Source: an uncultured Methanobrevibacter sp. (GTDB lineage Archaea; Methanobacteriota; Methanobacteria; Methanobacteriales; Methanobacteriaceae). Taken from it: a DNA stretch of 64,000 nt. The translations under genes and the position numbers were made by a program. The stretch lies in assembly GCF_946408925.1 (NCBI RefSeq), contig NZ_CAMJUE010000001.1:1-64000 (forward strand), read 5' to 3'. This document shows positions 1 to 64,000 of this stretch, one piece after another. The notes under the pieces were generated by a model, which was given only the letters and a program-made list of their open reading frames with translations, made no database searches and had not been told where the DNA came from. Within the stretch, counting starts at the first letter, position 1, and each line of letters opens with the position of its first letter.

Positions 1-292
1 TTATTTATTTTCCATTTTTTGTATATGGTGTAGTGTGTTTAAATATTATTATATCATATTAATTGTGTAAGAGCGAAAAGTAGTAAATATTTTGCATAGT
101 ATACGGGCAAAATCCATTATAACTAGTTTTTAATGAATATCTTTTAGATTTATAGAATATAATATGTCTATTTCAAAAAATAGATTTAATTTAGTGTTTA
201 TAATGATTTTAATATATCTGAAATGTTTCAGAAAGTTAGTTCTGAATAGTTAAAACTGATGTTAATGTAAAGATTGACTATATTTTCCAATT
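1..292. other. AT-rich intergenic DNA left of the first IS
   Basis: This is AT-rich sequence with no ORF and no RNA gene that I can recognise. It ends in TCCAATT (286-292), which recurs at 1652-1658 immediately beyond the right end of the insertion sequence, so it is probably one copy of the target-site duplication. I see nothing else in it. Confidence 0.5.
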
Positions 293-1651
293 GGTCTCTT
301 TCAAAAACTTGTGTGATTTGAATTTTCGCTAGTTTTTGAGTCACGAATTTTTTTCGTTCTATTTTTTCTTTATTTTTAATTTAAAAGCAGTAAAATTAAT
401 ATATTAAGTGGAGCTAATATATTAATATGTCCAGTATCAAAACAAAAGCTCCATATGAATGTATGGAGTTAAAAGAATATAAACTTTCCGATTTTATTCC
501 TGAGTTTTCTGAATTTCGTCAATCTGATGATCTTTCTCGATTTGGTTGTGAAAATATTGAGAATAATCTAATTAGGTTGGAAAAACGTGGTAAAATTCAT
601 TTTAAAAATAGTATTGCAGTTTGTCCAAGTTGTAAGTCTCATCATACTGTTAAAAATGGTACTTATGAGAGAAAACTTATTTTTTTAAGAATTGGTGAGC
701 AAATTTGTACTATTCAGAAATATAAGTGCAAAAAATGTGGTAAAGTCTTTTATACTGATTTATCCTCTCTTGTTTATTCTAATTCTAATATTACTTTGCC
801 TGTTATTGATTGTATTGAAAATTTATATCAAATTTATGGAGCAGGACTTCATAAAATCCGATTTGACTTAAAACAACAACATAACATTGAAATCTCACAT
901 CAAAGCATAGAAAACATTATATTGAACTCTAATTATCAATTTAACTATAAAAATTGGGAGTATTCTGGATATTACTTATTTGACAGTCTTTGGGTTAAAA
1001 TTAATGGAGAATGGAACTATATTTTAGCATTATTCGACGTTAAATTAAATACTCTCGTTTCAGCCAAATTGGTCGAATCAGAAGATTCTACGACCATTTA
1101 TCACTTTTTAAATAAATCACTGAGAAATCAGAAGAAAATTTCAATTGGGACTGATTTAAAACATGAATATCGTGAAGCCATAGATAAATTAAATGTAAAA
1201 CATCATTTCTGCAAATTCCACGTCAAACAAATGATAAACAGAAGATTTAAAGACTATTTTGACAAAAATAAATTAAATGACGAAGAACATGAGGAATTAA
1301 TCAATTTAAAACAAGATATTTTTAAGGCATTGGATGCAAAAGACTTGAATGAGGCAAATAAACTACGAGATGAATTAATTAGCAAAAATTATCCAAAAAA
1401 TAAGTTTACAGACAAATTAATTTGGAAATTCATCATTCCTTACTATAAAAAATTAACAACACACCTAGAAAACACGAATATTCCATCCACAAACAATAAA
1501 ATTGAAAATATCTTCCAAAAAGTATTTCCAAAACACATAAAAAGAACAATGAAAATAGAACAAGGACTTTTAACAAGATTCATGCTAAAACTAAATCATT
1601 GGAACATAAAAAATGAAAAAGAAAAAAATCACACAAGTTTTTGAAAGAGCC
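293..1651 (+). mobile_element. Complete insertion sequence, ISM1/ISNCY-like
   Basis: The element is about 1.36 kb. The left end (293-319) begins GGTCTCTTTCAAAAACTT. The right end (1626-1651) is its inverted repeat, identical over about 24 bp except for a one-base indel near the tip. TCCAATT flanks both ends (286-292 and 1652-1658) as a short target duplication. One transposase gene fills the element, and its stop codon lies inside the right terminal repeat. The ends and the transposase are intact, so it may be active or recently active. The family name is inferred from the transposase type; the ends are read directly. Confidence 0.82.
427..1644 (+). CDS. IS transposase (zinc-ribbon N-terminus, DDE domain)
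   Basis: The protein has 405 aa. A zinc-ribbon-like section near residues 65-107 carries two CxxC pairs (CPSC and CKKC) and probably binds the element ends. The catalytic part has plausible acidic residues in FDSLWVKI, IGTDLK and NNKIENIF, consistent with a DDE transposase of the ISM1/ISNCY or mutator-like groups. The ORF lies wholly inside a pair of terminal inverted repeats and ends within the right one. No frameshift or stop interrupts it. The exact IS family is not certain, but the transposase role is secure from the repeats and architecture. Confidence 0.85.
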   Translation: MSSIKTKAPYECMELKEYKLSDFIPEFSEFRQSDDLSRFGCENIENNLIRLEKRGKIHFKNSIAVCPSCKSHHTVKNGTYERKLIFLRIGEQICTIQKYKCKKCGKVFYTDLSSLVYSNSNITLPVIDCIENLYQIYGAGLHKIRFDLKQQHNIEISHQSIENIILNSNYQFNYKNWEYSGYYLFDSLWVKINGEWNYILALFDVKLNTLVSAKLVESEDSTTIYHFLNKSLRNQKKISIGTDLKHEYREAIDKLNVKHHFCKFHVKQMINRRFKDYFDKNKLNDEEHEELINLKQDIFKALDAKDLNEANKLRDELISKNYPKNKFTDKLIWKFIIPYYKKLTTHLENTNIPSTNNKIENIFQKVFPKHIKRTMKIEQGLLTRFMLKLNHWNIKNEKEKNHTSF

Positions 1652-1728
1652 TCCAATTGGATAGGTGTAAATTATTTATAATAATAAGTTATAAACCTAA
1701 AAATGAAAAATAAATTTTGTTGATTTAT

Positions 1729-2457
1729 ATGATTATAGGAATCTTAACTGCAATAATAGTGGTTTTATGGATATTGCCAGCATATCTTAAAGCACCAAAA
1801 GAATATGGGCTTGATAAAAAATTTATAATTAAAACCATACTTATGGGGGTTGTAATAGGATTTATCGGCGCATTTATTCTTCAAATAATTTTAGGTAACA
1901 TATTTATCTATATATTTAAGATTCCTCAAGAAAGCTTTCTCTATGAATTTATAAAAGCATTCATCATATTTGGTTTAATAGAGGAAGTAATGAAATTTTC
2001 TGCAGGTTCCCTTTCTTTGAAAAAATCAAAATTCCAATCAAAATTTGATTATATGTTAATTTTTGCTTTAGCAGCATTTGGTTTTACTCTTGTCGAAACT
2101 TCAATAGCTGCATCTGCTGGAGGATTAGCGGGCATGTTAAGAGTATTTTTCCCATTCCATGTCATGTGGCAAATTTTCATGGGAGCACATTTATATGAAT
2201 ACAAAGTTGCTAAAATGAATAATGACTCAAAAACCATGAAAAAAGAATTGGCAATAGCTTTTGGAGTTCCAATATTAATGCATGGTTGTTGCGACTTTTC
2301 AACATCATTGATTCAAATGGCTGCCTCTTCAATCCAATCAGCAATGGGAACACTTGATATTATAACTTTGGTACTCCCATTAATCTATATGCTCATCCTA
2401 ATAATTTTCACAATTATAACAGAAATTAAGTTTTATAAATACTGCAAAAACTTATAA
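1729..2457 (+). CDS. PrsW-type intramembrane glutamic protease (CAAX-like)
   Basis: This multi-pass membrane protein has about 242 aa. I prefer the ATG at 1729; the ORF track starts four codons earlier at a TTG. The motif GLIEEVMKF is the EExxxK signature of PrsW-type proteases. Further conserved-looking polar residues sit in membrane segments: TLVETS, FHVMWQ and LMHGCCDF. PrsW enzymes cleave membrane proteins within the bilayer, in bacteria often anti-sigma factors; the archaeal substrate is unknown. It begins just after the IS right end, with no obvious strong ribosome binding site. The IS may therefore have separated it from its original promoter; this is inference. Confidence 0.72.
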   Translation: MIIGILTAIIVVLWILPAYLKAPKEYGLDKKFIIKTILMGVVIGFIGAFILQIILGNIFIYIFKIPQESFLYEFIKAFIIFGLIEEVMKFSAGSLSLKKSKFQSKFDYMLIFALAAFGFTLVETSIAASAGGLAGMLRVFFPFHVMWQIFMGAHLYEYKVAKMNNDSKTMKKELAIAFGVPILMHGCCDFSTSLIQMAASSIQSAMGTLDIITLVLPLIYMLILIIFTIITEIKFYKYCKNL

Positions 2458-2531
2458 ATTCTGTTAATTTATTATATTTTCAGAAAGTTAGATAAATTAT
2501 TAATCCTATTTTAAACATGTCTTAATCATGA

Positions 2532-2738
2532 TTATTCCAGTTTATAAGAGTATTTTGAATCCTCGAATAGCTGTCTTATATGTAATGCCACAAATCTTTT
2601 TGTGAATATCAATACGGCAGGGGAAATAAAAAAAGGATAAATTACCAGTAGTATATTCAAAAAGAATGAATTAGATTTAAAAGGAAAAATACACTGAGCA
2701 ACTGAAAATTGGGCAAAGAACACACATATTAAAACCAA
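2532..2738 (-). CDS. Doubtful small hydrophobic ORF
   Basis: The ORF has 68 codons with two hydrophobic stretches (LICVFFAQF and ILLVIYPFFIS). It has no ATG: the listed start is TTG, and the open frame continues upstream to a stop without a better start. It lies between the PrsW gene and the IS630 element. It could be a small membrane protein or a decayed gene. I recognise no family. The rest of 2458-2785 holds nothing I can name. Confidence 0.2.
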   Translation of the reverse strand: MVLICVFFAQFSVAQCIFPFKSNSFFLNILLVIYPFFISPAVLIFTKRFVALHIRQLFEDSKYSYKLE

Positions 2739-2787
2739 TATGAAGTTTTTAATTCTTATATTTTTAAATATGGTATATATTCCTTTA

Positions 2788-4550
2788 TAGTGTTTTAGAA
2801 AATTAATTTTTTTTCACCCTAATTATTTTGACATATTTTTAAATAACTATTTCTAATTTTACATCTGAGTTGTAACGAGGATGTAATTTTTTAATTGTAG
2901 GTTTTATATAATTATTTAAAACGTTATTCCATATTGTTTTTGATTTTACTGCTTTATAATATGATTTTTCAACTATGCTTTTTAATAATTCTAGTTTTTC
3001 ATCTTTATCCATTTCTGCGAAATTTTTGATATAGTTAATTTTATATTTCATATTATCTCTTTTAATTTTATACCATACTTTTTCTATTGGTTGTAATTGA
3101 GGTGAATAAGGTGGTAAATAACATAATTCAATATTTAATTCTTTTGCAAGTTCTTTTACGACATCTGCCTTATGTGAAGAGAAATTATCTATTAAAAGAA
3201 ATATGAGCTCTTCAGGATTTTGTTTTCTGATGTCTTTTAAAAGATCCATTATTGTTTCTTTTTTTGAATTTTCCATAAATGTAATGTAATCTTTTCCTTC
3301 AGGAGTTAGAGAGTAAAATCCTGCTGCTTTGCAAGGATATCTATTAGTATCCATTGCCATTTGAGGTTTGGTTAATGAAATTACTTTAATATAATTTCCA
3401 ACAAATTGAAATGCTGATTCATCAAAACTGTAAATTAATACTTTTTTATTTGAGTTTAAATCAATTATATTGCCTGTTTTGTCATCATATTTTAGACAAT
3501 ATTTTCTAAATTTTTGAAACAAATTTAATTTAAAAGTAGATTTGTAGTAAGGGCTTCTTCGATAATCTTTCATATATGGTTTTGCATACTTTATTTTAAG
3601 AGTATTTTTTAGAAATGAAACAATATAACAATGATGATATTCTATTTCGAACAGTTATTTGATTTCAGCTAATATTTCCCAAGGAAGCCAATCATCCTTT
3701 TCACTTAGTTTTTTTTAAGAGTTTGTAGTTGTTTTTCATTTAATTTTGATTTCCTTCCTTGACCTTTTTTCCTCAATAATCCTTCATAACCTTTATTTTT
3801 CCATGCATTATACCAATTATTGCCTGTTACAGAAGTAACATTTAAGAATTCAGATGATTCTTTGTTGGAAAATCCTATTTCTCTAAATAATAAATAAATC
3901 AATTTTTGATAAACAAATATTGATTTTTCTTTTTTAATTAATGATATTAGCTTATTTATTTCACTTTTTGTTTCATCAGAGATGTCTTCATAGTTTTCAA
4001 TCATGTTTTTAGAGCTTTTTTTATTTTCACGTTTGATTTCAAAATAATTGGAAATGGGAACATTTAATCTGATTAATAAGCTTCTAACACTTTGGTATTC
4101 ATATTCAACATCGTATTCATCTTTAATTAATTTTTTAACATCATCAACTAACCAACTATCTTTTTTAGAAAGTTTGCTTTTTAAGTCTGATAATTGTTGT
4201 TCTGATAATTTTGAGGTACGTCCACCCCCATAATGAGGAATTAAAGCATTATACCCTCCTTCGTTCCAAAGATCATCCAAATAATATCTGCTTGATTCTG
4301 GAAATCCTGCTAAATTGCAGGATTCAATTTTTGAAAATCCCATCTTATTAAATTTAAAATATAACAATTTTTTAAAAACATTTACGTCCTTTTCAGAATT
4401 TAACAAAATATTTATTTCATTTAATGTTAAATCTGTTCGAGATTTTAGATTCTCCAAACTCATGATTATTATTTATGATAAAAAATAGTATATATACTTT
4501 TTTAGAAAAAGTTTTTTTAAAATAAAATAAATTAATTTCCTAAAACACTA
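2788..4550 (-). mobile_element. IS630-type element with long terminal inverted repeats
   Basis: The element is about 1.76 kb. The left end reads TATAGTGTTTTAG followed by AAAATTAATTT. The right end, read on the opposite strand, gives TATAGTGTTTTAG followed by GAAATTAATTT, an imperfect inverted repeat of about 28 bp. TA dinucleotides at both outer edges fit the TA target duplication of IS630/Tc1-type elements. The element contains a transposase reading frame split by a -1 frameshift and an in-frame stop. Beyond the right end the sequence opens directly into a gene remnant, so the element probably interrupted that gene. Confidence 0.8.
2839..4463 (-). pseudogene. IS630-type transposase, frameshifted and with a premature stop
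   Basis: Two ORFs form one transposase. The upstream ORF (4463-3705, 252 aa) has two similar helix-turn-helix blocks. The downstream ORF (3573-2839, 244 aa) has the DDE catalytic domain: YSFDES, LLIDNFSSH and LQPIEKVW. The first frame ends LKKN-stop at an A-tract containing A AAA AAC, a classical -1 slippery heptamer. A -1 shift continues as LSEKDDWLPWEILAEIK. That frame then meets one TAA (3655-3657), where GAA would give EIKELFEIEYH, and runs on into the DDE ORF. The frameshift could be programmed, but the TAA makes full-length product unlikely. Confidence 0.8.
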
Positions 4551-4552
4551 TA

Positions 4553-4708
4553 ATTGAAATATGTGATATTGTCCATATCTATGATAATACAAATGTTCCA
4601 TTTAGAATTTTCAAAAAAAGAAAAGATGTTTATTTCCATTGGGAAAATAAGTATTGGAGTTTTCAAGACATTGAAAAACTAACTGGAATTGGTGAATACG
4701 CAAATTAA
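4553..4708 (+). pseudogene. C-terminal remnant of an interrupted gene (possibly zeta-toxin-like)
   Basis: A 51-codon open frame begins right at the IS630 right end and ends at TAA 4706-4708. It reads IEICDIVHIYDNTN through KYWSFQDIEKLTGIGEYAN. There is no start codon, so it looks like the 3' end of a gene cut by the IS. The IYDNTN segment followed by basic residues recalls the C-terminus of zeta-toxin/predicted ATPase proteins, but that is weak pattern memory. A second, more decayed copy lies at about 9803-9869. Confidence 0.5.
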
Positions 4709-4749
4709 AGAATTTTTTAACTAATAATCAGATGCGCAATAGGTTAAAC

Positions 4750-5355
4750 ATGACTCCTAAAGTACATATAGTATATTGTCATCCTAGTGAAAAATCTATC
4801 ACAAATACTATTAAACAGGGATATATTGAAGGATTAGAAGAAGAAAACATTCAATACACCATCACAGATTTATATAAATCTAATTTTAATTCAGATATTT
4901 CCGAAGAGGAATATTTAAGAGAAAATAATAATATTCCATATCCTTTGGCTGAAGAAGTGATTCTTGAGCAGGAAAAAATTAATAATGCTGATATATTGAC
5001 ATTTATTTTCCCCTTATTCTGGATGGATGTGCCCTCAAAATTAGTGGGTTATTTTGCAAGAGTATTTACAAAAGGATTTAAATATGATTATGATGACGGT
5101 AAATTGGCATCAATGAGGACTATTGTCAAAACAAACTTCCTGATTAGTGCCGGCAGTAATTACGATGATTTAGAAAAAGACGGGAAAGTAAAGGCATTGG
5201 AAACAATATTTATAAAAGACAGATTGGCTGGAAAAACTAAGGATGCCAGAATGTATTTTTTTGAAAAAACAACATATCTGAAGGAAAAAGAATTAAATAA
5301 CAGGAAAAACTATTTTAATTTAGCAAAAAATATTGCTAAAGAGACTATTGATTAA
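4750..5355 (+). CDS. Flavodoxin-fold NAD(P)H-dependent oxidoreductase
   Basis: The protein has about 201 aa. It fits the flavodoxin_2 (NQO1/KefF/MdaB) family. The N-terminal strand VHIVYCHPSEKSITN binds flavin phosphate, and DILTFIFPLFWMDVPSKLVGYFARVF is the typical substrate/flavin face. These FMN or FAD enzymes reduce quinones or nitro compounds with NAD(P)H. I moved the start from 4732 to the ATG at 4750, preceded by AGG six bases upstream. It sits alone between a gene remnant and a metallophosphoesterase, with no operon partner. The specific substrate is unknown. Confidence 0.78.
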   Translation: MTPKVHIVYCHPSEKSITNTIKQGYIEGLEEENIQYTITDLYKSNFNSDISEEEYLRENNNIPYPLAEEVILEQEKINNADILTFIFPLFWMDVPSKLVGYFARVFTKGFKYDYDDGKLASMRTIVKTNFLISAGSNYDDLEKDGKVKALETIFIKDRLAGKTKDARMYFFEKTTYLKEKELNNRKNYFNLAKNIAKETID

Positions 5356-5504
5356 ACTAACTAAATATTTTCAATTTTATAATATGCAATAATACTTTTA
5401 ATGATTTATGAGGTTTATACTCGTTTTTACTTATTTTTAACTTTAAATCGATTGTATAATAGTTTAATCATTTTTTATTCATTTTTATACTTTTTGGAAT
5501 AGTT

Positions 5505-6647
5505 TCAATTAATGTTAATTAACACATATTCACATTTTCCTTCATTCCTAATTCCCCATCCCCATCCTGTAATGCCGGAAGACACTATTTGTTTCATATC
5601 TCCAATGGTGTATTCACCATATGAATGTATCCCTTCATATTCTATTATTTCTTTAAATGGGAATACCTGTCCTGCATGGGTATGGCCTGAAACCTGCAAA
5701 TCAACACCTGATTTTGAATTTTTCACTTCATCTAAAGGTTGGTGGTCTGCAACTATCACATATTTTGACAAATCGCTTTCATTCAATATTTCGCTAACAT
5801 TTGCTCTTTGTGCATTTCCATCACATTCGGCATCACTTCTTCCAACCAGAACAATATCTCCATTGATGGTTGCTTTTTCATCGTTCAGTATTGTTATACC
5901 GTTTTCCTTGATTGTTTGATTTAATTCAATGTCTGCAAATGTTCTGTTTCCATTTTCATAATCTGTTTGTGAAGGTTGTGTGTCGTGATTTCCAAATATG
6001 TAATATATGCCGTATGTTGAGTTGATCTTGCTTAACTCTTCAAACACCTCCTTCATTTCCGAATTGCTTGTTCTTTCATCAACAATATCTCCACCTAAAA
6101 TAACAATATCGGGTTTTATATCATTGATTCTTGAAATCGAGTCTTTAAGCAATTGCGGATTTTGGATGGTTCCGTAGTGTGTGTCACTGATGAATATTAC
6201 TTTGTATGAATCATTGCCTATTTTTTGTGTTGTCATATTGTATTCAGTTTGATCAATATGGTTCATGCCATACACTCCGGATATGATTATAATCATGAAA
6301 AGGATTAATGCCAGTCCGCCTTTTTTGTGAAGTTTTGGCATAAAGTTTAAATATTTGTCTTTAAGAGGGTATTTCACGATTAATCTAATGATGTCTGCAA
6401 ATAACGAGCATAAAAAGATGTATAATGTGTATACTGCAGCATTTGACCATACATTCAAACAGCATATGAATGCAAATATTGAAATCGGGGCACTGATTAT
6501 CATTACTTTGTTTTTAGATAATTTGGAGTCATTAAGAGTATATCTTACTCTAAAAAATGCATATATTCCAATGACGATTCCTATAATTATTCCTGTTAAC
6601 AGATACTCTGGGTAGTAGCCCAATGTGAAAAAATGGATTGGATTCAT
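5505..6647 (-). CDS. Membrane-anchored calcineurin-like metallophosphoesterase
   Basis: The protein has 380 aa. Roughly residues 1-130 form several transmembrane helices. The rest is a calcineurin-like phosphoesterase with the full metal-site series: SDTHYG, GGDIVD, GNHD, VADHQP and SGHTHAGQ. This architecture matches the YkuE/YaeI-type membrane phosphoesterases, which act at the membrane face, in some bacteria on lipid pyrophosphates. No neighbour on the same strand suggests a pathway. All metal ligands appear present, so it should be active; the substrate is not predictable. Confidence 0.85.
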   Translation of the reverse strand: MNPIHFFTLGYYPEYLLTGIIIGIVIGIYAFFRVRYTLNDSKLSKNKVMIISAPISIFAFICCLNVWSNAAVYTLYIFLCSLFADIIRLIVKYPLKDKYLNFMPKLHKKGGLALILFMIIIISGVYGMNHIDQTEYNMTTQKIGNDSYKVIFISDTHYGTIQNPQLLKDSISRINDIKPDIVILGGDIVDERTSNSEMKEVFEELSKINSTYGIYYIFGNHDTQPSQTDYENGNRTFADIELNQTIKENGITILNDEKATINGDIVLVGRSDAECDGNAQRANVSEILNESDLSKYVIVADHQPLDEVKNSKSGVDLQVSGHTHAGQVFPFKEIIEYEGIHSYGEYTIGDMKQIVSSGITGWGWGIRNEGKCEYVLININ

Positions 6648-6876
6648 ATTATAAATTTTATATTTGACTTATCATGTTAAAAAAATATTCTATTTTTCCA
6701 GTTTTGCGGAGGCATATATTAATTTTTAGTTTTAAAAGTCCAATTCGATAGATGATTTTTCGGAAAATAGTTGTGGGAAAATCCACTTTCATTAACTGCT
6801 TGGGTGTTTTTGTTCATAGGAACATTATAGTTTAATTTATAAAGTAATTTGATTAAAATATGTAATAGGAGAGATT

Positions 6877-8148
6877 ATGGAAAATATTTTTAACTTCGAA
6901 GGAATTGAAATTGACCAGGACTTGTTGGAGAGAACCAATCCCATATTCAACACTGCAAGGATGACTCTTTTTCAATTGGCTGAAACGGGTCATGATGATG
7001 CAGGGAATTTGGTCGAGTGGCTGAATCTCACCCGAAAAGATACACAGGATAGCAAGACAGTTAAGGCCGATGAGGATGACCTTTTCGTTAACAGCATCGT
7101 TATGGATGTGAGATATTCTACCAATGGAAAACTCGCCGAGGAGTCTGGTTTTACGGTGGCTGACTTGCCATGTGGCTTCACGCCCCGTGCCCTTGAATTT
7201 GCAAAAAACGGCAGGAAATATGTTGGGATGGATCTTCCTGCAACAATCAATGAGGTTGAGCCGGCCATAATGTCACTGATTGATGAAGACCAGAAAAAGT
7301 TTGTCAGTTTTGAGGGTGTGGATGTGACTAACTATCAATCGCTTAAGGCAGCATTTGATAAAATCGACGGGGAGGTATGCATAACCACAGAAGGCCTAAT
7401 GATGTATCTTACAGATTCTGAAATGGATGCAATGTGCGAGAATATTAGAAGGATTCTTGCAGAGCATGGTGGATACTGGATTACCCTTGACCCTGAGATA
7501 TCTTTCCTTTATGTTTTGATAGTGAAGGCTTTCTATGGGGACAGGACAAGAGAAATCATGTGGAGGTCCAAGTTTAGGATAGATGACAAATCAGATGTAA
7601 AGTCCGTAGAGAATTCAATAACAATTAGCCTTCGAGGGGATGTTCAGGAGAATATGAGAAATGCACTTGATTATATTGTATCTAAGGGTTTTAAACTGGA
7701 GAGGATTCCATATGCAGATCATGTGCCTGAGTTTAGAAGTCTGGAGAATGTTGACCCTAAGATTGCAGCTCACATTAAGGAAGGCTTTAAAAATGTATGC
7801 ATATGGAAGATTACAGTTGATGAATCGGTTAAGTTTGATGTTTCGGATGCAAAGATGGGGTCTTTTAATGCGGATGCATCAATTGAGGATGGCAGGCTTA
7901 ATCTGGTCTTGTCCGGAACTTTAGATACATTAAGTGCACCTAAACTTCTTGCTAATTATGAAAAAATCAAGGAGGATACTGCTGTAAACAGTGTCCTTAT
8001 TGACTGTTCCAACTTGGAATATGTGTCATCTGCAGGCCGTCGTGTTCTTCTTATTATGCAAAATGACTGCGAAGGCGGTGTCATCATGAAGTCATGCAAT
8101 GATGCAGTTGTTTGGGATTTGTCAAGTACTGATATACTAATTAAATAA
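6877..8148 (+). CDS. LCMT/TcmP-like SAM methyltransferase fused to a STAS domain
   Basis: The protein has 423 aa with a strong ribosome binding site (TAGGAGAG) before the ATG. Residues about 1-310 form a class I SAM methyltransferase of the leucine carboxyl methyltransferase/TcmP type: VADLPCGFTPRALEF followed by YVGMDLPATI, and TTEGLMMYL. From about residue 325 the C-terminus resembles a STAS domain: LVLSGTLDTL, SVLIDCSNLEYVSSAGRRVLL. The conserved STAS serine pair (SSAG) is kept. STAS domains normally transmit switches in anti-sigma-antagonist or transporter systems, so the fusion hints at regulated methylation. GC is visibly higher than in neighbouring genes, which may indicate transfer. 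Substrate unknown. Confidence 0.75.
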   Translation: MENIFNFEGIEIDQDLLERTNPIFNTARMTLFQLAETGHDDAGNLVEWLNLTRKDTQDSKTVKADEDDLFVNSIVMDVRYSTNGKLAEESGFTVADLPCGFTPRALEFAKNGRKYVGMDLPATINEVEPAIMSLIDEDQKKFVSFEGVDVTNYQSLKAAFDKIDGEVCITTEGLMMYLTDSEMDAMCENIRRILAEHGGYWITLDPEISFLYVLIVKAFYGDRTREIMWRSKFRIDDKSDVKSVENSITISLRGDVQENMRNALDYIVSKGFKLERIPYADHVPEFRSLENVDPKIAAHIKEGFKNVCIWKITVDESVKFDVSDAKMGSFNADASIEDGRLNLVLSGTLDTLSAPKLLANYEKIKEDTAVNSVLIDCSNLEYVSSAGRRVLLIMQNDCEGGVIMKSCNDAVVWDLSSTDILIK

Positions 8149-8273
8149 CTCATATGATGAATTGTATTAAATATATTACATTATTCTGAATAACTATATT
8201 ATTTATAATATTAAACTTATACTTTATTCATAGTATTGATATTTTCTATGAAAAATTTTAAATAGGTAATAAT

Positions 8274-9096
8274 ATGAGTCTTTTTCAAAAAAACGATGAT
8301 GTTGAAAATGATTATACAACCTTTCCAATGTCATTTAAAAACTATAAGTGGTTCAAGCCAATATTGGTATTTGTTATTGCGTTCATTGCTTTCATAATAC
8401 TTCAGAGCCTTCCGAATATTCTCCTGATTGCACATGTTGATATTGATTTTGTCACATGGGAAGCATCATATCCTCATATATGATCATAATTTACATTCCA
8501 AGCATATATACAGGTGCAAAAATTGTTCGTGACAGGCCATTTTCTTCATACCTCTCTTCCAGAGGGGGATGGAGTTGGGAAATCTTCATCAAGTCATTTG
8601 TCATTTCCCTATTTGTGGTTTTGATATTCACTGCTTATGATTTTGCTTTTACAGGTTCAAGATTTAACAGCAGTCTGCCGATTTACATTATAATTTTGAC
8701 TATACTGATAGCGCCGTTTCAATGCTTTGCTGAAGAATTGCTTTTCCGTGGTTTTTTAATGCAGACGGTCGGCTCATGGATATGTGTTCCGATTGTAGCA
8801 ATTGTCATTCAGGCTATAATCTTTGCATATCTTCACTCATACAACCTGATTGCACTTCTAAGCATTGTCTGCACAGGTACAATTTTTGGATTGATTGCAT
8901 GGTACAGTAAAGGCCTGGAGATTTCAACTGCAATGCATTCAGCAAACAATATCTTATCAGCATTAACCATATCTCTTTCAACAACAATTACATATGGGAT
9001 TCAGCGGAAATGATTATCCAGATGCTTGTCATTGTTGCATTGATACTGGTTCTGGCTAAAAAGTTCAATTTCTTTAAATTCAAAAGTGATGCTTGA
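8274..9096 (+). pseudogene. CPBP-family intramembrane metalloprotease, two frameshifts
   Basis: Three consecutive frames together make one CPBP (CAAX protease/bacteriocin-processing) protein. Frame 1 (8274-8483) gives the N-terminus with one helix. Frame 2 (within 8456-9013) carries the protease signature AEELLFRGF, then AYLHSYN and STAMHSANN. Frame 3 (to 9096) carries a last helix, MLVIVALILVLAKKF. The first shift falls in 8456-8483. The second falls in a G run near 9000, where one extra G would restore YGDSAEMIIQ. Either the gene is dead or the assembly has two indels. All three CPBP motif regions are otherwise preserved. Confidence 0.72.
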
Positions 9097-9294
9097 TTGA
9101 TGTAACTGTAATAAGGCAGATTTTCATTATGGGAATTAGCAATCAGTAGATGCAATGCGTTAAATCAATGACTAATTTATCATTTTATAATTTTGAAAAA
9201 TATGAAAATATAAGAAAGATCATTATATTTTAATGTTCATATAATACATTGATAATAATGTGTTATTGTTAAAAAATCAGATGATATTGTGAAA

Positions 9295-9687
9295 ATGAAA
9301 AATATATTGGCGATATGTGTAGTATTTATTACACTTTGTACAATAGGTATGGTTTGTGCAGCCGAAATTAACAATCCTGAAGGATTCACTCCTAATCAAA
9401 GTTTAACTGTAAACAACGAAACTGGAGATTTTAATGGAGTAAAAAGTGAATTTACAAGGGTAGTATTGGAAAACGGTACTGACAACATTACTATAACTGA
9501 TATGGTACCATCAAAATCAATTGATTTAGCTCCTAGTGGAAATGCTGTAATGAAAAATATCTCATCCAAACAGGGTATCTATCAAGAAAAAGACGGAAGA
9601 TGCATATTTCAATACCTAGCAGACGGTACAATAGTGGAAATAAATGCTCCAAATGAAAAATTAATCGAGGAGGTAATTGGTAAATAA
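9295..9687 (+). CDS. Small predicted exported protein, unknown function
   Basis: The protein has about 130 aa. The N-terminus is a clear signal peptide (NILAICVVFITLCTIGMVCA) followed by an Ala-rich cleavage-like site. The mature part is soluble, polar, has one cysteine, and resembles no family I know. The track starts at GTG 9289; the ATG at 9295 gives a better signal peptide. A hairpin terminator overlaps its 3' end. It is probably secreted or membrane-associated. Confidence 0.6.
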   Translation: MKNILAICVVFITLCTIGMVCAAEINNPEGFTPNQSLTVNNETGDFNGVKSEFTRVVLENGTDNITITDMVPSKSIDLAPSGNAVMKNISSKQGIYQEKDGRCIFQYLADGTIVEINAPNEKLIEEVIGK

Positions 9688-9711
9688 TCCAATTACCTTT
9701 TTTCTTTTTTT
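9672..9711 (+). terminator. Hairpin plus T-tract terminator
   Basis: GGTAATTGG at 9672-9680 pairs perfectly with CCAATTACC at 9689-9697, leaving an 8-nt loop. A T-rich tract (TTTTTTCTTTTTTT) follows directly. It overlaps the last codons of the exported protein gene. Confidence 0.75.
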
Positions 9712-9802
9712 GCATCGGATATCTGAACCATATATTTTCCGAAAAAATTATTCAAAACAGGATTTATCTATTGAAAGCTAAATTTTTTAAGGCATATCCT
9801 TT

Positions 9803-9869
9803 GAAGGTCATATATTTTGGAGTTTTCAAGACTGGAAATTTAACCGGAATCAATGAATACGTTAACTGA
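9803..9869 (+). pseudogene. Second, decayed copy of the 4553-4708 gene tail
   Basis: TTTTGGAGTTTTCAAGAC followed by TTAACCGGAATCAATGAATA matches the WSFQD...LTGIGEYAN end of the remnant at 4553-4708. A frameshift separates WSFQD from LTGINEYVN-stop (TGA 9867-9869). Weaker similarity may extend upstream to about 9760. No start or N-terminal domain is present. Confidence 0.5.
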
Positions 9870-9937
9870 AAATATTTTTTTAATTAATCTGGCACTTTCA
9901 GTAACCTTTTTATTAAATATACAATATATTTAAAATT

Positions 9938-10831
9938 ATGTTAGAAACAGTTTTTTATTTTCCGTGGGAAGTTAATCTGATATTATTCCTGCAAAGTTCT
10001 CTTCCAGGATTTGTATTGGGATTTTTTGGGATTATAGCAGAGGTAGTTTCTAAAAATGTTCTTGCATTGTTATTCATTTCAGTCTATCTTGTATACAACA
10101 AGGATTGGGGCAAATTCACATTGCTTTCACTGGGTGTGGCGGGGGTGTGCTGCGAATTTATAAAGGTGACCGTTGCACGTTTAAGGCCATATGCTGTTGT
10201 GGATAAAATCAAGTGCATTCATGCAAACGTGCCTGACCAGAATCCTATGGACTTTAAGATTCAGGGATATTCCCTTCCAAGCGGGCATTCGATGATGGCA
10301 ACCAACCTGTTTTTGGCCATTCCAATATATCTCAGGAAAATTCCATATGTAGCTATTGGATTGATTGGAGTTTTGATTGTATCCATTTCAAGGGTAGGAT
10401 TAGGTGTTCACTTTCCGACAGATACTATTGTAGGTTTTATCATTGCTTTTGTAATCATCTTAATATTGTCCCATATTTATGATAAGATTGAATATAGGCC
10501 ATATCTCTATTTGGGAATTGCTGCACTCTCTTTGATTGGAATAATATTCTGTCCGGATATGAGTTATATTAAATATGTGGCCCTGGTTTTGGGAATTTCA
10601 TTAGGTTTTCTTGTTGAGGAAAAATACGTTAACTTCGAAAACCCTAAAAGCAGACGGGATGCGATAGTCCGGCTTATTGGAGCAATAATATTGTTTATAT
10701 TGCTTTTTGTCTTAATCCCGAAACTTGCAGGTAAAACCGACTTAGTTGATTGTATCAAGTATTCTTTATTTACATTTATAATGCTTGCCGTATATCCTTT
10801 AACATTTAAAAAGATTGATAGGGATTCATGA
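9938..10831 (+). CDS. PAP2-superfamily membrane phosphatase
   Basis: The 297-aa multi-pass protein has the three PAP2 phosphatase motifs in order: KVTVARLRP (KxxxxxxRP), PSGHS, and SRVGLGVHFPTD (SRxxxxxHxxxD). Such enzymes dephosphorylate lipid phosphates such as polyprenyl diphosphates or phosphatidate at the membrane. The C-terminal third adds four or so further helices beyond the catalytic core. In an archaeon a role in recycling polyprenyl carriers for envelope glycan synthesis is plausible, but this is inference. It stands alone, followed by a membrane acyltransferase-like gene on the same strand. Confidence 0.88.
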   Translation: MLETVFYFPWEVNLILFLQSSLPGFVLGFFGIIAEVVSKNVLALLFISVYLVYNKDWGKFTLLSLGVAGVCCEFIKVTVARLRPYAVVDKIKCIHANVPDQNPMDFKIQGYSLPSGHSMMATNLFLAIPIYLRKIPYVAIGLIGVLIVSISRVGLGVHFPTDTIVGFIIAFVIILILSHIYDKIEYRPYLYLGIAALSLIGIIFCPDMSYIKYVALVLGISLGFLVEEKYVNFENPKSRRDAIVRLIGAIILFILLFVLIPKLAGKTDLVDCIKYSLFTFIMLAVYPLTFKKIDRDS

Positions 10832-11001
10832 TTGAGTTATTCCATCAACTTTACTTTTTTTATTATTTGGCTTTTAGGCACTAGTTTTATTTTTTAAATC
10901 CTGTTTGTTATATATTTTTTTTCAATATGAAATCTATTAATGTATTAATATTGTTAAATTTCCAATAAATAAATAAAGAATGAAAAAATAAACTTATTTA
11001 T

Positions 11002-12084
11002 ATGGGTAAGTTTTTTAGCAATACTGGAATCAATGATGGAAGACAGATAGAATGGGATTATGCAAAGGTTTTTGCAATTTTTGCAATGATTTTTGTTCAT
11101 TTTCTGGCATTCTGTACATTCAGTAAAATAGATTATGGATATGTTGAGGAATATCTGTTTATACTGACCCAATCCTCAGCACCAATATTTATGTTTGCAA
11201 TGGGAATTGGAATGGTTTATACCAGACATGATTCCGTCAGGGAATTTGTAGTTAGAGGAATAAAGTTATTGCTGTTGGGTTTGATAATTAATACAATGTA
11301 TTTTTTGTCAAATTATTCTTCTGGTGTTCCGCTTGAATACTCCTTGCTGTCCTTTTTGGCAAATGACATATTGCAGTTTGCTGGAATTGCATTTATTATG
11401 GTTGGAATATTTAAAAAACTTAACCTGAGTAATACTCAAATCTTATTGGTCGGCATTTTGTTGTCTTTGATTGTTTCTTATCATCCGGACGTTACTTTGC
11501 ATAATATGTATTTAAATCAGTTTTTGGGCAATTTCATTGAAACAAGCGGGCAGAATATTGTTAGCTGTTTTCCATTTTTAAATTGGTTTATCATTCCTGC
11601 AGCCGGAATGCTGTTTGGAAATGATTTGAGGAGATGTAGGGATAAGGATAAATTGTATAAATTAATTTTAAGGTATACTTCCATAACTGCAGTTATCTTA
11701 TTAATTTTAGGTTTTATTACAAGAGAAGGAATGTTTGCCGTTACTGGTGGAACTGTACCTGAAAAATTATCTTATCTGCACCTGTCCATGCAGGACATCA
11801 TATTGCTGATTGTAATTATACTTCTGGCAGGGTCAATATTTTATTTCATATCAAAAAAGGCATCTCCCAAAATTAACAATTTCATTACAAGAACAAGTAA
11901 AAATGTAACATCAATATATTTGATTCAATGGGCATTAATTCTTTCATTAACATACATCAATCAGTTTGTTGATGTTGAAAGCAGTATGATTTTGCGTATC
12001 ATATTATTTTTAGCCGTGATAATTTTATCAATAATTATGGCTGAAGGATTCGAAAAAATTAAAAGGCATATCAATAGATCTTGA
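11002..12084 (+). CDS. Multi-pass acyltransferase-like membrane protein
   Basis: The protein has 360 aa with about ten hydrophobic segments. The start DYAKVFAIFAMIFVHF recalls the first helix of acyltransferase_3/DUF1624-type proteins, where a histidine follows a conserved D/R segment. TQSSAPIFMFAMGIGMVYTR and TSKNVTSIYLIQWALI also fit this fold. These enzymes usually O- or N-acylate extracytoplasmic glycans or lipids. The subfamily cannot be settled by eye. It lies between the PAP2 phosphatase and a drug-exporter gene, all on the plus strand but with large gaps. Confidence 0.6.
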   Translation: MGKFFSNTGINDGRQIEWDYAKVFAIFAMIFVHFLAFCTFSKIDYGYVEEYLFILTQSSAPIFMFAMGIGMVYTRHDSVREFVVRGIKLLLLGLIINTMYFLSNYSSGVPLEYSLLSFLANDILQFAGIAFIMVGIFKKLNLSNTQILLVGILLSLIVSYHPDVTLHNMYLNQFLGNFIETSGQNIVSCFPFLNWFIIPAAGMLFGNDLRRCRDKDKLYKLILRYTSITAVILLILGFITREGMFAVTGGTVPEKLSYLHLSMQDIILLIVIILLAGSIFYFISKKASPKINNFITRTSKNVTSIYLIQWALILSLTYINQFVDVESSMILRIILFLAVIILSIIMAEGFEKIKRHINRS

Positions 12085-12211
12085 ATATCATTATAACATT
12101 GGTTCAACGTTTTAGGTGTTAAAAAATATTTATCATAAATAGAATTAATAAATCATAACCTGTCTAAAAAGCATGACAAAATTAGGCATGTTAATTAATG
12201 GAGGATAATAA

Positions 12212-13738
12212 ATGAATGAAACTATTAGAGAACACACTTGGATTCCACTTGTATTGGTGGCCTGTGCTTCCTTTATAATAACTTTGGATTCCACATTCAT
12301 GAACGTTAGTATTTCGCAGGTTGTTGCAGATTTGAATACTAATGTTACTACCATTCAAATGATCATGTCATTTTACACTCTCATCACTGCGGCATTCATG
12401 CTTCTTGGCGCCAAGCTTCAGGATATTGTCGGTAAAAAGAAGCTGTTTTTAATTGGTGCTGTACTTTATGGTATTGGCACATCCATTGCAGCAGTAAGTC
12501 AGAGTGATACAATGTTATTTATGGGCTGGGCAGTGATAGAAGGTGTTGCTGGAGCATTAATGACGCCAGCTACCGTTTCCATAATAAGCGGAACATATTC
12601 CGGTGAAAAACGCACATTCGCTTTGGCAATTGAGAGTGTAATGGTTGCACTTTCGGCAGCTATTGGACCTCTTTTTGGCGGAATCATGACAACATTTCTC
12701 TCTTGGAGATACGGATTTGCTTGTGAATTGATAGTTGTTGTTTTTATTTTAGTTATGCATAAGAAAATACCTGATTTCACACCTACAGAATCTAAAAGCG
12801 ATTTGGATATTACCGGTACTGTAATTTCATTTATAGGGTTAGTCTTATTTGTTCTTGGTATTTTAATGCTGAGTGAGGACACATTTATTAGCATTGTTGT
12901 AATTATTTTAGGCATAATTGCTCTATCAATCTTTTCATTGTTTGAAATCAAAAGAAAAAGAAAAGGCGAAGTGCCATTGCTTGATATGGACTTATTTAAA
13001 GATAAAAATTTACGTATAGGGTCTACCATTATATTATTGTCTTATATTGTAATGGGCGGGGGATTATTTGTAGTTTCCCTGTTCTTGCAAACTGTATTGA
13101 ATTTAAATGCATTCGATACCGGTTTGACCACACTTCCTCTGACTGTAGGTCTGCTTATTTTTGCAGTAGCATCTCCTGGTTTGACTGGAAAATTGAATCA
13201 CAAGACACTCATGGCAATAGGAAGTGTAATGTCGATTATTGGATGTGTGATGTTAAGTTTCCAATTTAAAATGAATATTACAATGTTTGATTTAATGCCG
13301 GGAATGTTCATATTGGGATCTGGGATTGGTTTTATAATGGCTTTAAGCACGGACATTGCATTAATCAATATTCCTGATGAAAGTCAAAATAATGCATCAG
13401 GCATTACTACAACATATCAGACATTAGGTGAGTCAATGGGTACTGCTATTATCGGTATAATTCTGATTCTGGGAGTAATATGGGGTACTGTTTATGCAGT
13501 CGATATGTATATGCCCGACCATATATGGGACGAACAAGTTTATCAAGATGTATTTGATTACTTCCAGAAAGCAGGCGATATTGATGATATTAAATCACAG
13601 AACAGTACTGTTGTGAATGCTGCAGATATTATTATTCAGGAATCTATGGCATTCGTAATGACGATAACGGCCATTATTATGGCAGTTGTTTTTGTTCTGA
13701 CATTCCGGCTGGATGATAATAGGATTAAAAAATATTGA
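12212..13738 (+). CDS. MFS multidrug exporter, DHA2 (14-TM) family
   Basis: The protein has 508 aa and is preceded by a strong ribosome binding site (GGAGGATAATAA). It has about 14 transmembrane helices, as expected for DHA2 transporters. The typical motifs are LDSTFMNVSISQV in helix 1 and AKLQDIVGKKKLFLIG (motif A) between helices 2 and 3. Motif C-like GVAGALMTPATVS follows. Such transporters use the proton gradient to export drugs, dyes or bile-type compounds. A TetR regulator lies 2.8 kb downstream, but there is no direct evidence that it controls this gene. A hairpin terminator follows. Confidence 0.88.
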   Translation: MNETIREHTWIPLVLVACASFIITLDSTFMNVSISQVVADLNTNVTTIQMIMSFYTLITAAFMLLGAKLQDIVGKKKLFLIGAVLYGIGTSIAAVSQSDTMLFMGWAVIEGVAGALMTPATVSIISGTYSGEKRTFALAIESVMVALSAAIGPLFGGIMTTFLSWRYGFACELIVVVFILVMHKKIPDFTPTESKSDLDITGTVISFIGLVLFVLGILMLSEDTFISIVVIILGIIALSIFSLFEIKRKRKGEVPLLDMDLFKDKNLRIGSTIILLSYIVMGGGLFVVSLFLQTVLNLNAFDTGLTTLPLTVGLLIFAVASPGLTGKLNHKTLMAIGSVMSIIGCVMLSFQFKMNITMFDLMPGMFILGSGIGFIMALSTDIALINIPDESQNNASGITTTYQTLGESMGTAIIGIILILGVIWGTVYAVDMYMPDHIWDEQVYQDVFDYFQKAGDIDDIKSQNSTVVNAADIIIQESMAFVMTITAIIMAVVFVLTFRLDDNRIKKY

Positions 13739-13767
13739 GAGTTTATCTCTCACATTTTTTCTTTTTT
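13736..13767 (+). terminator. Short hairpin with T-tracts after the MFS gene
   Basis: TGAGAG at 13736-13741 pairs with CTCTCA at 13747-13752 across a 5-nt loop. ATTTTTTCTTTTTTT follows. Confidence 0.6.
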
Positions 13768-14088
13768 TAGTTTTCAATTAATTTTTTGTTAAATTAGGGA
13801 TGATTATTTTTTAAATATTTTTCATATAGTTTCAGATGGAACCCTATTGACGAGATTTTGGAGAAAATATTAATGTATGGTTGCATATTCATTTCATGTG
13901 ATTTGGTGAATTAATTATCTCTTATATTTGGATGAATTATTGGTTAATATTCTTAAAGAAATTGTATTGTATATTGAAAATATTAATCGACTTTGTGTTT
14001 AAATTGCATTATCTAAAATTTGATTCAATATAATGCGTGTTCATATGTGTGGGGTAACTTAATAAAAAAAGAAATGAATAAGATGGGA
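13768..14088. other. AT-rich gap between convergent genes
   Basis: The gap holds no ORF, RNA gene or repeat that I can recognise. It separates the convergent MFS exporter and 11-residue-repeat exported protein genes. Confidence 0.4.
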
Positions 14089-15459
14089 TTATCTTATTCT
14101 ATTATAAACAAATGCTCCGATTGTAATGATAATGAATGCACCAATTATGATTGCACCATTTTCGATAACATTCATTAGATAACTGCCAATTGTTTTCAGG
14201 AAGTTTAAAATTCCTTGAATCAGGGCAGATATTTGATTGATTAAATCCATGATGAAATTAATTAAGTCAGAGATTAATCCAATAATGAAATCAATTAGAC
14301 CAGAGATTAATCCTATAATATAATTTATCAAACCGGATATTAATCCTATAATTTGCTGTATAAGTGATATAATTGAAGATATAAATCCTGCAATTAAATT
14401 CAATATTGATTCAACTAGATGTATAAGTTGATCAAGAGCATTCAAGATTAAAGTAAATAATTTTAAAAGTCCTCCAAGTTCATGCCATATCGATTCAAGC
14501 ATATCTAACAGCATTTCAAGGCCCGCTATTAAGTTTTGAATTTCCGTCATAAATGCTTCAAACATATTTGTCAATTCTTCCAAAGCATTGATAATCATTA
14601 GAAGGTCATTCATTAATGTGTCGATAATAGGTTTCCAGGAGTCATACAGTGCATTGAGAAGCAAAGCCCAATATCCGTATAAGTCATCCAGAAATGTAGT
14701 GTTTGTTTCATTAGTTACTGGTTCGCCTGCTGCTGTAAGGTTGGTGGCATTTGTCGCATTTGTTGTGTTTGTTGTATTGGTTGTGGTATTTGTTACATTA
14801 GTTAAATTGCTGGTTTGAATTATATCTTTTTCATCATCAATACTTCTGAATGATACTTTATATGCAAAATAATCTGATTCATTTCCAGACACTGATTTTA
14901 AAACTTCAAAATCAAAAACAGCTTCAGTATGGTTGTTTATTTTAACAACTTCATGGTCGCTTATTTTTTCATGTGAATTCGCAACCGCTTCACCGACCTT
15001 GCCATGGGAAGATCCGGTTTTTACAAAATCTGCCATTACTTTTCCAATATTGGCTGTTGAACCCTGTTTGTAGCATTCGATTATGGCCAGTTTCAGAGTA
15101 TTTGAATTGTGAGCCTTTGAGGTAGAGACATGTTTGAATTCATCTCCTGAACTTGCAGGGGATTTTGAATAATCGAGAATAAATCCTCTAAACCCATCAC
15201 TAAATTTAATGTTATTTCCATTTCCTTTGGCTAAAATATAATTCTTTTTGGATTTATCGTCCGTTTTATTTTTATCTGTTGTTTTATCCTTGTCATCTGT
15301 TTTATCGTCTTTATCATCTGTTTTGTTGTTATCTATTGTTTTGTCATCATGATCTGTTGTATTATTATCATCCTGGGTGACGTTGTCTGCCACCACACTG
15401 CTTACAAAAGAAAAGGAAATTAATATAACTAGAATCAATGTAACTATCTTTTTGTTCAT
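14089..15459 (-). CDS. Exported protein with acidic linker and hydrophobic 11-residue repeats
   Basis: The protein has 456 aa. A signal peptide (KIVTLILVILISFSFVSSVVA) leads into a low-complexity Asp/Asn/Lys/Thr linker (residues about 25-70) and a globular region to about 210. A Thr/Asn-rich stretch (TNTTNTTNATNATN) follows, offering possible N-glycosylation sites. The C-terminal half is almost wholly apolar and helical, including repeats such as GLISGLINYII and GLISGLIDFII. The last segment, AIIIGAFIIITIGAFVYNRIR, looks like a C-terminal membrane anchor. No enzymatic family is recognisable. It probably sits on the outer face of the membrane; a surface-adhesin or pore-like role is speculation. 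Confidence 0.65.
   Translation of the reverse strand: MNKKIVTLILVILISFSFVSSVVADNVTQDDNNTTDHDDKTIDNNKTDDKDDKTDDKDKTTDKNKTDDKSKKNYILAKGNGNNIKFSDGFRGFILDYSKSPASSGDEFKHVSTSKAHNSNTLKLAIIECYKQGSTANIGKVMADFVKTGSSHGKVGEAVANSHEKISDHEVVKINNHTEAVFDFEVLKSVSGNESDYFAYKVSFRSIDDEKDIIQTSNLTNVTNTTTNTTNTTNATNATNLTAAGEPVTNETNTTFLDDLYGYWALLLNALYDSWKPIIDTLMNDLLMIINALEELTNMFEAFMTEIQNLIAGLEMLLDMLESIWHELGGLLKLFTLILNALDQLIHLVESILNLIAGFISSIISLIQQIIGLISGLINYIIGLISGLIDFIIGLISDLINFIMDLINQISALIQGILNFLKTIGSYLMNVIENGAIIIGAFIIITIGAFVYNRIR
14227..14373 (-). repeat. Tandem 33-nt repeats coding 11-residue units
   Basis: Four to five units of the pattern LISGLI(N/D)(Y/F)IIG occur in register every 11 residues. The DNA shows the matching 33-nt periodicity (for example ATTAATCCTATAAT and variants). 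The units have diverged, so this is not a recent expansion. Confidence 0.7.
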
Positions 15460-15644
15460 ATTATGCCTCTTATTAATAATTTATATTATTCTCCTATATA
15501 TAAAGATTATTGCAATTTCGTTGAAATTTCATTAAATAAATGGCTTTTTTAGGTTAATTAGTTGATTATTGGCCATATACTTTAAATTTTAAATACTATT
15601 ATCTAAAAATATATATTTATCAAGCACTTAGGTTATGTGATAAT

Positions 15645-16448
15645 ATGAATTTACGTGAAATTATAATGGATGCTATTAAATATCCTATTAGCGATACTCG
15701 AAAATTTTTAATATTCTGTGTTTTAATTATTTTAATGAGCTTATCAACAATTCTTCCATCTTATGGCGTTAAGAATGACACTTTATCCATCATTTTAAGC
15801 CTTGTGACATTAGTCGTTTCATTTATAGTTTTAGGATACTCAGTTGATGTCATTAAAGGTGGATGTGAAGGCGAGGATACACTTCCGGATTTTGATTATG
15901 TAAAACAATTCGTCATGGGTATTAAAGCAATGATTTTAGAAATAATCTATTTCATCATACCTCTAATCATTGTCACAATTGTTGCTTCCGCAAGCGGATT
16001 GTTTTCCTCATTTACCAACATTGTCTATGCCAGCGTTAATGCTATAGCTAATAATGCAACCAATTTGACCATGATAACAGCAGCAATTCCAAAATCCACA
16101 ATCAACACATTTACTAATGCGTTAACTGTTACTCTGATTGTTGCAATTATCTTATTTGTCATATTCTCATTGATGTCCTTTACAGGAATGGTCAGATTTG
16201 CAAAAACCGGAAGCGGAGTTGAAGGTCTCAGATTCAGAAAAATATTCAATGACATGTCAAACATCGGATTTGTAAAGATTATAGTTACATTGATTGTAAT
16301 TTATTTAATTGGATTGGCTTTGTCAGCGGTCATCGGAATTATTGGATTGATTCCATATGTCGGTGTTTTCATAGGCACTTTTATCGGAGTTCCATTTATA
16401 CTGCTGTTTTTATACAGGGCTGTCGGTTTATTGTATGCTGATGCATAA
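15645..16448 (+). CDS. DUF4013-like multi-pass membrane protein
   Basis: The 267-aa protein has about six hydrophobic helices. The start MNLREIIMDAIKYPISDTRKF, the acidic GGCEGEDTLPDFDYVKQFVMGIK segment and the Gly-rich last helices (IGIIGLIPYVGVFIGTFIG) match the DUF4013 proteins I know from Methanobacteriales. Function is not established. A TetR regulator begins 60-85 bp downstream on the same strand, so the two may be co-transcribed or the regulator may control this gene; that is inference. Confidence 0.68.
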   Translation: MNLREIIMDAIKYPISDTRKFLIFCVLIILMSLSTILPSYGVKNDTLSIILSLVTLVVSFIVLGYSVDVIKGGCEGEDTLPDFDYVKQFVMGIKAMILEIIYFIIPLIIVTIVASASGLFSSFTNIVYASVNAIANNATNLTMITAAIPKSTINTFTNALTVTLIVAIILFVIFSLMSFTGMVRFAKTGSGVEGLRFRKIFNDMSNIGFVKIIVTLIVIYLIGLALSAVIGIIGLIPYVGVFIGTFIGVPFILLFLYRAVGLLYADA

Positions 16449-16532
16449 CACTAAACCATTTTTCTTTTTTTTACAAAAATTTTAAATGAAGATATTTGGA
16501 TTATATATGTGATTAGAAATAAAACTATATTT

Positions 16533-17120
16533 ATGAAAGAATATAGTGGCACCGACGAGAAAATCATAAAGGCAACATTTGAACTCCTTCAGGAGGAGGG
16601 GTTTGCAAAAGCAACTACCAAAAAAATTGCTGCCAAGGCGGGAGTAAATGAAGTAACCATTTTCAGAAACTTCACAAACAAGAAAAATCTGGTTGAAGCT
16701 ACAAAAGAGTATTATCTTCAAATATTAATTAACAAGTTAGAGGAAATCTTTGAGTTTGAAGAGGATGATGGGATTGAAGAATATCTCAAAATTTCATTTT
16801 TCGGTATTTTGAATCTTTCAGAAGAGGATTTAAGCATTTTAAGAGTTGCAATGGAGGAAGTCAGGCAAGACCCTGAAAAAAGGATTCTAATATCTGATAT
16901 CACTGATGCGGTATTGAATAAATTGGAGGAATTTTTCAAATTAAAAATGGAACAGGGCATCATTAGGCAGGTAAATCCCAAATCTTTGGCAATAATGTGT
17001 TTCGGCATGCTGTTCCAGTCAGTAATATTATGGAAGATATACAATCATAATCTTGATTTTGAAACAAATTTTTATGCTGATGATTTGTTAAACATAATGT
17101 TTGAGGGGATAAGCCCTTAG
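16533..17120 (+). CDS. TetR/AcrR-family transcriptional regulator
   Basis: The protein has about 195 aa. The N-terminal DNA-binding domain shows the TetR pattern: IIKATFELLQEEGFAKATTKKIAAKAGVNEVTIFRNF followed by NKKNLV. The C-terminal helical region would bind a ligand and dimerise. The track starts at GTG 16509, but the ATG at 16533 better fits the usual length before the first helix. I find no clear palindromic operator just upstream. The DUF4013 gene upstream and the DHA2 exporter at 12.2-13.7 kb are candidate targets, by proximity only. Confidence 0.85.
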   Translation: MKEYSGTDEKIIKATFELLQEEGFAKATTKKIAAKAGVNEVTIFRNFTNKKNLVEATKEYYLQILINKLEEIFEFEEDDGIEEYLKISFFGILNLSEEDLSILRVAMEEVRQDPEKRILISDITDAVLNKLEEFFKLKMEQGIIRQVNPKSLAIMCFGMLFQSVILWKIYNHNLDFETNFYADDLLNIMFEGISP

Positions 17121-17653
17121 TTTTGCATCAGTATAATTTATGTTACAACAAGAGAATATTTTAATAAATTTATTTATATTTGTTTTATGGGGTTTGTCAT
17201 TAAATCTATAATTTATTAATTCTTCTAATTTTTCTAATTTTCATACTTATTTAATCTCTATTTTTAAAAATTCATATTTTCCTTACTTATTTTTTGTTTT
17301 TACGAATTTTTTATTTTCACGATCTTTTTCGCAATTTTTCGGGGAAAAATCAGGAGTTGGTTAAGTTGATTTCAACTATTTTTTTTCTATTATAAACTCT
17401 TTAAATTACACATACTTTATTAATATTCTTTTAATTACTTTAATTTAGTTTAATATTAGTTAAAATTAAATATGATAAGTTTTAAATAATTTAAATTATA
17501 TATTAATATATAAGAATTATTTATAGATTTATAGAATAAATTATTGCATGTTTAATTTAAGTTTAAGTGAATTTCCATTATTTTTTTGGAAATTTCAATT
17601 TAAAATTAAAACCTATGGATAATTCGTTAAATTGTTTAATTCTTTGATTTTAT
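17121..17653. other. AT-rich gap upstream of an IS remnant
   Basis: This 530-bp stretch is almost free of GC. I find no ORF, tRNA or convincing repeat in it. The part next to 17654 may be the left end of the decayed IS1182-like element, but I could not define its terminal repeat. Confidence 0.4.
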
Positions 17654-18177
17654 ATGTCAATTATAGAATTAGAAGAGTATAAAAATGGTAGTATGGTAAA
17701 AAACTTAAAGAAGAGGAGGATTGTCCTAAAATGTTGTTAACGATTTGTAATTTTGCATTTACCAATATGGTTCAAAGTTTAATGGTACAATTAGATGCAG
17801 AATTTGCATCTAAACCCGAACGTCCGGCATATCCTCGAACACTACTTTTGATAGTGGTTTTATATTGTTTTAGCATTGATATTGCCAATTATACTAAAAT
17901 GGAAGAAGAATGTAGGAAAAATAAATTTCTTTTAATCGTTACATGCGGATTAAAGCCAACACGCAATACATTCGCTAATTTTTTAAATAAAAGCGATGCA
18001 GAAATAATTAAAAAGGTTTTTGTAAGTACATTGGTTTTATTGAATGATTTTCACTTCTTAGAGTTTGTTAAATTATTTGTTGATGGAACTGATGCTCTTG
18101 TCAGATGATCAGGATACTACAAAATCACTAAAAAAGAGTTAATTGCATTAATACAAGTACATGAATGGGGTTTGTAA
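17654..18177 (+). pseudogene. IS1182-like transposase, N-terminal fragment with frameshift and stop
   Basis: An ATG at 17654 opens MSIIELEEYKNGSMVK. At an A-run containing A AAA AAC the frame must slip by -1 to continue KLKEEEDCPKMLLTICNFAF into the 125-aa ORF (17731-18108), which has IS1182/IS5-type N-terminal features (RPAYPRTLLLIVVLYCF, FVDGTDALVR). A TGA at 18106-18108 interrupts the frame, which then goes on as SGYYKITKKELIAL and stops for good. The DDE catalytic part is absent. It is a dead remnant. Confidence 0.72.
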
Positions 18178-18204
18178 AAGCTATTACATTCTAAATTAAA
18201 GACG

Positions 18205-18226
18205 GTAGATGCTAATTAGCATCTAC
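18205..18226. terminator. Perfect 22-nt palindrome between convergent units
   Basis: GTAGATGCTAA at 18205-18215 is followed directly by its exact reverse complement, 18216-18226. It lies between the end of the transposase remnant and the 3' end of the UbiB gene on the other strand. T-rich tracts lie to the right. It could be a bidirectional terminator or a leftover IS end. Confidence 0.45.
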
Positions 18227-18284
18227 TAAAACTAATTTTTAATTATTTAACTTAACTTTTTTTTACTATAGTTTATGGTTTTAA

Positions 18285-19937
18285 TTATTCTCGCTCTATC
18301 ATGTATTCAATTACAAGATATATTCCAAGCACTGCACTGAATACAAATCCAATCAATCCAAGTGCAGGTATGCCCCATAATTGAGGACCTTTTTCTGAAA
18401 GTATTGCCAGTGATGATCCGACTATCAATGCGGATACGATTAATGAAACGGATAACTGGTTGGTTAACTCGCTTATATCTTTGAGTTTTATGTTGACTTC
18501 AAAGTTTCCTTCTTCAATTTTGGATATGGTGTTGTTGATTGTATCCGGCAAATCCTTTGCCAGGTGTTCTATCTGCAACAGATAATTCATAGCCACTTTT
18601 ACCAGTCTTTCAGGTTTATACTTGTTTATCACAATCTTACGTGAAAGTTTCTTCAGCTCTGTAGCAGCATTGAATTCTGGGTCCAGTTTTCTTCCCGCAT
18701 CCTCAATTAATGAGATTCCACGACCAATCATGATGAATTCCTTTGGAAGTGTCACTTCATGTTTAATCATGATATCGAGCAGGTCATCAAATGCACCGTC
18801 CATGTTTTGCAATTCGGCACCATAGTATCTGTGCATTAAATCATCAATATCCGCCTTCAACTCATCAGTATTCTGTGCTGGAGTGATTATATCCATATAA
18901 ATTAGCTGTTTGATGAGATTATTGGTATTTCCACTAATCAAAAGAAGTATTAGTTCTGCAAGGTTTTCCTTAAAGTCCTCATTCAATATTCCCATCATTC
19001 CCATATCGATATAGCATAGTTCATGGTCTCTGGTTACAATTAGGTTTCCAGGATGGGGGTCTGCATGGAAAAATCCATCTGTCATAATCTGTTTGAAATA
19101 GGATTTCAGGCCATATTTTGCTATTTGTTTCTTGTCGATTTCAGGATAATCTCCTACAATCAAGTCTGAAACGTTTGTACCCTTTATCAATTCCATGGTG
19201 ATAATCTTGGTTGTACAGTATTCTGGATATGACTTAGGTATCTTGATATATGGTATGTTTCTAAAGTTTTGTGAAAGGTTTTCCATGTTCATTACTTCTT
19301 CGAGATAATTGAGTTCCTTGAAAATGGATCTTTCAAATTCCGATGCCATTGCAGGCAGGTTAAATGATTTCATCTGCAGTACATACTTGTCAATATTGGC
19401 TGCTAAAAATTTCATTATCTGTACATCAGTTTCAATGATTTCCCGTGAATTTGGCTTTTGAACTTTAACTGCAACTTCCTTATTTGAACCTTTAAGTTTA
19501 GCCCTATACACTTGACCTATTGATGCAGAACCGATTGGTGTTTCTTCAATTTCAGAGTACACTTCTTCAATTGGTTTTTGCAACTCAGTTTCAATTACCT
19601 CTTTCATTTCACTGAATGGTGTTGTCGGAGTGTTGTCCCTTAAACTTTCAAGCTCTTTTGCAATCTCAACCCCAACAAGATCAGGTCTTGTGCTTAACAT
19701 CTGACCTAATTTAATATAGGCAGGACCCAATTCCTCAAACACTTTTCTTATTCTAATTGGAATCGATTCATCGGGGAATAATCCATCCTTTTTGGTTTTA
19801 CGATTCCTAAGAAATGGAAATTTTTTAAAAAAAGTATTCTCTTCGATTAAATATCCAAAATCGTTCTTTTTTAGAACTTTATAAATTTCATTTAATCTTT
19901 TCATCTGTTCATTTCGGTCATTGGGTATAACTCTCAT
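18285..19937 (-). CDS. UbiB/ABC1/AarF-family atypical protein kinase
   Basis: The protein has 550 aa. The family's hallmark motifs are present: AYIKLGQMLSTRPDLVG (KxGQ), GSASIGQVYRAKL, the lysine in VAVKVQKP, FFHADPHPGNL (catalytic loop) and CYIDMGMMG (metal-binding loop). Two hydrophobic helices close the C-terminus, typical of UbiB. In bacteria and mitochondria these ATPases/kinases support isoprenoid-quinone synthesis. Methanogens of this group lack ubiquinone, so the archaeal role is likely another isoprenoid-lipid process; this is inference. It follows the MutS-like gene on the same strand after about 37 bp and may be co-transcribed. Confidence 0.9.
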   Translation of the reverse strand: MRVIPNDRNEQMKRLNEIYKVLKKNDFGYLIEENTFFKKFPFLRNRKTKKDGLFPDESIPIRIRKVFEELGPAYIKLGQMLSTRPDLVGVEIAKELESLRDNTPTTPFSEMKEVIETELQKPIEEVYSEIEETPIGSASIGQVYRAKLKGSNKEVAVKVQKPNSREIIETDVQIMKFLAANIDKYVLQMKSFNLPAMASEFERSIFKELNYLEEVMNMENLSQNFRNIPYIKIPKSYPEYCTTKIITMELIKGTNVSDLIVGDYPEIDKKQIAKYGLKSYFKQIMTDGFFHADPHPGNLIVTRDHELCYIDMGMMGILNEDFKENLAELILLLISGNTNNLIKQLIYMDIITPAQNTDELKADIDDLMHRYYGAELQNMDGAFDDLLDIMIKHEVTLPKEFIMIGRGISLIEDAGRKLDPEFNAATELKKLSRKIVINKYKPERLVKVAMNYLLQIEHLAKDLPDTINNTISKIEEGNFEVNIKLKDISELTNQLSVSLIVSALIVGSSLAILSEKGPQLWGIPALGLIGFVFSAVLGIYLVIEYMIERE

Positions 19938-19974
19938 TATATAATAAATAGTAAAAAGTAGTATATGAAAGTTT

Positions 19975-21900
19975 TTAGAATTTTTCTAAAATACGAGCAT
20001 ATACAGCTTTTAAATCATCATCTGATTTTTCATAAATTCTTTTAAGAATTAATTCTGGTGTACTTTTTGCAAGGAAATTCATTTTTGGGGTCCTGTCCAC
20101 AATCAGATTATAGTTTTCATCTAATCCTTTTGCTTCAATACCATCTACGCGAATGTCAGTGTAATTCATCAGTTCCCTTGCCATATGAGTGACAATCACA
20201 CCGTAGGAATTGGATTCTTTAATCATATCAATGAAAGTGGATATGATTTTAACGGCTGCATCGAGTTCGGTGATTCCTTCAAGTTCATCTAATAATACTA
20301 ACTTTTCACTATCTGTGGTGACGATTGGTATGAACACATTTAAGAATGATTCGAATGCTCCCGCATCGAGTGACCTTTTCTTGGAGAAGTGATAAACTTC
20401 ATCGAATAATTTTATTTCAGCTTCACTGGCACTTACTGGAAGTCCCATCTGTGCCATAATTGAAATTTGTGTCAATGTTTCTAAAAGGGTGGTTTTACCT
20501 CCGCTGTTTGCACCTGTTAGAAGCGCAATGTTTTCGTTTTGGGTTAGCTGGTAATCCACTTTTTGAACATGGTCTTTTTCCTTTTCAAGTGCCAGTTCTA
20601 AATGCAGTGCTCCTGTAAGTTTTATCTCTTCACCAAATTTCGGTCTGGATAGGCCATATTCATATGCAAAACTGCCTAAACTGAATTCATAATCGAATTT
20701 TATTGTATCTTCAACTTCTTTAATTGCACGTTCCTTAATTGAATTCAATTCAATTGCAGCACTTTTTTTAATGTCAAATATGTCGTTTTCTTTTCTTGAG
20801 GATTGTTCCAGAGTAACCCTTTGAATTTCTGATTCGTCAATTTGGATAGGGTATGTTCTAAGGTATGGATCAAAACTCATCCCGGTTTTTTCCTTAATAA
20901 TTTCTTTTCTTTTATTGATAATTTCATCAAATATTTTACTAATCTTTGGTGGGAAGTTATTGTTTAATAGATTAAGTATTTCATCTCCTTCAAGGTCAAC
21001 TTGTTTTATGGATTTTTCCAATTCATCATCCATATCATCTTTTAAAGAAAGTACCAAGTCTTCAATATCAACTTCCCTTTTATCAATGATGTTCAACTCA
21101 TCAATAATTGGCATTATTTCGCCCAAAACACTATCCTGATTTCTGATTTTTTGTATTTCATGAACTCTTGAGAACAGGTCTTTATTTTGAATGAAGAAAT
21201 TAATGATTTTTTCTGGAACAATTTCATAATCATTTTCATCAATGTTAATCATTATCACATTAGGCATTCCTTCAAAATCAAGTATTCCCTGTGAATAAAC
21301 ATAAAATACCAAATCATAATTCATCATTTCCTCTTTGAGCAATGGTGAATCACTGGCGGTAATTATGGGGTAATATTGATTAAGACCTAAATCTGTAAGG
21401 TAGGAATTGTCCTCTTCGCTTTCGACAATAATTGCTTTGCTCGGATCATATTCGGGTTTGGCCTCTTCAACTTCCTTTAGATTTTTCATTAAACCTCTTA
21501 ATTTAATTATGGGGAGTTGGGAGACATGTTCTTTTGCATTCATTACAAAATCAAGGTTGGAATTTATTTTATCCATGTCTTTTGAGGGAGAAAGCAGTAA
21601 AATTCTATTTTTTGAATAGGTTGTATTTGAATATGCTAAAATCTTGTTTATTATATCCTCATACAGTTCCATTGCACGGTCACTTTTTATAAACTCATAT
21701 TCCGGATTATTCAACAATTGATTCATTATTTCAATTGCTTTTCTTTGGCTTATTCCTTCAATCGAGGATATTTTTTCAACATCAACGTTTTCAACAATCT
21801 TTTGAAGTTCCTCTTCTCCTCCAACGCTATTCAGTATTTTTTCAGAGATTTTATCTCCTATTCCTTTAATATTCTGCAATGTAATTCTTTCTCCTTTCAT
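19975..21900 (-). CDS. MutS-family ATPase with N-terminal helix-hairpin-helix
   Basis: The protein has 641 aa. Residues about 1-70 have helix-hairpin-helix-like motifs (NIKGIGDKISEKIL, SIEGISQRKAIEIM). The C-terminal part is a MutS-type ABC ATPase: Walker A LLTGANSGGKTTLLETL, Walker B KLVLLDELEGITELDAA and a following VTHMAREL. It lacks the N-terminal mismatch-recognition domain of MutS1, and unlike MutS2 it ends without a visible Smr nuclease domain. MutS2-type proteins act on branched DNA or stalled ribosomes; the role of this archaeal type is unclear. It lies upstream of the UbiB gene on the same strand. Confidence 0.8.
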   Translation of the reverse strand: MKGERITLQNIKGIGDKISEKILNSVGGEEELQKIVENVDVEKISSIEGISQRKAIEIMNQLLNNPEYEFIKSDRAMELYEDIINKILAYSNTTYSKNRILLLSPSKDMDKINSNLDFVMNAKEHVSQLPIIKLRGLMKNLKEVEEAKPEYDPSKAIIVESEEDNSYLTDLGLNQYYPIITASDSPLLKEEMMNYDLVFYVYSQGILDFEGMPNVIMINIDENDYEIVPEKIINFFIQNKDLFSRVHEIQKIRNQDSVLGEIMPIIDELNIIDKREVDIEDLVLSLKDDMDDELEKSIKQVDLEGDEILNLLNNNFPPKISKIFDEIINKRKEIIKEKTGMSFDPYLRTYPIQIDESEIQRVTLEQSSRKENDIFDIKKSAAIELNSIKERAIKEVEDTIKFDYEFSLGSFAYEYGLSRPKFGEEIKLTGALHLELALEKEKDHVQKVDYQLTQNENIALLTGANSGGKTTLLETLTQISIMAQMGLPVSASEAEIKLFDEVYHFSKKRSLDAGAFESFLNVFIPIVTTDSEKLVLLDELEGITELDAAVKIISTFIDMIKESNSYGVIVTHMARELMNYTDIRVDGIEAKGLDENYNLIVDRTPKMNFLAKSTPELILKRIYEKSDDDLKAVYARILEKF

Positions 21901-21978
21901 TTTACCAAACCCCTATGTAAACATAATATATATTTTAATTATATATTCTAACTTTGCCGAGAGCAAATGATAATCAAC

Positions 21979-24411
21979 CTAAAAATTGGCAACAGTATTT
22001 TTTAAGCTATACTTTTCAAGTTCATTTTTATTAATATTTCCGTTCAATGCTTCATTATAAATGTCCACTATTTTATAATAGTTATTATCTTTGTATCTGC
22101 CATCTATTGAGAAATTGGAAAATCCAAGTGTTTTCAAATGATTAATTTCTTCAAACAATGAAAGTTCATATCCGTCAAATATAATCAATTCCTCGCTGGA
22201 AATGCTTTTATGAACTGGATACTTGTTGTTTTTATGGTCAATTAAATAATTTTCATGATTGTTTTTATATTCGTCGTTATACAAAAGCGGATATCTTGTT
22301 TTCATAAGCTCAACAGATCCCTGAACCAGCATTTCAATTTTTTCAGGATTTTGAGCATATCTTATGATTTCTTCATAATCCTGTTTTCGCAATTCGCAGG
22401 ATAAAGTTATAATTCTGTAGTTTTCAAGACTCTTTGCTGATTCATTGTTGGCAATATTCAGTGAGTATGAACCGAACTCCGCATTATAATTGCTGCTCAT
22501 GATAGGTAGTGAATAATTCATCTTATTCAATATTCCTCTGACTTTATTCAATGCTTTAATCAGTTTATCATGACATATATCGGGCCATTTCCAAATCAGT
22601 TCGTATTCCTTATCGTAGGATATTTCAACGGCCTTTTTAATAAAACTTATCATATAATTGAGATTGTAGGTTCCGTTTTTGAGAATCAATGAATCTTCCT
22701 GTGGGGGAATTTCTAGATAAACTCTTTTAACTCCGGAAATATTTTTCAAATGATTTAAATTATTTGTATACAAAGAAAGATTGGCGGAACTGCTTGAATG
22801 AGTATTTTCTGTTTTGTTCAGTTTTATTTCTTTGTATTCATGGCGATATGATTTGACGATTTCTTGTTCTAGTTTTTCAAACAGGTTCCTTCTAAGCTCA
22901 TTGATTTTGCTGATTGGAATAAATAATGTTCCATCATAATTCACATTGATTTGAGTGATTTGAAACGGATATTTGTCAGTCTTTGACAACTGCTTTTTAA
23001 TTGTATCTACACTTACATTTTTTTTAATAGGTTTTTCAAAAGGCATGTTTCCAACGACTTCTGAGGTTATTTCCTTGCGGCCGGGAAGAGTCAATCTTGC
23101 TTTCAGTTGTGGAAAGTTATTTTTAAGAGAAAATGTAAGAATCAGTTTTGATTTGACAAAGCTTGTTCCATGAACTTCAATTTCTTTAACTTTTTTAGTT
23201 AGATTATTCCTTTTTGTAAGATATGCTTCAGATTCATTTAAGTTAAAATCCGCCTTTTTGTTTTGCCATACCTTTTTAACAATCAAAACCTTATTTTTAC
23301 GGGACATGTCCTTGACAGGTTTATTTTTTCCCTTATTGAAATGATTCAAAGTTGTGACTAAAGGGTCTTGCGATATCTCAAAACCATAGTCATTGTCATT
23401 TTTAACAATCAACATTCCATCTCCCTTTTCGGGAATAGTTTTAATATGGTCATTTAATCGTATTGCAATCTGGTTTTTACTGCTGCTGATGACTTTACCA
23501 ATCTTTAATCCAATATGGCCTGCCCGTATGCTTCTTTTTGAAGTGTTTAGGAATTGCCCTTCTGTAAACCCTCTGTTAAACACCAAACTAATTTCTTCGC
23601 TTTCACTTTCCTTTCCGCTTTTCAATTTATTCAATGCTTTTCTGTAATTGCTTATGACAATTCCCAAATATTCCTTTGAACGCATTCTTCCTTCAATCTT
23701 GATGCAGCTGATATTCAGCTCACAAATCTCTTTTAGATGATTGTAAAGTGACAGGTCACAGGGTGACAGGTAGTAATCCTGTTTTTCAATTCCCTCAATC
23801 TGGTATTTTTGACGGCAGGGTTGGGCACAGGTTCCTCTGTTACCACTTCTGCCCCCTTTAAAACTGCTCATTAAACATTGACCTGAATAGGAATAACATA
23901 ATGCTCCATGAGCAAATATTTCAAGTTCCATATTGGTTTTCAGATTTTTAATTTCTTCTTTTCGCATTTCCCGTGGAAGAACAACCCGTTTAACATTTTT
24001 ACTTTCAAGATAATCAAGTTTCAGCTGATTTTCACATGTCAACTGTGTGGAGGCATGAATTTTTAAATCAGGCAAGTATCTGTTGATAAGTTCAATCAAT
24101 CCCAAATCCTGGATGAGAACTGCATCAACACCTATTGAATATAACTTTGACAGGTATCGTATAACATTCTCAAGTTCACTTTCCCTTATCAGGGTGTTGA
24201 CTGTAACATAAACTTTAACATTGTGCAGGTGTGCAAAGTTCACTGCCGTTTCCATTTCATCCAATGTAAAGTTTTCGGCAAATTTACGGGCTCCATAATT
24301 TTTTCCCGAAAGATAGACTGAACTGGCGCCGGCATTAACGGCTATCCTCAAATGTTCCATCGATCCTACAGGTGCAAGCAATTCAGGAATTCTCATGTAA
24401 TCTACCTTCAA
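21979..24411 (-). CDS. U32-family peptidase/hydroxylase-like protein (second of a pair)
   Basis: The protein has 810 aa. The U32 N-terminal domain (ELLAPVGSMEHLRIAVNAGA, HASTQLTCENQ) is followed by the cysteine-bearing segment LCYSYSGQC...GNRGTCAQPCRQKY. In characterised U32 proteins (RlhA, TrhP, UbiU/V) such cysteines bind a 4Fe-4S cluster used in RNA or quinone hydroxylation. Here two further Cys-containing stretches (SPCDLSLYN, ISCIKIEGRMRSKEY) also fit. The long C-terminal extension resembles the DUF3656 region of RlhA-type members. Its start overlaps the 3' end of the paralogous upstream gene by 29 bp, so the two are translated from one operon. Confidence 0.82.
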   Translation of the reverse strand: MKVDYMRIPELLAPVGSMEHLRIAVNAGASSVYLSGKNYGARKFAENFTLDEMETAVNFAHLHNVKVYVTVNTLIRESELENVIRYLSKLYSIGVDAVLIQDLGLIELINRYLPDLKIHASTQLTCENQLKLDYLESKNVKRVVLPREMRKEEIKNLKTNMELEIFAHGALCYSYSGQCLMSSFKGGRSGNRGTCAQPCRQKYQIEGIEKQDYYLSPCDLSLYNHLKEICELNISCIKIEGRMRSKEYLGIVISNYRKALNKLKSGKESESEEISLVFNRGFTEGQFLNTSKRSIRAGHIGLKIGKVISSSKNQIAIRLNDHIKTIPEKGDGMLIVKNDNDYGFEISQDPLVTTLNHFNKGKNKPVKDMSRKNKVLIVKKVWQNKKADFNLNESEAYLTKRNNLTKKVKEIEVHGTSFVKSKLILTFSLKNNFPQLKARLTLPGRKEITSEVVGNMPFEKPIKKNVSVDTIKKQLSKTDKYPFQITQINVNYDGTLFIPISKINELRRNLFEKLEQEIVKSYRHEYKEIKLNKTENTHSSSSANLSLYTNNLNHLKNISGVKRVYLEIPPQEDSLILKNGTYNLNYMISFIKKAVEISYDKEYELIWKWPDICHDKLIKALNKVRGILNKMNYSLPIMSSNYNAEFGSYSLNIANNESAKSLENYRIITLSCELRKQDYEEIIRYAQNPEKIEMLVQGSVELMKTRYPLLYNDEYKNNHENYLIDHKNNKYPVHKSISSEELIIFDGYELSLFEEINHLKTLGFSNFSIDGRYKDNNYYKIVDIYNEALNGNINKNELEKYSLKNTVANF

Positions 24412-26884
24412 TGTAATTGCCCTTATTTATGTAGGATTGGGAGAAATCCATAATCCTGTATTTGTAATCGCTTAATTCGTCTTGGGTTTTGTTTTGAAGA
24501 CTTTCATTATAGATGGATAGGATTTGTGTTGTATATTTTTCATTGGAATATCTGCAGTCCAAAATCAATGAATCAAGTCCAAATTCCTTAATTTCATTAA
24601 TTTCCTCTATCAGGCATAAACAATCCTTGTTGATTATGTGGCTTTGTCTGTTATAGTCAAAAAATATTTTATACTTGAATTTTTTCCTCTTTTTATCTTC
24701 TAAAGTGGCATAATCAGCATCATTTGAAATGATGAAATCTTTACCGTCGTTTAAATTTGTAAAATCATCCTTACTTACAATTACTTCAAGGTTTCCGTTG
24801 ACAATCATTTCCAAATCAATATTCCTGTCATGATTTTTCAAAAGAAGCTCTTTAATTTCTGATCCGGAAAGCTCGGATGATAAAATCAAAGTTTTAAATC
24901 CTGATTCATTCAAATCACGCACACAAAAACTATTCCACACATTCAAATTGTGATTTCCATAAATCGGACAGTCAAATATTTCACCCATTCCCGGAAAATC
25001 ACCCATAACGGAAATGATAATTCCCTCATCTTCAAGCTCCTTAACAATCTCACTGCATCTGGCAGCATCCTCTTCGGATATGAATGATGATAATACCCAA
25101 ACAAACTCAGTAGGTGGCGCCATTAAACTGCCTTTTTTCAGAGTTTCTTTTATATTTGCAAAATAATCTTTAGGATTGTTGTAATGACAGTTGCCATCGA
25201 AATAAATTCGTTTCAAGTCAAAACCGGATGCTGCACGGATTTGTGAGATGTCATCAATGAATATTGATAATTTAGGTGTTTTCTTTTTAACCTTGCCTTC
25301 GTCGGCTTCATAATCCTCAAAAAATTTGGTTAGATTTTTCCTGACCTCTTTTACGGCTTTTTTGGTTGGGGTATAATGATTTTTTAAAAGTTCAGTTGCT
25401 GTATCTAATATTTCACGTCTAATCTGGTTGATTTCCCTTATCGGTATGAATATGTCATCGGGCATATTGTTGAAACGGATATTGTCAATATAAAATGGAG
25501 TGCCTCCGGTTTTACTTAATTGTTTTTCTATAATCTCTTCTGTAACAGGCTTGTTTTTAGCCTTTTCAAATTTGTCCAATGTCTTATGGCGGAAATTAAT
25601 CAGTTCATCATCAAGATAAAACTCAACTTTGGTAAAAAGGTTTAAATTTTCATCCCATGTCAATGACAAGTTGATTGCCACATTGTTTTTAATGGTTTCC
25701 TTTTCAAATTGCTTTAAATAGTCGTGAGTGGATTTGGAATAGCTTATAAAGACTTCAGTTCCAACTTTGACAAGACGTGTGGTGTCAATGATGATTTCAT
25801 TTTCATCCTGCTTGATGATGTTTTCAAGATAAATCCCTTTGATTTTGCCGTTATATTTAAATGCGATACCGTCACCAGGTTCCAAAATGACAGGAATCTC
25901 CTTATTTTTAATTTCAATTGTTACTTTTGTCCCATCAATATCTGTGATGTCTCCAATGTATAGGCCTTCATGACCGGAATGGCCTCTGCCCATAACATCT
26001 CCGGGTTTATCTCCCATCATATATCCGTTTGTGAAATGTCTGTTAAAAACAAGGTGCAGGTCTTTTTTATAATCCCCTTCATTTCCATCAATGAGATTGC
26101 GGTAGCTGTTGACAATGGTTCCGATATAATCTCCGGATTTCATTCTGCCTTCCAGTTTCAGGGATTTAACTCCTGCATCGGAGATTTCATTTAAATGGTT
26201 GTATGTCGCAAGATCATGTGTGGACAGCAGGTATCCGTTTCCGATATTGTATCCACGATATTTCAATCGATATTCTCTTCTGCAGGGCTGGGCACATGCT
26301 CCACGATTTCCGCTTCTTCCGCTGTTGTAGGAGGACATATAACATTTTCCGCTGACACAATAGCACAGTGCTCCATGACCAAAAACTTCAATGTCCATGT
26401 TTATGTTGTCCTTTTCAAGCAGGTCATGAGTCTGTCTGATCTGGTCGATAGTCACTTCTCTTGGAAGCACAACTCTTTTGATATTGTTGTGGCTGGCCCA
26501 TTTTATTGATGAATAATTGTTCAGGCCCATTTGTGTGGATGCATGAACTTCCAAATCCGGAATAAATGTTTTTAAAAGCCAGATTAATCCGAAATCCTGC
26601 ACAATGACTGCATCCACTCCGATTTTATACAATTCGAATAGGTATTTTAAAACATCTACAATCTCGAAATTGTTGATTAACGTGTTGACAGTTACATGAA
26701 TTTTACTTCCATTCAAATGAGCATATTCAACAGCTTTTTTAATTTCATCCATTGTGAAATTTTTGGCATAAGCTCTAGCACCATAATTTTGCCCAGCAAT
26801 ATAAACCGCATCAGCACCGGCATTAACTGCAGTAACCAACACATCATAGGAACCTGCCGGTGCCAATAATTCTTCTAAAACCAT
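24383..26884 (-). CDS. U32-family peptidase/hydroxylase-like protein (first of a pair)
   Basis: The protein has 833 aa and is a paralogue of the next gene downstream, sharing layout over its full length: ELLAPAGSYDVLVTAVNAGAD, HASTQMGLNNYSS, LCYCVSGKCYMSSYNSGRSG and GACAQPCRREY. The Cys set fits a 4Fe-4S site as in RlhA/TrhP-type U32 proteins. The C-terminal half again looks like a DUF3656-containing extension. Historically the family is called collagenase-like peptidase, but known members modify RNA or quinones, so protease activity should not be assumed. It is first in the operon and divergent from tmk. Confidence 0.82.
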   Translation of the reverse strand: MVLEELLAPAGSYDVLVTAVNAGADAVYIAGQNYGARAYAKNFTMDEIKKAVEYAHLNGSKIHVTVNTLINNFEIVDVLKYLFELYKIGVDAVIVQDFGLIWLLKTFIPDLEVHASTQMGLNNYSSIKWASHNNIKRVVLPREVTIDQIRQTHDLLEKDNINMDIEVFGHGALCYCVSGKCYMSSYNSGRSGNRGACAQPCRREYRLKYRGYNIGNGYLLSTHDLATYNHLNEISDAGVKSLKLEGRMKSGDYIGTIVNSYRNLIDGNEGDYKKDLHLVFNRHFTNGYMMGDKPGDVMGRGHSGHEGLYIGDITDIDGTKVTIEIKNKEIPVILEPGDGIAFKYNGKIKGIYLENIIKQDENEIIIDTTRLVKVGTEVFISYSKSTHDYLKQFEKETIKNNVAINLSLTWDENLNLFTKVEFYLDDELINFRHKTLDKFEKAKNKPVTEEIIEKQLSKTGGTPFYIDNIRFNNMPDDIFIPIREINQIRREILDTATELLKNHYTPTKKAVKEVRKNLTKFFEDYEADEGKVKKKTPKLSIFIDDISQIRAASGFDLKRIYFDGNCHYNNPKDYFANIKETLKKGSLMAPPTEFVWVLSSFISEEDAARCSEIVKELEDEGIIISVMGDFPGMGEIFDCPIYGNHNLNVWNSFCVRDLNESGFKTLILSSELSGSEIKELLLKNHDRNIDLEMIVNGNLEVIVSKDDFTNLNDGKDFIISNDADYATLEDKKRKKFKYKIFFDYNRQSHIINKDCLCLIEEINEIKEFGLDSLILDCRYSNEKYTTQILSIYNESLQNKTQDELSDYKYRIMDFSQSYINKGNYIEGRLHENS

Positions 26885-26964
26885 TTTTTAATTACACCTT
26901 GATTAGATTATTCATTTATATTTTTGGAATTAATTATATATTAAATTAAAACATATTCTATCTT

Positions 26965-27543
26965 ATGTATATAGTATTTGAAGGAATTGACGGGGCAGGT
27001 AAATCAACTCAAATCCAGATGTTGCAGGAGTGGCTTGAAAATAATGGGTTTAGAGTTGAAACATTGGTTGAACCGACTGATTCCAAAGTGGGCAAGTTAA
27101 TTCGTGAAATTTTACAGCAGTCTGATGCAAAAACCGACCGTGTTCAAAAGACATTGGGGTTACTTTTTGCGGCTGATAGAATGTTGATAATGGATAGGCT
27201 GGAGGACAAATCAAAAATTTTCATATCTGACCGGTCATTCATATCTTCCCTGGCCTATCAGGGACATGCCGATTGGATTGGCGAGCTTAACCGTTATGCT
27301 AAAAAACCGGATTTGCTGATTCTTTTGGATTTGGATGTTAAGACTTCTGTAGCAAGAACCTCCGGTAAAGATACTTTTGAAAATGAGGAATTTTTAACTG
27401 GAGTTAAGGAAAATTACCTGAAATTGGCTGAAAATTATACCTGCGAAATAATCGATGCTGATAGGGGTGTCAATAAGGTATCTTCCGATATTAAGAAAGC
27501 CGTTGCACCTTATCTTGGAATCTGTCCCGATTGCATTAGATAA
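26965..27543 (+). CDS. tmk: Thymidylate kinase (dTMP kinase)
   Basis: The 192-aa protein phosphorylates dTMP to dTDP for DNA synthesis. The P-loop is FEGIDGAGKSTQ, the DRS/F motif is ISDRSFISSLAYQG, and the substrate-binding EPTDSKVGKLIREIL is in place. The LID region (ARTSGKDTFENEEF) is short, as in many archaeal Tmk proteins. Length is normal. A hypothetical gene starts two bases after its stop, so the pair should be co-transcribed. Confidence 0.92.
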   Translation: MYIVFEGIDGAGKSTQIQMLQEWLENNGFRVETLVEPTDSKVGKLIREILQQSDAKTDRVQKTLGLLFAADRMLIMDRLEDKSKIFISDRSFISSLAYQGHADWIGELNRYAKKPDLLILLDLDVKTSVARTSGKDTFENEEFLTGVKENYLKLAENYTCEIIDADRGVNKVSSDIKKAVAPYLGICPDCIR

Positions 27544-27544
27544 T

Positions 27545-28093
27545 ATGGAAAATATAATTGAATTGTTGGAAAGCCTTGAGGGTGTTTTAAAAGTCTGTCA
27601 GTTAAATCCAGATAATATATTAAAGCTTATTGACATTGAATCACAGAGGGGTGCAGAACTTGTCCCTGTTTTTAACAAAGGCATTCAGGAATGTTTTAAA
27701 CGGGATGTTACATTTGTAATTTTTAAAAAAGGTTTTTTCAGGCCTCCTCCAACACCTACAATGCTTTTGATGTTTGACGGTGAAGTATTGGGTCATGATA
27801 TTTTCACACTTGAGGACGAGGAGAAATTTAAGGATGATGAGGATGTCAGATTTTTAAGTGATGATTTTATTATCTATGAGGATGTTTTACATAATCATAA
27901 TCTTGAAAAGGGCAATGAATATCTTGTGCTTCCGCCTGTGCCTTTTCCGGAACTTGATTCAATTGAAGATATTAGTGATGTGATTTCTTCCAGCCCTTCA
28001 ACTAGGGGTGATGAATATTTAAAAGAAGAATTTGGATTTAACCAAGATTCTTCCATTGCCACTATTTTTGTTTCTTTTAATTTTAAAGATTGA
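27545..28093 (+). CDS. Hypothetical protein following tmk
   Basis: The protein has 182 aa. The track starts 30 codons early, inside tmk; the ATG at 27545, two bases after the tmk stop, is the natural start by translational coupling. The protein is acidic and soluble, with a Pro-rich RPPPTPTMLLMFDGEVLGHD segment and many Asp/Glu runs. I do not recognise its family. Its 3' end overlaps that of mtaA by 11 bp on the other strand. Confidence 0.65.
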   Translation: MENIIELLESLEGVLKVCQLNPDNILKLIDIESQRGAELVPVFNKGIQECFKRDVTFVIFKKGFFRPPPTPTMLLMFDGEVLGHDIFTLEDEEKFKDDEDVRFLSDDFIIYEDVLHNHNLEKGNEYLVLPPVPFPELDSIEDISDVISSSPSTRGDEYLKEEFGFNQDSSIATIFVSFNFKD

Positions 28094-29090
28094 AATATTC
28101 ATTTCTTGCTTCAACCATTGCTTTAATATTGTCCAGTGGGGAATTTGGTGCAATTCCACAACTCGGAGCTATCAAACCAATGCCTTCATCCAGCACTGTT
28201 TTGACGTCATTTTTAACATCATCAGCGCTGCCGCTTAATAATGTGTTTGATGTTGATATGTTTCCAATGATTAAGCAGTCAACATCTTCAATGTCCTTTT
28301 CTGCCTGAGGGATATTGACAGCTTCTTCCACACTTATTCCATTGAATCCGCAGGTTGCCATATCCCTTATGATTGGTTGTGTTGAACCGCAGATGTGCAG
28401 GACTTTCGGGATTTCAATATAGTCTGCAAGGTCTTCAAGATTAGGTTTGATTAATGACTTGAACTGATTCGGATCAATCAATTCTGGTGAGGCTGTAGGT
28501 TCGTTTACACAGATAATGTCTGCTCCATGTTCCTGAATTGCCTCCACATAATCCATGCTTACATCCACACAATTCTCAACGGCAATTTCAACCTCTTCGA
28601 TATCGGTTTTCATGTATCTTACAAGGTTTTCAATTCCAAGAAGGTGGCCGGTTAATGTAAAAGGTCCGGTAATACCCACAATTATTGGCAATTCTTCATA
28701 TTTATCCTTTAAAATATCAATTGCCTTTAAAACTGTTGGAATCCTTCCTCTTTTTGTAAAATCATTTGGTGCTTCTATATCATCGGCATACTCAAATGGT
28801 GAAATCTCAACTTCAGGCACTCTTTCATTGTTTCCAAGTGATACGTCACAGCCTAAAGCTTCTGCTTCCACGGTTAAACAGAATGGCAATCTTGCACATT
28901 CAAGTCCTGCCAGTTCATATAGTGAACTTGCGAGTGTTGCCATTTGTTCAGGGTCTGTGTGTGCTTCTGGCCATGAGGTATTTGTTTTTTCCATTGCATC
29001 AACTATTCCAAGTTGTGTTACACTAACTACTGGTTTAACATCAACTTTTTCACCAGTCAATGCATTAATAAGATTTTCTTTATAATTCAT
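28083..29090 (-). CDS. mtaA: Methylcobamide:CoM methyltransferase, MtaA/CmuA family
   Basis: The 335-aa protein is of the uroporphyrinogen-decarboxylase-like fold used by MtaA/MtbA. Zinc ligands of the family are visible as HICG (VLHICGSTQP) and a later cysteine in APSCGIAPNSP. MtaA moves the methyl group from the corrinoid of MtaC to coenzyme M. It is last in a tightly packed mtaB-mtaC-ramA-like-mtaA unit, with a 2-bp gap to the preceding gene, which supports the methanol assignment over methylamine. Length is normal for the family. Confidence 0.88.
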   Translation of the reverse strand: MNYKENLINALTGEKVDVKPVVSVTQLGIVDAMEKTNTSWPEAHTDPEQMATLASSLYELAGLECARLPFCLTVEAEALGCDVSLGNNERVPEVEISPFEYADDIEAPNDFTKRGRIPTVLKAIDILKDKYEELPIIVGITGPFTLTGHLLGIENLVRYMKTDIEEVEIAVENCVDVSMDYVEAIQEHGADIICVNEPTASPELIDPNQFKSLIKPNLEDLADYIEIPKVLHICGSTQPIIRDMATCGFNGISVEEAVNIPQAEKDIEDVDCLIIGNISTSNTLLSGSADDVKNDVKTVLDEGIGLIAPSCGIAPNSPLDNIKAMVEARNEYFNL

Positions 29091-29092
29091 GT

Positions 29093-30697
29093 TTATTCAC
29101 TACCTTTGTTGTAAAATTTGTTATATTTAAAAGCTTTTTCACTGCAGTTTGTCATGCATCTTAGGCATCCGAGTCCGGAACACAGGTCACTTCTTAAATG
29201 GAATCCGTCATCACCTAAAGATAATGCATTTTCGGGACAATTATCTACACATTTCATACAATAAATGCAATTGTCAAATGAAGCAATCATAGTATTTGAA
29301 ATGTCAACTGTTTGAATGGATTTTTCACTATCATTAGCTATATCTCTATCAAATAACTTATGTATTTTAGGATTTTCATTTAATGGAGGAATGTCCTGAA
29401 AACCGTATTTGCCAAGCCATTCCTTATACATCCAGAAGGGCATATTCTCCTCATAGAGGGATAATTCCAAAGAATAGATTTTCTCAAAAATCTCAGATGT
29501 TGCAAGCATGATATGGTTGCTTTCAATATCATCTGCAATCTCCTGCAGTTCATCAAGTAAATCCGGGTTGATTGCAATATCGTGAGCCATTGCAAGTGAA
29601 GTGTTTCCTATCTGATAAATTTCATCAGACGAGGATGGAATTTGTCCGATTTTCATTGATTTGGCAGCATCAACATAAAATCCCGAAGCCCCTGCCATAT
29701 AGACGGAATCAATTTCATCCAAATAAATATCGGAACTTTCACACAAAGTCAACTCGGCCGCCCTGAATGCTCCGAGAGCCTTTCCGATATTTGAAATGTC
29801 ATTTTGTGTTAAATAGATGTCATCCTGTAGGTTAATATGGTCATCAACTTTACCGTCTTTAATTATTTCATCTTCAATGCCTAATGAGAATGCTGCTATT
29901 ACTCCGGTTCCTGTGATTCCTTTTGCTTCAATATTTCCCTTTTGAATCGTATCGCCGGTTCTAGGATTGATTAAATCACCGTCAACTACCATCAAATCAT
30001 TATTCAGAACTTTCATTCTCCAATAATTGTCTTCCTTTTCAATATCACAAATGGTATTTGGAGAGGCAAGACGGCCCTTTTCGATAGTTTGACCTTCAAT
30101 TGCAGGGCCTGCGGCAGCTGAAGCGGTGTAGATTTCACCTTCAACAATCAATGCCATTTCAGCATTGGTTCCAAAGTCAATGATTAGGGAATCCTCATCT
30201 TTGTTTAATGCATCTGACTTATAAAGCATGGCCAATGCATCCGCACCGATTTCGTGCTTTATTGCAGGAGGAATCAAAACATCTGCGTCACTGGGAATGT
30301 TCAATCCAAGTTCAGATGCCTTTAAAATCTTGGACTTTCGGGATGGTGGTGTGATGTCATGTTCTTTAAGTGCATTTTCGCCCCAAAATGCCAGATCCCT
30401 AATCTCAATGTTGTTGAATAATGATAATTGAATGGGATTTCCACAAACACTTAAACGTTTGACATTGTCAACTTCCAAATTGCCAATAACTTTATTGATT
30501 GCATCAATCAAAAGTTCATTTGCCTTGTTGCGTCCAACTTCAAGTGCAAAGTGAAGATGATCTACAACATTGGCTCCCGGCAAAGGATGTCTTAAGGTAA
30601 TAGCGGTAGATATTGTTTTGCCATTGGTCAGGTCATAGCTTTGGGCTCTGATTCCGCTGGTTCCAATATCTATGGCTATTGCATATTCTGTAGTCAT
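29093..30697 (-). CDS. RamA-like reductive activator of the corrinoid protein
   Basis: The protein has 534 aa. The N-terminal part is an ASKHA-type ATPase fold (IAIDIGTSGIRAQSYDL, IIDFGTNAEMALI, YMAGASGFYVDAAKSM). The C-terminus is a two-cluster ferredoxin domain (NCIYCMKCVDNCPENAL and CSGLGCLRCMTNCSEKAF). This is the RamA/RamM layout, an ATP-dependent reductant that returns oxidised Co(II) in methyltransferase corrinoid proteins to Co(I). Here the partner is presumably MtaC, encoded just upstream with a 6-bp gap. The usual archaeal RamA has similar length, so the protein looks complete. Confidence 0.88.
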   Translation of the reverse strand: MTTEYAIAIDIGTSGIRAQSYDLTNGKTISTAITLRHPLPGANVVDHLHFALEVGRNKANELLIDAINKVIGNLEVDNVKRLSVCGNPIQLSLFNNIEIRDLAFWGENALKEHDITPPSRKSKILKASELGLNIPSDADVLIPPAIKHEIGADALAMLYKSDALNKDEDSLIIDFGTNAEMALIVEGEIYTASAAAGPAIEGQTIEKGRLASPNTICDIEKEDNYWRMKVLNNDLMVVDGDLINPRTGDTIQKGNIEAKGITGTGVIAAFSLGIEDEIIKDGKVDDHINLQDDIYLTQNDISNIGKALGAFRAAELTLCESSDIYLDEIDSVYMAGASGFYVDAAKSMKIGQIPSSSDEIYQIGNTSLAMAHDIAINPDLLDELQEIADDIESNHIMLATSEIFEKIYSLELSLYEENMPFWMYKEWLGKYGFQDIPPLNENPKIHKLFDRDIANDSEKSIQTVDISNTMIASFDNCIYCMKCVDNCPENALSLGDDGFHLRSDLCSGLGCLRCMTNCSEKAFKYNKFYNKGSE

Positions 30698-30703
30698 TAT
30701 AAT

Positions 30704-31531
30704 CTAGCTTGCATATTCTGATACGAATTCTCCGACAACATCACTGTACTCTTTTCTTAAATCTTCCCAATTCTTGTTGTCATTTAATATTGCATCTGCT
30801 AATTTCGGGGTGTGGTAAGCTTCAACACCGTAAACTGTCATAGGCATACTTTCAACATAATCTTTCCTTACCGCTCCTCCGCCGCAGCCGATAGCCGGAA
30901 CTTCAAGACCTTCTTGCTCAAGTGCGTCAACCACTTTGGAAAATGCGGTCATTGTGGTGGTCATGAGTGCAGTGCCTGTCATGAATATAGGGTCATATTC
31001 TTTTACTGCTTCAACGACTTTTGCGGCTGGAACATCACGGCCTAAATCAATTGCTTCGTAACCGCCTGCCCTTAAAAACATTAAAATCAGGTTTTTACCA
31101 ATGTCATGAGGGTCTCCTTCAGCAACAAAACAGACTACTGTTCCTTTTGTATCGCTTTTGCGGCCAAGTACGCTTTCACATTCCTTTACACTTTCCATCA
31201 TTGCATCTCCTGCAAGCATAAGGTCCGGTAGGAAATACACTCCTTTTGTGTATAGGGTACTTACCGCATCAATTCCTTTCATCAATCCGTTGTTGATTAT
31301 TTCAATTGGGGAGATTCCTTCGTCAAGTGCTTTTTTAACATCCTTAAGTGCATTGATTTTATCTTCATATAATATTTCCAATGATATTGTTCTGAATGGT
31401 TCCTCTTCAGGTAATATCTCTTTAACTTCAGGATAATCTTCCGCTTTCATGGCAGCTCCTTCTGCAACAACATTATATCTGATAGCTATCTTTTCCTGGT
31501 TCATTTTTTCTTCCAAATCTTTGTAACTCAT
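30704..31531 (-). CDS. mtaC: Methanol corrinoid protein MtaC
   Basis: The 275-aa protein has a helical cap domain (residues about 50-140) and a B12-binding Rossmann domain. The cobalt-ligating motif DPHDIGKNL (DxHxxG) is at about residue 161, and CFVAEGDPHD and GCGGGAVRKDY complete the corrinoid pocket. MtaC carries the corrinoid that accepts the methyl group from methanol via MtaB and passes it to MtaA. It has a normal length and lies 9 bp after mtaB. Confidence 0.92.
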   Translation of the reverse strand: MSYKDLEEKMNQEKIAIRYNVVAEGAAMKAEDYPEVKEILPEEEPFRTISLEILYEDKINALKDVKKALDEGISPIEIINNGLMKGIDAVSTLYTKGVYFLPDLMLAGDAMMESVKECESVLGRKSDTKGTVVCFVAEGDPHDIGKNLILMFLRAGGYEAIDLGRDVPAAKVVEAVKEYDPIFMTGTALMTTTMTAFSKVVDALEQEGLEVPAIGCGGGAVRKDYVESMPMTVYGVEAYHTPKLADAILNDNKNWEDLRKEYSDVVGEFVSEYAS

Positions 31532-31540
31532 TTCAATCCC

Positions 31541-32929
31541 TCAGTTTAATTCATAGTTTTTAGGGTCGAAATCTTCTACTTTACGACCGTAACGTCTGTT
31601 TGCTCTTTTTATGAATTTTGCAGAATCATCAGGTAATTTTTTAAATGATCTCATTGCACTTTCAAGACTGTCCTGTTCAAATCTTGTCAATTGCATTTTT
31701 TTGGCTTCAACAGCTTCTGTAATGATGTTGCATACTTCAAGCGCTGCTGCAATGCTTCTTCGGTATGGGTCATCACCGTATTCAACTATTGCTTCACCAA
31801 TTCTGTATGCATTATCATATGCCAAGATTAACGCCTGTGGGTCTCTGTATTTGTCAGTCAATGTGTACAGGTCTCTTAAATCTTTGTGTTTTCCTGTTTC
31901 AATGGATGTGTTCATTAATGCAGCTTCAAAACCTGTTGCCTGAAGCCATACTTCTGGTGTGGTTCCTCCCATCTCTTCACGATGGTATACTGATTCATTA
32001 CTCCAGCAGTCACATATTCCTGCTATCAGGTTGCCCATAAGGTCTGAATGTGCACATACTGCATTTTTACCTTCTGTTGCAATTGGAACTCCACTTATTG
32101 CCTTTACGATAGGATTTTCATATCCACAGTCCTTAAGAGGTCCTTTTGCACCACATTCAACAGCCACTAAACTGTTTGCAGCACCTATTCCTCTAGCAAT
32201 TGCTGCAAATGTGTGTGAACAGTCTTTGTCAAGCAGCCCTCCTGCCAAAAACATTGCTGTGTTGGATTGTGAACAGTTGGTGTCTCCTCCTGGAATTACA
32301 TTGTGTTTGTCACAAATTTTCACGATTTCTGTCCACATGAATTCCATGTCTATGCTTCCAAGTACTCCTATTCCGAAGAGCAATGCCCGTGGGTCTCCTC
32401 TTGAAATACCATAATCTGAAACTGACTTTCCTCCGGTTGTTTCAATACAGATTATTGATGCTCCGTTTTCACAGCATTGTTCTATTGATTCCATGACATT
32501 TTGGTACTGTTCTGATGTTCTGTATGTTGAACCCTTTTCCTCGTCACGGATATCTGCAGGGGTTGCTTTCAGTGCTGTTTTGATTCCATATTCATCTTGG
32601 AAATGTTCCAATACTTCCACCTGTGCCTGTGTACATTCACCTGCCCAGTCAGGGTTTGCGGTCTGTTGGGCAATGTGTTCCTGTTCGAGGATAAAAGATG
32701 GCAATCCTATATTGACTGCTCTTTGGCATGCGCTTATTGCTATGTTTCTGCATTCTGAAACCATGCTTTCCTTGGAGTTTTCACTTCCTTCTTTCGGTGC
32801 TACTTTAATTATTGGATTAACGTATCCTGCTCCTACTTCTAAACCGTTTCTTGTTTTTACTGGGTGCTTAGCAAATCCAAAACACATTTCGTCTGGACTT
32901 TCATATTCCATTTTTGTAAATCGTTTCAT
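31541..32929 (-). CDS. mtaB: Methanol:corrinoid methyltransferase MtaB
   Basis: The 462-aa protein matches MtaB: MKRFTKMEYESPDEMCFGFAKHPV at the start, zinc-ligand regions IICIETTGG, GGDTNCSQSNT and AVECGAKGPLKDCG, and the C-terminal ANRRYGRKVEDFDP. It cleaves the C-O bond of methanol and methylates the cobalt of MtaC. It is first in the operon, with an AGGTGAT ribosome binding site and a TATA-like box about 40 nt upstream. In Methanobrevibacter it may support H2-dependent methanol reduction or scavenging of methanol from pectin; this is general knowledge, not seen here. Confidence 0.93.
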   Translation of the reverse strand: MKRFTKMEYESPDEMCFGFAKHPVKTRNGLEVGAGYVNPIIKVAPKEGSENSKESMVSECRNIAISACQRAVNIGLPSFILEQEHIAQQTANPDWAGECTQAQVEVLEHFQDEYGIKTALKATPADIRDEEKGSTYRTSEQYQNVMESIEQCCENGASIICIETTGGKSVSDYGISRGDPRALLFGIGVLGSIDMEFMWTEIVKICDKHNVIPGGDTNCSQSNTAMFLAGGLLDKDCSHTFAAIARGIGAANSLVAVECGAKGPLKDCGYENPIVKAISGVPIATEGKNAVCAHSDLMGNLIAGICDCWSNESVYHREEMGGTTPEVWLQATGFEAALMNTSIETGKHKDLRDLYTLTDKYRDPQALILAYDNAYRIGEAIVEYGDDPYRRSIAAALEVCNIITEAVEAKKMQLTRFEQDSLESAMRSFKKLPDDSAKFIKRANRRYGRKVEDFDPKNYELN

Positions 32930-32968
32930 ACAATCACCTTCAGTTAATTAAAAGTATCAATTAATTAG

Positions 32969-32976
32969 TATTTAAA
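32969..32976 (-). promoter_or_regulatory. TATA-like box of the mtaB operon
   Basis: TTTAAATA on the minus strand lies about 40 nt upstream of the mtaB ATG. Spacing would put transcription start around 32945 and leave a short leader before the AGGTGAT ribosome binding site. This is inferred from archaeal promoter spacing. Confidence 0.5.
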
Positions 32977-33508
32977 GTAGGTTATTTTTAAAGTTAAATT
33001 GATAAAATTGATAAATATAATGCATGTTATATTTTGATTAAATAGGTTATTTTGCAATTATCTTGTCTTAAAATTAATATCTAAATAAAATAAGGGTGTA
33101 ATATCTTAATTTTAAATTTTATTTAATATTTTTCAATTTTCGTTAAAAAAATCAGTATTGTAAAGTCGATTTGAATAATATTAAAACAGATTGAAAAAGT
33201 AAAGTGTGTTTGATAAAATGTTTATAATTTGTAAAAATTATTTTTCATTTTAAAATTGTTTTATTAACAGCGGATTAGTTGTTATATGTTGTCAAAAATT
33301 CAAAAAGCAATGTTTCGGTTAAGAAATTTTATTTTTCTTAAGTTCTTTTGCATGTTTAATCGGTTAGTAAACTATGTTTATTTTTTAATTTTAATATAGT
33401 GTCATTTGTTTTTAAAATATTGATTTTTAATTAATCATTGCTTAATTAAAATGATATTGGATAATTTTTGTTGTATTCAAATGTAAGTTAAAGTAAAAAC
33501 TTTAACCT
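32977..33508. other. Long AT-rich region between the divergent mta operon and fusA unit
   Basis: More than 500 bp without an ORF lie between two divergent promoters. The sequence is very AT-rich with several short A/T palindromes but no structure that I can identify as a riboswitch or RNA gene. Its length is unusual in this otherwise compact stretch. It may hold regulatory sites for methanol-dependent expression or an unrecognised ncRNA. Confidence 0.4.
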
Positions 33509-33509
33509 A

Positions 33510-33517
33510 TTTATATG
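33510..33517 (+). promoter_or_regulatory. TATA-like box of the small ORF/fusA unit
   Basis: TTTATATG lies 49 nt upstream of the GGAGG sequence-bearing small ORF start. Expected transcription start is near 33540. I see no comparable TATA box between the small ORF and fusA, so this promoter probably serves both. Confidence 0.45.
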
Positions 33518-33565
33518 CCTGTTATAATATATTATTATTAATAAAATATTTAGGAGGTGTTTATC

Positions 33566-33646
33566 ATGGGGCTTGAAGATTCACAAACAGATTTCAATTG
33601 TATGAAAATCGAATCTAGCGAAAGCCTTGTGATTTGCACTAAATAG
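33566..33646 (+). CDS. 26-aa small ORF with strong RBS, upstream of EF-2
   Basis: This ORF is too short for the track. AGGAGGTGT at 33552-33560 is an almost perfect ribosome binding site, five bases before the ATG. The peptide begins MGLEDSQTDFNCMK, is mildly acidic, has two cysteines (positions 12 and 24) and ends ICTK. A T-tract (CTTTTTTT) follows the stop directly, then 84 bp to the fusA ATG. The strong start site and TATA box argue that it is translated. Function is unknown; a leader peptide or a small stand-alone protein are both possible. Confidence 0.55.
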   Translation: MGLEDSQTDFNCMKIESSESLVICTK

Positions 33647-33730
33647 CTTTTTTTAGATAAACAATAGTATTTTTGATTTTTTTATTTTTTCTTCGGTTTT
33701 CATACGTTAAACAATTTTAGGAGTAACAAC

Positions 33731-35920
33731 ATGACAAGAAAAAATAAAATGATGTTAAAAATAAAGGAATTGATGTATGAACCTCAAAGGATTAGGAATA
33801 TTGGCATATGTGCTCACATTGATCATGGTAAAACAACACTGTCCGATAATCTGATGGCGGGAGCCGGATTGATTTCAAAAGATTTGGCTGGAGACCAGTT
33901 AATCATGGACACTAAATCCGATGAAAGGGAACGTGGAATTACAATTGATGCTGCAAATGCTTCCATGGTTCAAAAATATCGTGGTGAGGAATATCTGATC
34001 AATTTAATTGACACTCCAGGGCATGTTGACTTTGGTGGGGATGTTACCCGTGCCATGAGGGCAGTTGACGGAGCGGTTGTTGTTGTGTGTGCCGTTGACG
34101 GAATAAAACCACAGACTGAAACAGTCCTGAGGCAGGCATTAAAGGAAAATGTAAAGCCTGTTTTGTTCATAAACAAGGTCGACAGGCTGATTAATGAACT
34201 CCAATACTCAGAAAAGCAGCTTCAGGAAAAATTCCTTAAAATATTTATGGATGTCAACAATTTAATCAAAAACCTTGCACCTGAAGATAAAAACTGGCAA
34301 CTCAATTTTGAAAACGGCAGTGTTGCATTCGGTTCAGCATATCAGAACTGGGCAATCAATGTGCCTATGATGAAGGAAACCGGCATTAAATTTAAAGATA
34401 TTATAGAATACTATCGTCAGGGCAAAACCGATGAGCTGGCTGAGCATCTGCCTTTATACGATGTTTTGCTGAACATGGTCATTGAACATCTGCCTTCTCC
34501 GGATGTTGCCCAAACTTACAGGGTTCCAAAGATTTGGAACGGGGATACTGAATCTGATGAAGGTCAGACAATGTTAAAAGCTTCTGCTGAGGGTCCTCTT
34601 GCAGCCATGATAACCAATGTTGCCGAAGATGAGTTTGCAGGTTTGGTTTCAACATGCAGAGTGTATGGGGGAACACTTAAAAAAGGAGATGAGGTATATC
34701 TTGTCGGATCCAAGGTCAAATCACGTCTCCAGCAGGTTGGAGTATTCAACGGTTCTAAAACCATTGATACCGGAAATGTTCCGGCGGGTAACATTGCATA
34801 TGTTACCGGAATTAAGGATGCAACAGCAGGTGAAACATTATGTCTTGATTCAAACAGAATGCCTGAATTTGAACCGATTGACCATATTTCAGAGCCTGTC
34901 GTTACCATTGCAGTCGAGCCTAAAAAAACAAAGGATTTGCCAAAGTTAATCAATGTGTTAAGAAGTATCGCAAAACAGGATCCAACTATCAGGGTTAACA
35001 TCAACGAAAAGACTGGTGAACAGCTGATTTCAGGTATGGGAGAGCTTCACCTGGAAGTTATGGTCAATAGGATGAAAAACGATAATGAATTGGATATAGT
35101 TACATCAGAACCTATTGTTGTTTACCGGGAAAGTGTTTTAGGTACTGCAGGTCCTGTCGAAGGAAAATCTCCAAACAAGCACAACAGATTCTACATTGAA
35201 GTGGAACCTCTGGATGACGGTATCATAAACGCATTGAACAATAATGATTTAAAAGAGGGCAGGGTCAAATCCAAGGATATGGCTCAGAAATTTATGGAAT
35301 TCGGCATGAATAAGGAAGAGGCAAGACGTGTTTGGACAGTTTATAACAAATCAATGTTTTTAAACATGACTAGGGGTATCCAATACCTTGATGAGGTAAA
35401 GGAGCTTTTGCTTGAAGGATTTGAAGATGCACTTAAAGAGGGGCCATTGGCTTCAGAAGAGGTTTCAGGACTCAAGTTCAAACTGGTTGATGCTAAACTT
35501 CACGAAGATGCTGTTCACAGAGGTCCTGCACAGGTATTGCCTGCTATCAAAGGAGCTATCAATGGAGCAATAATGCTTGCAGATCCATGCTTGCTTGAAC
35601 CGATTCAAAAGGTTTTCATTTCTGCTCCAATAGAATACATTGGTGCATGCAGTCAGGAAATCCAAAACAGACGTGGAATCATGACTGGTCAGGAAATCTT
35701 TGGTGATATAAGTGAAATGGAGTTTGAAGTTCCAATAGCTGAGATGTTCGGATTTGCCGGAGATATCCGGTCTGCAACTGGAGGTATGGGATTATTCTCA
35801 ACAGAAATGAAAGGATTCAACACTTTGCCTCGCAACATGCAGGATAAAATAGTTAAGGAAATCCGTCAAAGAAAAGGCCTTTCAGATGAGCCTTTCAGTG
35901 CTGAACACTACTTAGGATGA
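33731..35920 (+). CDS. fusA: Translation elongation factor 2 (aEF-2)
   Basis: The 729-aa GTPase drives ribosomal translocation. G motifs are present: AHIDHGKTT, the switch-I segment [21 protein letters not shown] and NKVDR. The diphthamide loop near the C-terminus reads [16 protein letters not shown], with the modifiable histidine kept. Length and order match archaeal/eukaryal EF-2. The ATG follows TAGGAG at a normal distance. Unlike many archaea it is not next to rps7/rps12 here, but follows a 26-aa ORF. A hairpin lies just past the stop. Confidence 0.95.
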
Positions 35921-35938
35921 AAGTGTTATCACTTTCAT
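35917..35938 (+). terminator. Hairpin at the fusA 3' end
   Basis: ATGAAAGTG at 35917-35925 pairs with CACTTTCAT at 35930-35938 around a TTAT loop, and overlaps the stop codon. The following T-tract is short, so this is a weak intrinsic-type terminator or an mRNA-end stabiliser. Confidence 0.5.
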
Positions 35939-36027
35939 TCTAAAACTATTTTTAAGACAAGTAATGTACTAGGTAAATGTGGTGTATTATCAGTTCAAAA
36001 TAATAAAAAAAGATTAAAATTAAAGAA

Positions 36028-36237
36028 TTATTCTCCTTCTAATTCTTTTAATCTGTCACGAATGGCGTTTTCTAAAAATTCCCTTGCTTTTACAAGCTCA
36101 TCATATTCGCCAATTATTTTTGGACCAAATTCAGTTTGTTCTAAAGTAATATCAAACTTTTCAAAAGCATGAGCAAGCATTTGTTCACCAACACCATTAG
36201 GTATGCCCATTTCAAATTCTTGTTTTTCTTCTGCCAT
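36028..36237 (-). CDS. Small conserved-looking protein after tyrS
   Basis: The protein has 69 aa, is acidic and predicted helical, with no membrane segment. Sequence: [20 protein letters not shown] at the start and a charged helix to the end. Its ATG overlaps the tyrS stop, so it is translationally coupled to the tyrS/nmd3/aIF2-beta cluster. I do not know the family; the context suggests a translation- or RNA-related role. Confidence 0.7.
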   Translation of the reverse strand: MAEEKQEFEMGIPNGVGEQMLAHAFEKFDITLEQTEFGPKIIGEYDELVKAREFLENAIRDRLKELEGE

Positions 36238-37199
36238 TAATTTTCCTCCATATATTCTCTTACAGGGGCAAAGAATTCAATTAAGAAATCTTTAATTCCA
36301 TTTTTCAAATCCATTGGATGAAGATTGCCTTCACTGAAATCTTTAATCAATTCATCATGGGTGAGTTCAATGTCTCCGCCGAACTTTTCAGGTCTTTTAA
36401 TTAACAGTTTTTCCTGATTTGGGAAAACAAATGTTTCGGCGATTTCAATCATAGGATTTCCTTCAACTTCTCCATGCGGACAGTAACTCTTGTTGATTTT
36501 TTTAGTTATTTCCTCAACGCTGTCGTCAACTGCAATGTAATTGCCTTTGCTTGAAGACATTTTAGCATCTCCATCAAGACCGTGCAATAATGGAGTGTGA
36601 ATACAGACCGGAACGTTTTCATCAATTCTTTCGAGGTTTTCACGTGCCAGCATTTGGATTTTCCTCTGTTCCATACCTCCAAGGGCAATATCAACTTCAA
36701 GTGCTGCCATATCAACGGTTTGCATAATTGGATAAATAACACTAGCAACCTTAGGATTGTCATCTGCACGGCTTACTTGATCCATACTTCTCCTAGCTCT
36801 TTTTAAAGTAGTCATTGTTGCTAATTGATAAACTTTATTGGTGTACTCAGGATCTAATTGAAATGATGAACCCAGAACATATTCGGTTGTTTCATCAAGA
36901 CCCAATGCCTGGAAACATTTTTTATTGTATTCTGCAGTTTCAGCAATTTCTTCAACAGTTCCCTTACCATTTAAAAACGCATGATAATCCGCTAAAAGTA
37001 TTTTAATTTTAAAACCTAATTTTTGTAATTGTTTTAACTTTTGCACAGTCACAGCATGTCCTAAATGGATTTTACCAGAAGGTTCATAACCTGTATAAGC
37101 TATAGGTTCCTCTTTACTAAGAACTTCCCTTAATTCATCTTCATCAATAACTTCTAATGTACCTTCTTTAATCAATTGAATTTTTTCATCAATATTCAT
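36237..37199 (-). CDS. tyrS: Tyrosyl-tRNA synthetase
   Basis: The 320-aa class I enzyme charges tRNA-Tyr. The HIGH-type signature is [15 protein letters not shown] and the KMSKS motif is [10 protein letters not shown]. The short length and absence of a C-terminal S4 domain match the archaeal/eukaryal type. Tyrosine-pocket residues are suggested by [15 protein letters not shown]. It follows nmd3 by 9 bp in a five-gene minus-strand cluster. Confidence 0.94.
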
Positions 37200-37208
37200 T
37201 TTATCACT

Positions 37209-38252
37209 TTAATCCAATAAATAAATGTAATTGTCAATTTTAATAAGTTTCACTTCATCCCCAATATTATAATCTTTGAATTCTTCTTTCATTTCTAAAT
37301 CCACTGCAGAATAATCGCTCGGATCTAAAATCTGTATGATGCTTGGAGATTTTGATATTATGCTTGTAGTTTCAATTTCTTCAGATTTTTTAACAAGCTC
37401 AACATCTTCCATATTTTTCATAGGAATGTTGTGTTTTTTATTTGTTGAAATGTCAATTCCCACAATACTGTTTTTGGTGATGCTTTGAACCTGCATTATT
37501 TTATCTTCAAATTTGATAAAGTCGCTAATTTCAAACTCAGGAATCCTAACTGAAATCCAAACACGGTAAAGGCCCTTGCCTGTTGATTTATCTTCACTAA
37601 TGAGTCTTGGTGATTCTTTAATGATTCCGCCAAATTCTTCCTTTAACGCTTCAGCCACTTTATGGCCGGACTTAAAAGAACCGATATAATAATCATATCC
37701 TTCTTTGAGTTTGGCTATTTGTGGGCAATATGCAAGTTTATCGCTTTTTGATTGTTTTATTAATGTTCTTTCAACAATTTCATCCGCTTTAGCATATTCT
37801 TCAACTTTTATTTCTCTTGAATCAGCTCTGAACTGAACAACGGTTTCATAATAACCAGATTGCACTTTGCTGCATGTCGGACAGACTGTTTTTAGAATTT
37901 TAACTTCGCTGTCATGAGTTTCTTCAATTCTGTGTCCATGAACCTCACCAATCACTTCAACATAACAATAGGCCAATGTGCCTTTCATCTGGTCTATTTC
38001 AAGATTAATAATTTCGTTTTCAACTTCGTCAGCGATTTTTATGTTTCTTTCCAGTGCACGATAAATGATTTCTTCTTCCGGAATAAATTCATCACTCCAT
38101 TTGCCCTCTTCAAGCTTACTATTACAATGGCTACATATTTGAACTTCAATGCGTTTAGGTATTTCTATCATTTGAAATTCCTTTAAAAAACAATCTATGC
38201 AGATGTCGCCAATCATTTCTTTATCTGTGCTTCCACATTCTGGACAAAACAT
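37209..38252 (-). CDS. NMD3-family ribosome biogenesis protein
   Basis: The 347-aa protein has the N-terminal double zinc-ribbon of NMD3 (MFCPECGS, DICIDCFL, ICSHCN, CPTC), then the NMD3 core with YDYYIGSFKSGHKVAEAL and an OB-like C-terminal half. Eukaryotic NMD3 is the export adaptor of the 60S subunit; the archaeal protein is thought to act in large-subunit maturation. It sits between aIF2-beta and tyrS with 9-28 bp gaps, which supports a translation-linked operon. Confidence 0.88.
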   Translation of the reverse strand: MFCPECGSTDKEMIGDICIDCFLKEFQMIEIPKRIEVQICSHCNSKLEEGKWSDEFIPEEEIIYRALERNIKIADEVENEIINLEIDQMKGTLAYCYVEVIGEVHGHRIEETHDSEVKILKTVCPTCSKVQSGYYETVVQFRADSREIKVEEYAKADEIVERTLIKQSKSDKLAYCPQIAKLKEGYDYYIGSFKSGHKVAEALKEEFGGIIKESPRLISEDKSTGKGLYRVWISVRIPEFEISDFIKFEDKIMQVQSITKNSIVGIDISTNKKHNIPMKNMEDVELVKKSEEIETTSIISKSPSIIQILDPSDYSAVDLEMKEEFKDYNIGDEVKLIKIDNYIYLLD

Positions 38253-38280
38253 AATATCAATAAAAAAAGTAAATGGTAGA

Positions 38281-38688
38281 TTATAATGATCTTAATGGAG
38301 CTGTTGCACCGCATGCAGCACATTTGAGTAAGAATATTCTACCTTCTCTTATAATTCTGGTATCTGGCCTGTTGCATTCGTGGCAAATAACATATTTGTC
38401 TACGTAATCTTCAATTCTTTCATTGATTAGGTAGTGAGTAAATTTACCCTGTAATATTGCTCTTTGACCTTCAATATTTCCTGCAGTACCTAATTCTCTC
38501 ATTAAGAATTTCAAAAGATGTTGTGGGTCTCTGTTTAAACCTTCTGCCACATCTTTAAAGTTTTTAATGAATGTTCTATTACCTTGGATATCTGAATAAG
38601 CTTTAGGAATTTTGAATCTTTTATGTTCAAATACTTCAGGAGGTAATTGGTCTATTGCTCTTTCTAATAAATCTTCGTATTTATCCAT
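38281..38688 (-). CDS. Translation initiation factor aIF2, beta subunit
   Basis: The 135-aa protein matches aIF2-beta: a core helix-turn domain ([38 protein letters not shown]) and a C-terminal zinc ribbon ([10 protein letters not shown] and LLKCAACGA). It is part of the heterotrimer that brings initiator Met-tRNA to the small subunit. Length is normal. It has a GGAG-type ribosome binding site and lies downstream of mcm and upstream of nmd3. Confidence 0.94.
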
Positions 38689-38812
38689 AATTATCTCTCC
38701 TTATAAAATTAGTATAAGTATAATATATTAAATTTTATTTTTATGTTATATTAATGTATTGTTAATCTAATGTATTTTCAGAAAAAATATGAAAAATAAA
38801 AAAAATTGGACT

Positions 38813-40822
38813 TTAGAGCACGCGTCTAAAGTATCCGGTATTAGGTTCGTATATTACCCCTTTCTGTTTTAAGTTTCTCACAATTTGTTCGGTTTTATCT
38901 TCACTGACACCATATTTTTCGCTCATGTTTGAAAGTAAAACATTTAATGGTGCATCTCCCGCAAATTCTTCTTCAAGGAGCTTAATTTCTTCAGTTACTC
39001 TTTGGATTTTGTCCCTGTCTGATTTAGGTGTTCCGCCTTCCAGAATTTCAACATCGATTTCACCGGTTTCAGGATCAACACCAACTTCCTTAAGACAAGC
39101 CATTTGCAACCTTACAGCCTTTTCAGCATCTTCTTTTTCAACATATTCTTTAAGTTTAATTTTAGCGCTGGCTTCGGATAAACGGATAATCGCTTCCAGC
39201 TGTCTTGCTGTAATTGGAACGGCTCCCTGTTCTTCGGGATTGCTGTTTCTTGTACTTACATAGAACTCTTTCAAGACTTCATTTGCCTCATCAGTTAATT
39301 GAGGATTTACATTTCTACGGGCATATGCAATGTATTTTCTAAGTAACTCAGGTTCAATTTCATAATCGACAGTATTTTCCTTATGTATTTTTAGAATGTG
39401 GTCTGCCAATTTTGCATCTCCGTCCCTACTTGGTTTATCTTCAATAACAAATATTAAATCAAAACGGGAAATAATCGGTGCCGGAAGATCTATTTGTTCT
39501 GCAAGTACTTTATATCTGTCAAATCTTCCGAATTTAGGGTTTGCCGCTGCAAGAACTGAACATCTTGAGTTCAATGTAGCCATTATCCCTGCTTTTGCAA
39601 TACTTACAGTCTGCTGTTCCAATGCTTCGTGAAGTGCTGAACGGTCTTCAGATCTCATTTTGTCCAATTCGTCAACACATACGTTACCCTGGTCACCAAG
39701 TACCAGTGCACCTGCTTCCAGGGACCATCCTCCGAGTTCATCCCTGACTGCTGCTGCGGTTAATCCTGCACCACTTGTACCTTTACCACTTGTATATATA
39801 CTTCTTGGAGCCAGTCTTGAAACATATTTCAATATCTGTGACTTACCGATACCAGGGTCTCCAACAATCAGGATGTGGATATCTCCCCTTAATTTTGTTT
39901 CGTCTTCAAGTTGCTTTGCAGCTCCTCCAAACAGTTGGAGTGCAATAGCTTCCTTGACATCACGATATCCTCTAATTGAGGGTGCTGTTGATTTAATAAT
40001 TTTGTCATATATGTGAGGGTCCTGGGATAATTCTATAATTTTTTCCTCATCTTCTTCAGAAAGATGCAGTTCTTCAAATTCCTGTTCTAATGGTTCAATA
40101 TGATTTACATAAATGTAATTTTTGAATTTACCGCTACGTTCTTCCCTGAATGTTTTTAAAGTACCTGTAATTCGCACTTTATCTCCGGGATTTAATTCAT
40201 CAACCAAATCATCTTCCAGAATCATTAACATCTGTTTAGGTTCAGTTCCTCCGGATAAATTCTCTAAAGGCTCCTGCATCCTTGCAGTTTGAGTATCGAT
40301 GTATTTTGATTCCTCCTGAAGCAATCTAAATGATCTTCCACCACATTCACTACATAATGATGGTTCTATAATATGGTTTCCTGATGTTTGTTCAACCTCG
40401 TGCAATCTCATACATCCTCTACATTCAAAAACACCGGTTTCAATACGAGGTCTGATTTCATCTGTTTTTCTCACAATTCCGTCAGCTGCAACAAATGTTC
40501 CAATATACTTACTCAGCAAATCCTTTAGCGGGATTATGTTTGTCAAATTTTCAAAACGGATATTGATGTCTGCATCCTTCACTAATGGGTCAATGTTTTT
40601 TATGGCAACTTGTGCCGCTTGAATAACCTCTTCGGGTTTTTCAATTAATAAATCCGCCAGTTCAGGATCAAACATCTCCAATGATTGATAATTTACAGTA
40701 AGTGACCTTTCATCAGGGTATTGTTCAAGTATTTTAAATACATCGTCCTTATAAGATGTTGCAAAAAATTCTTCAAATTTTGCGGTTGATGTTTGTGTTT
40801 TATTAGTAGAGTTCATTGTCAT
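38813..40822 (-). CDS. mcm: MCM replicative DNA helicase
   Basis: The 669-aa protein is the single archaeal MCM hexamer subunit. The N-terminal DNA-binding region carries a zinc site (CRGCMRL and CSECGG). The AAA+ core has Walker [13 protein letters not shown], Walker [10 protein letters not shown] and arginine finger [10 protein letters not shown]-terminal winged helix follows ([23 protein letters not shown]). Length is normal. It heads the mcm/aIF2-beta/nmd3/tyrS cluster, an order I recall for Methanobacteriales, and is divergent from a small membrane protein gene. Confidence 0.95.
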
Positions 40823-40933
40823 AATATTAATTTTTTATACTTAAAAAAATTTGCCTAGAGCATTTGATAAGTAACATTAATATAGTAAAATTGACATAAT
40901 TATTATAAAATAAAATTATTAATTGAGGTCAAT

Positions 40934-41353
40934 ATGAGAAAATCTAGACTAAGCTTATTTAAATCCACTTCAATGTTAATTTCCGTTGTTGGAATTATCA
41001 TGATTGTTTCCACGATTATTGTTGTGGCATATGTAGGTTATAGTATTGTTTCAAGCGGAATTACAAATGAAATATCTTCCGGCACCCAATATGATGAACT
41101 TGCAGAGTTAAAAGCGGAATATAATAATCTTTCGCTCAAGTTCGATAGTGTCAAATCAACTTACTATGTTGGCGGACCTGATGATGTTAAGGTTTACAGT
41201 GATGCAAAATTAGAGTTGGCGAGGGCTGATTCGGCTATTCAAAATGCTCAAAGTGCTTTGGATGCAAATAAACCTTCAAATGAGGTTGATAGTAGGATTG
41301 ATTTTGCTAAAGAAAAACTTAAAGCAGCTGATCAAGCATACAACAATCTTTAA
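40934..41353 (+). CDS. Small membrane-anchored protein next to mcm
   Basis: The protein has 139 aa. One N-terminal transmembrane helix (SMLISVVGIIMIVSTIIVVAYVGY) is followed by a helical, probably extracytoplasmic domain with heptad-like charge pattern (YDELAELKAEYNNLSLKFDSV) and Ala-rich helices. The start follows TTGAGGTCAAT. I recognise no domain. The gene is divergent from mcm and convergent with the FtsJ-type gene, whose stop is one base from its own. Confidence 0.65.
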   Translation: MRKSRLSLFKSTSMLISVVGIIMIVSTIIVVAYVGYSIVSSGITNEISSGTQYDELAELKAEYNNLSLKFDSVKSTYYVGGPDDVKVYSDAKLELARADSAIQNAQSALDANKPSNEVDSRIDFAKEKLKAADQAYNNL

Positions 41354-41354
41354 A

Positions 41355-41987
41355 TTATTTTCTTTTTCTCTTTTTTTTGTTTGGCATATATTCCAGGCCA
41401 ACTACATACATTTCGGAACTTTTTTTACGTGATGATGCGGGTTTTGTACTTCTGACGTGTCTGAACTTGCCTTTAAGGGAATCCAACATCTCTTTATATT
41501 CGGGACCCTGGAATACTTTCATGACTAAATTTCCTTTTGGTTCCAGAATGTTTTCAGCGATTCCAATGACAGTATAAGTTAAATCGATTGATCTGAGCTG
41601 GTCGATTTGTTTTATCCCGCAAAGTGACGGTGATGCATCAGACATTACGACCTTTGCTTTTCCACCTATCAAATCCATAATCTTTTTTTGGACTTCAGGG
41701 GTTGTGAAATCTCCTCTGATTCCATAATAGTTTTCTTCATGGAATTTTTTAAACCTGTTCAAATCAACTCCAACAACGATTCCTTCTTCACCCACTTTTT
41801 CAAGTGCCACCTGTGACCACCCTCCTGGTGCGGCCCCAAGGTCAACAACAGTATTTCCCTCTTTTATCAGTTTATATTTTTTATCCAACTGTTTGAGTTT
41901 ATATGATGCACGTGACCTGTAATCTTCTTTTTTAGCTTTTTTATAATACGGGTCATTGTGTTTTTCCATCTGCCATTTGCTTCCCAT
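41355..41987 (-). CDS. rlmE: FtsJ/RlmE-type 23S rRNA 2'-O-ribose methyltransferase
   Basis: The protein has about 210 aa. I start at the ATG at 41987, preceded by AGAGGG; the track begins 18 codons earlier inside the upstream gene. The SAM motif is [16 protein letters not shown]. The K-D-K-E set is visible as [32 protein letters not shown] and the Glu of SSEMYVVG. It methylates the ribose of the A-loop uridine of 23S rRNA. The basic C-terminus (PNKKKRKRK) is typical of archaeal members. It starts one base after the YfcE-type gene. Confidence 0.9.
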
Positions 41988-41988
41988 T

Positions 41989-42519
41989 TTAATCCCTCTT
42001 ATATTGGTCAAAATCAAGTGCACTACATACCGGAGAGCCAATTTTCACAATTTCCACATCAACTTCCCTGTTGTTGAGTTCCAGTAACATTACAGTTCTA
42101 TCTGCTAGCCGTGGTACAATCGGGCTTCCTGGATTTAGAAGCAGCACTCCCTCCTTTTGTTCTATTTTTGGTTGATGGGAATGTCCTGAAACCAAAATAT
42201 CAACATTCAATTCTTTTGCAAGGTAAAGTAACTGGTCGCTATCTGCTCTTGGATATACTTCCCCATGTATAATTCCAATTTTTAAACCCTCTGCTTCAAT
42301 GATTTTAGCTTTAGGAAGGTCGATTCCATTTGACCGGTCCATATTTCCTTGAACTGCCATGACTGGAGCAATTTGTTCCAACTCTTCAATCACTCTTGGT
42401 GAAGTCAAATCTCCTGCATGTAATATCAATTCAACATCACTAAATGCTTCAAGTACTTTTGTAGGCAACACTTTTGCTCTATCGGGTATGTGGGTGTCTG
42501 AAATTAAACCAATTAACAT
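41989..42519 (-). CDS. YfcE/MJ0936-type metallophosphodiesterase
   Basis: The protein has about 176 aa. Metal motifs are [29 protein letters not shown] and VSGHSHQP, as in the YfcE/MJ0936 phosphodiesterases. The natural substrate of these enzymes is not known. I prefer the ATG at 42519, with GAGG at a good distance; the track's TTG is three codons earlier. It is coupled to the FtsJ-type gene directly downstream. Confidence 0.86.
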
Positions 42520-42689
42520 TTTTTTCAATCCTCATTAATTCAATTTAACTTTTTGTATGTCATATTAATTAAATTTTGTACCTCTCTGGTTTGAAGGGGC
42601 CTGAGAATTCTTTCAAGAAATATAAATAAAAAATATTATAAATTCATAAAAATATATTTATATATATCGTTCTTTTAGGAGAAGATAAA

Positions 42690-43781
42690 ATGGGAGAAGT
42701 TAAAAAGGAAGATATTTTAGAAATTTTGGCTAAATATGACAAAAGTGAAATCACAATAGCTACTCTTGGAAGTCACACTTCTTTACATATCCTTCAAGGT
42801 GCAAAAGAAGAAGGGTTTAGAACAGCTATTGTTTGTCAAAAAGGAAGAGAAGTTCCATATCAACGTTTTGGAGTTGCTGATGAGTATATTATCGTTGATG
42901 AATTTAAGGACATTGTCAATGAAGATGTTCAGCAAAAACTCAGAGATATGAATGCTATTGTTGTTCCTCATGGATCTTTTGTAGCATATGCCGGTCTTGA
43001 TAATGTAGAGGACAAGTTCAATGTCCCTATGTTTGGAAACAGAGATGTTTTAAGATGGGAAGCAGAAAGGGACAAAGAAAGAGCATTGCTTGTTGAAGGG
43101 GATGTGAGAATACCATTCAAATACAATAGCCCTGATGAAATTGACCGTCCGGTAATGGTTAAATTCCCTGGTGCAAGAGGAGGAAGAGGTTACTTTGTAG
43201 CATCATCAACCGAAGAATTCGATGCAAAAATTGATGCAATGAAAGCACGTGGATGGTTAGAAGACAGTGATGTTGAAGCTGCTCACATCGAAGAGTATGT
43301 TTCAGGCTGTAACTATTGTATTCATTATTTCTATTCAGCACTTGACGATACCGTTGAATTGCTGGGTATGGATACTCGATACGAATCAAGCATTGACGGA
43401 TTTGTAAGAATGCCTGCAAAAGACCAATTGGATATTGATTTAAGTCCTTCTTATGTTGTAACAGGTAACCACCCTGCGGTCATTCGTGAATCATTACTTC
43501 CACAGGTATTTGATATTGCAGACAAATTAACAGAAAGTGCTAAAAAATTGGTTGCTCCAGGATTAAACGGACCATTCTGTATGCAAACATTAGTAAATGA
43601 TAATCTTGAAGTAATCTGTTTTGAAATCAGTGCTAGAACTGATGGTGGAACTAACACATTTATGGATGGTTCTCCTTACTCATACTTGACCTATGGTAAA
43701 CCAATGAGTATGGGTAGAAGAATCGCTTTAGAAATAAAACGTGGTATAGAAAGAGATGAATTAGAAAAAATAATAACATAA
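42690..43781 (+). CDS. purP: FAICAR synthetase PurP (formate-dependent AICAR formyltransfer)
   Basis: The 363-aa ATP-grasp enzyme makes FAICAR from AICAR, formate and ATP in archaeal purine synthesis, replacing the folate-dependent PurH step. The N-terminus [24 protein letters not shown] is the archaeal signature. The ATP-grasp core has [17 protein letters not shown] and [15 protein letters not shown]. It has a strong ribosome binding site (TTAGGAGAAG). It is monocistronic and followed by a hairpin shared with the convergent gene. Confidence 0.92.
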
Positions 43782-43796
43782 AATTGTTATTATTTT
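43767..43796. terminator. Bidirectional hairpin between convergent genes
   Basis: AAAATAATAAC at 43767-43777 pairs exactly with GTTATTATTTT at 43786-43796 around an 8-nt loop. T or A runs flank both sides. It overlaps the 3' ends of purP and of the convergent small membrane protein gene. Confidence 0.6.
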
Positions 43797-44203
43797 CTAT
43801 TTTTCTTTTTATTTTTATTTTTTCTAATTTTCTGTTTTTTCTCATATTCTGCTAATGCTTTCACACGATTTGCTTTTGTCCATGCACCAACAAGTCCGAC
43901 AAAAGCACCAACAACTAGAATTACCACGGTCACAGTTAATATTCCGGTTTCACTTACAAAGAATCCTGAAAAAGTTCCCATGTATCCTTGTAGGGTTAAT
44001 ACAACAATTGGAGTTGCACCAAGAGCTCCTAATATTGCTCCTTTTTTAATGCTGTCCTGCCCATATCCAATGTATAAAAGCCCAATGGCTGAAAATGGAT
44101 AAAGCCAATCATTAATCTGATATCCGAATAGTATGAATGCTGCAGCAATTGCCGCACCGAATACTAAAGCTTTAATGTTTATATCTGGTAAGAATTTCAT
44201 CAT
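43790..44203 (-). CDS. Small multi-pass membrane protein, DUF5518-like partner
   Basis: The protein has 137 aa with about four hydrophobic helices (ALVFGAAIAAAFILFGYQI, GAILGALGATPIVVLTL, ILTVTVVILVVGAFVGLVGAW) and a very basic tail (KKQKIRKNKNKKKNRK). Gly-rich helices resemble DUF5518-type proteins. The gene follows the DUF5518-like gene by 18 bp, so the two likely form a unit. Function unknown. Confidence 0.6.
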   Translation of the reverse strand: MMKFLPDINIKALVFGAAIAAAFILFGYQINDWLYPFSAIGLLYIGYGQDSIKKGAILGALGATPIVVLTLQGYMGTFSGFFVSETGILTVTVVILVVGAFVGLVGAWTKANRVKALAEYEKKQKIRKNKNKKKNRK

Positions 44204-44221
44204 GTTATTTTACTCCAAATT

Positions 44222-44590
44222 TTAGTCTCTGGAAGCTAATGTTCCTCCAATAGCTCCTGTAATGCCCATCACAATTGCATAATAAATTAAATTTTCGATA
44301 ATTGCGATAATGCTTGCAAGTCCTGAAATGGTAAATCCGGTCAGTCCTCCGAAAATTCCAACAATACTTCCTCCGAAAGTTGCAATTATAATGAAAAATA
44401 TTGCAGAGATGATTGTTCCCAGTGCTCCTGCAACGGCAGCATTCCATAATCCTCCTAATGCTCCATCACGGGCAATATAACCGGTTATGAATCCAACAAT
44501 CAACAATCCAACAAATTCATATGGGGCGAAAAATGATTTTACAATTACAGCTAATATGAAACCTACAGTCACTGCACTCCACTTAGTCAT
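44222..44590 (-). CDS. DUF5518-like small membrane protein
   Basis: The protein has about 122 aa from the ATG at 44590 (GGTG upstream); the track's GTG is three codons earlier. It has four glycine-rich helices (LLIVGFITGYIARDGALGGLWNAAVAGALGTI and further), matching the DUF5518 pattern common in Methanobacteriales. No catalytic residues are evident. First gene of a two-gene unit. Confidence 0.65.
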   Translation of the reverse strand: MTKWSAVTVGFILAVIVKSFFAPYEFVGLLIVGFITGYIARDGALGGLWNAAVAGALGTIISAIFFIIIATFGGSIVGIFGGLTGFTISGLASIIAIIENLIYYAIVMGITGAIGGTLASRD

Positions 44591-44652
44591 AAAAATCACC
44601 TTTTATAATATATTTAATGTTACTTAATAAAATTATTTATTATTTGATTTGA

Positions 44653-47250
44653 TTAATAGATGTCTTTTAGTTTGTCTTTGATTTGGTCGAGAATCGCCTG
44701 ATGCATTCTTTTTGTAAATTCTCCTTTGTCATTTTGATTTAAAACATCAAGGTAACCTTGAGAAACTAGATTAAATGCAAAAGGACTTGGAATAACTGTA
44801 TCTATTGTTTTTATTTCCATTTCTCCTGAATCGACCATGTTGATTATTTTTAAGGCATTTTTAATGTCCATATAATCTTCCATTGTCTCTCTGCGTGCTT
44901 CCTTTAGTATTGAGAAGTTGTTATCCATGTCCTGAACAAACTTAAGCAATATCTTTCCGCGGACCTGCTGTCTGCCGACGGATTTTGATTCGCCTTTATA
45001 TCTTCTAAGAGTCATCAATGATCTTCCGGCACAATGGCGAAATCTTGAAGCCAATGTTTCAGTTTTATTCAAGGAATTGCTGAGTATCCTTTCAAAATTC
45101 TCAGGTGTCAGCTGTCTAAATGATTCCAAACCTCCAATTGTGCCATCTGAACTCAAGTAAAAACCGTTGTCTGATATTGATATTGTGATGTTGGTGTTGT
45201 ATCTTTGAGCAACTACATAGGCAACTGCACGTGACAGTGCATCATTGACTTTACGGCCAAACAGGGAATGGAATATTACAAATTTCCTTCCGCCAAATCC
45301 TTTGTAATATTCAATGAGCAAACATCTGTTTGAAGGTATCTTTGCATATTTGTACTGTTCGACAAAATATTCATAAATGGAATTTGCCGCAAAATCATCA
45401 ACATACAGATAATCATAAATAAATTCCATAATCTCATCTTTGCTTCTTCTGTATTCAAAGCGGCTTTCCATGTGTGACCTGAACCTTTGAATGTCCATTG
45501 CAAGGTCGAAGGATAACGGCAGTTGCTGTGAAAACCATGATGGAATTGTTGGAGGTCCGCTTGCCGGTGTAACGTTGATAGTCATTCCTTTACCGTAATT
45601 GAATCTGAAGGTTCTTCCACCCAAAACGAATGTGTCTCCTTTTTTTAATCTTTCCATAAATGATTCTTCGATTTTACCGACAGTTTCACCGTCACATTTC
45701 ACTAGAACTCCTGATGAATCGGGGATTGTTCCAATATTTGTTGAATATAACATTCTTGCCAGTTTTCCACGTTTTCCGAATGTGTTTTCTTTGTAATCAA
45801 TCCATATTTTAGCATAAACATATCTTTCTTCAAGTTCGGGGTATTCTCCAGCCATATAACTCAAAACATCCTCATAATCGTCACGTGTGAGATTCTTATA
45901 GCAGTAACTCTTTTGTATCACATCATATGCATAGTCTATGTCCCAAGGGTTTTCAATGCTCATTCCGTAGATGTGCTGTGCCAGCACATCAAGACAATTT
46001 GTAGGTATTGTTATTTTATCAATTTTTCCTTCTTTCGCATTCTTAAGTAAAACGGAACATTCCACCAGATCATCACGGTCAGTTACTATTATCCTTCCCT
46101 TTGATTTTTCATGTAATCTGTGTCCGCTTCTTCCAATTCTCTGCAATGCTCTTGCAACAGATTTTGGAGAGTTTATCAATACCACAAGATCAATGTATCC
46201 GATATCTATGCCTAATTCAAGAGATGTTGATGAAATCACTGCCTTTAGTTTGCCTTCTTTCAGTTTGTTTTCAGTTTCCAGGCGAACTTCTTTTGATAAT
46301 GATGAGTGATGTGCCATGATGTTGGAATCGTTATAGTTCATTGGATACATTTTCTTTAAATTATAAACAAAACGTTCCGTTCCGCTACGTGTATTTGTAA
46401 ATATTAATGTGGTTTTGTTTTCCTGAATCAAATCGTCAAGCAGGTCGTACATCCCAAGGCGGGTGTCTTCTTCATCGGCCAGGACAATATCGCTTACAGG
46501 ACACATGACCTCCATGTCCAGTTCCTTTAGATAGTTGATGTTTACTATTTTACAGTTTCGCTCAACTCCATATTCATAACCCACTAAAAACCTGGCAACT
46601 TCATCTATTGGGCTAACCGTTGCAGACAGTCCGATTCTTGTAAATTGACCTATTAAATGTTGCAAACGTTCTAATGATAAGCTTAAATGCACGCCTCTTT
46701 TGTTTTCGGCTAGTGAGTGAATTTCATCAATGATGACATATTTGACATGGCTTAATTTTTCCCTGAACTTTGGAGCTACAAGCAAGATTGATAGTGTTTC
46801 CGGTGTTGTAATCAGTATATGGGGAGGTTTTTTAAGCATTTTTTGTCTTTGGTATTGTGAAGTGTCTCCCGTTCGCACCGCTTTTCTTATTCCCAGTTTT
46901 TTTCCTGCTATTTTTTCAATGCCCTCTAATGGTTCATCAAGATTCTTTTCAATATCGTTGTCCAGAGCTTTTAGGGGGGATATGTATATGCAATAAACTT
47001 TATCCTCCAGCAGATCTTTTTCAGCAAGTGTTGTCAATTCGCTGATGACTGATAGGAATGCTGTTAAGGTTTTACCGGAACCGGTTGGTGATGAAATTAG
47101 TATGTTGTTGTTTTTGTGGATATCTATTATTGATTTTTTCTGTGCGGGGGTAAAATCCTCAAATTGTGAGTCAAACCATTTTCTAACCCATGGGTGGAGA
47201 GTTTTATATATCTGTTTTTTAGTGTATTCTTTGGTTTGCTCTTCAATCAT
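44653..47250 (-). CDS. lhr: Lhr-type superfamily 2 DNA/RNA helicase
   Basis: The protein has about 865 aa. I start at the ATG at 47250 with GAGG eight bases upstream; the track's GTG lies five codons earlier. SF2 motifs: [15 protein letters not shown] (I), [14 protein letters not shown] (II), GLSATVSPI (III), [14 protein letters not shown] (IV), [12 protein letters not shown] (VI). The C-terminal winged-helix and Lhr domains are consistent with aLhr2-type proteins, which work in recombination, repair or RNA metabolism. It lies alone, with its promoter region facing the SDR gene. Confidence 0.88.
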
Positions 47251-47467
47251 AATATTTTTCCTCACATAATTTTTAGGATTAGTTAATTTTTAATCTTTAT
47301 GATATTTTAATATATTTTTTATCAATTTGTAAATTTTTGCATGCCTAAATTTGTTAAAGATTTCAATAATGTATACTATTTTTTACTTTAATTTGAATCA
47401 TGTTCTGATATTGGAAGGATTTTTAAATAAAAATTATTAAATAGTTCAATTGTAATATATTTATACA

Positions 47468-47482
47468 TAGGCATTATGCCTA
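47468..47482 (+). promoter_or_regulatory. Operator-like palindrome in the SDR promoter/leader
   Basis: TAGGCAT, one T, ATGCCTA is a perfect 15-nt inverted repeat. It lies just after a TATA-like TTTATACA (about 47460-47467) and directly before the AAGGTGG ribosome binding site. A protein bound here would block transcription start or ribosome access. Its role as an operator is inference. Confidence 0.45.
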
Positions 47483-47495
47483 AGGTGGTAATAAA

Positions 47496-48266
47496 ATGAA
47501 TGATTTATTTAATTTATCCGGACAAGTGGCACTAGTAAGCGGAGCATCCTCAGGAATTGGGGTAGACATGGCAAAAGCATACGCAAGATATGGTGCAAAC
47601 ATAGTAGTTACTGGAAGAAGAAAAGAAAGATTAGACCAAGTAGCAGAAGAAATCAAAGAACTCGGAGTTGACTGCATTGGTGTAGTTTGTGATGTAACTG
47701 ACACCGAAAGTGTTGAAAATTGTGTAAAAGAAGTCATGGACCACTTTGGAAGAATAGACATTCTCCACAACAACGCGGGATATGGTGCAACAAAAGAAGC
47801 AGAATTGTTAACCGATGATGAATGGAACAAAACTGTGGATGTGGACCTTACTGGTACATTCAAAATGTCAAGAGCTGTAGCACGTGAAGCAATGATTCCA
47901 CAAAAATATGGAAGAATCATCAACACAGCATCCATGTTTGGTTTAGTTGGAACCATGGCAACACCTACCTCCCCATATGCAGCAGCAAAAGGTGGAGTAG
48001 TAAACCTCACAAGACAATTAGCAGCAGAATGGGCTAAATACAACATTACAGTAAACGCAATCTGTCCTGGTACTTTCCCAACAGAACTCACCCGTTCAAC
48101 CATTGACAACGATGAGTACAAAGCATACACTAAAACCGTTGTACCTGTTGGAAGATCTGGTGTCGATGGAGAATTGGATTCTACAGTTGTATACTTAGCA
48201 TCCCCTAAATCCAGTTATGTAACTGGTCAAGCAATTGCTGTTGATGGTGGATACACCTGTATCTAA
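47496..48266 (+). CDS. Short-chain dehydrogenase/reductase (FabG/glucose-dehydrogenase-like)
   Basis: The 256-aa protein is a classical SDR. The cofactor motif is VSGASSGIGVDMA; ILHNNAGYG is the NNAG motif; the catalytic Ser-Tyr-Lys set lies in TASMFGLVG and SPYAAAKGG; and the C-terminus SSYVTGQAIAVDGGYT is typical. The arginine-rich GRRKERL after the second strand suggests NADP(H). Codon choice looks restricted and T/A-light at third positions, as in strongly expressed genes. Substrate unknown; in archaea without fatty-acid synthesis a FabG role is unlikely. Confidence 0.88.
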   Translation: MNDLFNLSGQVALVSGASSGIGVDMAKAYARYGANIVVTGRRKERLDQVAEEIKELGVDCIGVVCDVTDTESVENCVKEVMDHFGRIDILHNNAGYGATKEAELLTDDEWNKTVDVDLTGTFKMSRAVAREAMIPQKYGRIINTASMFGLVGTMATPTSPYAAAKGGVVNLTRQLAAEWAKYNITVNAICPGTFPTELTRSTIDNDEYKAYTKTVVPVGRSGVDGELDSTVVYLASPKSSYVTGQAIAVDGGYTCI

Positions 48267-48309
48267 ATTGAAAATTCTAATTTTCAATTTTATTTTTCTT
48301 TTTTTTTGT
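48265..48309 (+). terminator. Strong hairpin terminator after the SDR gene
   Basis: AAATTGAAAATT at 48265-48276 pairs perfectly with AATTTTCAATTT at 48279-48290 around a 2-nt loop. TATTTTTCTTTTTTTTT follows. It overlaps the stop codon. Confidence 0.8.
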
Positions 48310-48403
48310 TCAGATATTAATCAAAAACAATTTTCAGATATTCTTTTTTTTTAAATTAGGATTGATTCAAAAATTTATATATTCTTAAAACCTATTTATT
48401 ATC

Positions 48404-49252
48404 ATGTCAAATTTAGATTTTAATGATGCTATTAACAATTTATCAAATGATGATGTTAAAGTTAGAAAAGAAGCAATAGAATCATTGGTCGGCATTACTG
48501 ATGAACAAGCAATTGAACCGTTAATAAAAGCAACCACTGATGACAATGCTCAAGTCAGATTTAAAGCAGCTGAAATTTTAGGCAGCATGGGTGACATGGC
48601 TGTTGGTAAACTGATTGAAAAGTTTGAAAATGCAGAAGGAAAAGACAAACGTTTTCTTGCATTTGCTCTTAAAGAAACTGAAGACAAAAGAGTCATCCCA
48701 TATTTTGTTGATGCAACTGGTGATGAAGATTTTGGTGTTAGAAAAGTTGCAGTACGTGCACTGGGTGAACTTCAAGCAACAGATGAATTGGATTCAATTG
48801 CAAAATGTCTTGAAGATGAGGATTGGGGTGTCAAACTGGCAGCTATTCAGGCATTGGGAGATCTTGCAACTGATGAATCCATTAAATTAATTAAAGATGC
48901 AAGAAAAGCTGAAGATGATAAGGACTTTAAAAAATCATGCAATAAAGCTATCAAAAAAGCACAAAAAAGACAAAAAGCAATGGCATCTGGAAAAGCTGTT
49001 GTAAAAGTTATTCCAATGAGTACAATCAAGGAAATGGAAAAAACAAATGTTCAAAAAGCTATTAAAGAATATGAACGATATGTTGAAGCAAAACAAACTA
49101 AAGATGCTCCATATAAAAGATTATGTGTTTTATACAGAAAAACTAATGACTATGACAATGAAGTTAGGGTTATAAATGCTGCAATCGAAGTCTTTGCAGA
49201 CAATGATAAAAAACGCGCATACTTTGAAAAAAGATTGGCAAAACTGAAATAA
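48404..49252 (+). CDS. HEAT-repeat protein
   Basis: The protein has 282 aa. From residue about 10 to 180 it shows tandem HEAT/PBS-lyase-type repeats: VRKEAIESLVGITDEQAIEPLIKA, VRFKAAEILGSMGDMAVGKLIEKF, VRKVAVRALGELQ, VKLAAIQALGDLA. The C-terminal part is helical and TPR-like (AIKEYERYVEAKQTKDAPYKRLCVLYRK). It is a protein-protein interaction scaffold without enzymatic motifs; partners are unknown. It stands alone, meeting the convergent nitrilase-type gene end to end. Confidence 0.8.
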   Translation: MSNLDFNDAINNLSNDDVKVRKEAIESLVGITDEQAIEPLIKATTDDNAQVRFKAAEILGSMGDMAVGKLIEKFENAEGKDKRFLAFALKETEDKRVIPYFVDATGDEDFGVRKVAVRALGELQATDELDSIAKCLEDEDWGVKLAAIQALGDLATDESIKLIKDARKAEDDKDFKKSCNKAIKKAQKRQKAMASGKAVVKVIPMSTIKEMEKTNVQKAIKEYERYVEAKQTKDAPYKRLCVLYRKTNDYDNEVRVINAAIEVFADNDKKRAYFEKRLAKLK

Positions 49253-50080
49253 TTATTTTTGAATGACTTCATAGAGATCTTCCCTTTTATTTTTTAAAAC
49301 AGGAAGTTCCTCTCTAACTTTTTTTATTTCATCCAAATCAATTTCGCAAATAATCAACTCTTCTTTTTCACTAGATTGCAGGATAACTTCTCCCCAGGGA
49401 TTAGTTACGATGGAATGACCATAACTATGATATGATGCACTTTCATTTAGTGCAGGTGCAACGCCAATGCAGAAAACCTGGTTGTCAAGGGCTCTTGAAC
49501 GAAACAGGAGTTCCCAATGAGCGGGACCTGTTGTCATATTAAATGCTCCTGGATAAATTAAAATTAATGCTCCGTTTTCAACCATTATTCTTGCTAATTC
49601 CACAAAACGAACATCGTAACATATGCCTATTCCAATCTTTCCAAATTCCGTTTCAGCAAGGGTAAATTCATCTCCGGAGGTTAACACATCGGATTCTTTA
49701 AATGTGATTTTGTCTTTAACATCAATATCAAAAAGATGCATTTTCCTATGTTTTGCCAGTATTTTTCCTTGCCGGTCAAATAGATAACTGGTATTGTATA
49801 GTTTATCGTCTTTTCTTTCAGGAATGGAACCTGCCAGAATATGGACATTATACTCTTTTGATAGTTTGGAAATCTTATTTAAAGTGTAGCTATTTTGTTC
49901 CTCTTCTCCATATTCAATAAATTTATCATTAGAATAAGGACAGTTGAACATCTCAGGCAATATTATGAAATCAACATTTTTACTTGCACTTTCACATATC
50001 ATTGTGCTGGCTTTTTTAAGATTTGCCTTTTTATCATCTATTACATTCATTTGGCAAAGAGCAAGTTTAATTTTAGTCAT
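49253..50080 (-). CDS. Carbon-nitrogen hydrolase (nitrilase superfamily)
   Basis: The protein has 275 aa. The Glu-Lys-Cys triad is seen in IILPEMFNCPY, AKHRKMHLFDID and GIGICYDVRFVEL. The pattern closely resembles omega-amidase/Nit2-like members, which hydrolyse alpha-ketoglutaramate or deaminated glutathione; the exact substrate cannot be set by eye. The stop codon is directly next to that of the HEAT-repeat gene on the other strand. Length is normal. Confidence 0.88.
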   Translation of the reverse strand: MTKIKLALCQMNVIDDKKANLKKASTMICESASKNVDFIILPEMFNCPYSNDKFIEYGEEEQNSYTLNKISKLSKEYNVHILAGSIPERKDDKLYNTSYLFDRQGKILAKHRKMHLFDIDVKDKITFKESDVLTSGDEFTLAETEFGKIGIGICYDVRFVELARIMVENGALILIYPGAFNMTTGPAHWELLFRSRALDNQVFCIGVAPALNESASYHSYGHSIVTNPWGEVILQSSEKEELIICEIDLDEIKKVREELPVLKNKREDLYEVIQK

Positions 50081-50124
50081 TTTAACACATTAAAAATAGA
50101 AAAAAAGTATGAATGAAATCATAC

Positions 50125-50829
50125 TTATGCGATATCTGCTGAATTTATGGTATTTTCAATAGCTTCAGAATTAATGGAATTTTCAGAAGTTCCAGTTATT
50201 TTAAAGACATATAATTGTCCATCACTAAACATTGAAACATATCTTGTATAATCTCCATTAGCATTTCCAAAAATCATGTTTGAAGCGTTTCTGCCATCTA
50301 AAGTTATTGTTTCGACAAGTTCAACATAATCGCCAGTTGTTTGAGCATAATCAATTCTTTGTTGAGTTATATCTTTTAATGATTTGGCATCACTAGTAAT
50401 GTTATAATACTCTATTGTTGTATTTTCTTCATTCTGGAAAAATATAGCTCCAGGATGTTGTTCATCAGTTCCATTCACTTGTTTCCAACTGCTTGGATAT
50501 TTGAATGAAAAATTGTTTGCTTTAAACTCATGTAACTCATTTGATTGAATTACGGGATTTGAGTTGTAGCTATTATTTGATCCTGTAAGTAGTATTCCGC
50601 AAATAACAATAAAAGTTATAGCTAATATTATTCCAATAAGTAATTTCTTTTCTTTCAGGATACTAATTGTATCTTTGTCATTGGAAGTTTTTTTAACTTC
50701 AGGCTCTTTTTTAAAGATATCCTCTTTTTTAGGAGCCGCAACTTTTGCTTTTGGGAATTTATAACCACAATTTCCACAAATAGGAGCACCATCATAACTA
50801 GGATTTCCACATTCAGGACATTTTTTCAC
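50125..50829 (-). CDS. Zinc-ribbon membrane protein with PsbP-like domain
   Basis: The protein has 234 aa. The N-terminal zinc ribbon (CPECGNPSYDGAPICGNCGYKF) is cytoplasmic. One transmembrane helix follows at about residue 70 (LLIGIILAITFIVICGILL). The C-terminal domain (FKANNFSFKYPSSWKQV, VELVETITLDGRNASNMIF) fits PsbP/DUF1795-like domains, probably outside the membrane. This layout is common in Methanobrevibacter; function unknown. A GGAGG ribosome binding site precedes the start. Confidence 0.7.
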   Translation of the reverse strand: MKKCPECGNPSYDGAPICGNCGYKFPKAKVAAPKKEDIFKKEPEVKKTSNDKDTISILKEKKLLIGIILAITFIVICGILLTGSNNSYNSNPVIQSNELHEFKANNFSFKYPSSWKQVNGTDEQHPGAIFFQNEENTTIEYYNITSDAKSLKDITQQRIDYAQTTGDYVELVETITLDGRNASNMIFGNANGDYTRYVSMFSDGQLYVFKITGTSENSINSEAIENTINSADIA

Positions 50830-50898
50830 AGCTTAACCTCCATTAAATTTTACATTTAATTTTTATAATATAAAAATATATTTAATTAATGTGATAGT

Positions 50899-51378
50899 AT
50901 GGCAGATGATGAAATTATTAATCTTGATGATATAAATTATGCAGTTTATAAAATTGGTGAATGGAAAAACCATTATGAAATCAATCAAATCGGTTTGTCT
51001 CATGAAATTCCAGTTACAAAAAATACAATAACTCATATTAAATTTTCAATGGATGAAATTAGGGCTTCTCAATTTGATTTATCCGATAAAACAGTTAACG
51101 GATTTGTTGCAATTGCGATGCAGTTGAATCCAAATGTTCAGAAAATGGAACTTGATGATATTGTTGAACTGGAGCAACAGGAATATCAAAACATTCTGGA
51201 TGAATTGGAGAATCTTGAAGTTTTAGATGATGATGGAACTATTCCTCTTGAAACCGATGAATATCTAATTTATAAATTGGAAAAGGATTGTCATGTGACA
51301 ACTTCAATTCCGGCAAATGAATTTACAAAAAAATTCTACCAAGATGAATTAAAAAGAATTGAAGATGCTTTAGATTAA
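50899..51378 (+). CDS. Hypothetical acidic protein
   Basis: The protein has 159 aa, is soluble and acidic, and has no signal peptide or membrane helix. It shows no motif I recognise. Its last four bases overlap the 3' end of nucS on the other strand. It is divergent from the zinc-ribbon protein gene. It looks like a real gene by codon pattern and clean start. Confidence 0.6.
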
Positions 51379-52157
51379 AAGAAATCTAAAGTTACTTTTT
51401 TATCTCTTTTTAACTCACGAGGAGGTTTAACGGATACAAACTCAATGCCTTCCTCTTCAATCATTTCCAGTGCATCATCCATAATTGACGGTGCAACAAG
51501 AAGACCTCTTATTTTTTTCTTTTCAGCTTCAACTTCTCTTAAGTAATCGTTTTCTGTGTTTTCTAAATCTTGAATGTAACGCATTAATTGTTTTACGGCA
51601 TTTACTCCAGCTTTTCTAGCTTTCAATTCCAATATCATTAAATTATTATCGGTGTCTTTTCCTAAAATGTCAATAAATCCATGTTCAACACTGTACTCTC
51701 GTGCAGTGGGGGTAAATCCTTCTTCAATGATGTGGGGCTTTTCCATAATCATATCTCCCATATCTTTTTCATAACCTGCCTGTTCAAGCTCTTCAAAATC
51801 TTCGATATTGGCATAGGTGATGAACTGGATTTGTTTAATTTCAACAGTCAATAACTCTTTAGGAGTTCTTCTGTGACTTTCTAAAAATAATGTGTCGTTT
51901 TTAATATATTGTCTTGTTCTTGATTTTGGAGGTTGCCAATTTACCGGTTCTACCTTTTTGTCCTGATGAATTAAAAATGCTCCATCAGGTTTAATCATGA
52001 TTATACGTTCTCCCCAATCAAGTTCACTTAACGCTCTACCTTCATAGTTTACTTTACAGCATGCAAATATAGTTATTGTGGCTCTTTTTCTAAGAGCCTC
52101 TTCGATTAAATCATATGCCTCGTGGCAATTCGGTTTTTCTAAAATTTTATATTTCAT
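51375..52157 (-). CDS. nucS: Endonuclease NucS (EndoMS)
   Basis: The protein has about 260 aa. The N-terminal half is the dimerisation/DNA-binding domain ([30 protein letters not shown]). The C-terminal RecB-like nuclease domain has the catalytic set [11 protein letters not shown] and [11 protein letters not shown], followed by QLMRYI. Archaeal NucS/EndoMS cuts mismatched or branched DNA, in many archaea together with PCNA. The C-terminus KKVTLDFF is a good PIP-box candidate. The ATG at 52157 is preferred over the adjacent GTG. Confidence 0.92.
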
Positions 52158-52278
52158 CACAATAACATTGTTTAGATTAATTTAAATAATTTGTTTTTGA
52201 TATCAATAAATAAGATTCAATGGGGGAATTTAAATTTACGATGATGAATATTTTGAAAATAAAAACGAAAATTATCAA

Positions 52279-53223
52279 TTGGATTCATTTGAATTTGAAA
52301 ATGGTGAAGTTTTAAGAGATGTAAATGTCGAATACATGACTTTTGGAACTCCGATTTATGATGAAGACGGTTCAATAACTAATGCAATCATTTATTGTTC
52401 AGGTTCTCTAGGTAATTATTCCGGAGTGAAAAAATTGGCGCCTTTGGTGGGTAAAGGTGATGTTTTTGATGAGAATAAATACTTTTTCATATCTCTAACT
52501 GCATTAGGATCTCCAAATTCATGTTCTCCTTCAACAACCGGTTTAAAAAATAAATTCCCTAAATATTCAATTTTGGATGTTGTTAATTTTCAAAAAAAAT
52601 TTTTAAAAGAAAAATTCCGCATTGACCATGTCTTGGGCATAATCGGTAATTCAATGGGCGGTTTTGTTGCTTTAACTGCAGCTATTTATTATCCGGATTA
52701 TGCAGATTTCATAATGCCTGGTGTAAGTAGTTATAAAGTGGCGGGACATGATTATATCCTTTCCAAATTTGTTGATGAAATCATAACTTCCGATCCGGAT
52801 TATGCAAAAGGTGAAATGACATATTCATTAATCAGAACTTTAAGATTGGCAAATCTGGCTGAATTTAATTTTGGACTTTCTAAAGAAGCTTTAAGAAAAA
52901 TGTCTAATGAAGAGTTGTCAGCTGAATTGGAAAACTTCGGAAATGAAATGTTGGAAATTGATATTTATGATTTAAAATATTGCAATAAATCCTGTATGAA
53001 TTTCAATGTTGAAAATGAGCTGGACAAAATCAAATCAAAGGTTTTAATCATTTCATGTAAACAGGATCCTCATTTTCCACCGGAACTTGATGGCATTCCG
53101 ATGTGTGAGATGATTGATGATGCTCAAATAATCATAATGGATTCGCAATTGGGGCATTTATGTTTCAATGAGCTTGAAAGCATTTCTGATGATTTGAACG
53201 AATTCATGGATAATTTCAGGTGA
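52279..53223 (+). CDS. MetX-like alpha/beta hydrolase, catalytic triad present
   Basis: The protein has at least 314 aa. The fold matches homoserine acetyltransferase (MetX)-like hydrolases: ALGSPNSCSPSTTG, LGIIGNSMGGFVALTAA with the nucleophile Ser, SCKQDPHFPPEL with the likely Asp, and LGHLCF with the His. TTG 52279 is the first normal start, but similarity with the paralogue at 53603 reaches further upstream, to an ATT at 52234 after GGGGGAATT. The true start is therefore open. The gene is followed after 4 bp by a 90-aa ORF and then by the degenerate paralogue. Substrate unknown. Confidence 0.75.
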   Translation: MDSFEFENGEVLRDVNVEYMTFGTPIYDEDGSITNAIIYCSGSLGNYSGVKKLAPLVGKGDVFDENKYFFISLTALGSPNSCSPSTTGLKNKFPKYSILDVVNFQKKFLKEKFRIDHVLGIIGNSMGGFVALTAAIYYPDYADFIMPGVSSYKVAGHDYILSKFVDEIITSDPDYAKGEMTYSLIRTLRLANLAEFNFGLSKEALRKMSNEELSAELENFGNEMLEIDIYDLKYCNKSCMNFNVENELDKIKSKVLIISCKQDPHFPPELDGIPMCEMIDDAQIIIMDSQLGHLCFNELESISDDLNEFMDNFR

Positions 53224-53227
53224 TTTG

Positions 53228-53500
53228 ATGATTGTAAAAATTACCAATTATGGGCAGGGTGATGAAAATTTTGTCGAATATCTTGTCTCTGACCTATCAC
53301 GGGAGCAAATAGCATTTTTAAATGAAAATCTGGTTGAAAAAACGGAAATTATAGAAAATAATCTTTTAATAACCATGTATTTTGCAGATGAATTATATCC
53401 ATTTCAAAGTGAGGTTGCAAAATTTCGACTGGATGATTTCATTTCAAGAGAGGAAATTGAAATGAATGTATTTTTATCGAGTTTTTTAGATGATATGTAA
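53228..53500 (+). CDS. 90-aa acidic protein between two MetX-like genes
   Basis: The protein begins MIVKITNYGQGDENFVEYLV and has no known motif. The ATG at 53228 has AGGTGAT upstream, partly inside the 3' end of the preceding hydrolase gene; the track's TTG is one codon earlier. The close coupling suggests a function linked with the MetX-like protein. It is acidic, soluble, and without cysteine or membrane segment. Confidence 0.6.
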   Translation: MIVKITNYGQGDENFVEYLVSDLSREQIAFLNENLVEKTEIIENNLLITMYFADELYPFQSEVAKFRLDDFISREEIEMNVFLSSFLDDM

Positions 53501-53602
53501 AATTTAGTTTTCTTTTTTGAAGTATTGTTTAATTTATTGGAAATTTTTATATATCTTGGTTGAGTTAATATTAATTATATAAGATTATCATAAGGGATGG
53601 TT

Positions 53603-54598
53603 ATGGTTAATAGAAATGATGCATTTCGGGGGTATGAGAAGTATACTATGAATCAATTTGAATTTGAGTCAGGTAGAATTCTTGAAAATGTTGTTGTGGA
53701 ATTTTCAGCAAAGGGAACACCGAAATATGATGATGAAGGTAATATCAATAATGCTATAATTTACTGCCATCCGTTTACGGGGAATTATACTTCATTAGGA
53801 GACATTTATAAACTTACTGCTGAAGGAAAACCATTTGATTTCAATGAATATTACTTTATCGCAATCACCAAGTTAGGATTTCCAGATTCCTGTTCTCCAT
53901 CCACCACTAATTTGAAACATCACTTCCCTAAATACAATATTAGAGACCGTGTTAATTTTATAAGACAATTTCTAAAGGAACGATTCGATTTGGATAGGGT
54001 GCACGGCATCATGGGTAAAGGATTAGGTGGTTATGAGGTATATACTTGGGCTTGTGAGTATCCGGATGAAATGGATTTCATAATGGCCATAGGGACATGT
54101 TTTAAAACAAACGGTTATCGTTATGTTATTTCAAAATGCATGGAAAGCATAATTGAATCCTCGGATGATTTTTACTCAGAAGTATATACTGATTCATTAT
54201 CCAGAATGATGGTTTCAGTTAACCGATTATTGTATTCAAATCATTTTTCTAAAAAATTATTCCAAAATATGACAAATGATGAAATTGATGTTTTAATGGA
54301 TGATTTTGTTGATGAAGGATTGTTCATTGACATTTATGATTTTAAATTAAATAATGATGCTATTTTGGATTATAATATTGAAAACAAATTGGGAGACATC
54401 AAAGCAGAAACATTGGTTGTTAGTTCAGATGCAGATATGTACTACACTCCGGAATTTGATGTCTTGCCTTTGGATGATTTGATTGAAAACTCTACTGTGA
54501 TAATGTTCAATGCAAATGATGAAGAAATAGATTATAATGACTGTTCCATTATAGAAGACGACATTGAAAATTTTTTAAATAAAATTAAAAATAAGTAG
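53603..54598 (+). CDS. Degenerate MetX-like paralogue lacking Ser and His of the triad
   Basis: The protein has about 331 aa and is similar throughout to the gene at 52279: FEFESGRILENVVVEF, KLGFPDSCSPSTTNLKHHFPKY, FDLDRVHGIMGKGLGGYEVY. The nucleophile elbow reads GKGLGG where the paralogue has GNSMGG, so the Ser is gone. The C-terminal LGHLCF is replaced by DEEIDYND, so the His is gone as well. The Asp-region (SSDADMYYTPEFD) stays. The frame is intact, which suggests a kept non-catalytic role. The ATG at 53603 is preferred (AAGGG upstream). Confidence 0.75.
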   Translation: MVNRNDAFRGYEKYTMNQFEFESGRILENVVVEFSAKGTPKYDDEGNINNAIIYCHPFTGNYTSLGDIYKLTAEGKPFDFNEYYFIAITKLGFPDSCSPSTTNLKHHFPKYNIRDRVNFIRQFLKERFDLDRVHGIMGKGLGGYEVYTWACEYPDEMDFIMAIGTCFKTNGYRYVISKCMESIIESSDDFYSEVYTDSLSRMMVSVNRLLYSNHFSKKLFQNMTNDEIDVLMDDFVDEGLFIDIYDFKLNNDAILDYNIENKLGDIKAETLVVSSDADMYYTPEFDVLPLDDLIENSTVIMFNANDEEIDYNDCSIIEDDIENFLNKIKNK

Positions 54599-54614
54599 CT
54601 AGTTTAACTAGCTA
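54596..54614. terminator. Palindrome carrying both stop codons of convergent genes
   Basis: TAGCTAGTT, one T, AACTAGCTA is a perfect 9-bp inverted repeat. Its first TAG is the stop of the plus-strand MetX-like gene and its last CTA is the TAG stop of nadA on the minus strand. It probably serves as a short bidirectional terminator. Confidence 0.5.
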
Positions 54615-55538
54615 TTTTGAAACATCCAACATGTGCTGAACTGCTTTTCTAGATTTGTCAGCAACATCTTTTGGTAATGTGACTTCCGGAGCCTCATTAA
54701 CAAGTGAATCTCTAATTTTTTCAAGTGAATGCAACTTCATAGTTTCACATATTGCTCCTTCAAGCAACGGATACAATTTTTTGCCCGGAACTTCTGAGTT
54801 GATTCTTGTAATCATGTCAATCTCAGTTCCTATGACAAATTCTTCCCTGTCACTTTCGGCAATGTGTCTTAGCATTCCTCCGGTAGACATCACAACATCA
54901 CATGCCTTTTGAACTTCGATATTACATTCCGGATGACAGATTATCTCAGCATTAGGATACTGTTCCCTTTTAAGTTCAACATCTTCAACATGGAACAATC
55001 TGTGAACGTAACAATGTCCGTCTTTTGGAACTGGAATGATTTCTTTATTGATTTTATCGGCAACATGGGTTCCTAAGTTTTTATCAGGTCCGAATAATAT
55101 TTTGTCATGAGGTAAGCTTTCTGCAACTTTAACAGCATTTGCAGAGGTACATAAAGTGTCTGCATGCTGTTTTGCCTCAGCAATACTGTTTACATAAAGG
55201 ATCACACCGGCATCCGGATGTTCTTCTTTAGCTTTTAATAACTCTTCTTCAGGCAGCATATGTGCCATTGGACATTCCGCTTCCATAGTAGGTATTACAA
55301 TTTTTTTATCTGGATTTAATATGAATGCAGTTTCGGCCATAAAGTCCACACCACAGAAAATCACTAAATCTTTATCATCAATTTCAGACGCTTTGATGCA
55401 TAGTTCCAGTGAATCTCCAAGAAAATCAGCTATTTCTTGGACTTCTTTTGGCTGATAATTGTGTGCAAGGATAATTGCATTTTTTTCTTCTTTTAATTTC
55501 AAAATCTCATCTTGTAGGGAGTTATTCATCTGTTTCAC
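54612..55538 (-). CDS. nadA: Quinolinate synthase
   Basis: The 308-aa 4Fe-4S enzyme condenses iminoaspartate with dihydroxyacetone phosphate in NAD synthesis. The NadA pattern is clear: AIILAHNYQPKEVQEIADFLGDS, VIFCGVDFMAETAFIL, CPMAHM, ICHPECNIEVQKACD, STGGMLRHI and GAICETMKLHSL. The cluster cysteines are among those listed. Its start overlaps the 3' end of the mscS-type gene by 17 bp. nadC lies 1.7 kb away on the other strand. The L-aspartate oxidase/dehydrogenase partner is not in the window. Confidence 0.95.
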   Translation of the reverse strand: MKQMNNSLQDEILKLKEEKNAIILAHNYQPKEVQEIADFLGDSLELCIKASEIDDKDLVIFCGVDFMAETAFILNPDKKIVIPTMEAECPMAHMLPEEELLKAKEEHPDAGVILYVNSIAEAKQHADTLCTSANAVKVAESLPHDKILFGPDKNLGTHVADKINKEIIPVPKDGHCYVHRLFHVEDVELKREQYPNAEIICHPECNIEVQKACDVVMSTGGMLRHIAESDREEFVIGTEIDMITRINSEVPGKKLYPLLEGAICETMKLHSLEKIRDSLVNEAPEVTLPKDVADKSRKAVQHMLDVSK

Positions 55539-56283
55539 CTATTTGCATATATTTTCTTATATCATTTGTAATTATTAGTTTATATTTGTCTTTATCATTA
55601 AAATTATTTACCCAAAACGATACTTTTATTTTGCTTTGTTTAAAACTGATTTCTTTTCCATAAACATCTGGCTTAGGATTGTCTGAAATTTCGGGATAGC
55701 TTTCCATTTTATTGATAATGTATTCTCTGAAATCCACAATATCAATATTCAGGGGCAATCCTGCAAAAATATCCACTCTATACATTTCAGGGTTTTTATA
55801 TTCAAGATATTCGTTATTTGTCAAAATTGAATTCGGAACATTATTTTTAACTCCATAATCGTCGGTAATTGTAGTGGATCTAAGGGATATTTTTTCAACA
55901 TAACCTTTCTCGCCATTGATTTCAATTGTATCTCCCACTTTAACGCTGCGATCCAAAATCAACATGATTCCTGAAAATAAATTTGAAATTATATCTTTTG
56001 CAGCAAAACTCACTGCAATACCTACGATACCTAAACTTAACAAAGTGCCTGCAAGATTAATTCCAAAGAACTGCAAAATGGCCATTAATGCTACAAAATA
56101 AATTATGGCACATATAATGTCTCTTATAAGATAGATTGCAGTCATATCTTCTTTAAATCTTTTCATTTTGTTCATATAATGAGCAATAAGTCTGGTCAAG
56201 ATATATGTGGTCACTATAATCAATAATATATTGATTAGTGTCATTAGTGTATCTGATGGGATAAATGTGTTTATATCAATCAT
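55522..56283 (-). CDS. MscS-family mechanosensitive channel
   Basis: The protein has 253 aa. Three N-terminal helices end in the pore-lining segment (GTLLSLGIVGIAVSFAAKDIISNLFSGI), followed by the beta domain (RSVKVGDTIEINGEKGYVEKISLRSTTI), as in small MscS channels. It would release solutes on hypo-osmotic shock. Its start overlaps the rnz stop by 4 bp and its end overlaps nadA, so the three are one transcription unit without obvious functional link. Confidence 0.9.
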   Translation of the reverse strand: MIDINTFIPSDTLMTLINILLIIVTTYILTRLIAHYMNKMKRFKEDMTAIYLIRDIICAIIYFVALMAILQFFGINLAGTLLSLGIVGIAVSFAAKDIISNLFSGIMLILDRSVKVGDTIEINGEKGYVEKISLRSTTITDDYGVKNNVPNSILTNNEYLEYKNPEMYRVDIFAGLPLNIDIVDFREYIINKMESYPEISDNPKPDVYGKEISFKQSKIKVSFWVNNFNDKDKYKLIITNDIRKYMQIGETDE

Positions 56284-57179
56284 AATTCAATTTCCATAAA
56301 ATCGTTCGCTAATCTGGTATTTTCAAAGACGCTTTGGGCTTCTTTTAACATGATTTCTGCGTAATCATCACTATAACGTGTGCTGATATGTGTTAAAATC
56401 AATTCTTTGCTGTTTGAATCTTTCGCTACATATGCTGCATCAATAGATGTTGAATGCGCATATTCTTCTGCATTGGTGTAATCCTGTTTGAGAAATGTTG
56501 ATTCATGAATAAGTATGGTGGAGTCACGTGCAAGCATAATCATTTCTTCACAAGGTCTGGTGTCTCCAGAATAAGTTATTTTAATGCCTTTCCGGGGTTC
56601 TCCAAGTACCTGTTCGGGTTTTATAATTCTTCCATCAATTTCAACCTCTTCTCCATTGTGTAAACGTCCAAAAGCAGGACCTACAGGAACGCCTAATTCA
56701 ATTGCTTTATCTCTTAAAAATCTGGGTTTTTTCTTCTCTTCAATTGCATATGCAAGAGCAGGCACATTATGCTTGACCCGTTGCGCTTGAATAAAGTACT
56801 CTTCATTATCTTCAATAATGCCTGAATCTATTTCAATGAATTCAACTGGATATTCAATTGCACAATAACCTAGGGAGTATATTGCATCCTTAATTTTATT
56901 CAAACCTTTAGGTCCGTATATGGTCAATTTTTTCTCTCTACCATTCAGACTCATTGATTGGAGAAGTCCTGGAAGTCCTAAAATATGATCTCCATGATAA
57001 TGTGTAAGGAATATTTTAGAGATTTTCATAGGACTGATATTAGTTTTCAAAATCTGTTTTTGTGTTGCTTCACCACAATCAAATAAAAAAACTTCACCAA
57101 ATGCCTTAAGAGCAATTGATGGATGGTTCCTATCTTTTGAATGAACAGCAGAAGAAGTTCCTAAAAATATTATCTCCAT
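56280..57179 (-). CDS. rnz: Ribonuclease Z (tRNA 3'-end processing)
   Basis: The 299-aa metallo-beta-lactamase-fold enzyme cuts the 3' trailer from tRNA precursors. Motifs: EIIFLGTSSAVHSKDRNHPS, FDCGEATQKQI, LTHYHGDHILGLPGL (zinc motif), TYSGDTRPCEEM, LIHESTF and ILTHISTRYSD. Length matches the short form of bacteria and archaea. It heads the rnz-mscS-nadA unit, divergent from nadC. Confidence 0.94.
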   Translation of the reverse strand: MEIIFLGTSSAVHSKDRNHPSIALKAFGEVFLFDCGEATQKQILKTNISPMKISKIFLTHYHGDHILGLPGLLQSMSLNGREKKLTIYGPKGLNKIKDAIYSLGYCAIEYPVEFIEIDSGIIEDNEEYFIQAQRVKHNVPALAYAIEEKKKPRFLRDKAIELGVPVGPAFGRLHNGEEVEIDGRIIKPEQVLGEPRKGIKITYSGDTRPCEEMIMLARDSTILIHESTFLKQDYTNAEEYAHSTSIDAAYVAKDSNSKELILTHISTRYSDDYAEIMLKEAQSVFENTRLANDFMEIEL

Positions 57180-57248
57180 AATTTAATCACTTATATATTT
57201 GTTAAAATAATATATATTCATAATTATATTAAATTTTTAGGTGATTTT

Positions 57249-58076
57249 TTGGACAAGATTATTGAATACATGCTTGCTGAAGATGAAGGGTTTGGTGACA
57301 TCACATCAAATGCCGTGGTTGAAGAAGGTAAAGTTGTAAATGGAAGTATTGTATCAAAAGATGAAGGTATTTTAGCAGGTATTGATATAATTCGAGATTT
57401 ATTTGAAGAATATGGAATTAAAGTACTATTTTGGATTAAAGATGGGGCTAAATTATCTGCAGGTGATGTGTTAATTTCATTTGTGGGGGAAGCCAGAACT
57501 GTTTTGCTTTTGGAGAGAACTGCACTTAATCTGATCATGAGAATGAGCGGTGTTGCAACCGCCGCAAATCATTATGTTAATTTGGTTGATAATCCAAGTG
57601 TTAGAGTTGCAGGAACTCGTAAAACTTCACCGGCCATTGGCAAATTTGATAAATATGCCTTAAAGGTTGGCGGTGCAGATACTCACAGATTCAGTTTGGA
57701 TGATATGGTTTTAATTAAAGATAATCATATTGCTTCCTGCGGAACACCACTTGAAACACTTAAGAAGGCAAAACAAAACACCAGTTTTTCTAAAAAAATA
57801 GAAATTGAAGTGGAAACACTCAATGATGCAATTGAATGTGTTAAAAATGGTGCCGATATCGTAATGCTTGACAATATGGATTCTTCACAGGTTAAAGAAG
57901 TCCTCTGCAAATTAGATGAGTTGAACATTCGCCAAAATTCCTTAATTGAAGTGTCTGGAGGGATAACTGAAGAAAACATTTTGGACTATGTTGATTTGGG
58001 TGTTGATATAATATCAATAGGAGCTTTAACCCATTCATCTAGAAGTCTGAATTTTAGTTTGAGAATTGAAGAGTAA
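57249..58076 (+). CDS. nadC: Nicotinate-nucleotide pyrophosphorylase (quinolinate phosphoribosyltransferase)
   Basis: The 275-aa enzyme converts quinolinate and PRPP to nicotinate mononucleotide. Motifs: AEDEGFGDITSNAV, LNLIMRMSGVAT, AGTRKTSPAIGKFDKYALKVGG, HRFSLDDMVLIKDNH, IEVETLNDAIE and the C-terminal LIEVSGGITEENILDY. The start is TTG at 57249 after AGGTGAT. There is no nearer ATG, so a non-ATG start is real here. It is divergent from rnz, with a 69-bp promoter region between, and ends against the SNF2 gene. Confidence 0.93.
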   Translation: MDKIIEYMLAEDEGFGDITSNAVVEEGKVVNGSIVSKDEGILAGIDIIRDLFEEYGIKVLFWIKDGAKLSAGDVLISFVGEARTVLLLERTALNLIMRMSGVATAANHYVNLVDNPSVRVAGTRKTSPAIGKFDKYALKVGGADTHRFSLDDMVLIKDNHIASCGTPLETLKKAKQNTSFSKKIEIEVETLNDAIECVKNGADIVMLDNMDSSQVKEVLCKLDELNIRQNSLIEVSGGITEENILDYVDLGVDIISIGALTHSSRSLNFSLRIEE

Positions 58077-59597
58077 TCATAATCTTAATCTCAACACTTC
58101 TTTCAATTCTTCATTGCTCATTTCGGTAATGAATGTTTCATCATTGCTGATTGATTTGCTTGCAAGATCTGTTTTATGTTTGCTTATGGCATCAATCGTT
58201 TCTTCAAGTGTTCCCTTTGTAATGAATCTGTAAACCATAACATCTTTATTCTGTCCAATACGGTGAACCCTGTCGGTTGCCTGATTTTCAACAGCAGGAT
58301 TCCACCATAAATCATAATGAATGACATTGCTTGCTGCAGTCAGATTCAAACCTGTGCCTCCGGTTTTGAGTGTTGCAACAAAAATTTTATAGTCATCATT
58401 TTCCTGAAACGTGTCAATGATTCTGGTTTTTTCTTTACGGGTTTGGGAACCGTGTAAAAACAGCACCTCCTGTTTAAACTTTTTAGAAATCAAATCCTGA
58501 ATAAGTTTTCCCATTTCAACGTATTGTGTAAAAATTATGACCTTTTCATCATTGTCTAGAATATTTTCAAGTATGCTGACTAGCAATTCCATTTTGCCGG
58601 ATTCTTTAATTGTTGGCTTTTTTATATCCAAAAATTGAGCCGGATGGTTGCAGGCTTGCTTAAGGGCGGTTAGTATCTTAAGAATTATTCCCTTTCTCTG
58701 GATTCCCTTTGAATTTTCAATATCAAAAAATATCTCTTCCAAAATTGCATTGTATAATTTAATCTGCTTTTTGCTTAAAGTACAGTAGATGTCATTAACT
58801 AATTTGTCAGGCAATTCCTTTTTAATGTCTTCATCAGTCTTTAAACGTCTCATAACGAATGGTTTGGCTATTGCCCTGAGATTCTCCAGAGTCTCCCTAT
58901 CCTCTAATTTTTCAATAGGCATGACATAATTTCTTTTAAAATCATCCTTTGTGGATAAGTATCCTTTATTTACAAAATCAAATATCGACCAGTAATCCAT
59001 TAGTTTATTTTCTATGGGTGTACCTGTTAAAGCAATTTTAGTTCTTGCAGGAACTTCTTTAATTGCTTTTGTTTGTTCAGTATTTGGGTTTTTAATGTTT
59101 TGTGCCTCGTCAATGATGCATAAAAACCAATTTTCATCTAAAAACATATCCAAATCCAGACGAACAACACCATAAGATGTTAAAATAATATCATAATGGT
59201 CAAGTGGAAATGTCCTATTTGAGCCGTGATAAATAAAATAAGTCAAATCCGGTGTGAATTTTTTTATTTCATTCTCCCAGTTTGATATTAATGTTGGTGG
59301 AACTATGATTAATGATGATTTGTCTTCCAGCATATCATGTTCCTTATAAAAAAGTATTGCAGACAATATCTGGATTGTTTTACCGAGCCCCATGTCATCA
59401 GCTAAAATGCTTCCGAATTTGTAACGGATATTCTGAATTAACCATGAATAGCCGATTTTTTGATATGGCCTCAGTTCACCTGTTAACGATTCGGGAGCAT
59501 CATAAATTTTAGTCTCTTTGATTAATTTTTGAAACCGTTTATAGTCTGAGGGATTTTTCAAATGCTTTTTGGCTAATTTTTCGCTATTTGATGTCAT
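58077..59597 (-). CDS. SNF2-family DEAD/DEAH helicase, core-only
   Basis: The protein has about 506 aa from the ATG at 59597 (AAGGAAAG upstream); the track's start is 7 codons earlier. SNF2 motifs: LRPYQKIGYSWL (Q-like), LADDMGLGKTIQIL (I), CIIDEAQNIKNP (II), ALTGTPIENKLMDYWSIF (III), KTGGTGLNLTAASNVIHYD (V), DRVHRIGQNKDVMVYRF (VI). It is shorter than many prokaryotic SNF2 proteins and has only the two helicase lobes, with no SWIM or other N-terminal domain visible. Probably a DNA translocase that remodels protein-DNA complexes. Confidence 0.87.
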   Translation of the reverse strand: MTSNSEKLAKKHLKNPSDYKRFQKLIKETKIYDAPESLTGELRPYQKIGYSWLIQNIRYKFGSILADDMGLGKTIQILSAILFYKEHDMLEDKSSLIIVPPTLISNWENEIKKFTPDLTYFIYHGSNRTFPLDHYDIILTSYGVVRLDLDMFLDENWFLCIIDEAQNIKNPNTEQTKAIKEVPARTKIALTGTPIENKLMDYWSIFDFVNKGYLSTKDDFKRNYVMPIEKLEDRETLENLRAIAKPFVMRRLKTDEDIKKELPDKLVNDIYCTLSKKQIKLYNAILEEIFFDIENSKGIQRKGIILKILTALKQACNHPAQFLDIKKPTIKESGKMELLVSILENILDNDEKVIIFTQYVEMGKLIQDLISKKFKQEVLFLHGSQTRKEKTRIIDTFQENDDYKIFVATLKTGGTGLNLTAASNVIHYDLWWNPAVENQATDRVHRIGQNKDVMVYRFITKGTLEETIDAISKHKTDLASKSISNDETFITEMSNEELKEVLRLRL

Positions 59598-59814
59598 TTT
59601 CTTTCCTTTCAATTTCAATACTAAATTTTGTATTTAATTAAATATTAACTTAATTATTCCCGATTTTCATGTTATGGTATTAAAAATTATTCAAGAATTT
59701 AATTATATTTTTTTTTAAATATTGAATCAAAACCCTAAAAAACAAAGTTTAATAATATAGTAAAATAATATATATTAAAGATAGAGAATTATATTTTCTT
59801 AAAATGGTGATTTA

Positions 59815-60897
59815 ATGGTAAAAATAGCTAAATTAGCTTTGGAAGATGGAACTGTTTTAAAAGGCGAAGCATTCGGTTATGAGACCACTAAATTAGGAGA
59901 ACTTGTTTTTTCTACTGGTATGGGTGGTTATACTGAATCATTAACTGATCCTTCTTTTAAAGGAGAAATATTGATGTCCACTTACCCTTTGGAAGGTAAT
60001 CATGGAGTAAGTGAGAAGTGGTATCAATCTGATAACATTCAGGTTGAAGGATTTGTTTGTCGTGAGGTCTGTCGTGAAGTCTCTAATTTTGGACCTCAAA
60101 AAACTTTGGACGAATTTTTAAAAGAGTTCAAAACCCCTGGAATAAGTGGAATCGACACCCGTGACTTGACACTTAAAATACGTGAAAGAGGTTCTCTTAA
60201 AGCAGCGATAACAACTGAAGACATTGATGATGATAAATTAGTTGAAATGGCAAAATCACAGCCAAGTATTGAAGAAATAGATGTGGTGCCACTGGTTTCA
60301 ACAAAAGAAATAAAAATATTTAACGAAGATGCTGATAAAAAAGTTGCTTTAATTGACTGTGGTGTTAAAAAGAATATCATTAACTCCTTTTTAGAAAGGG
60401 ATATTGGTGTTGTCTTGTTCCCATATGATACTGATTATAAAACTATTTTAGATTACTCTCCAAATGGTTTGATGATTACTTCAGGTCCGGGAAATCCGGA
60501 CAGGGTAACTGAAACAATTGAAACCATGAAAAAACTGTCAAACAGATTGCCAATTTTCGGAATCTGTATGGGACAACAATTAATTGCTAAATCATTTGGA
60601 GCAAAATCCTATAAAATGAAATTCGGACACCGTGGTGAAAACCAGCCGGTTAAAGATTTAAACACTGGTAAAGTGTATATCACATCCCAGAACCACGGTT
60701 TTACAATTGACAAGGAATCTTTAAAACAGACAGATTTAGTATTGACTCATGTTAACTTAAACGATGGAACTCCTGAAGGTATTTCACACAAAGAATTGCC
60801 TATGCGCTGTATTCAGTACCACCCTGAAGCAGGACCTGGACCAAACGATACAAGAAATACTTTTGATGAGTTTAGCCAAATGATGGATGATTATTAA
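59815..60897 (+). CDS. carA: Carbamoyl-phosphate synthase small (glutaminase) subunit
   Basis: The 360-aa protein supplies ammonia from glutamine to CarB. The N-terminal CPSase_sm domain ([34 protein letters not shown]) is followed by a class I glutamine amidotransferase domain with the nucleophile Cys in [15 protein letters not shown] and the His/Glu in [18 protein letters not shown] precedes the ATG. carB starts 15 bp downstream. A TATA-like AATATATATTAA lies about 50 nt upstream. Confidence 0.95.
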
Positions 60898-60912
60898 GGA
60901 AGGGGATTACAT

Positions 60913-63900
60913 ATGCCAGTTGATAAGGATATTAAAAAAGTATTAATTATTGGATCTGGACCTATTCAAATTGGACAAGCTGCTGAGTTCGATTATTCAG
61001 GTTCACAAGCATGTAAATCATTAAGAGAAGAAGGTATAGAAACTGTACTTGTTAACAGTAATCCTGCTACCATACAAACTGATATTGATATGGCAGACAC
61101 TGTTTATACTGAACCATTAACTCCTGAAGTTGTAGCAAAAATCATAGAGAAAGAAGATATTGACGCTATTTTACCAACAATGGGTGGACAAACCGGATTG
61201 AATATTGCAACAGGTCTTGGAGATTTAGGATTACTTGAAGGAATTAAAGTATTGGGGTCTGATGTTCAAACTATCAAGGATGTGGAAGACCGTGACCTGT
61301 TCGCAAACCTGATGGAAGAAATCGGAGAGGAAATTCCCAAATGTCATGCTGTTGAAAGTGTAGATGCTGCACTTGAAGCCGTTAAGGATATTGGATATCC
61401 TGTTATTGTCAGACCTGCATTCACATTAGGTGGAACCGGTGGAGGAATTGCTCACAACCAGGAAGAATTGATAGAAATTGCAAATCACGGATTGGACATG
61501 AGTTTCATCAACCAGGTGCTAATCGATGAATCCGTTCTAGGTTGGAAGGAAATAGAATTCGAGGTTATGAGGGATAAGGAAGATACTTGTATTATCGTAT
61601 GTACCATGGAAAACATCGACCCTATGGGTATACACACCGGAGACAGTGTTGTTGTCGCTCCAATCCAAAACCTTTGTGATGAAACCATCCAGAAAATGCG
61701 TGACGCATCCATTAAAATCATCAGAGCATTAGGAATCCGTGGAGGATGTAACATTCAATTTGCACTAAATCCTGAAACCGATGAATACAAGGTAATTGAA
61801 GTAAACCCTCGTGTATCAAGGAGTAGTGCACTTGCATCAAAAGCAACCGGTTATCCAATCGCAAAAATATCATCCAAAATCGCTCTTGGAATGACTTTGG
61901 ATGAAATTAAAAACGACATTACAAAAGAAACCCCTGCATCATTCGAGCCTGCAATCGATTATGTAGTTATCAAAATCCCAAGATGGCCATTTGATAAGTT
62001 CAAAGGAATCAGCCGTGAGGTTGGTGTTCAAATGAAGGCAACAGGTGAAGTAATGGCTATCGGAAGAACCTTTGAAGAAGCGTTCCAAAAAGCATTAAGA
62101 TCACTTGACATGGGCTTTGACGGATTTGAATATGTCGAATACACAGAAGAAGATTTATCTCATCCGACTGACTTAATTTACTTCCAAATCTATTCAGCTA
62201 TTAAAGACGGAATGGACATTGATAGAATAAGGGAACTTACAAAAATAGACAATTTCTTCCTTTATAAAATCAGAAACATTGTAAACTTCGAAAACGGTGT
62301 GGCCGCTGAAAAGCTGGATGATGAGGATTATCTCAGAAAAGCAAAACAAATTGGATGTTCAAACAAACGTCTGGCTAAACTTTCAGGCCAAACTGAAGAG
62401 TACATCAGAAACAGACTTTCAAAATTCAACATCAAACAGTCATACAAGATGGTAGATACATGTGCTGCTGAATTTGAAGCAAAAACACCGTACTACTACA
62501 GCAGTTATGACAAAGGAAATGAATTGACATCAACCAACAAGAAAAAGGTTGTAATTCTTGGTGCAGGGCCAATCAGAATCGGTCAGGGAATTGAATTCGA
62601 TTACTGCTGTGTACATTCATCATTAGCTTTAAAAGATGAAGGAATCGAAACTATCCTGATTAACAACAACCCTGAAACTGTAAGTACCGATTATGATATT
62701 TCCGATAAGCTGTTCTTTGAACCATTAACCTTTGAGGATGTAATGGGCGTGATTGAACAGGAAAAACCTGATGGTGTAATCGTACAGTTCGGTGGTCAAA
62801 CTTCCATTAATCTTGCCGTGCCTCTGGCTAACGCAGGTGTTAAAATATGGGGAACACCATATGAAAGTATTGATCGTGTAGAAGACCGTGAATTGTTTGC
62901 AGAGCTTCTTGAAAAATTACACATTCACCAAGCACCATACGGAACAGCTAATTCATTTGAAGAAGCAAAAGAAATTGCTGAAAGAATCACATTCCCTGTT
63001 CTTGTACGTCCTTCATATGTTATCGGTGGAAGAGCAATGGAAATCGTTTATGACGTCACAGAACTTGAAGAATATATGAAGGAAGCTGTAAAAGTATCTC
63101 CTGATCACCCAATTCTTGTAGACAAGTTCCTGGAAGATGCAATTGAATTGGATGTTGACCTGTTATGTGATGGAGAAGATGTATTCATTGCAGGTATCAT
63201 GGAACACATTGAAGAAGCTGGTGTACACTCCGGAGACTCTGCATGTGTAATACCTCCTCAAACAATACCTGAACATATGTTGAATACCATACGTGAAAAT
63301 TCAAGAAAACTTGCATTGGAATTGGATGTTAAAGGTTTAATGAACATTCAATATGCTGTAAAACTCGATGAGGAAATGGTCTACATTATTGAAGCTAACC
63401 CTCGTGCAAGTAGGACAGTTCCATTTGTAAGTAAGGCTATCGGTGTTCCATTAGCTAAGGTCGCAACATGGATTATGAACGGTGCCAAACTCAAAGACTT
63501 TGATTTAACCAAAGAAATCAAAATTGATCATGTGGCTGTAAAAGAATCTGTATTCCCATTCTTGAAACTGCCTGAATCCGATACTGTTCTTGGGCCTGAA
63601 ATGAAATCCACAGGTGAAAGTATTGGTATAGATGAAACCTTCGGAATGGCATTTTACAAATCACAACTTTCAGCAGGTATGGAATTGCCTAAAGAAGGTA
63701 AGATATTTATCAGTGTAAAAGAAACTGATAAGAAAAAAATCAGGCCGATTGCTGAAAAGGCAGTCAACCTCGGATTTGATTTGGTGGCTACAGCAGGTAC
63801 TGGTGACGCAACAGGATTGGACAGTGTTGAAAAAGTCCTAAAAGTGTCACAGGGTTCACCAAACATCAAGGATGCAATTCTGAACAAGGAAATTGACTTG

Positions 63901-64000
63901 ATTATCAACACATCTGAAGGTAAACAGTCTGCAAAAGACGGTTACATTATCAGACGTTTGGCTATTGAGTTAGGTATACCATATGTTACCACTTTGGCTG
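60913..64000 (+). CDS. carB: Carbamoyl-phosphate synthase large subunit (partial, runs off window)
   Basis: This gene is missing from the track because it has no stop in the window. It opens with ATG after AAGGAAGGGG and runs 1,029 codons to the last base. The two tandem ATP-grasp halves are clear: [23 protein letters not shown] near the start and [20 protein letters not shown] at about residue 545. Other motifs: [16 protein letters not shown] and [16 protein letters not shown]. The end lies in the allosteric MGS-like domain ([16 protein letters not shown]); about 30 residues are missing. It makes carbamoyl phosphate for pyrimidines and arginine. Three track ORFs inside it are shadows. Confidence 0.95.

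Follow-up and report, generated by a model that had tools for sequence, protein, structure and literature searches.

A putative AUU-initiated hydrolase gene and its retained, predicted pseudoenzyme paralogue in Methanobrevibacter

Introduction

Why would a genome keep an inactive copy of an enzyme directly beside the active one, and with what would such a copy work? We asked this of a locus in an uncultured Methanobrevibacter sp., in which a hydrolase gene (A), a small ORF (M) and a full-length paralogue of A that lacks catalytic residues (B) follow each other within the window (the whole stretch of 64,000 nucleotides that was analysed). A first-pass annotation, made from the DNA letters, had suggested a two-subunit enzyme with an accessory protein. 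The reading that we favour, with moderate confidence when taken as a whole, agrees with this in part: A would be a non-MetX enzyme of the homoserine-acetyltransferase (HAT) superfamily that forms an old coupled pair with M and starts at AUU, and B a pseudoenzyme born within the genus, whose likeliest partner is A or A's ligand. With its active parent next to it, and with birth, diversification and loss all traceable within a single genus of archaea, such a pseudoenzyme family would be a clean natural system for studying the function of dead paralogues.

Results

Layout of the locus

A, M and B all lie on the + strand and are flanked by a leftward nucS-like gene and a leftward nadA. The features of the locus are as follows.

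52234 to 53223, + strand: gene A, alpha/beta hydrolase of the HAT/MetX superfamily, triad Ser140-Asp278-His308 complete
53228 to 53500, + strand: gene M, 90-aa DUF5750 ORF, orthologue of MTH1821 (PDB 2KX2), translationally coupled to A
53597 to 54598, + strand: gene B, paralogue of A and predicted pseudoenzyme (Gly in place of the nucleophile Ser, Glu in place of the His)
52234 to 52236, + strand: putative ATT initiation codon of A, directly after an in-frame TAA, kept in 50/55 clade orthologues
52222 to 52226, + strand: Shine-Dalgarno motif of A, GGGGG here and GGAGG in most orthologues, 7 nt 5' of the ATT
53546 to 53553, + strand: TATA-box-like element TTTATATA 5' of B, found in 21/40 M-B gaps vs 4.3 in shuffles

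The genus set comprised 67 Methanobrevibacter genomes, in nearly all of which the A-M-B locus was inspected, and relatives of B's sequence were present in 67/67. Methanobrevibacter has a conserved gene order here, nit - x - x - nucS / A - M - (B)(B') / nadA - mscS - rnz. The arrangement whose conservation the first-pass annotation had named as a test is kept between nucS and nadA, with B not always present. PADLOC gave no match that would link the locus to a defence system.

A is an active-type hydrolase of the HAT superfamily and not MetX

The product of A carries a nucleophile elbow, GNSMGG (Ser codon 52651-52653), a catalytic Asp within KQDPHF (codon 53065-53067) and a His within LGHL (codon 53155-53157). 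The elbow and the histidine are as first described, and the full Ser-Asp-His triad was found in 63/63 full-length A copies of the genus set. A has the fold of MetX (homoserine O-acetyltransferase), belongs to the same broad sequence family and carries its triad residues in the same order, and MetX models are among its top NCBIfam matches. Nevertheless, A reaches only 97.8 bits on the MetX model TIGR01392 (cut-off 500) and 84.6 bits on PRK00175 (cut-off 331), B scoring lower still on MetX models, and A is therefore not MetX. A genuine and distinct MetX with CBS domains is encoded elsewhere in the same genome (locus L004; 527 bits against the cut-off of 331). The label "MetX-like" given to A thus holds at the level of the superfamily only.

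The closest solved relatives of A are HAT-family acetyltransferases and acetylesterases, the best being 5D6O, an acetylester hydrolase of C. glutamicum (E 1.7e-17). This and two other HAT-like acetylesterases (MekB, 5E4Y; esterase E22, 5JKF) share the HAT-like triad, although they are only distantly related to A. Kinship with HAT structures together with the Ser-Asp-His triad places A in the HAT superfamily, and we infer that it hydrolyses or transfers acyl groups. To our knowledge, none of these acetylesterases (5D6O, MekB, E22) has a dead paralogue and a DUF5750 neighbour. A possible functional hint comes from several other genera, where the gene immediately 5' of A encodes a small ferredoxin-like protein (L117, L118, L121, L123 and L126).

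M is the older partner of A

M belongs to Pfam DUF5750 (PF19024; 104.9 bits, gathering cut-off 27). Its structural model (pLDDT 90.5) has a single strong match, MTH1821 (2KX2), the solved DUF5750 structure (fold-search E 3e-28, with 44% identity), and M is its orthologue. The paper on that structure, going by its title, likens MTH1821 to an RNA polymerase alpha subunit (reference 53 in PMC4713090). A literature search for DUF5750 gave nothing, and the searches of papers turned up no coupling of MTH1821 to A.

Of the 152 genomes in the phylum set, 111 have DUF5750. At the loci inspected in other genera, all without B, its gene is immediately downstream of A or separated from A by one gene. A+M is thus an ancient pair across Methanobacteriales, to which B was added later within Methanobrevibacter. 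This rules out that M was born as an accessory together with B, and the small ORF, which had been taken for an accessory of the A/B pair, adjoins A in many genera where B does not occur. Its description as a coupled 90-aa ORF between the two paralogues fits for length and position, and for coupling to A, from which it is separated by 4 nt in the window and which it overlaps by 11 nt in 28/72 loci; it does not extend to B. Given this tight spacing and the TATA-like boxes before B (see below), we read the locus as an A-M unit beside a B with a promoter of its own, and not as a coupled three-gene complex. A+M would accordingly be an old pair, coupled at translation and confined to Methanobacteriales. 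In one genome (G053, L087:3283-3564), an unrelated small Cys-rich protein occupies the slot of M.

B has lost the catalytic residues but appears to keep the fold

B resembles A over its entire length (E 2e-76; 40% identity, the alignment covering residues 1-312 of the 314-aa query) and both frames are open, as the first reading had it. At the nucleophile elbow B has GKGLGG (Gly codon 54020-54022) and in the His column a Glu (codon 54524-54526), so that Ser and His are indeed both replaced in an intact, full-length ORF. Among the 71 full-length B copies of the genus set, neither a full triad nor the catalytic His was found (0/71 for each), and the possibility that triad-bearing orthologues would expose a merely local decay did not materialise. 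The nucleophile Ser is kept in about 9 divergent copies, and GKGLGG as such is not conserved in orthologues, contrary to expectation: the column is mostly Gly, within a loose GxGxGG/GEGxGG pattern. A third, dispersed B-type copy in the genome of the window (L035) also lacks the nucleophile Ser and the His.

The positions conserved in A and lost in B (Gly57, Ser140, Met141, Asp278, Phe281, Pro282, Ser304, Gly307 and His308) correspond to the triad and its sequence neighbours, while 36 positions are still common to both families. B has gained near-invariant residues of its own, Trp152 (100%) and Tyr198 (97%; numbering from the codon before the ATG). The predicted structure of B (pLDDT 87.8) has only HAT-family enzymes as its best PDB matches (among them 2VAT, E 1.7e-22), the sequence of B matches 5D6O (E 5.5e-12), and the predicted fold matches that of the HAT-like acetylesterases 5D6O, MekB and E22. 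B thus appears to be a pseudoenzyme that retains the HAT fold.

B probably arose within the genus and is under purifying selection

B forms a single clade with several subclades, with a tandem pair in some genomes, and the tree groups it with sequences of the genus (support 98/97). An origin of B only inside the clade with the AUU start (see below) was rejected (AU test, p 0.007); an origin in that clade plus the G002/G007 pair, putatively M. smithii-like, was not (p 0.39). The tree and the AU tests make an origin of B within the genus the most likely one, with a possible loss in the putatively M. smithii-like G002 and G007.

Among the closest pairs, with unsaturated dS, B had a dN/dS ratio of 0.09-0.23; overall the ratio was about 0.05-0.23, and elsewhere of order 0.1, many dS values above about 1.5 being saturated and indicating only strong constraint. 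For A the ratio was about 0.02-0.12, and B evolves faster than A. Catalytic residues are lost across the whole family, and the gene is under purifying selection, as in pseudoenzymes; and because B is one clade under such selection, it is best read as an old pseudoenzyme and not as a product of local decay, which the family-wide residue loss and the dN/dS values rule out. That B is simply a decaying pseudogene might be suggested by the genomes in which it is fragmented (L086), interrupted (L061) or absent from the locus (12 others); yet the frame is full-length and intact in most genomes and dN/dS is far below 1 in close pairs, which already contradicts decay, and we give this reading almost no weight. 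The intact frames, the dN/dS values and the conserved order support a dead paralogue retained beside an active one, as originally described. At least 13 genomes have no B or a broken one, and A can therefore do without it.

Strong purifying selection would also be expected if B were still catalytic, with its active site rearranged, and several acidic and aromatic B residues are conserved, in addition to the Ser of the 9 or so divergent copies. However, the catalytic column has no His in any of the 71 copies, the Asp column is largely lost and so is the pocket residue Gly57, making such an enzyme improbable.

B as a possible partner of A

B usually seems to have its own promoter: TATA-like boxes were found in 28/40 M-B gaps, against 7.8 in shuffles (maximum 14). 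Dispersed B copies adjoin unrelated genes (L103, L104, L107-L114), often far from A, and in L103 and L110 the neighbour is a conserved fructose-bisphosphatase-like gene. This promoter, the dispersed copies, the B-specific invariant residues and the faster evolution of B would all suit an independent binding protein (a ligand sensor or scavenger) that was neofunctionalised and is no longer linked to A. This is a serious contender, to which we assign an appreciable but minor probability: in most species at least one B copy has stayed in the slot immediately after A-M, and many structural positions are still common to A and B.

The pairing of B with A is plausible, and we propose the following scheme. 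A would be catalytically active, as a hydrolase or acyltransferase of the HAT alpha/beta superfamily. B would have come from a duplication of A within Methanobrevibacter, losing its His at the outset or close to it and, in most lineages, its Ser as well. B would since have been kept as a pseudoenzyme family with the same fold, new conserved residues and its own promoter, subject to more copying and repeated loss. Its likeliest role would be that of a non-catalytic partner that binds A (as a heterodimer) or A's ligand and adjusts the activity of A.

A probably starts at AUU

The frame of A opens TAA-ATT-TAC, and no ATG, GTG or TTG is found before TTG 52279, where the automatic ORF caller begins. 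The coordinate 52234 given at first for A coincides with the start proposed here; the codon at this place is ATT, behind an in-frame TAA. In 55 same-clade A orthologues, the start position is occupied by ATT (50), ATG (3), ATC (1) or GTG (1), and a GGAGG-like motif (4-5/5 matches) lies at a spacing of 7-8 in 50/55. Codons 2-14 vary mostly in the third base, as coding sequence does, and elsewhere in the A genes ATT makes up only 55% of Ile codons (769/1389). Tyr at codon 2 is always TAC (28/28), in contrast to codon 6, where it is TAT in 36/41; since a TAT followed by the GAT that is usual there would place an ATG in another frame, a competing start appears to be avoided. Neighbouring genes, taken as controls, start normally (M with ATG in 53/55; nucS in 57/57; nadA in 49/50). 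The single-contig complete genomes G004 (locus L039) and G008 (locus L043) also carry the ATT, so that an artefact of metagenome assembly is ruled out. In early-branching congeners that lack B, and in other genera, the N-terminus of A differs, several of these having an ATG near this position. A 5' frameshift in A (ATG 52220, 'MGEFKF', plus one missing base) was considered and ruled out: this ATG is absent in relatives, in which the AUU and the Shine-Dalgarno motif are conserved.

Could A start downstream at codon 16, the AUU being by accident a conserved Ile codon or RNA motif? Codon 16 is ATG in 41/55 orthologues (TTG in the window), and annotation programs would pick ATG, GTG or TTG. This alternative is nonetheless quite unlikely, as the Shine-Dalgarno motif sits 7-8 nt 5' of the AUU and codon 16 is a non-start (TTA, CTA or CTT) in 8/55; in addition, codons 2-14 show coding-like third-base variation, and ATG (3) and GTG (1) replace the AUU exactly at its position. 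Initiation of A at AUU, behind a strong Shine-Dalgarno motif, is thus the reading to which the comparison points.

AUU starts are described in bacteria for E. coli infC and pcnB and for Staphylococcus cvfC1, the latter being conserved in its genus and having a strong extended Shine-Dalgarno (PMC1780047, PMC13009471). A shares the AUU with all three, and with cvfC1 also a strong Shine-Dalgarno and conservation among relatives; unlike these bacterial genes, A is an archaeal gene of metabolic type with AUU in 50/55 genomes of its clade. An archaeal precedent for an AUU or ACG start was not found in the literature searched, of which coverage was partial, and within this scope the apparent AUU start of A is an oddity. 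It would probably keep A output low or dependent on initiation stringency, a regulatory role that we propose.

Other non-AUG starts

In 400 kb of the complete genome G004, ATT stood behind a perfect Shine-Dalgarno 3 times, no more often than several non-start codons, and so we make no general claim on ATT starts. Two of the three candidates led to TFB and to a membrane protein. In 30 congener orthologues of TFB (L235-L264; L246 in the genome of the window), AAGGAGG or a close variant is followed by ACG 8 nt after the GGAGG; the contexts of L235 and L259 were read by eye, both being mislabelled in the automatic column. TFB of G004 has ATT at the ACG position, and 17/30 orthologues have no in-frame canonical start (ATG, GTG or TTG) before the zinc ribbon. 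These alignments suggest that TFB starts at ACG (ATT in G004), which is complicated by a conserved overlapping mini-ORF (MKPRHKK-stop, 7-12 codons) that begins inside the Shine-Dalgarno region and would allow a frameshift instead. In several congeners (L229:11085, L266-L269, L271, L272), the apparent start region of the membrane protein gene reads GGAGG-GATTTT-ATT-TCN, or nearly so, making it a candidate for an AUU start.

It is conceivable, though we rate it as rather doubtful, that near-cognate starts (AUU, ACG) behind strong Shine-Dalgarno motifs are a conserved expression device on a few Methanobrevibacter genes (TFB, the membrane protein and A). If so, A output would be tied to initiation fidelity at the level of translation and to the pseudoenzyme B at the level of protein. 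The conserved AUU of A and the putative ACG of TFB suggest that archaea may use poor start codons as control points, like bacteria with infC. With such starts, automatic annotation would give truncated versions of the genes concerned in many methanogens of the gut, a point of importance for studies of the archaea that produce methane in the rumen.

Some B copies (L113, L088 and several of the GEGxGG type) have no N-terminal ATG, and show GGAGG followed by ATT. A zinc-ribbon protein gene in the window (50125-50829, - strand) has a conserved non-AUG start as well, GTG in 54/54 orthologues, with a perfect GGAGG at the right spacing.
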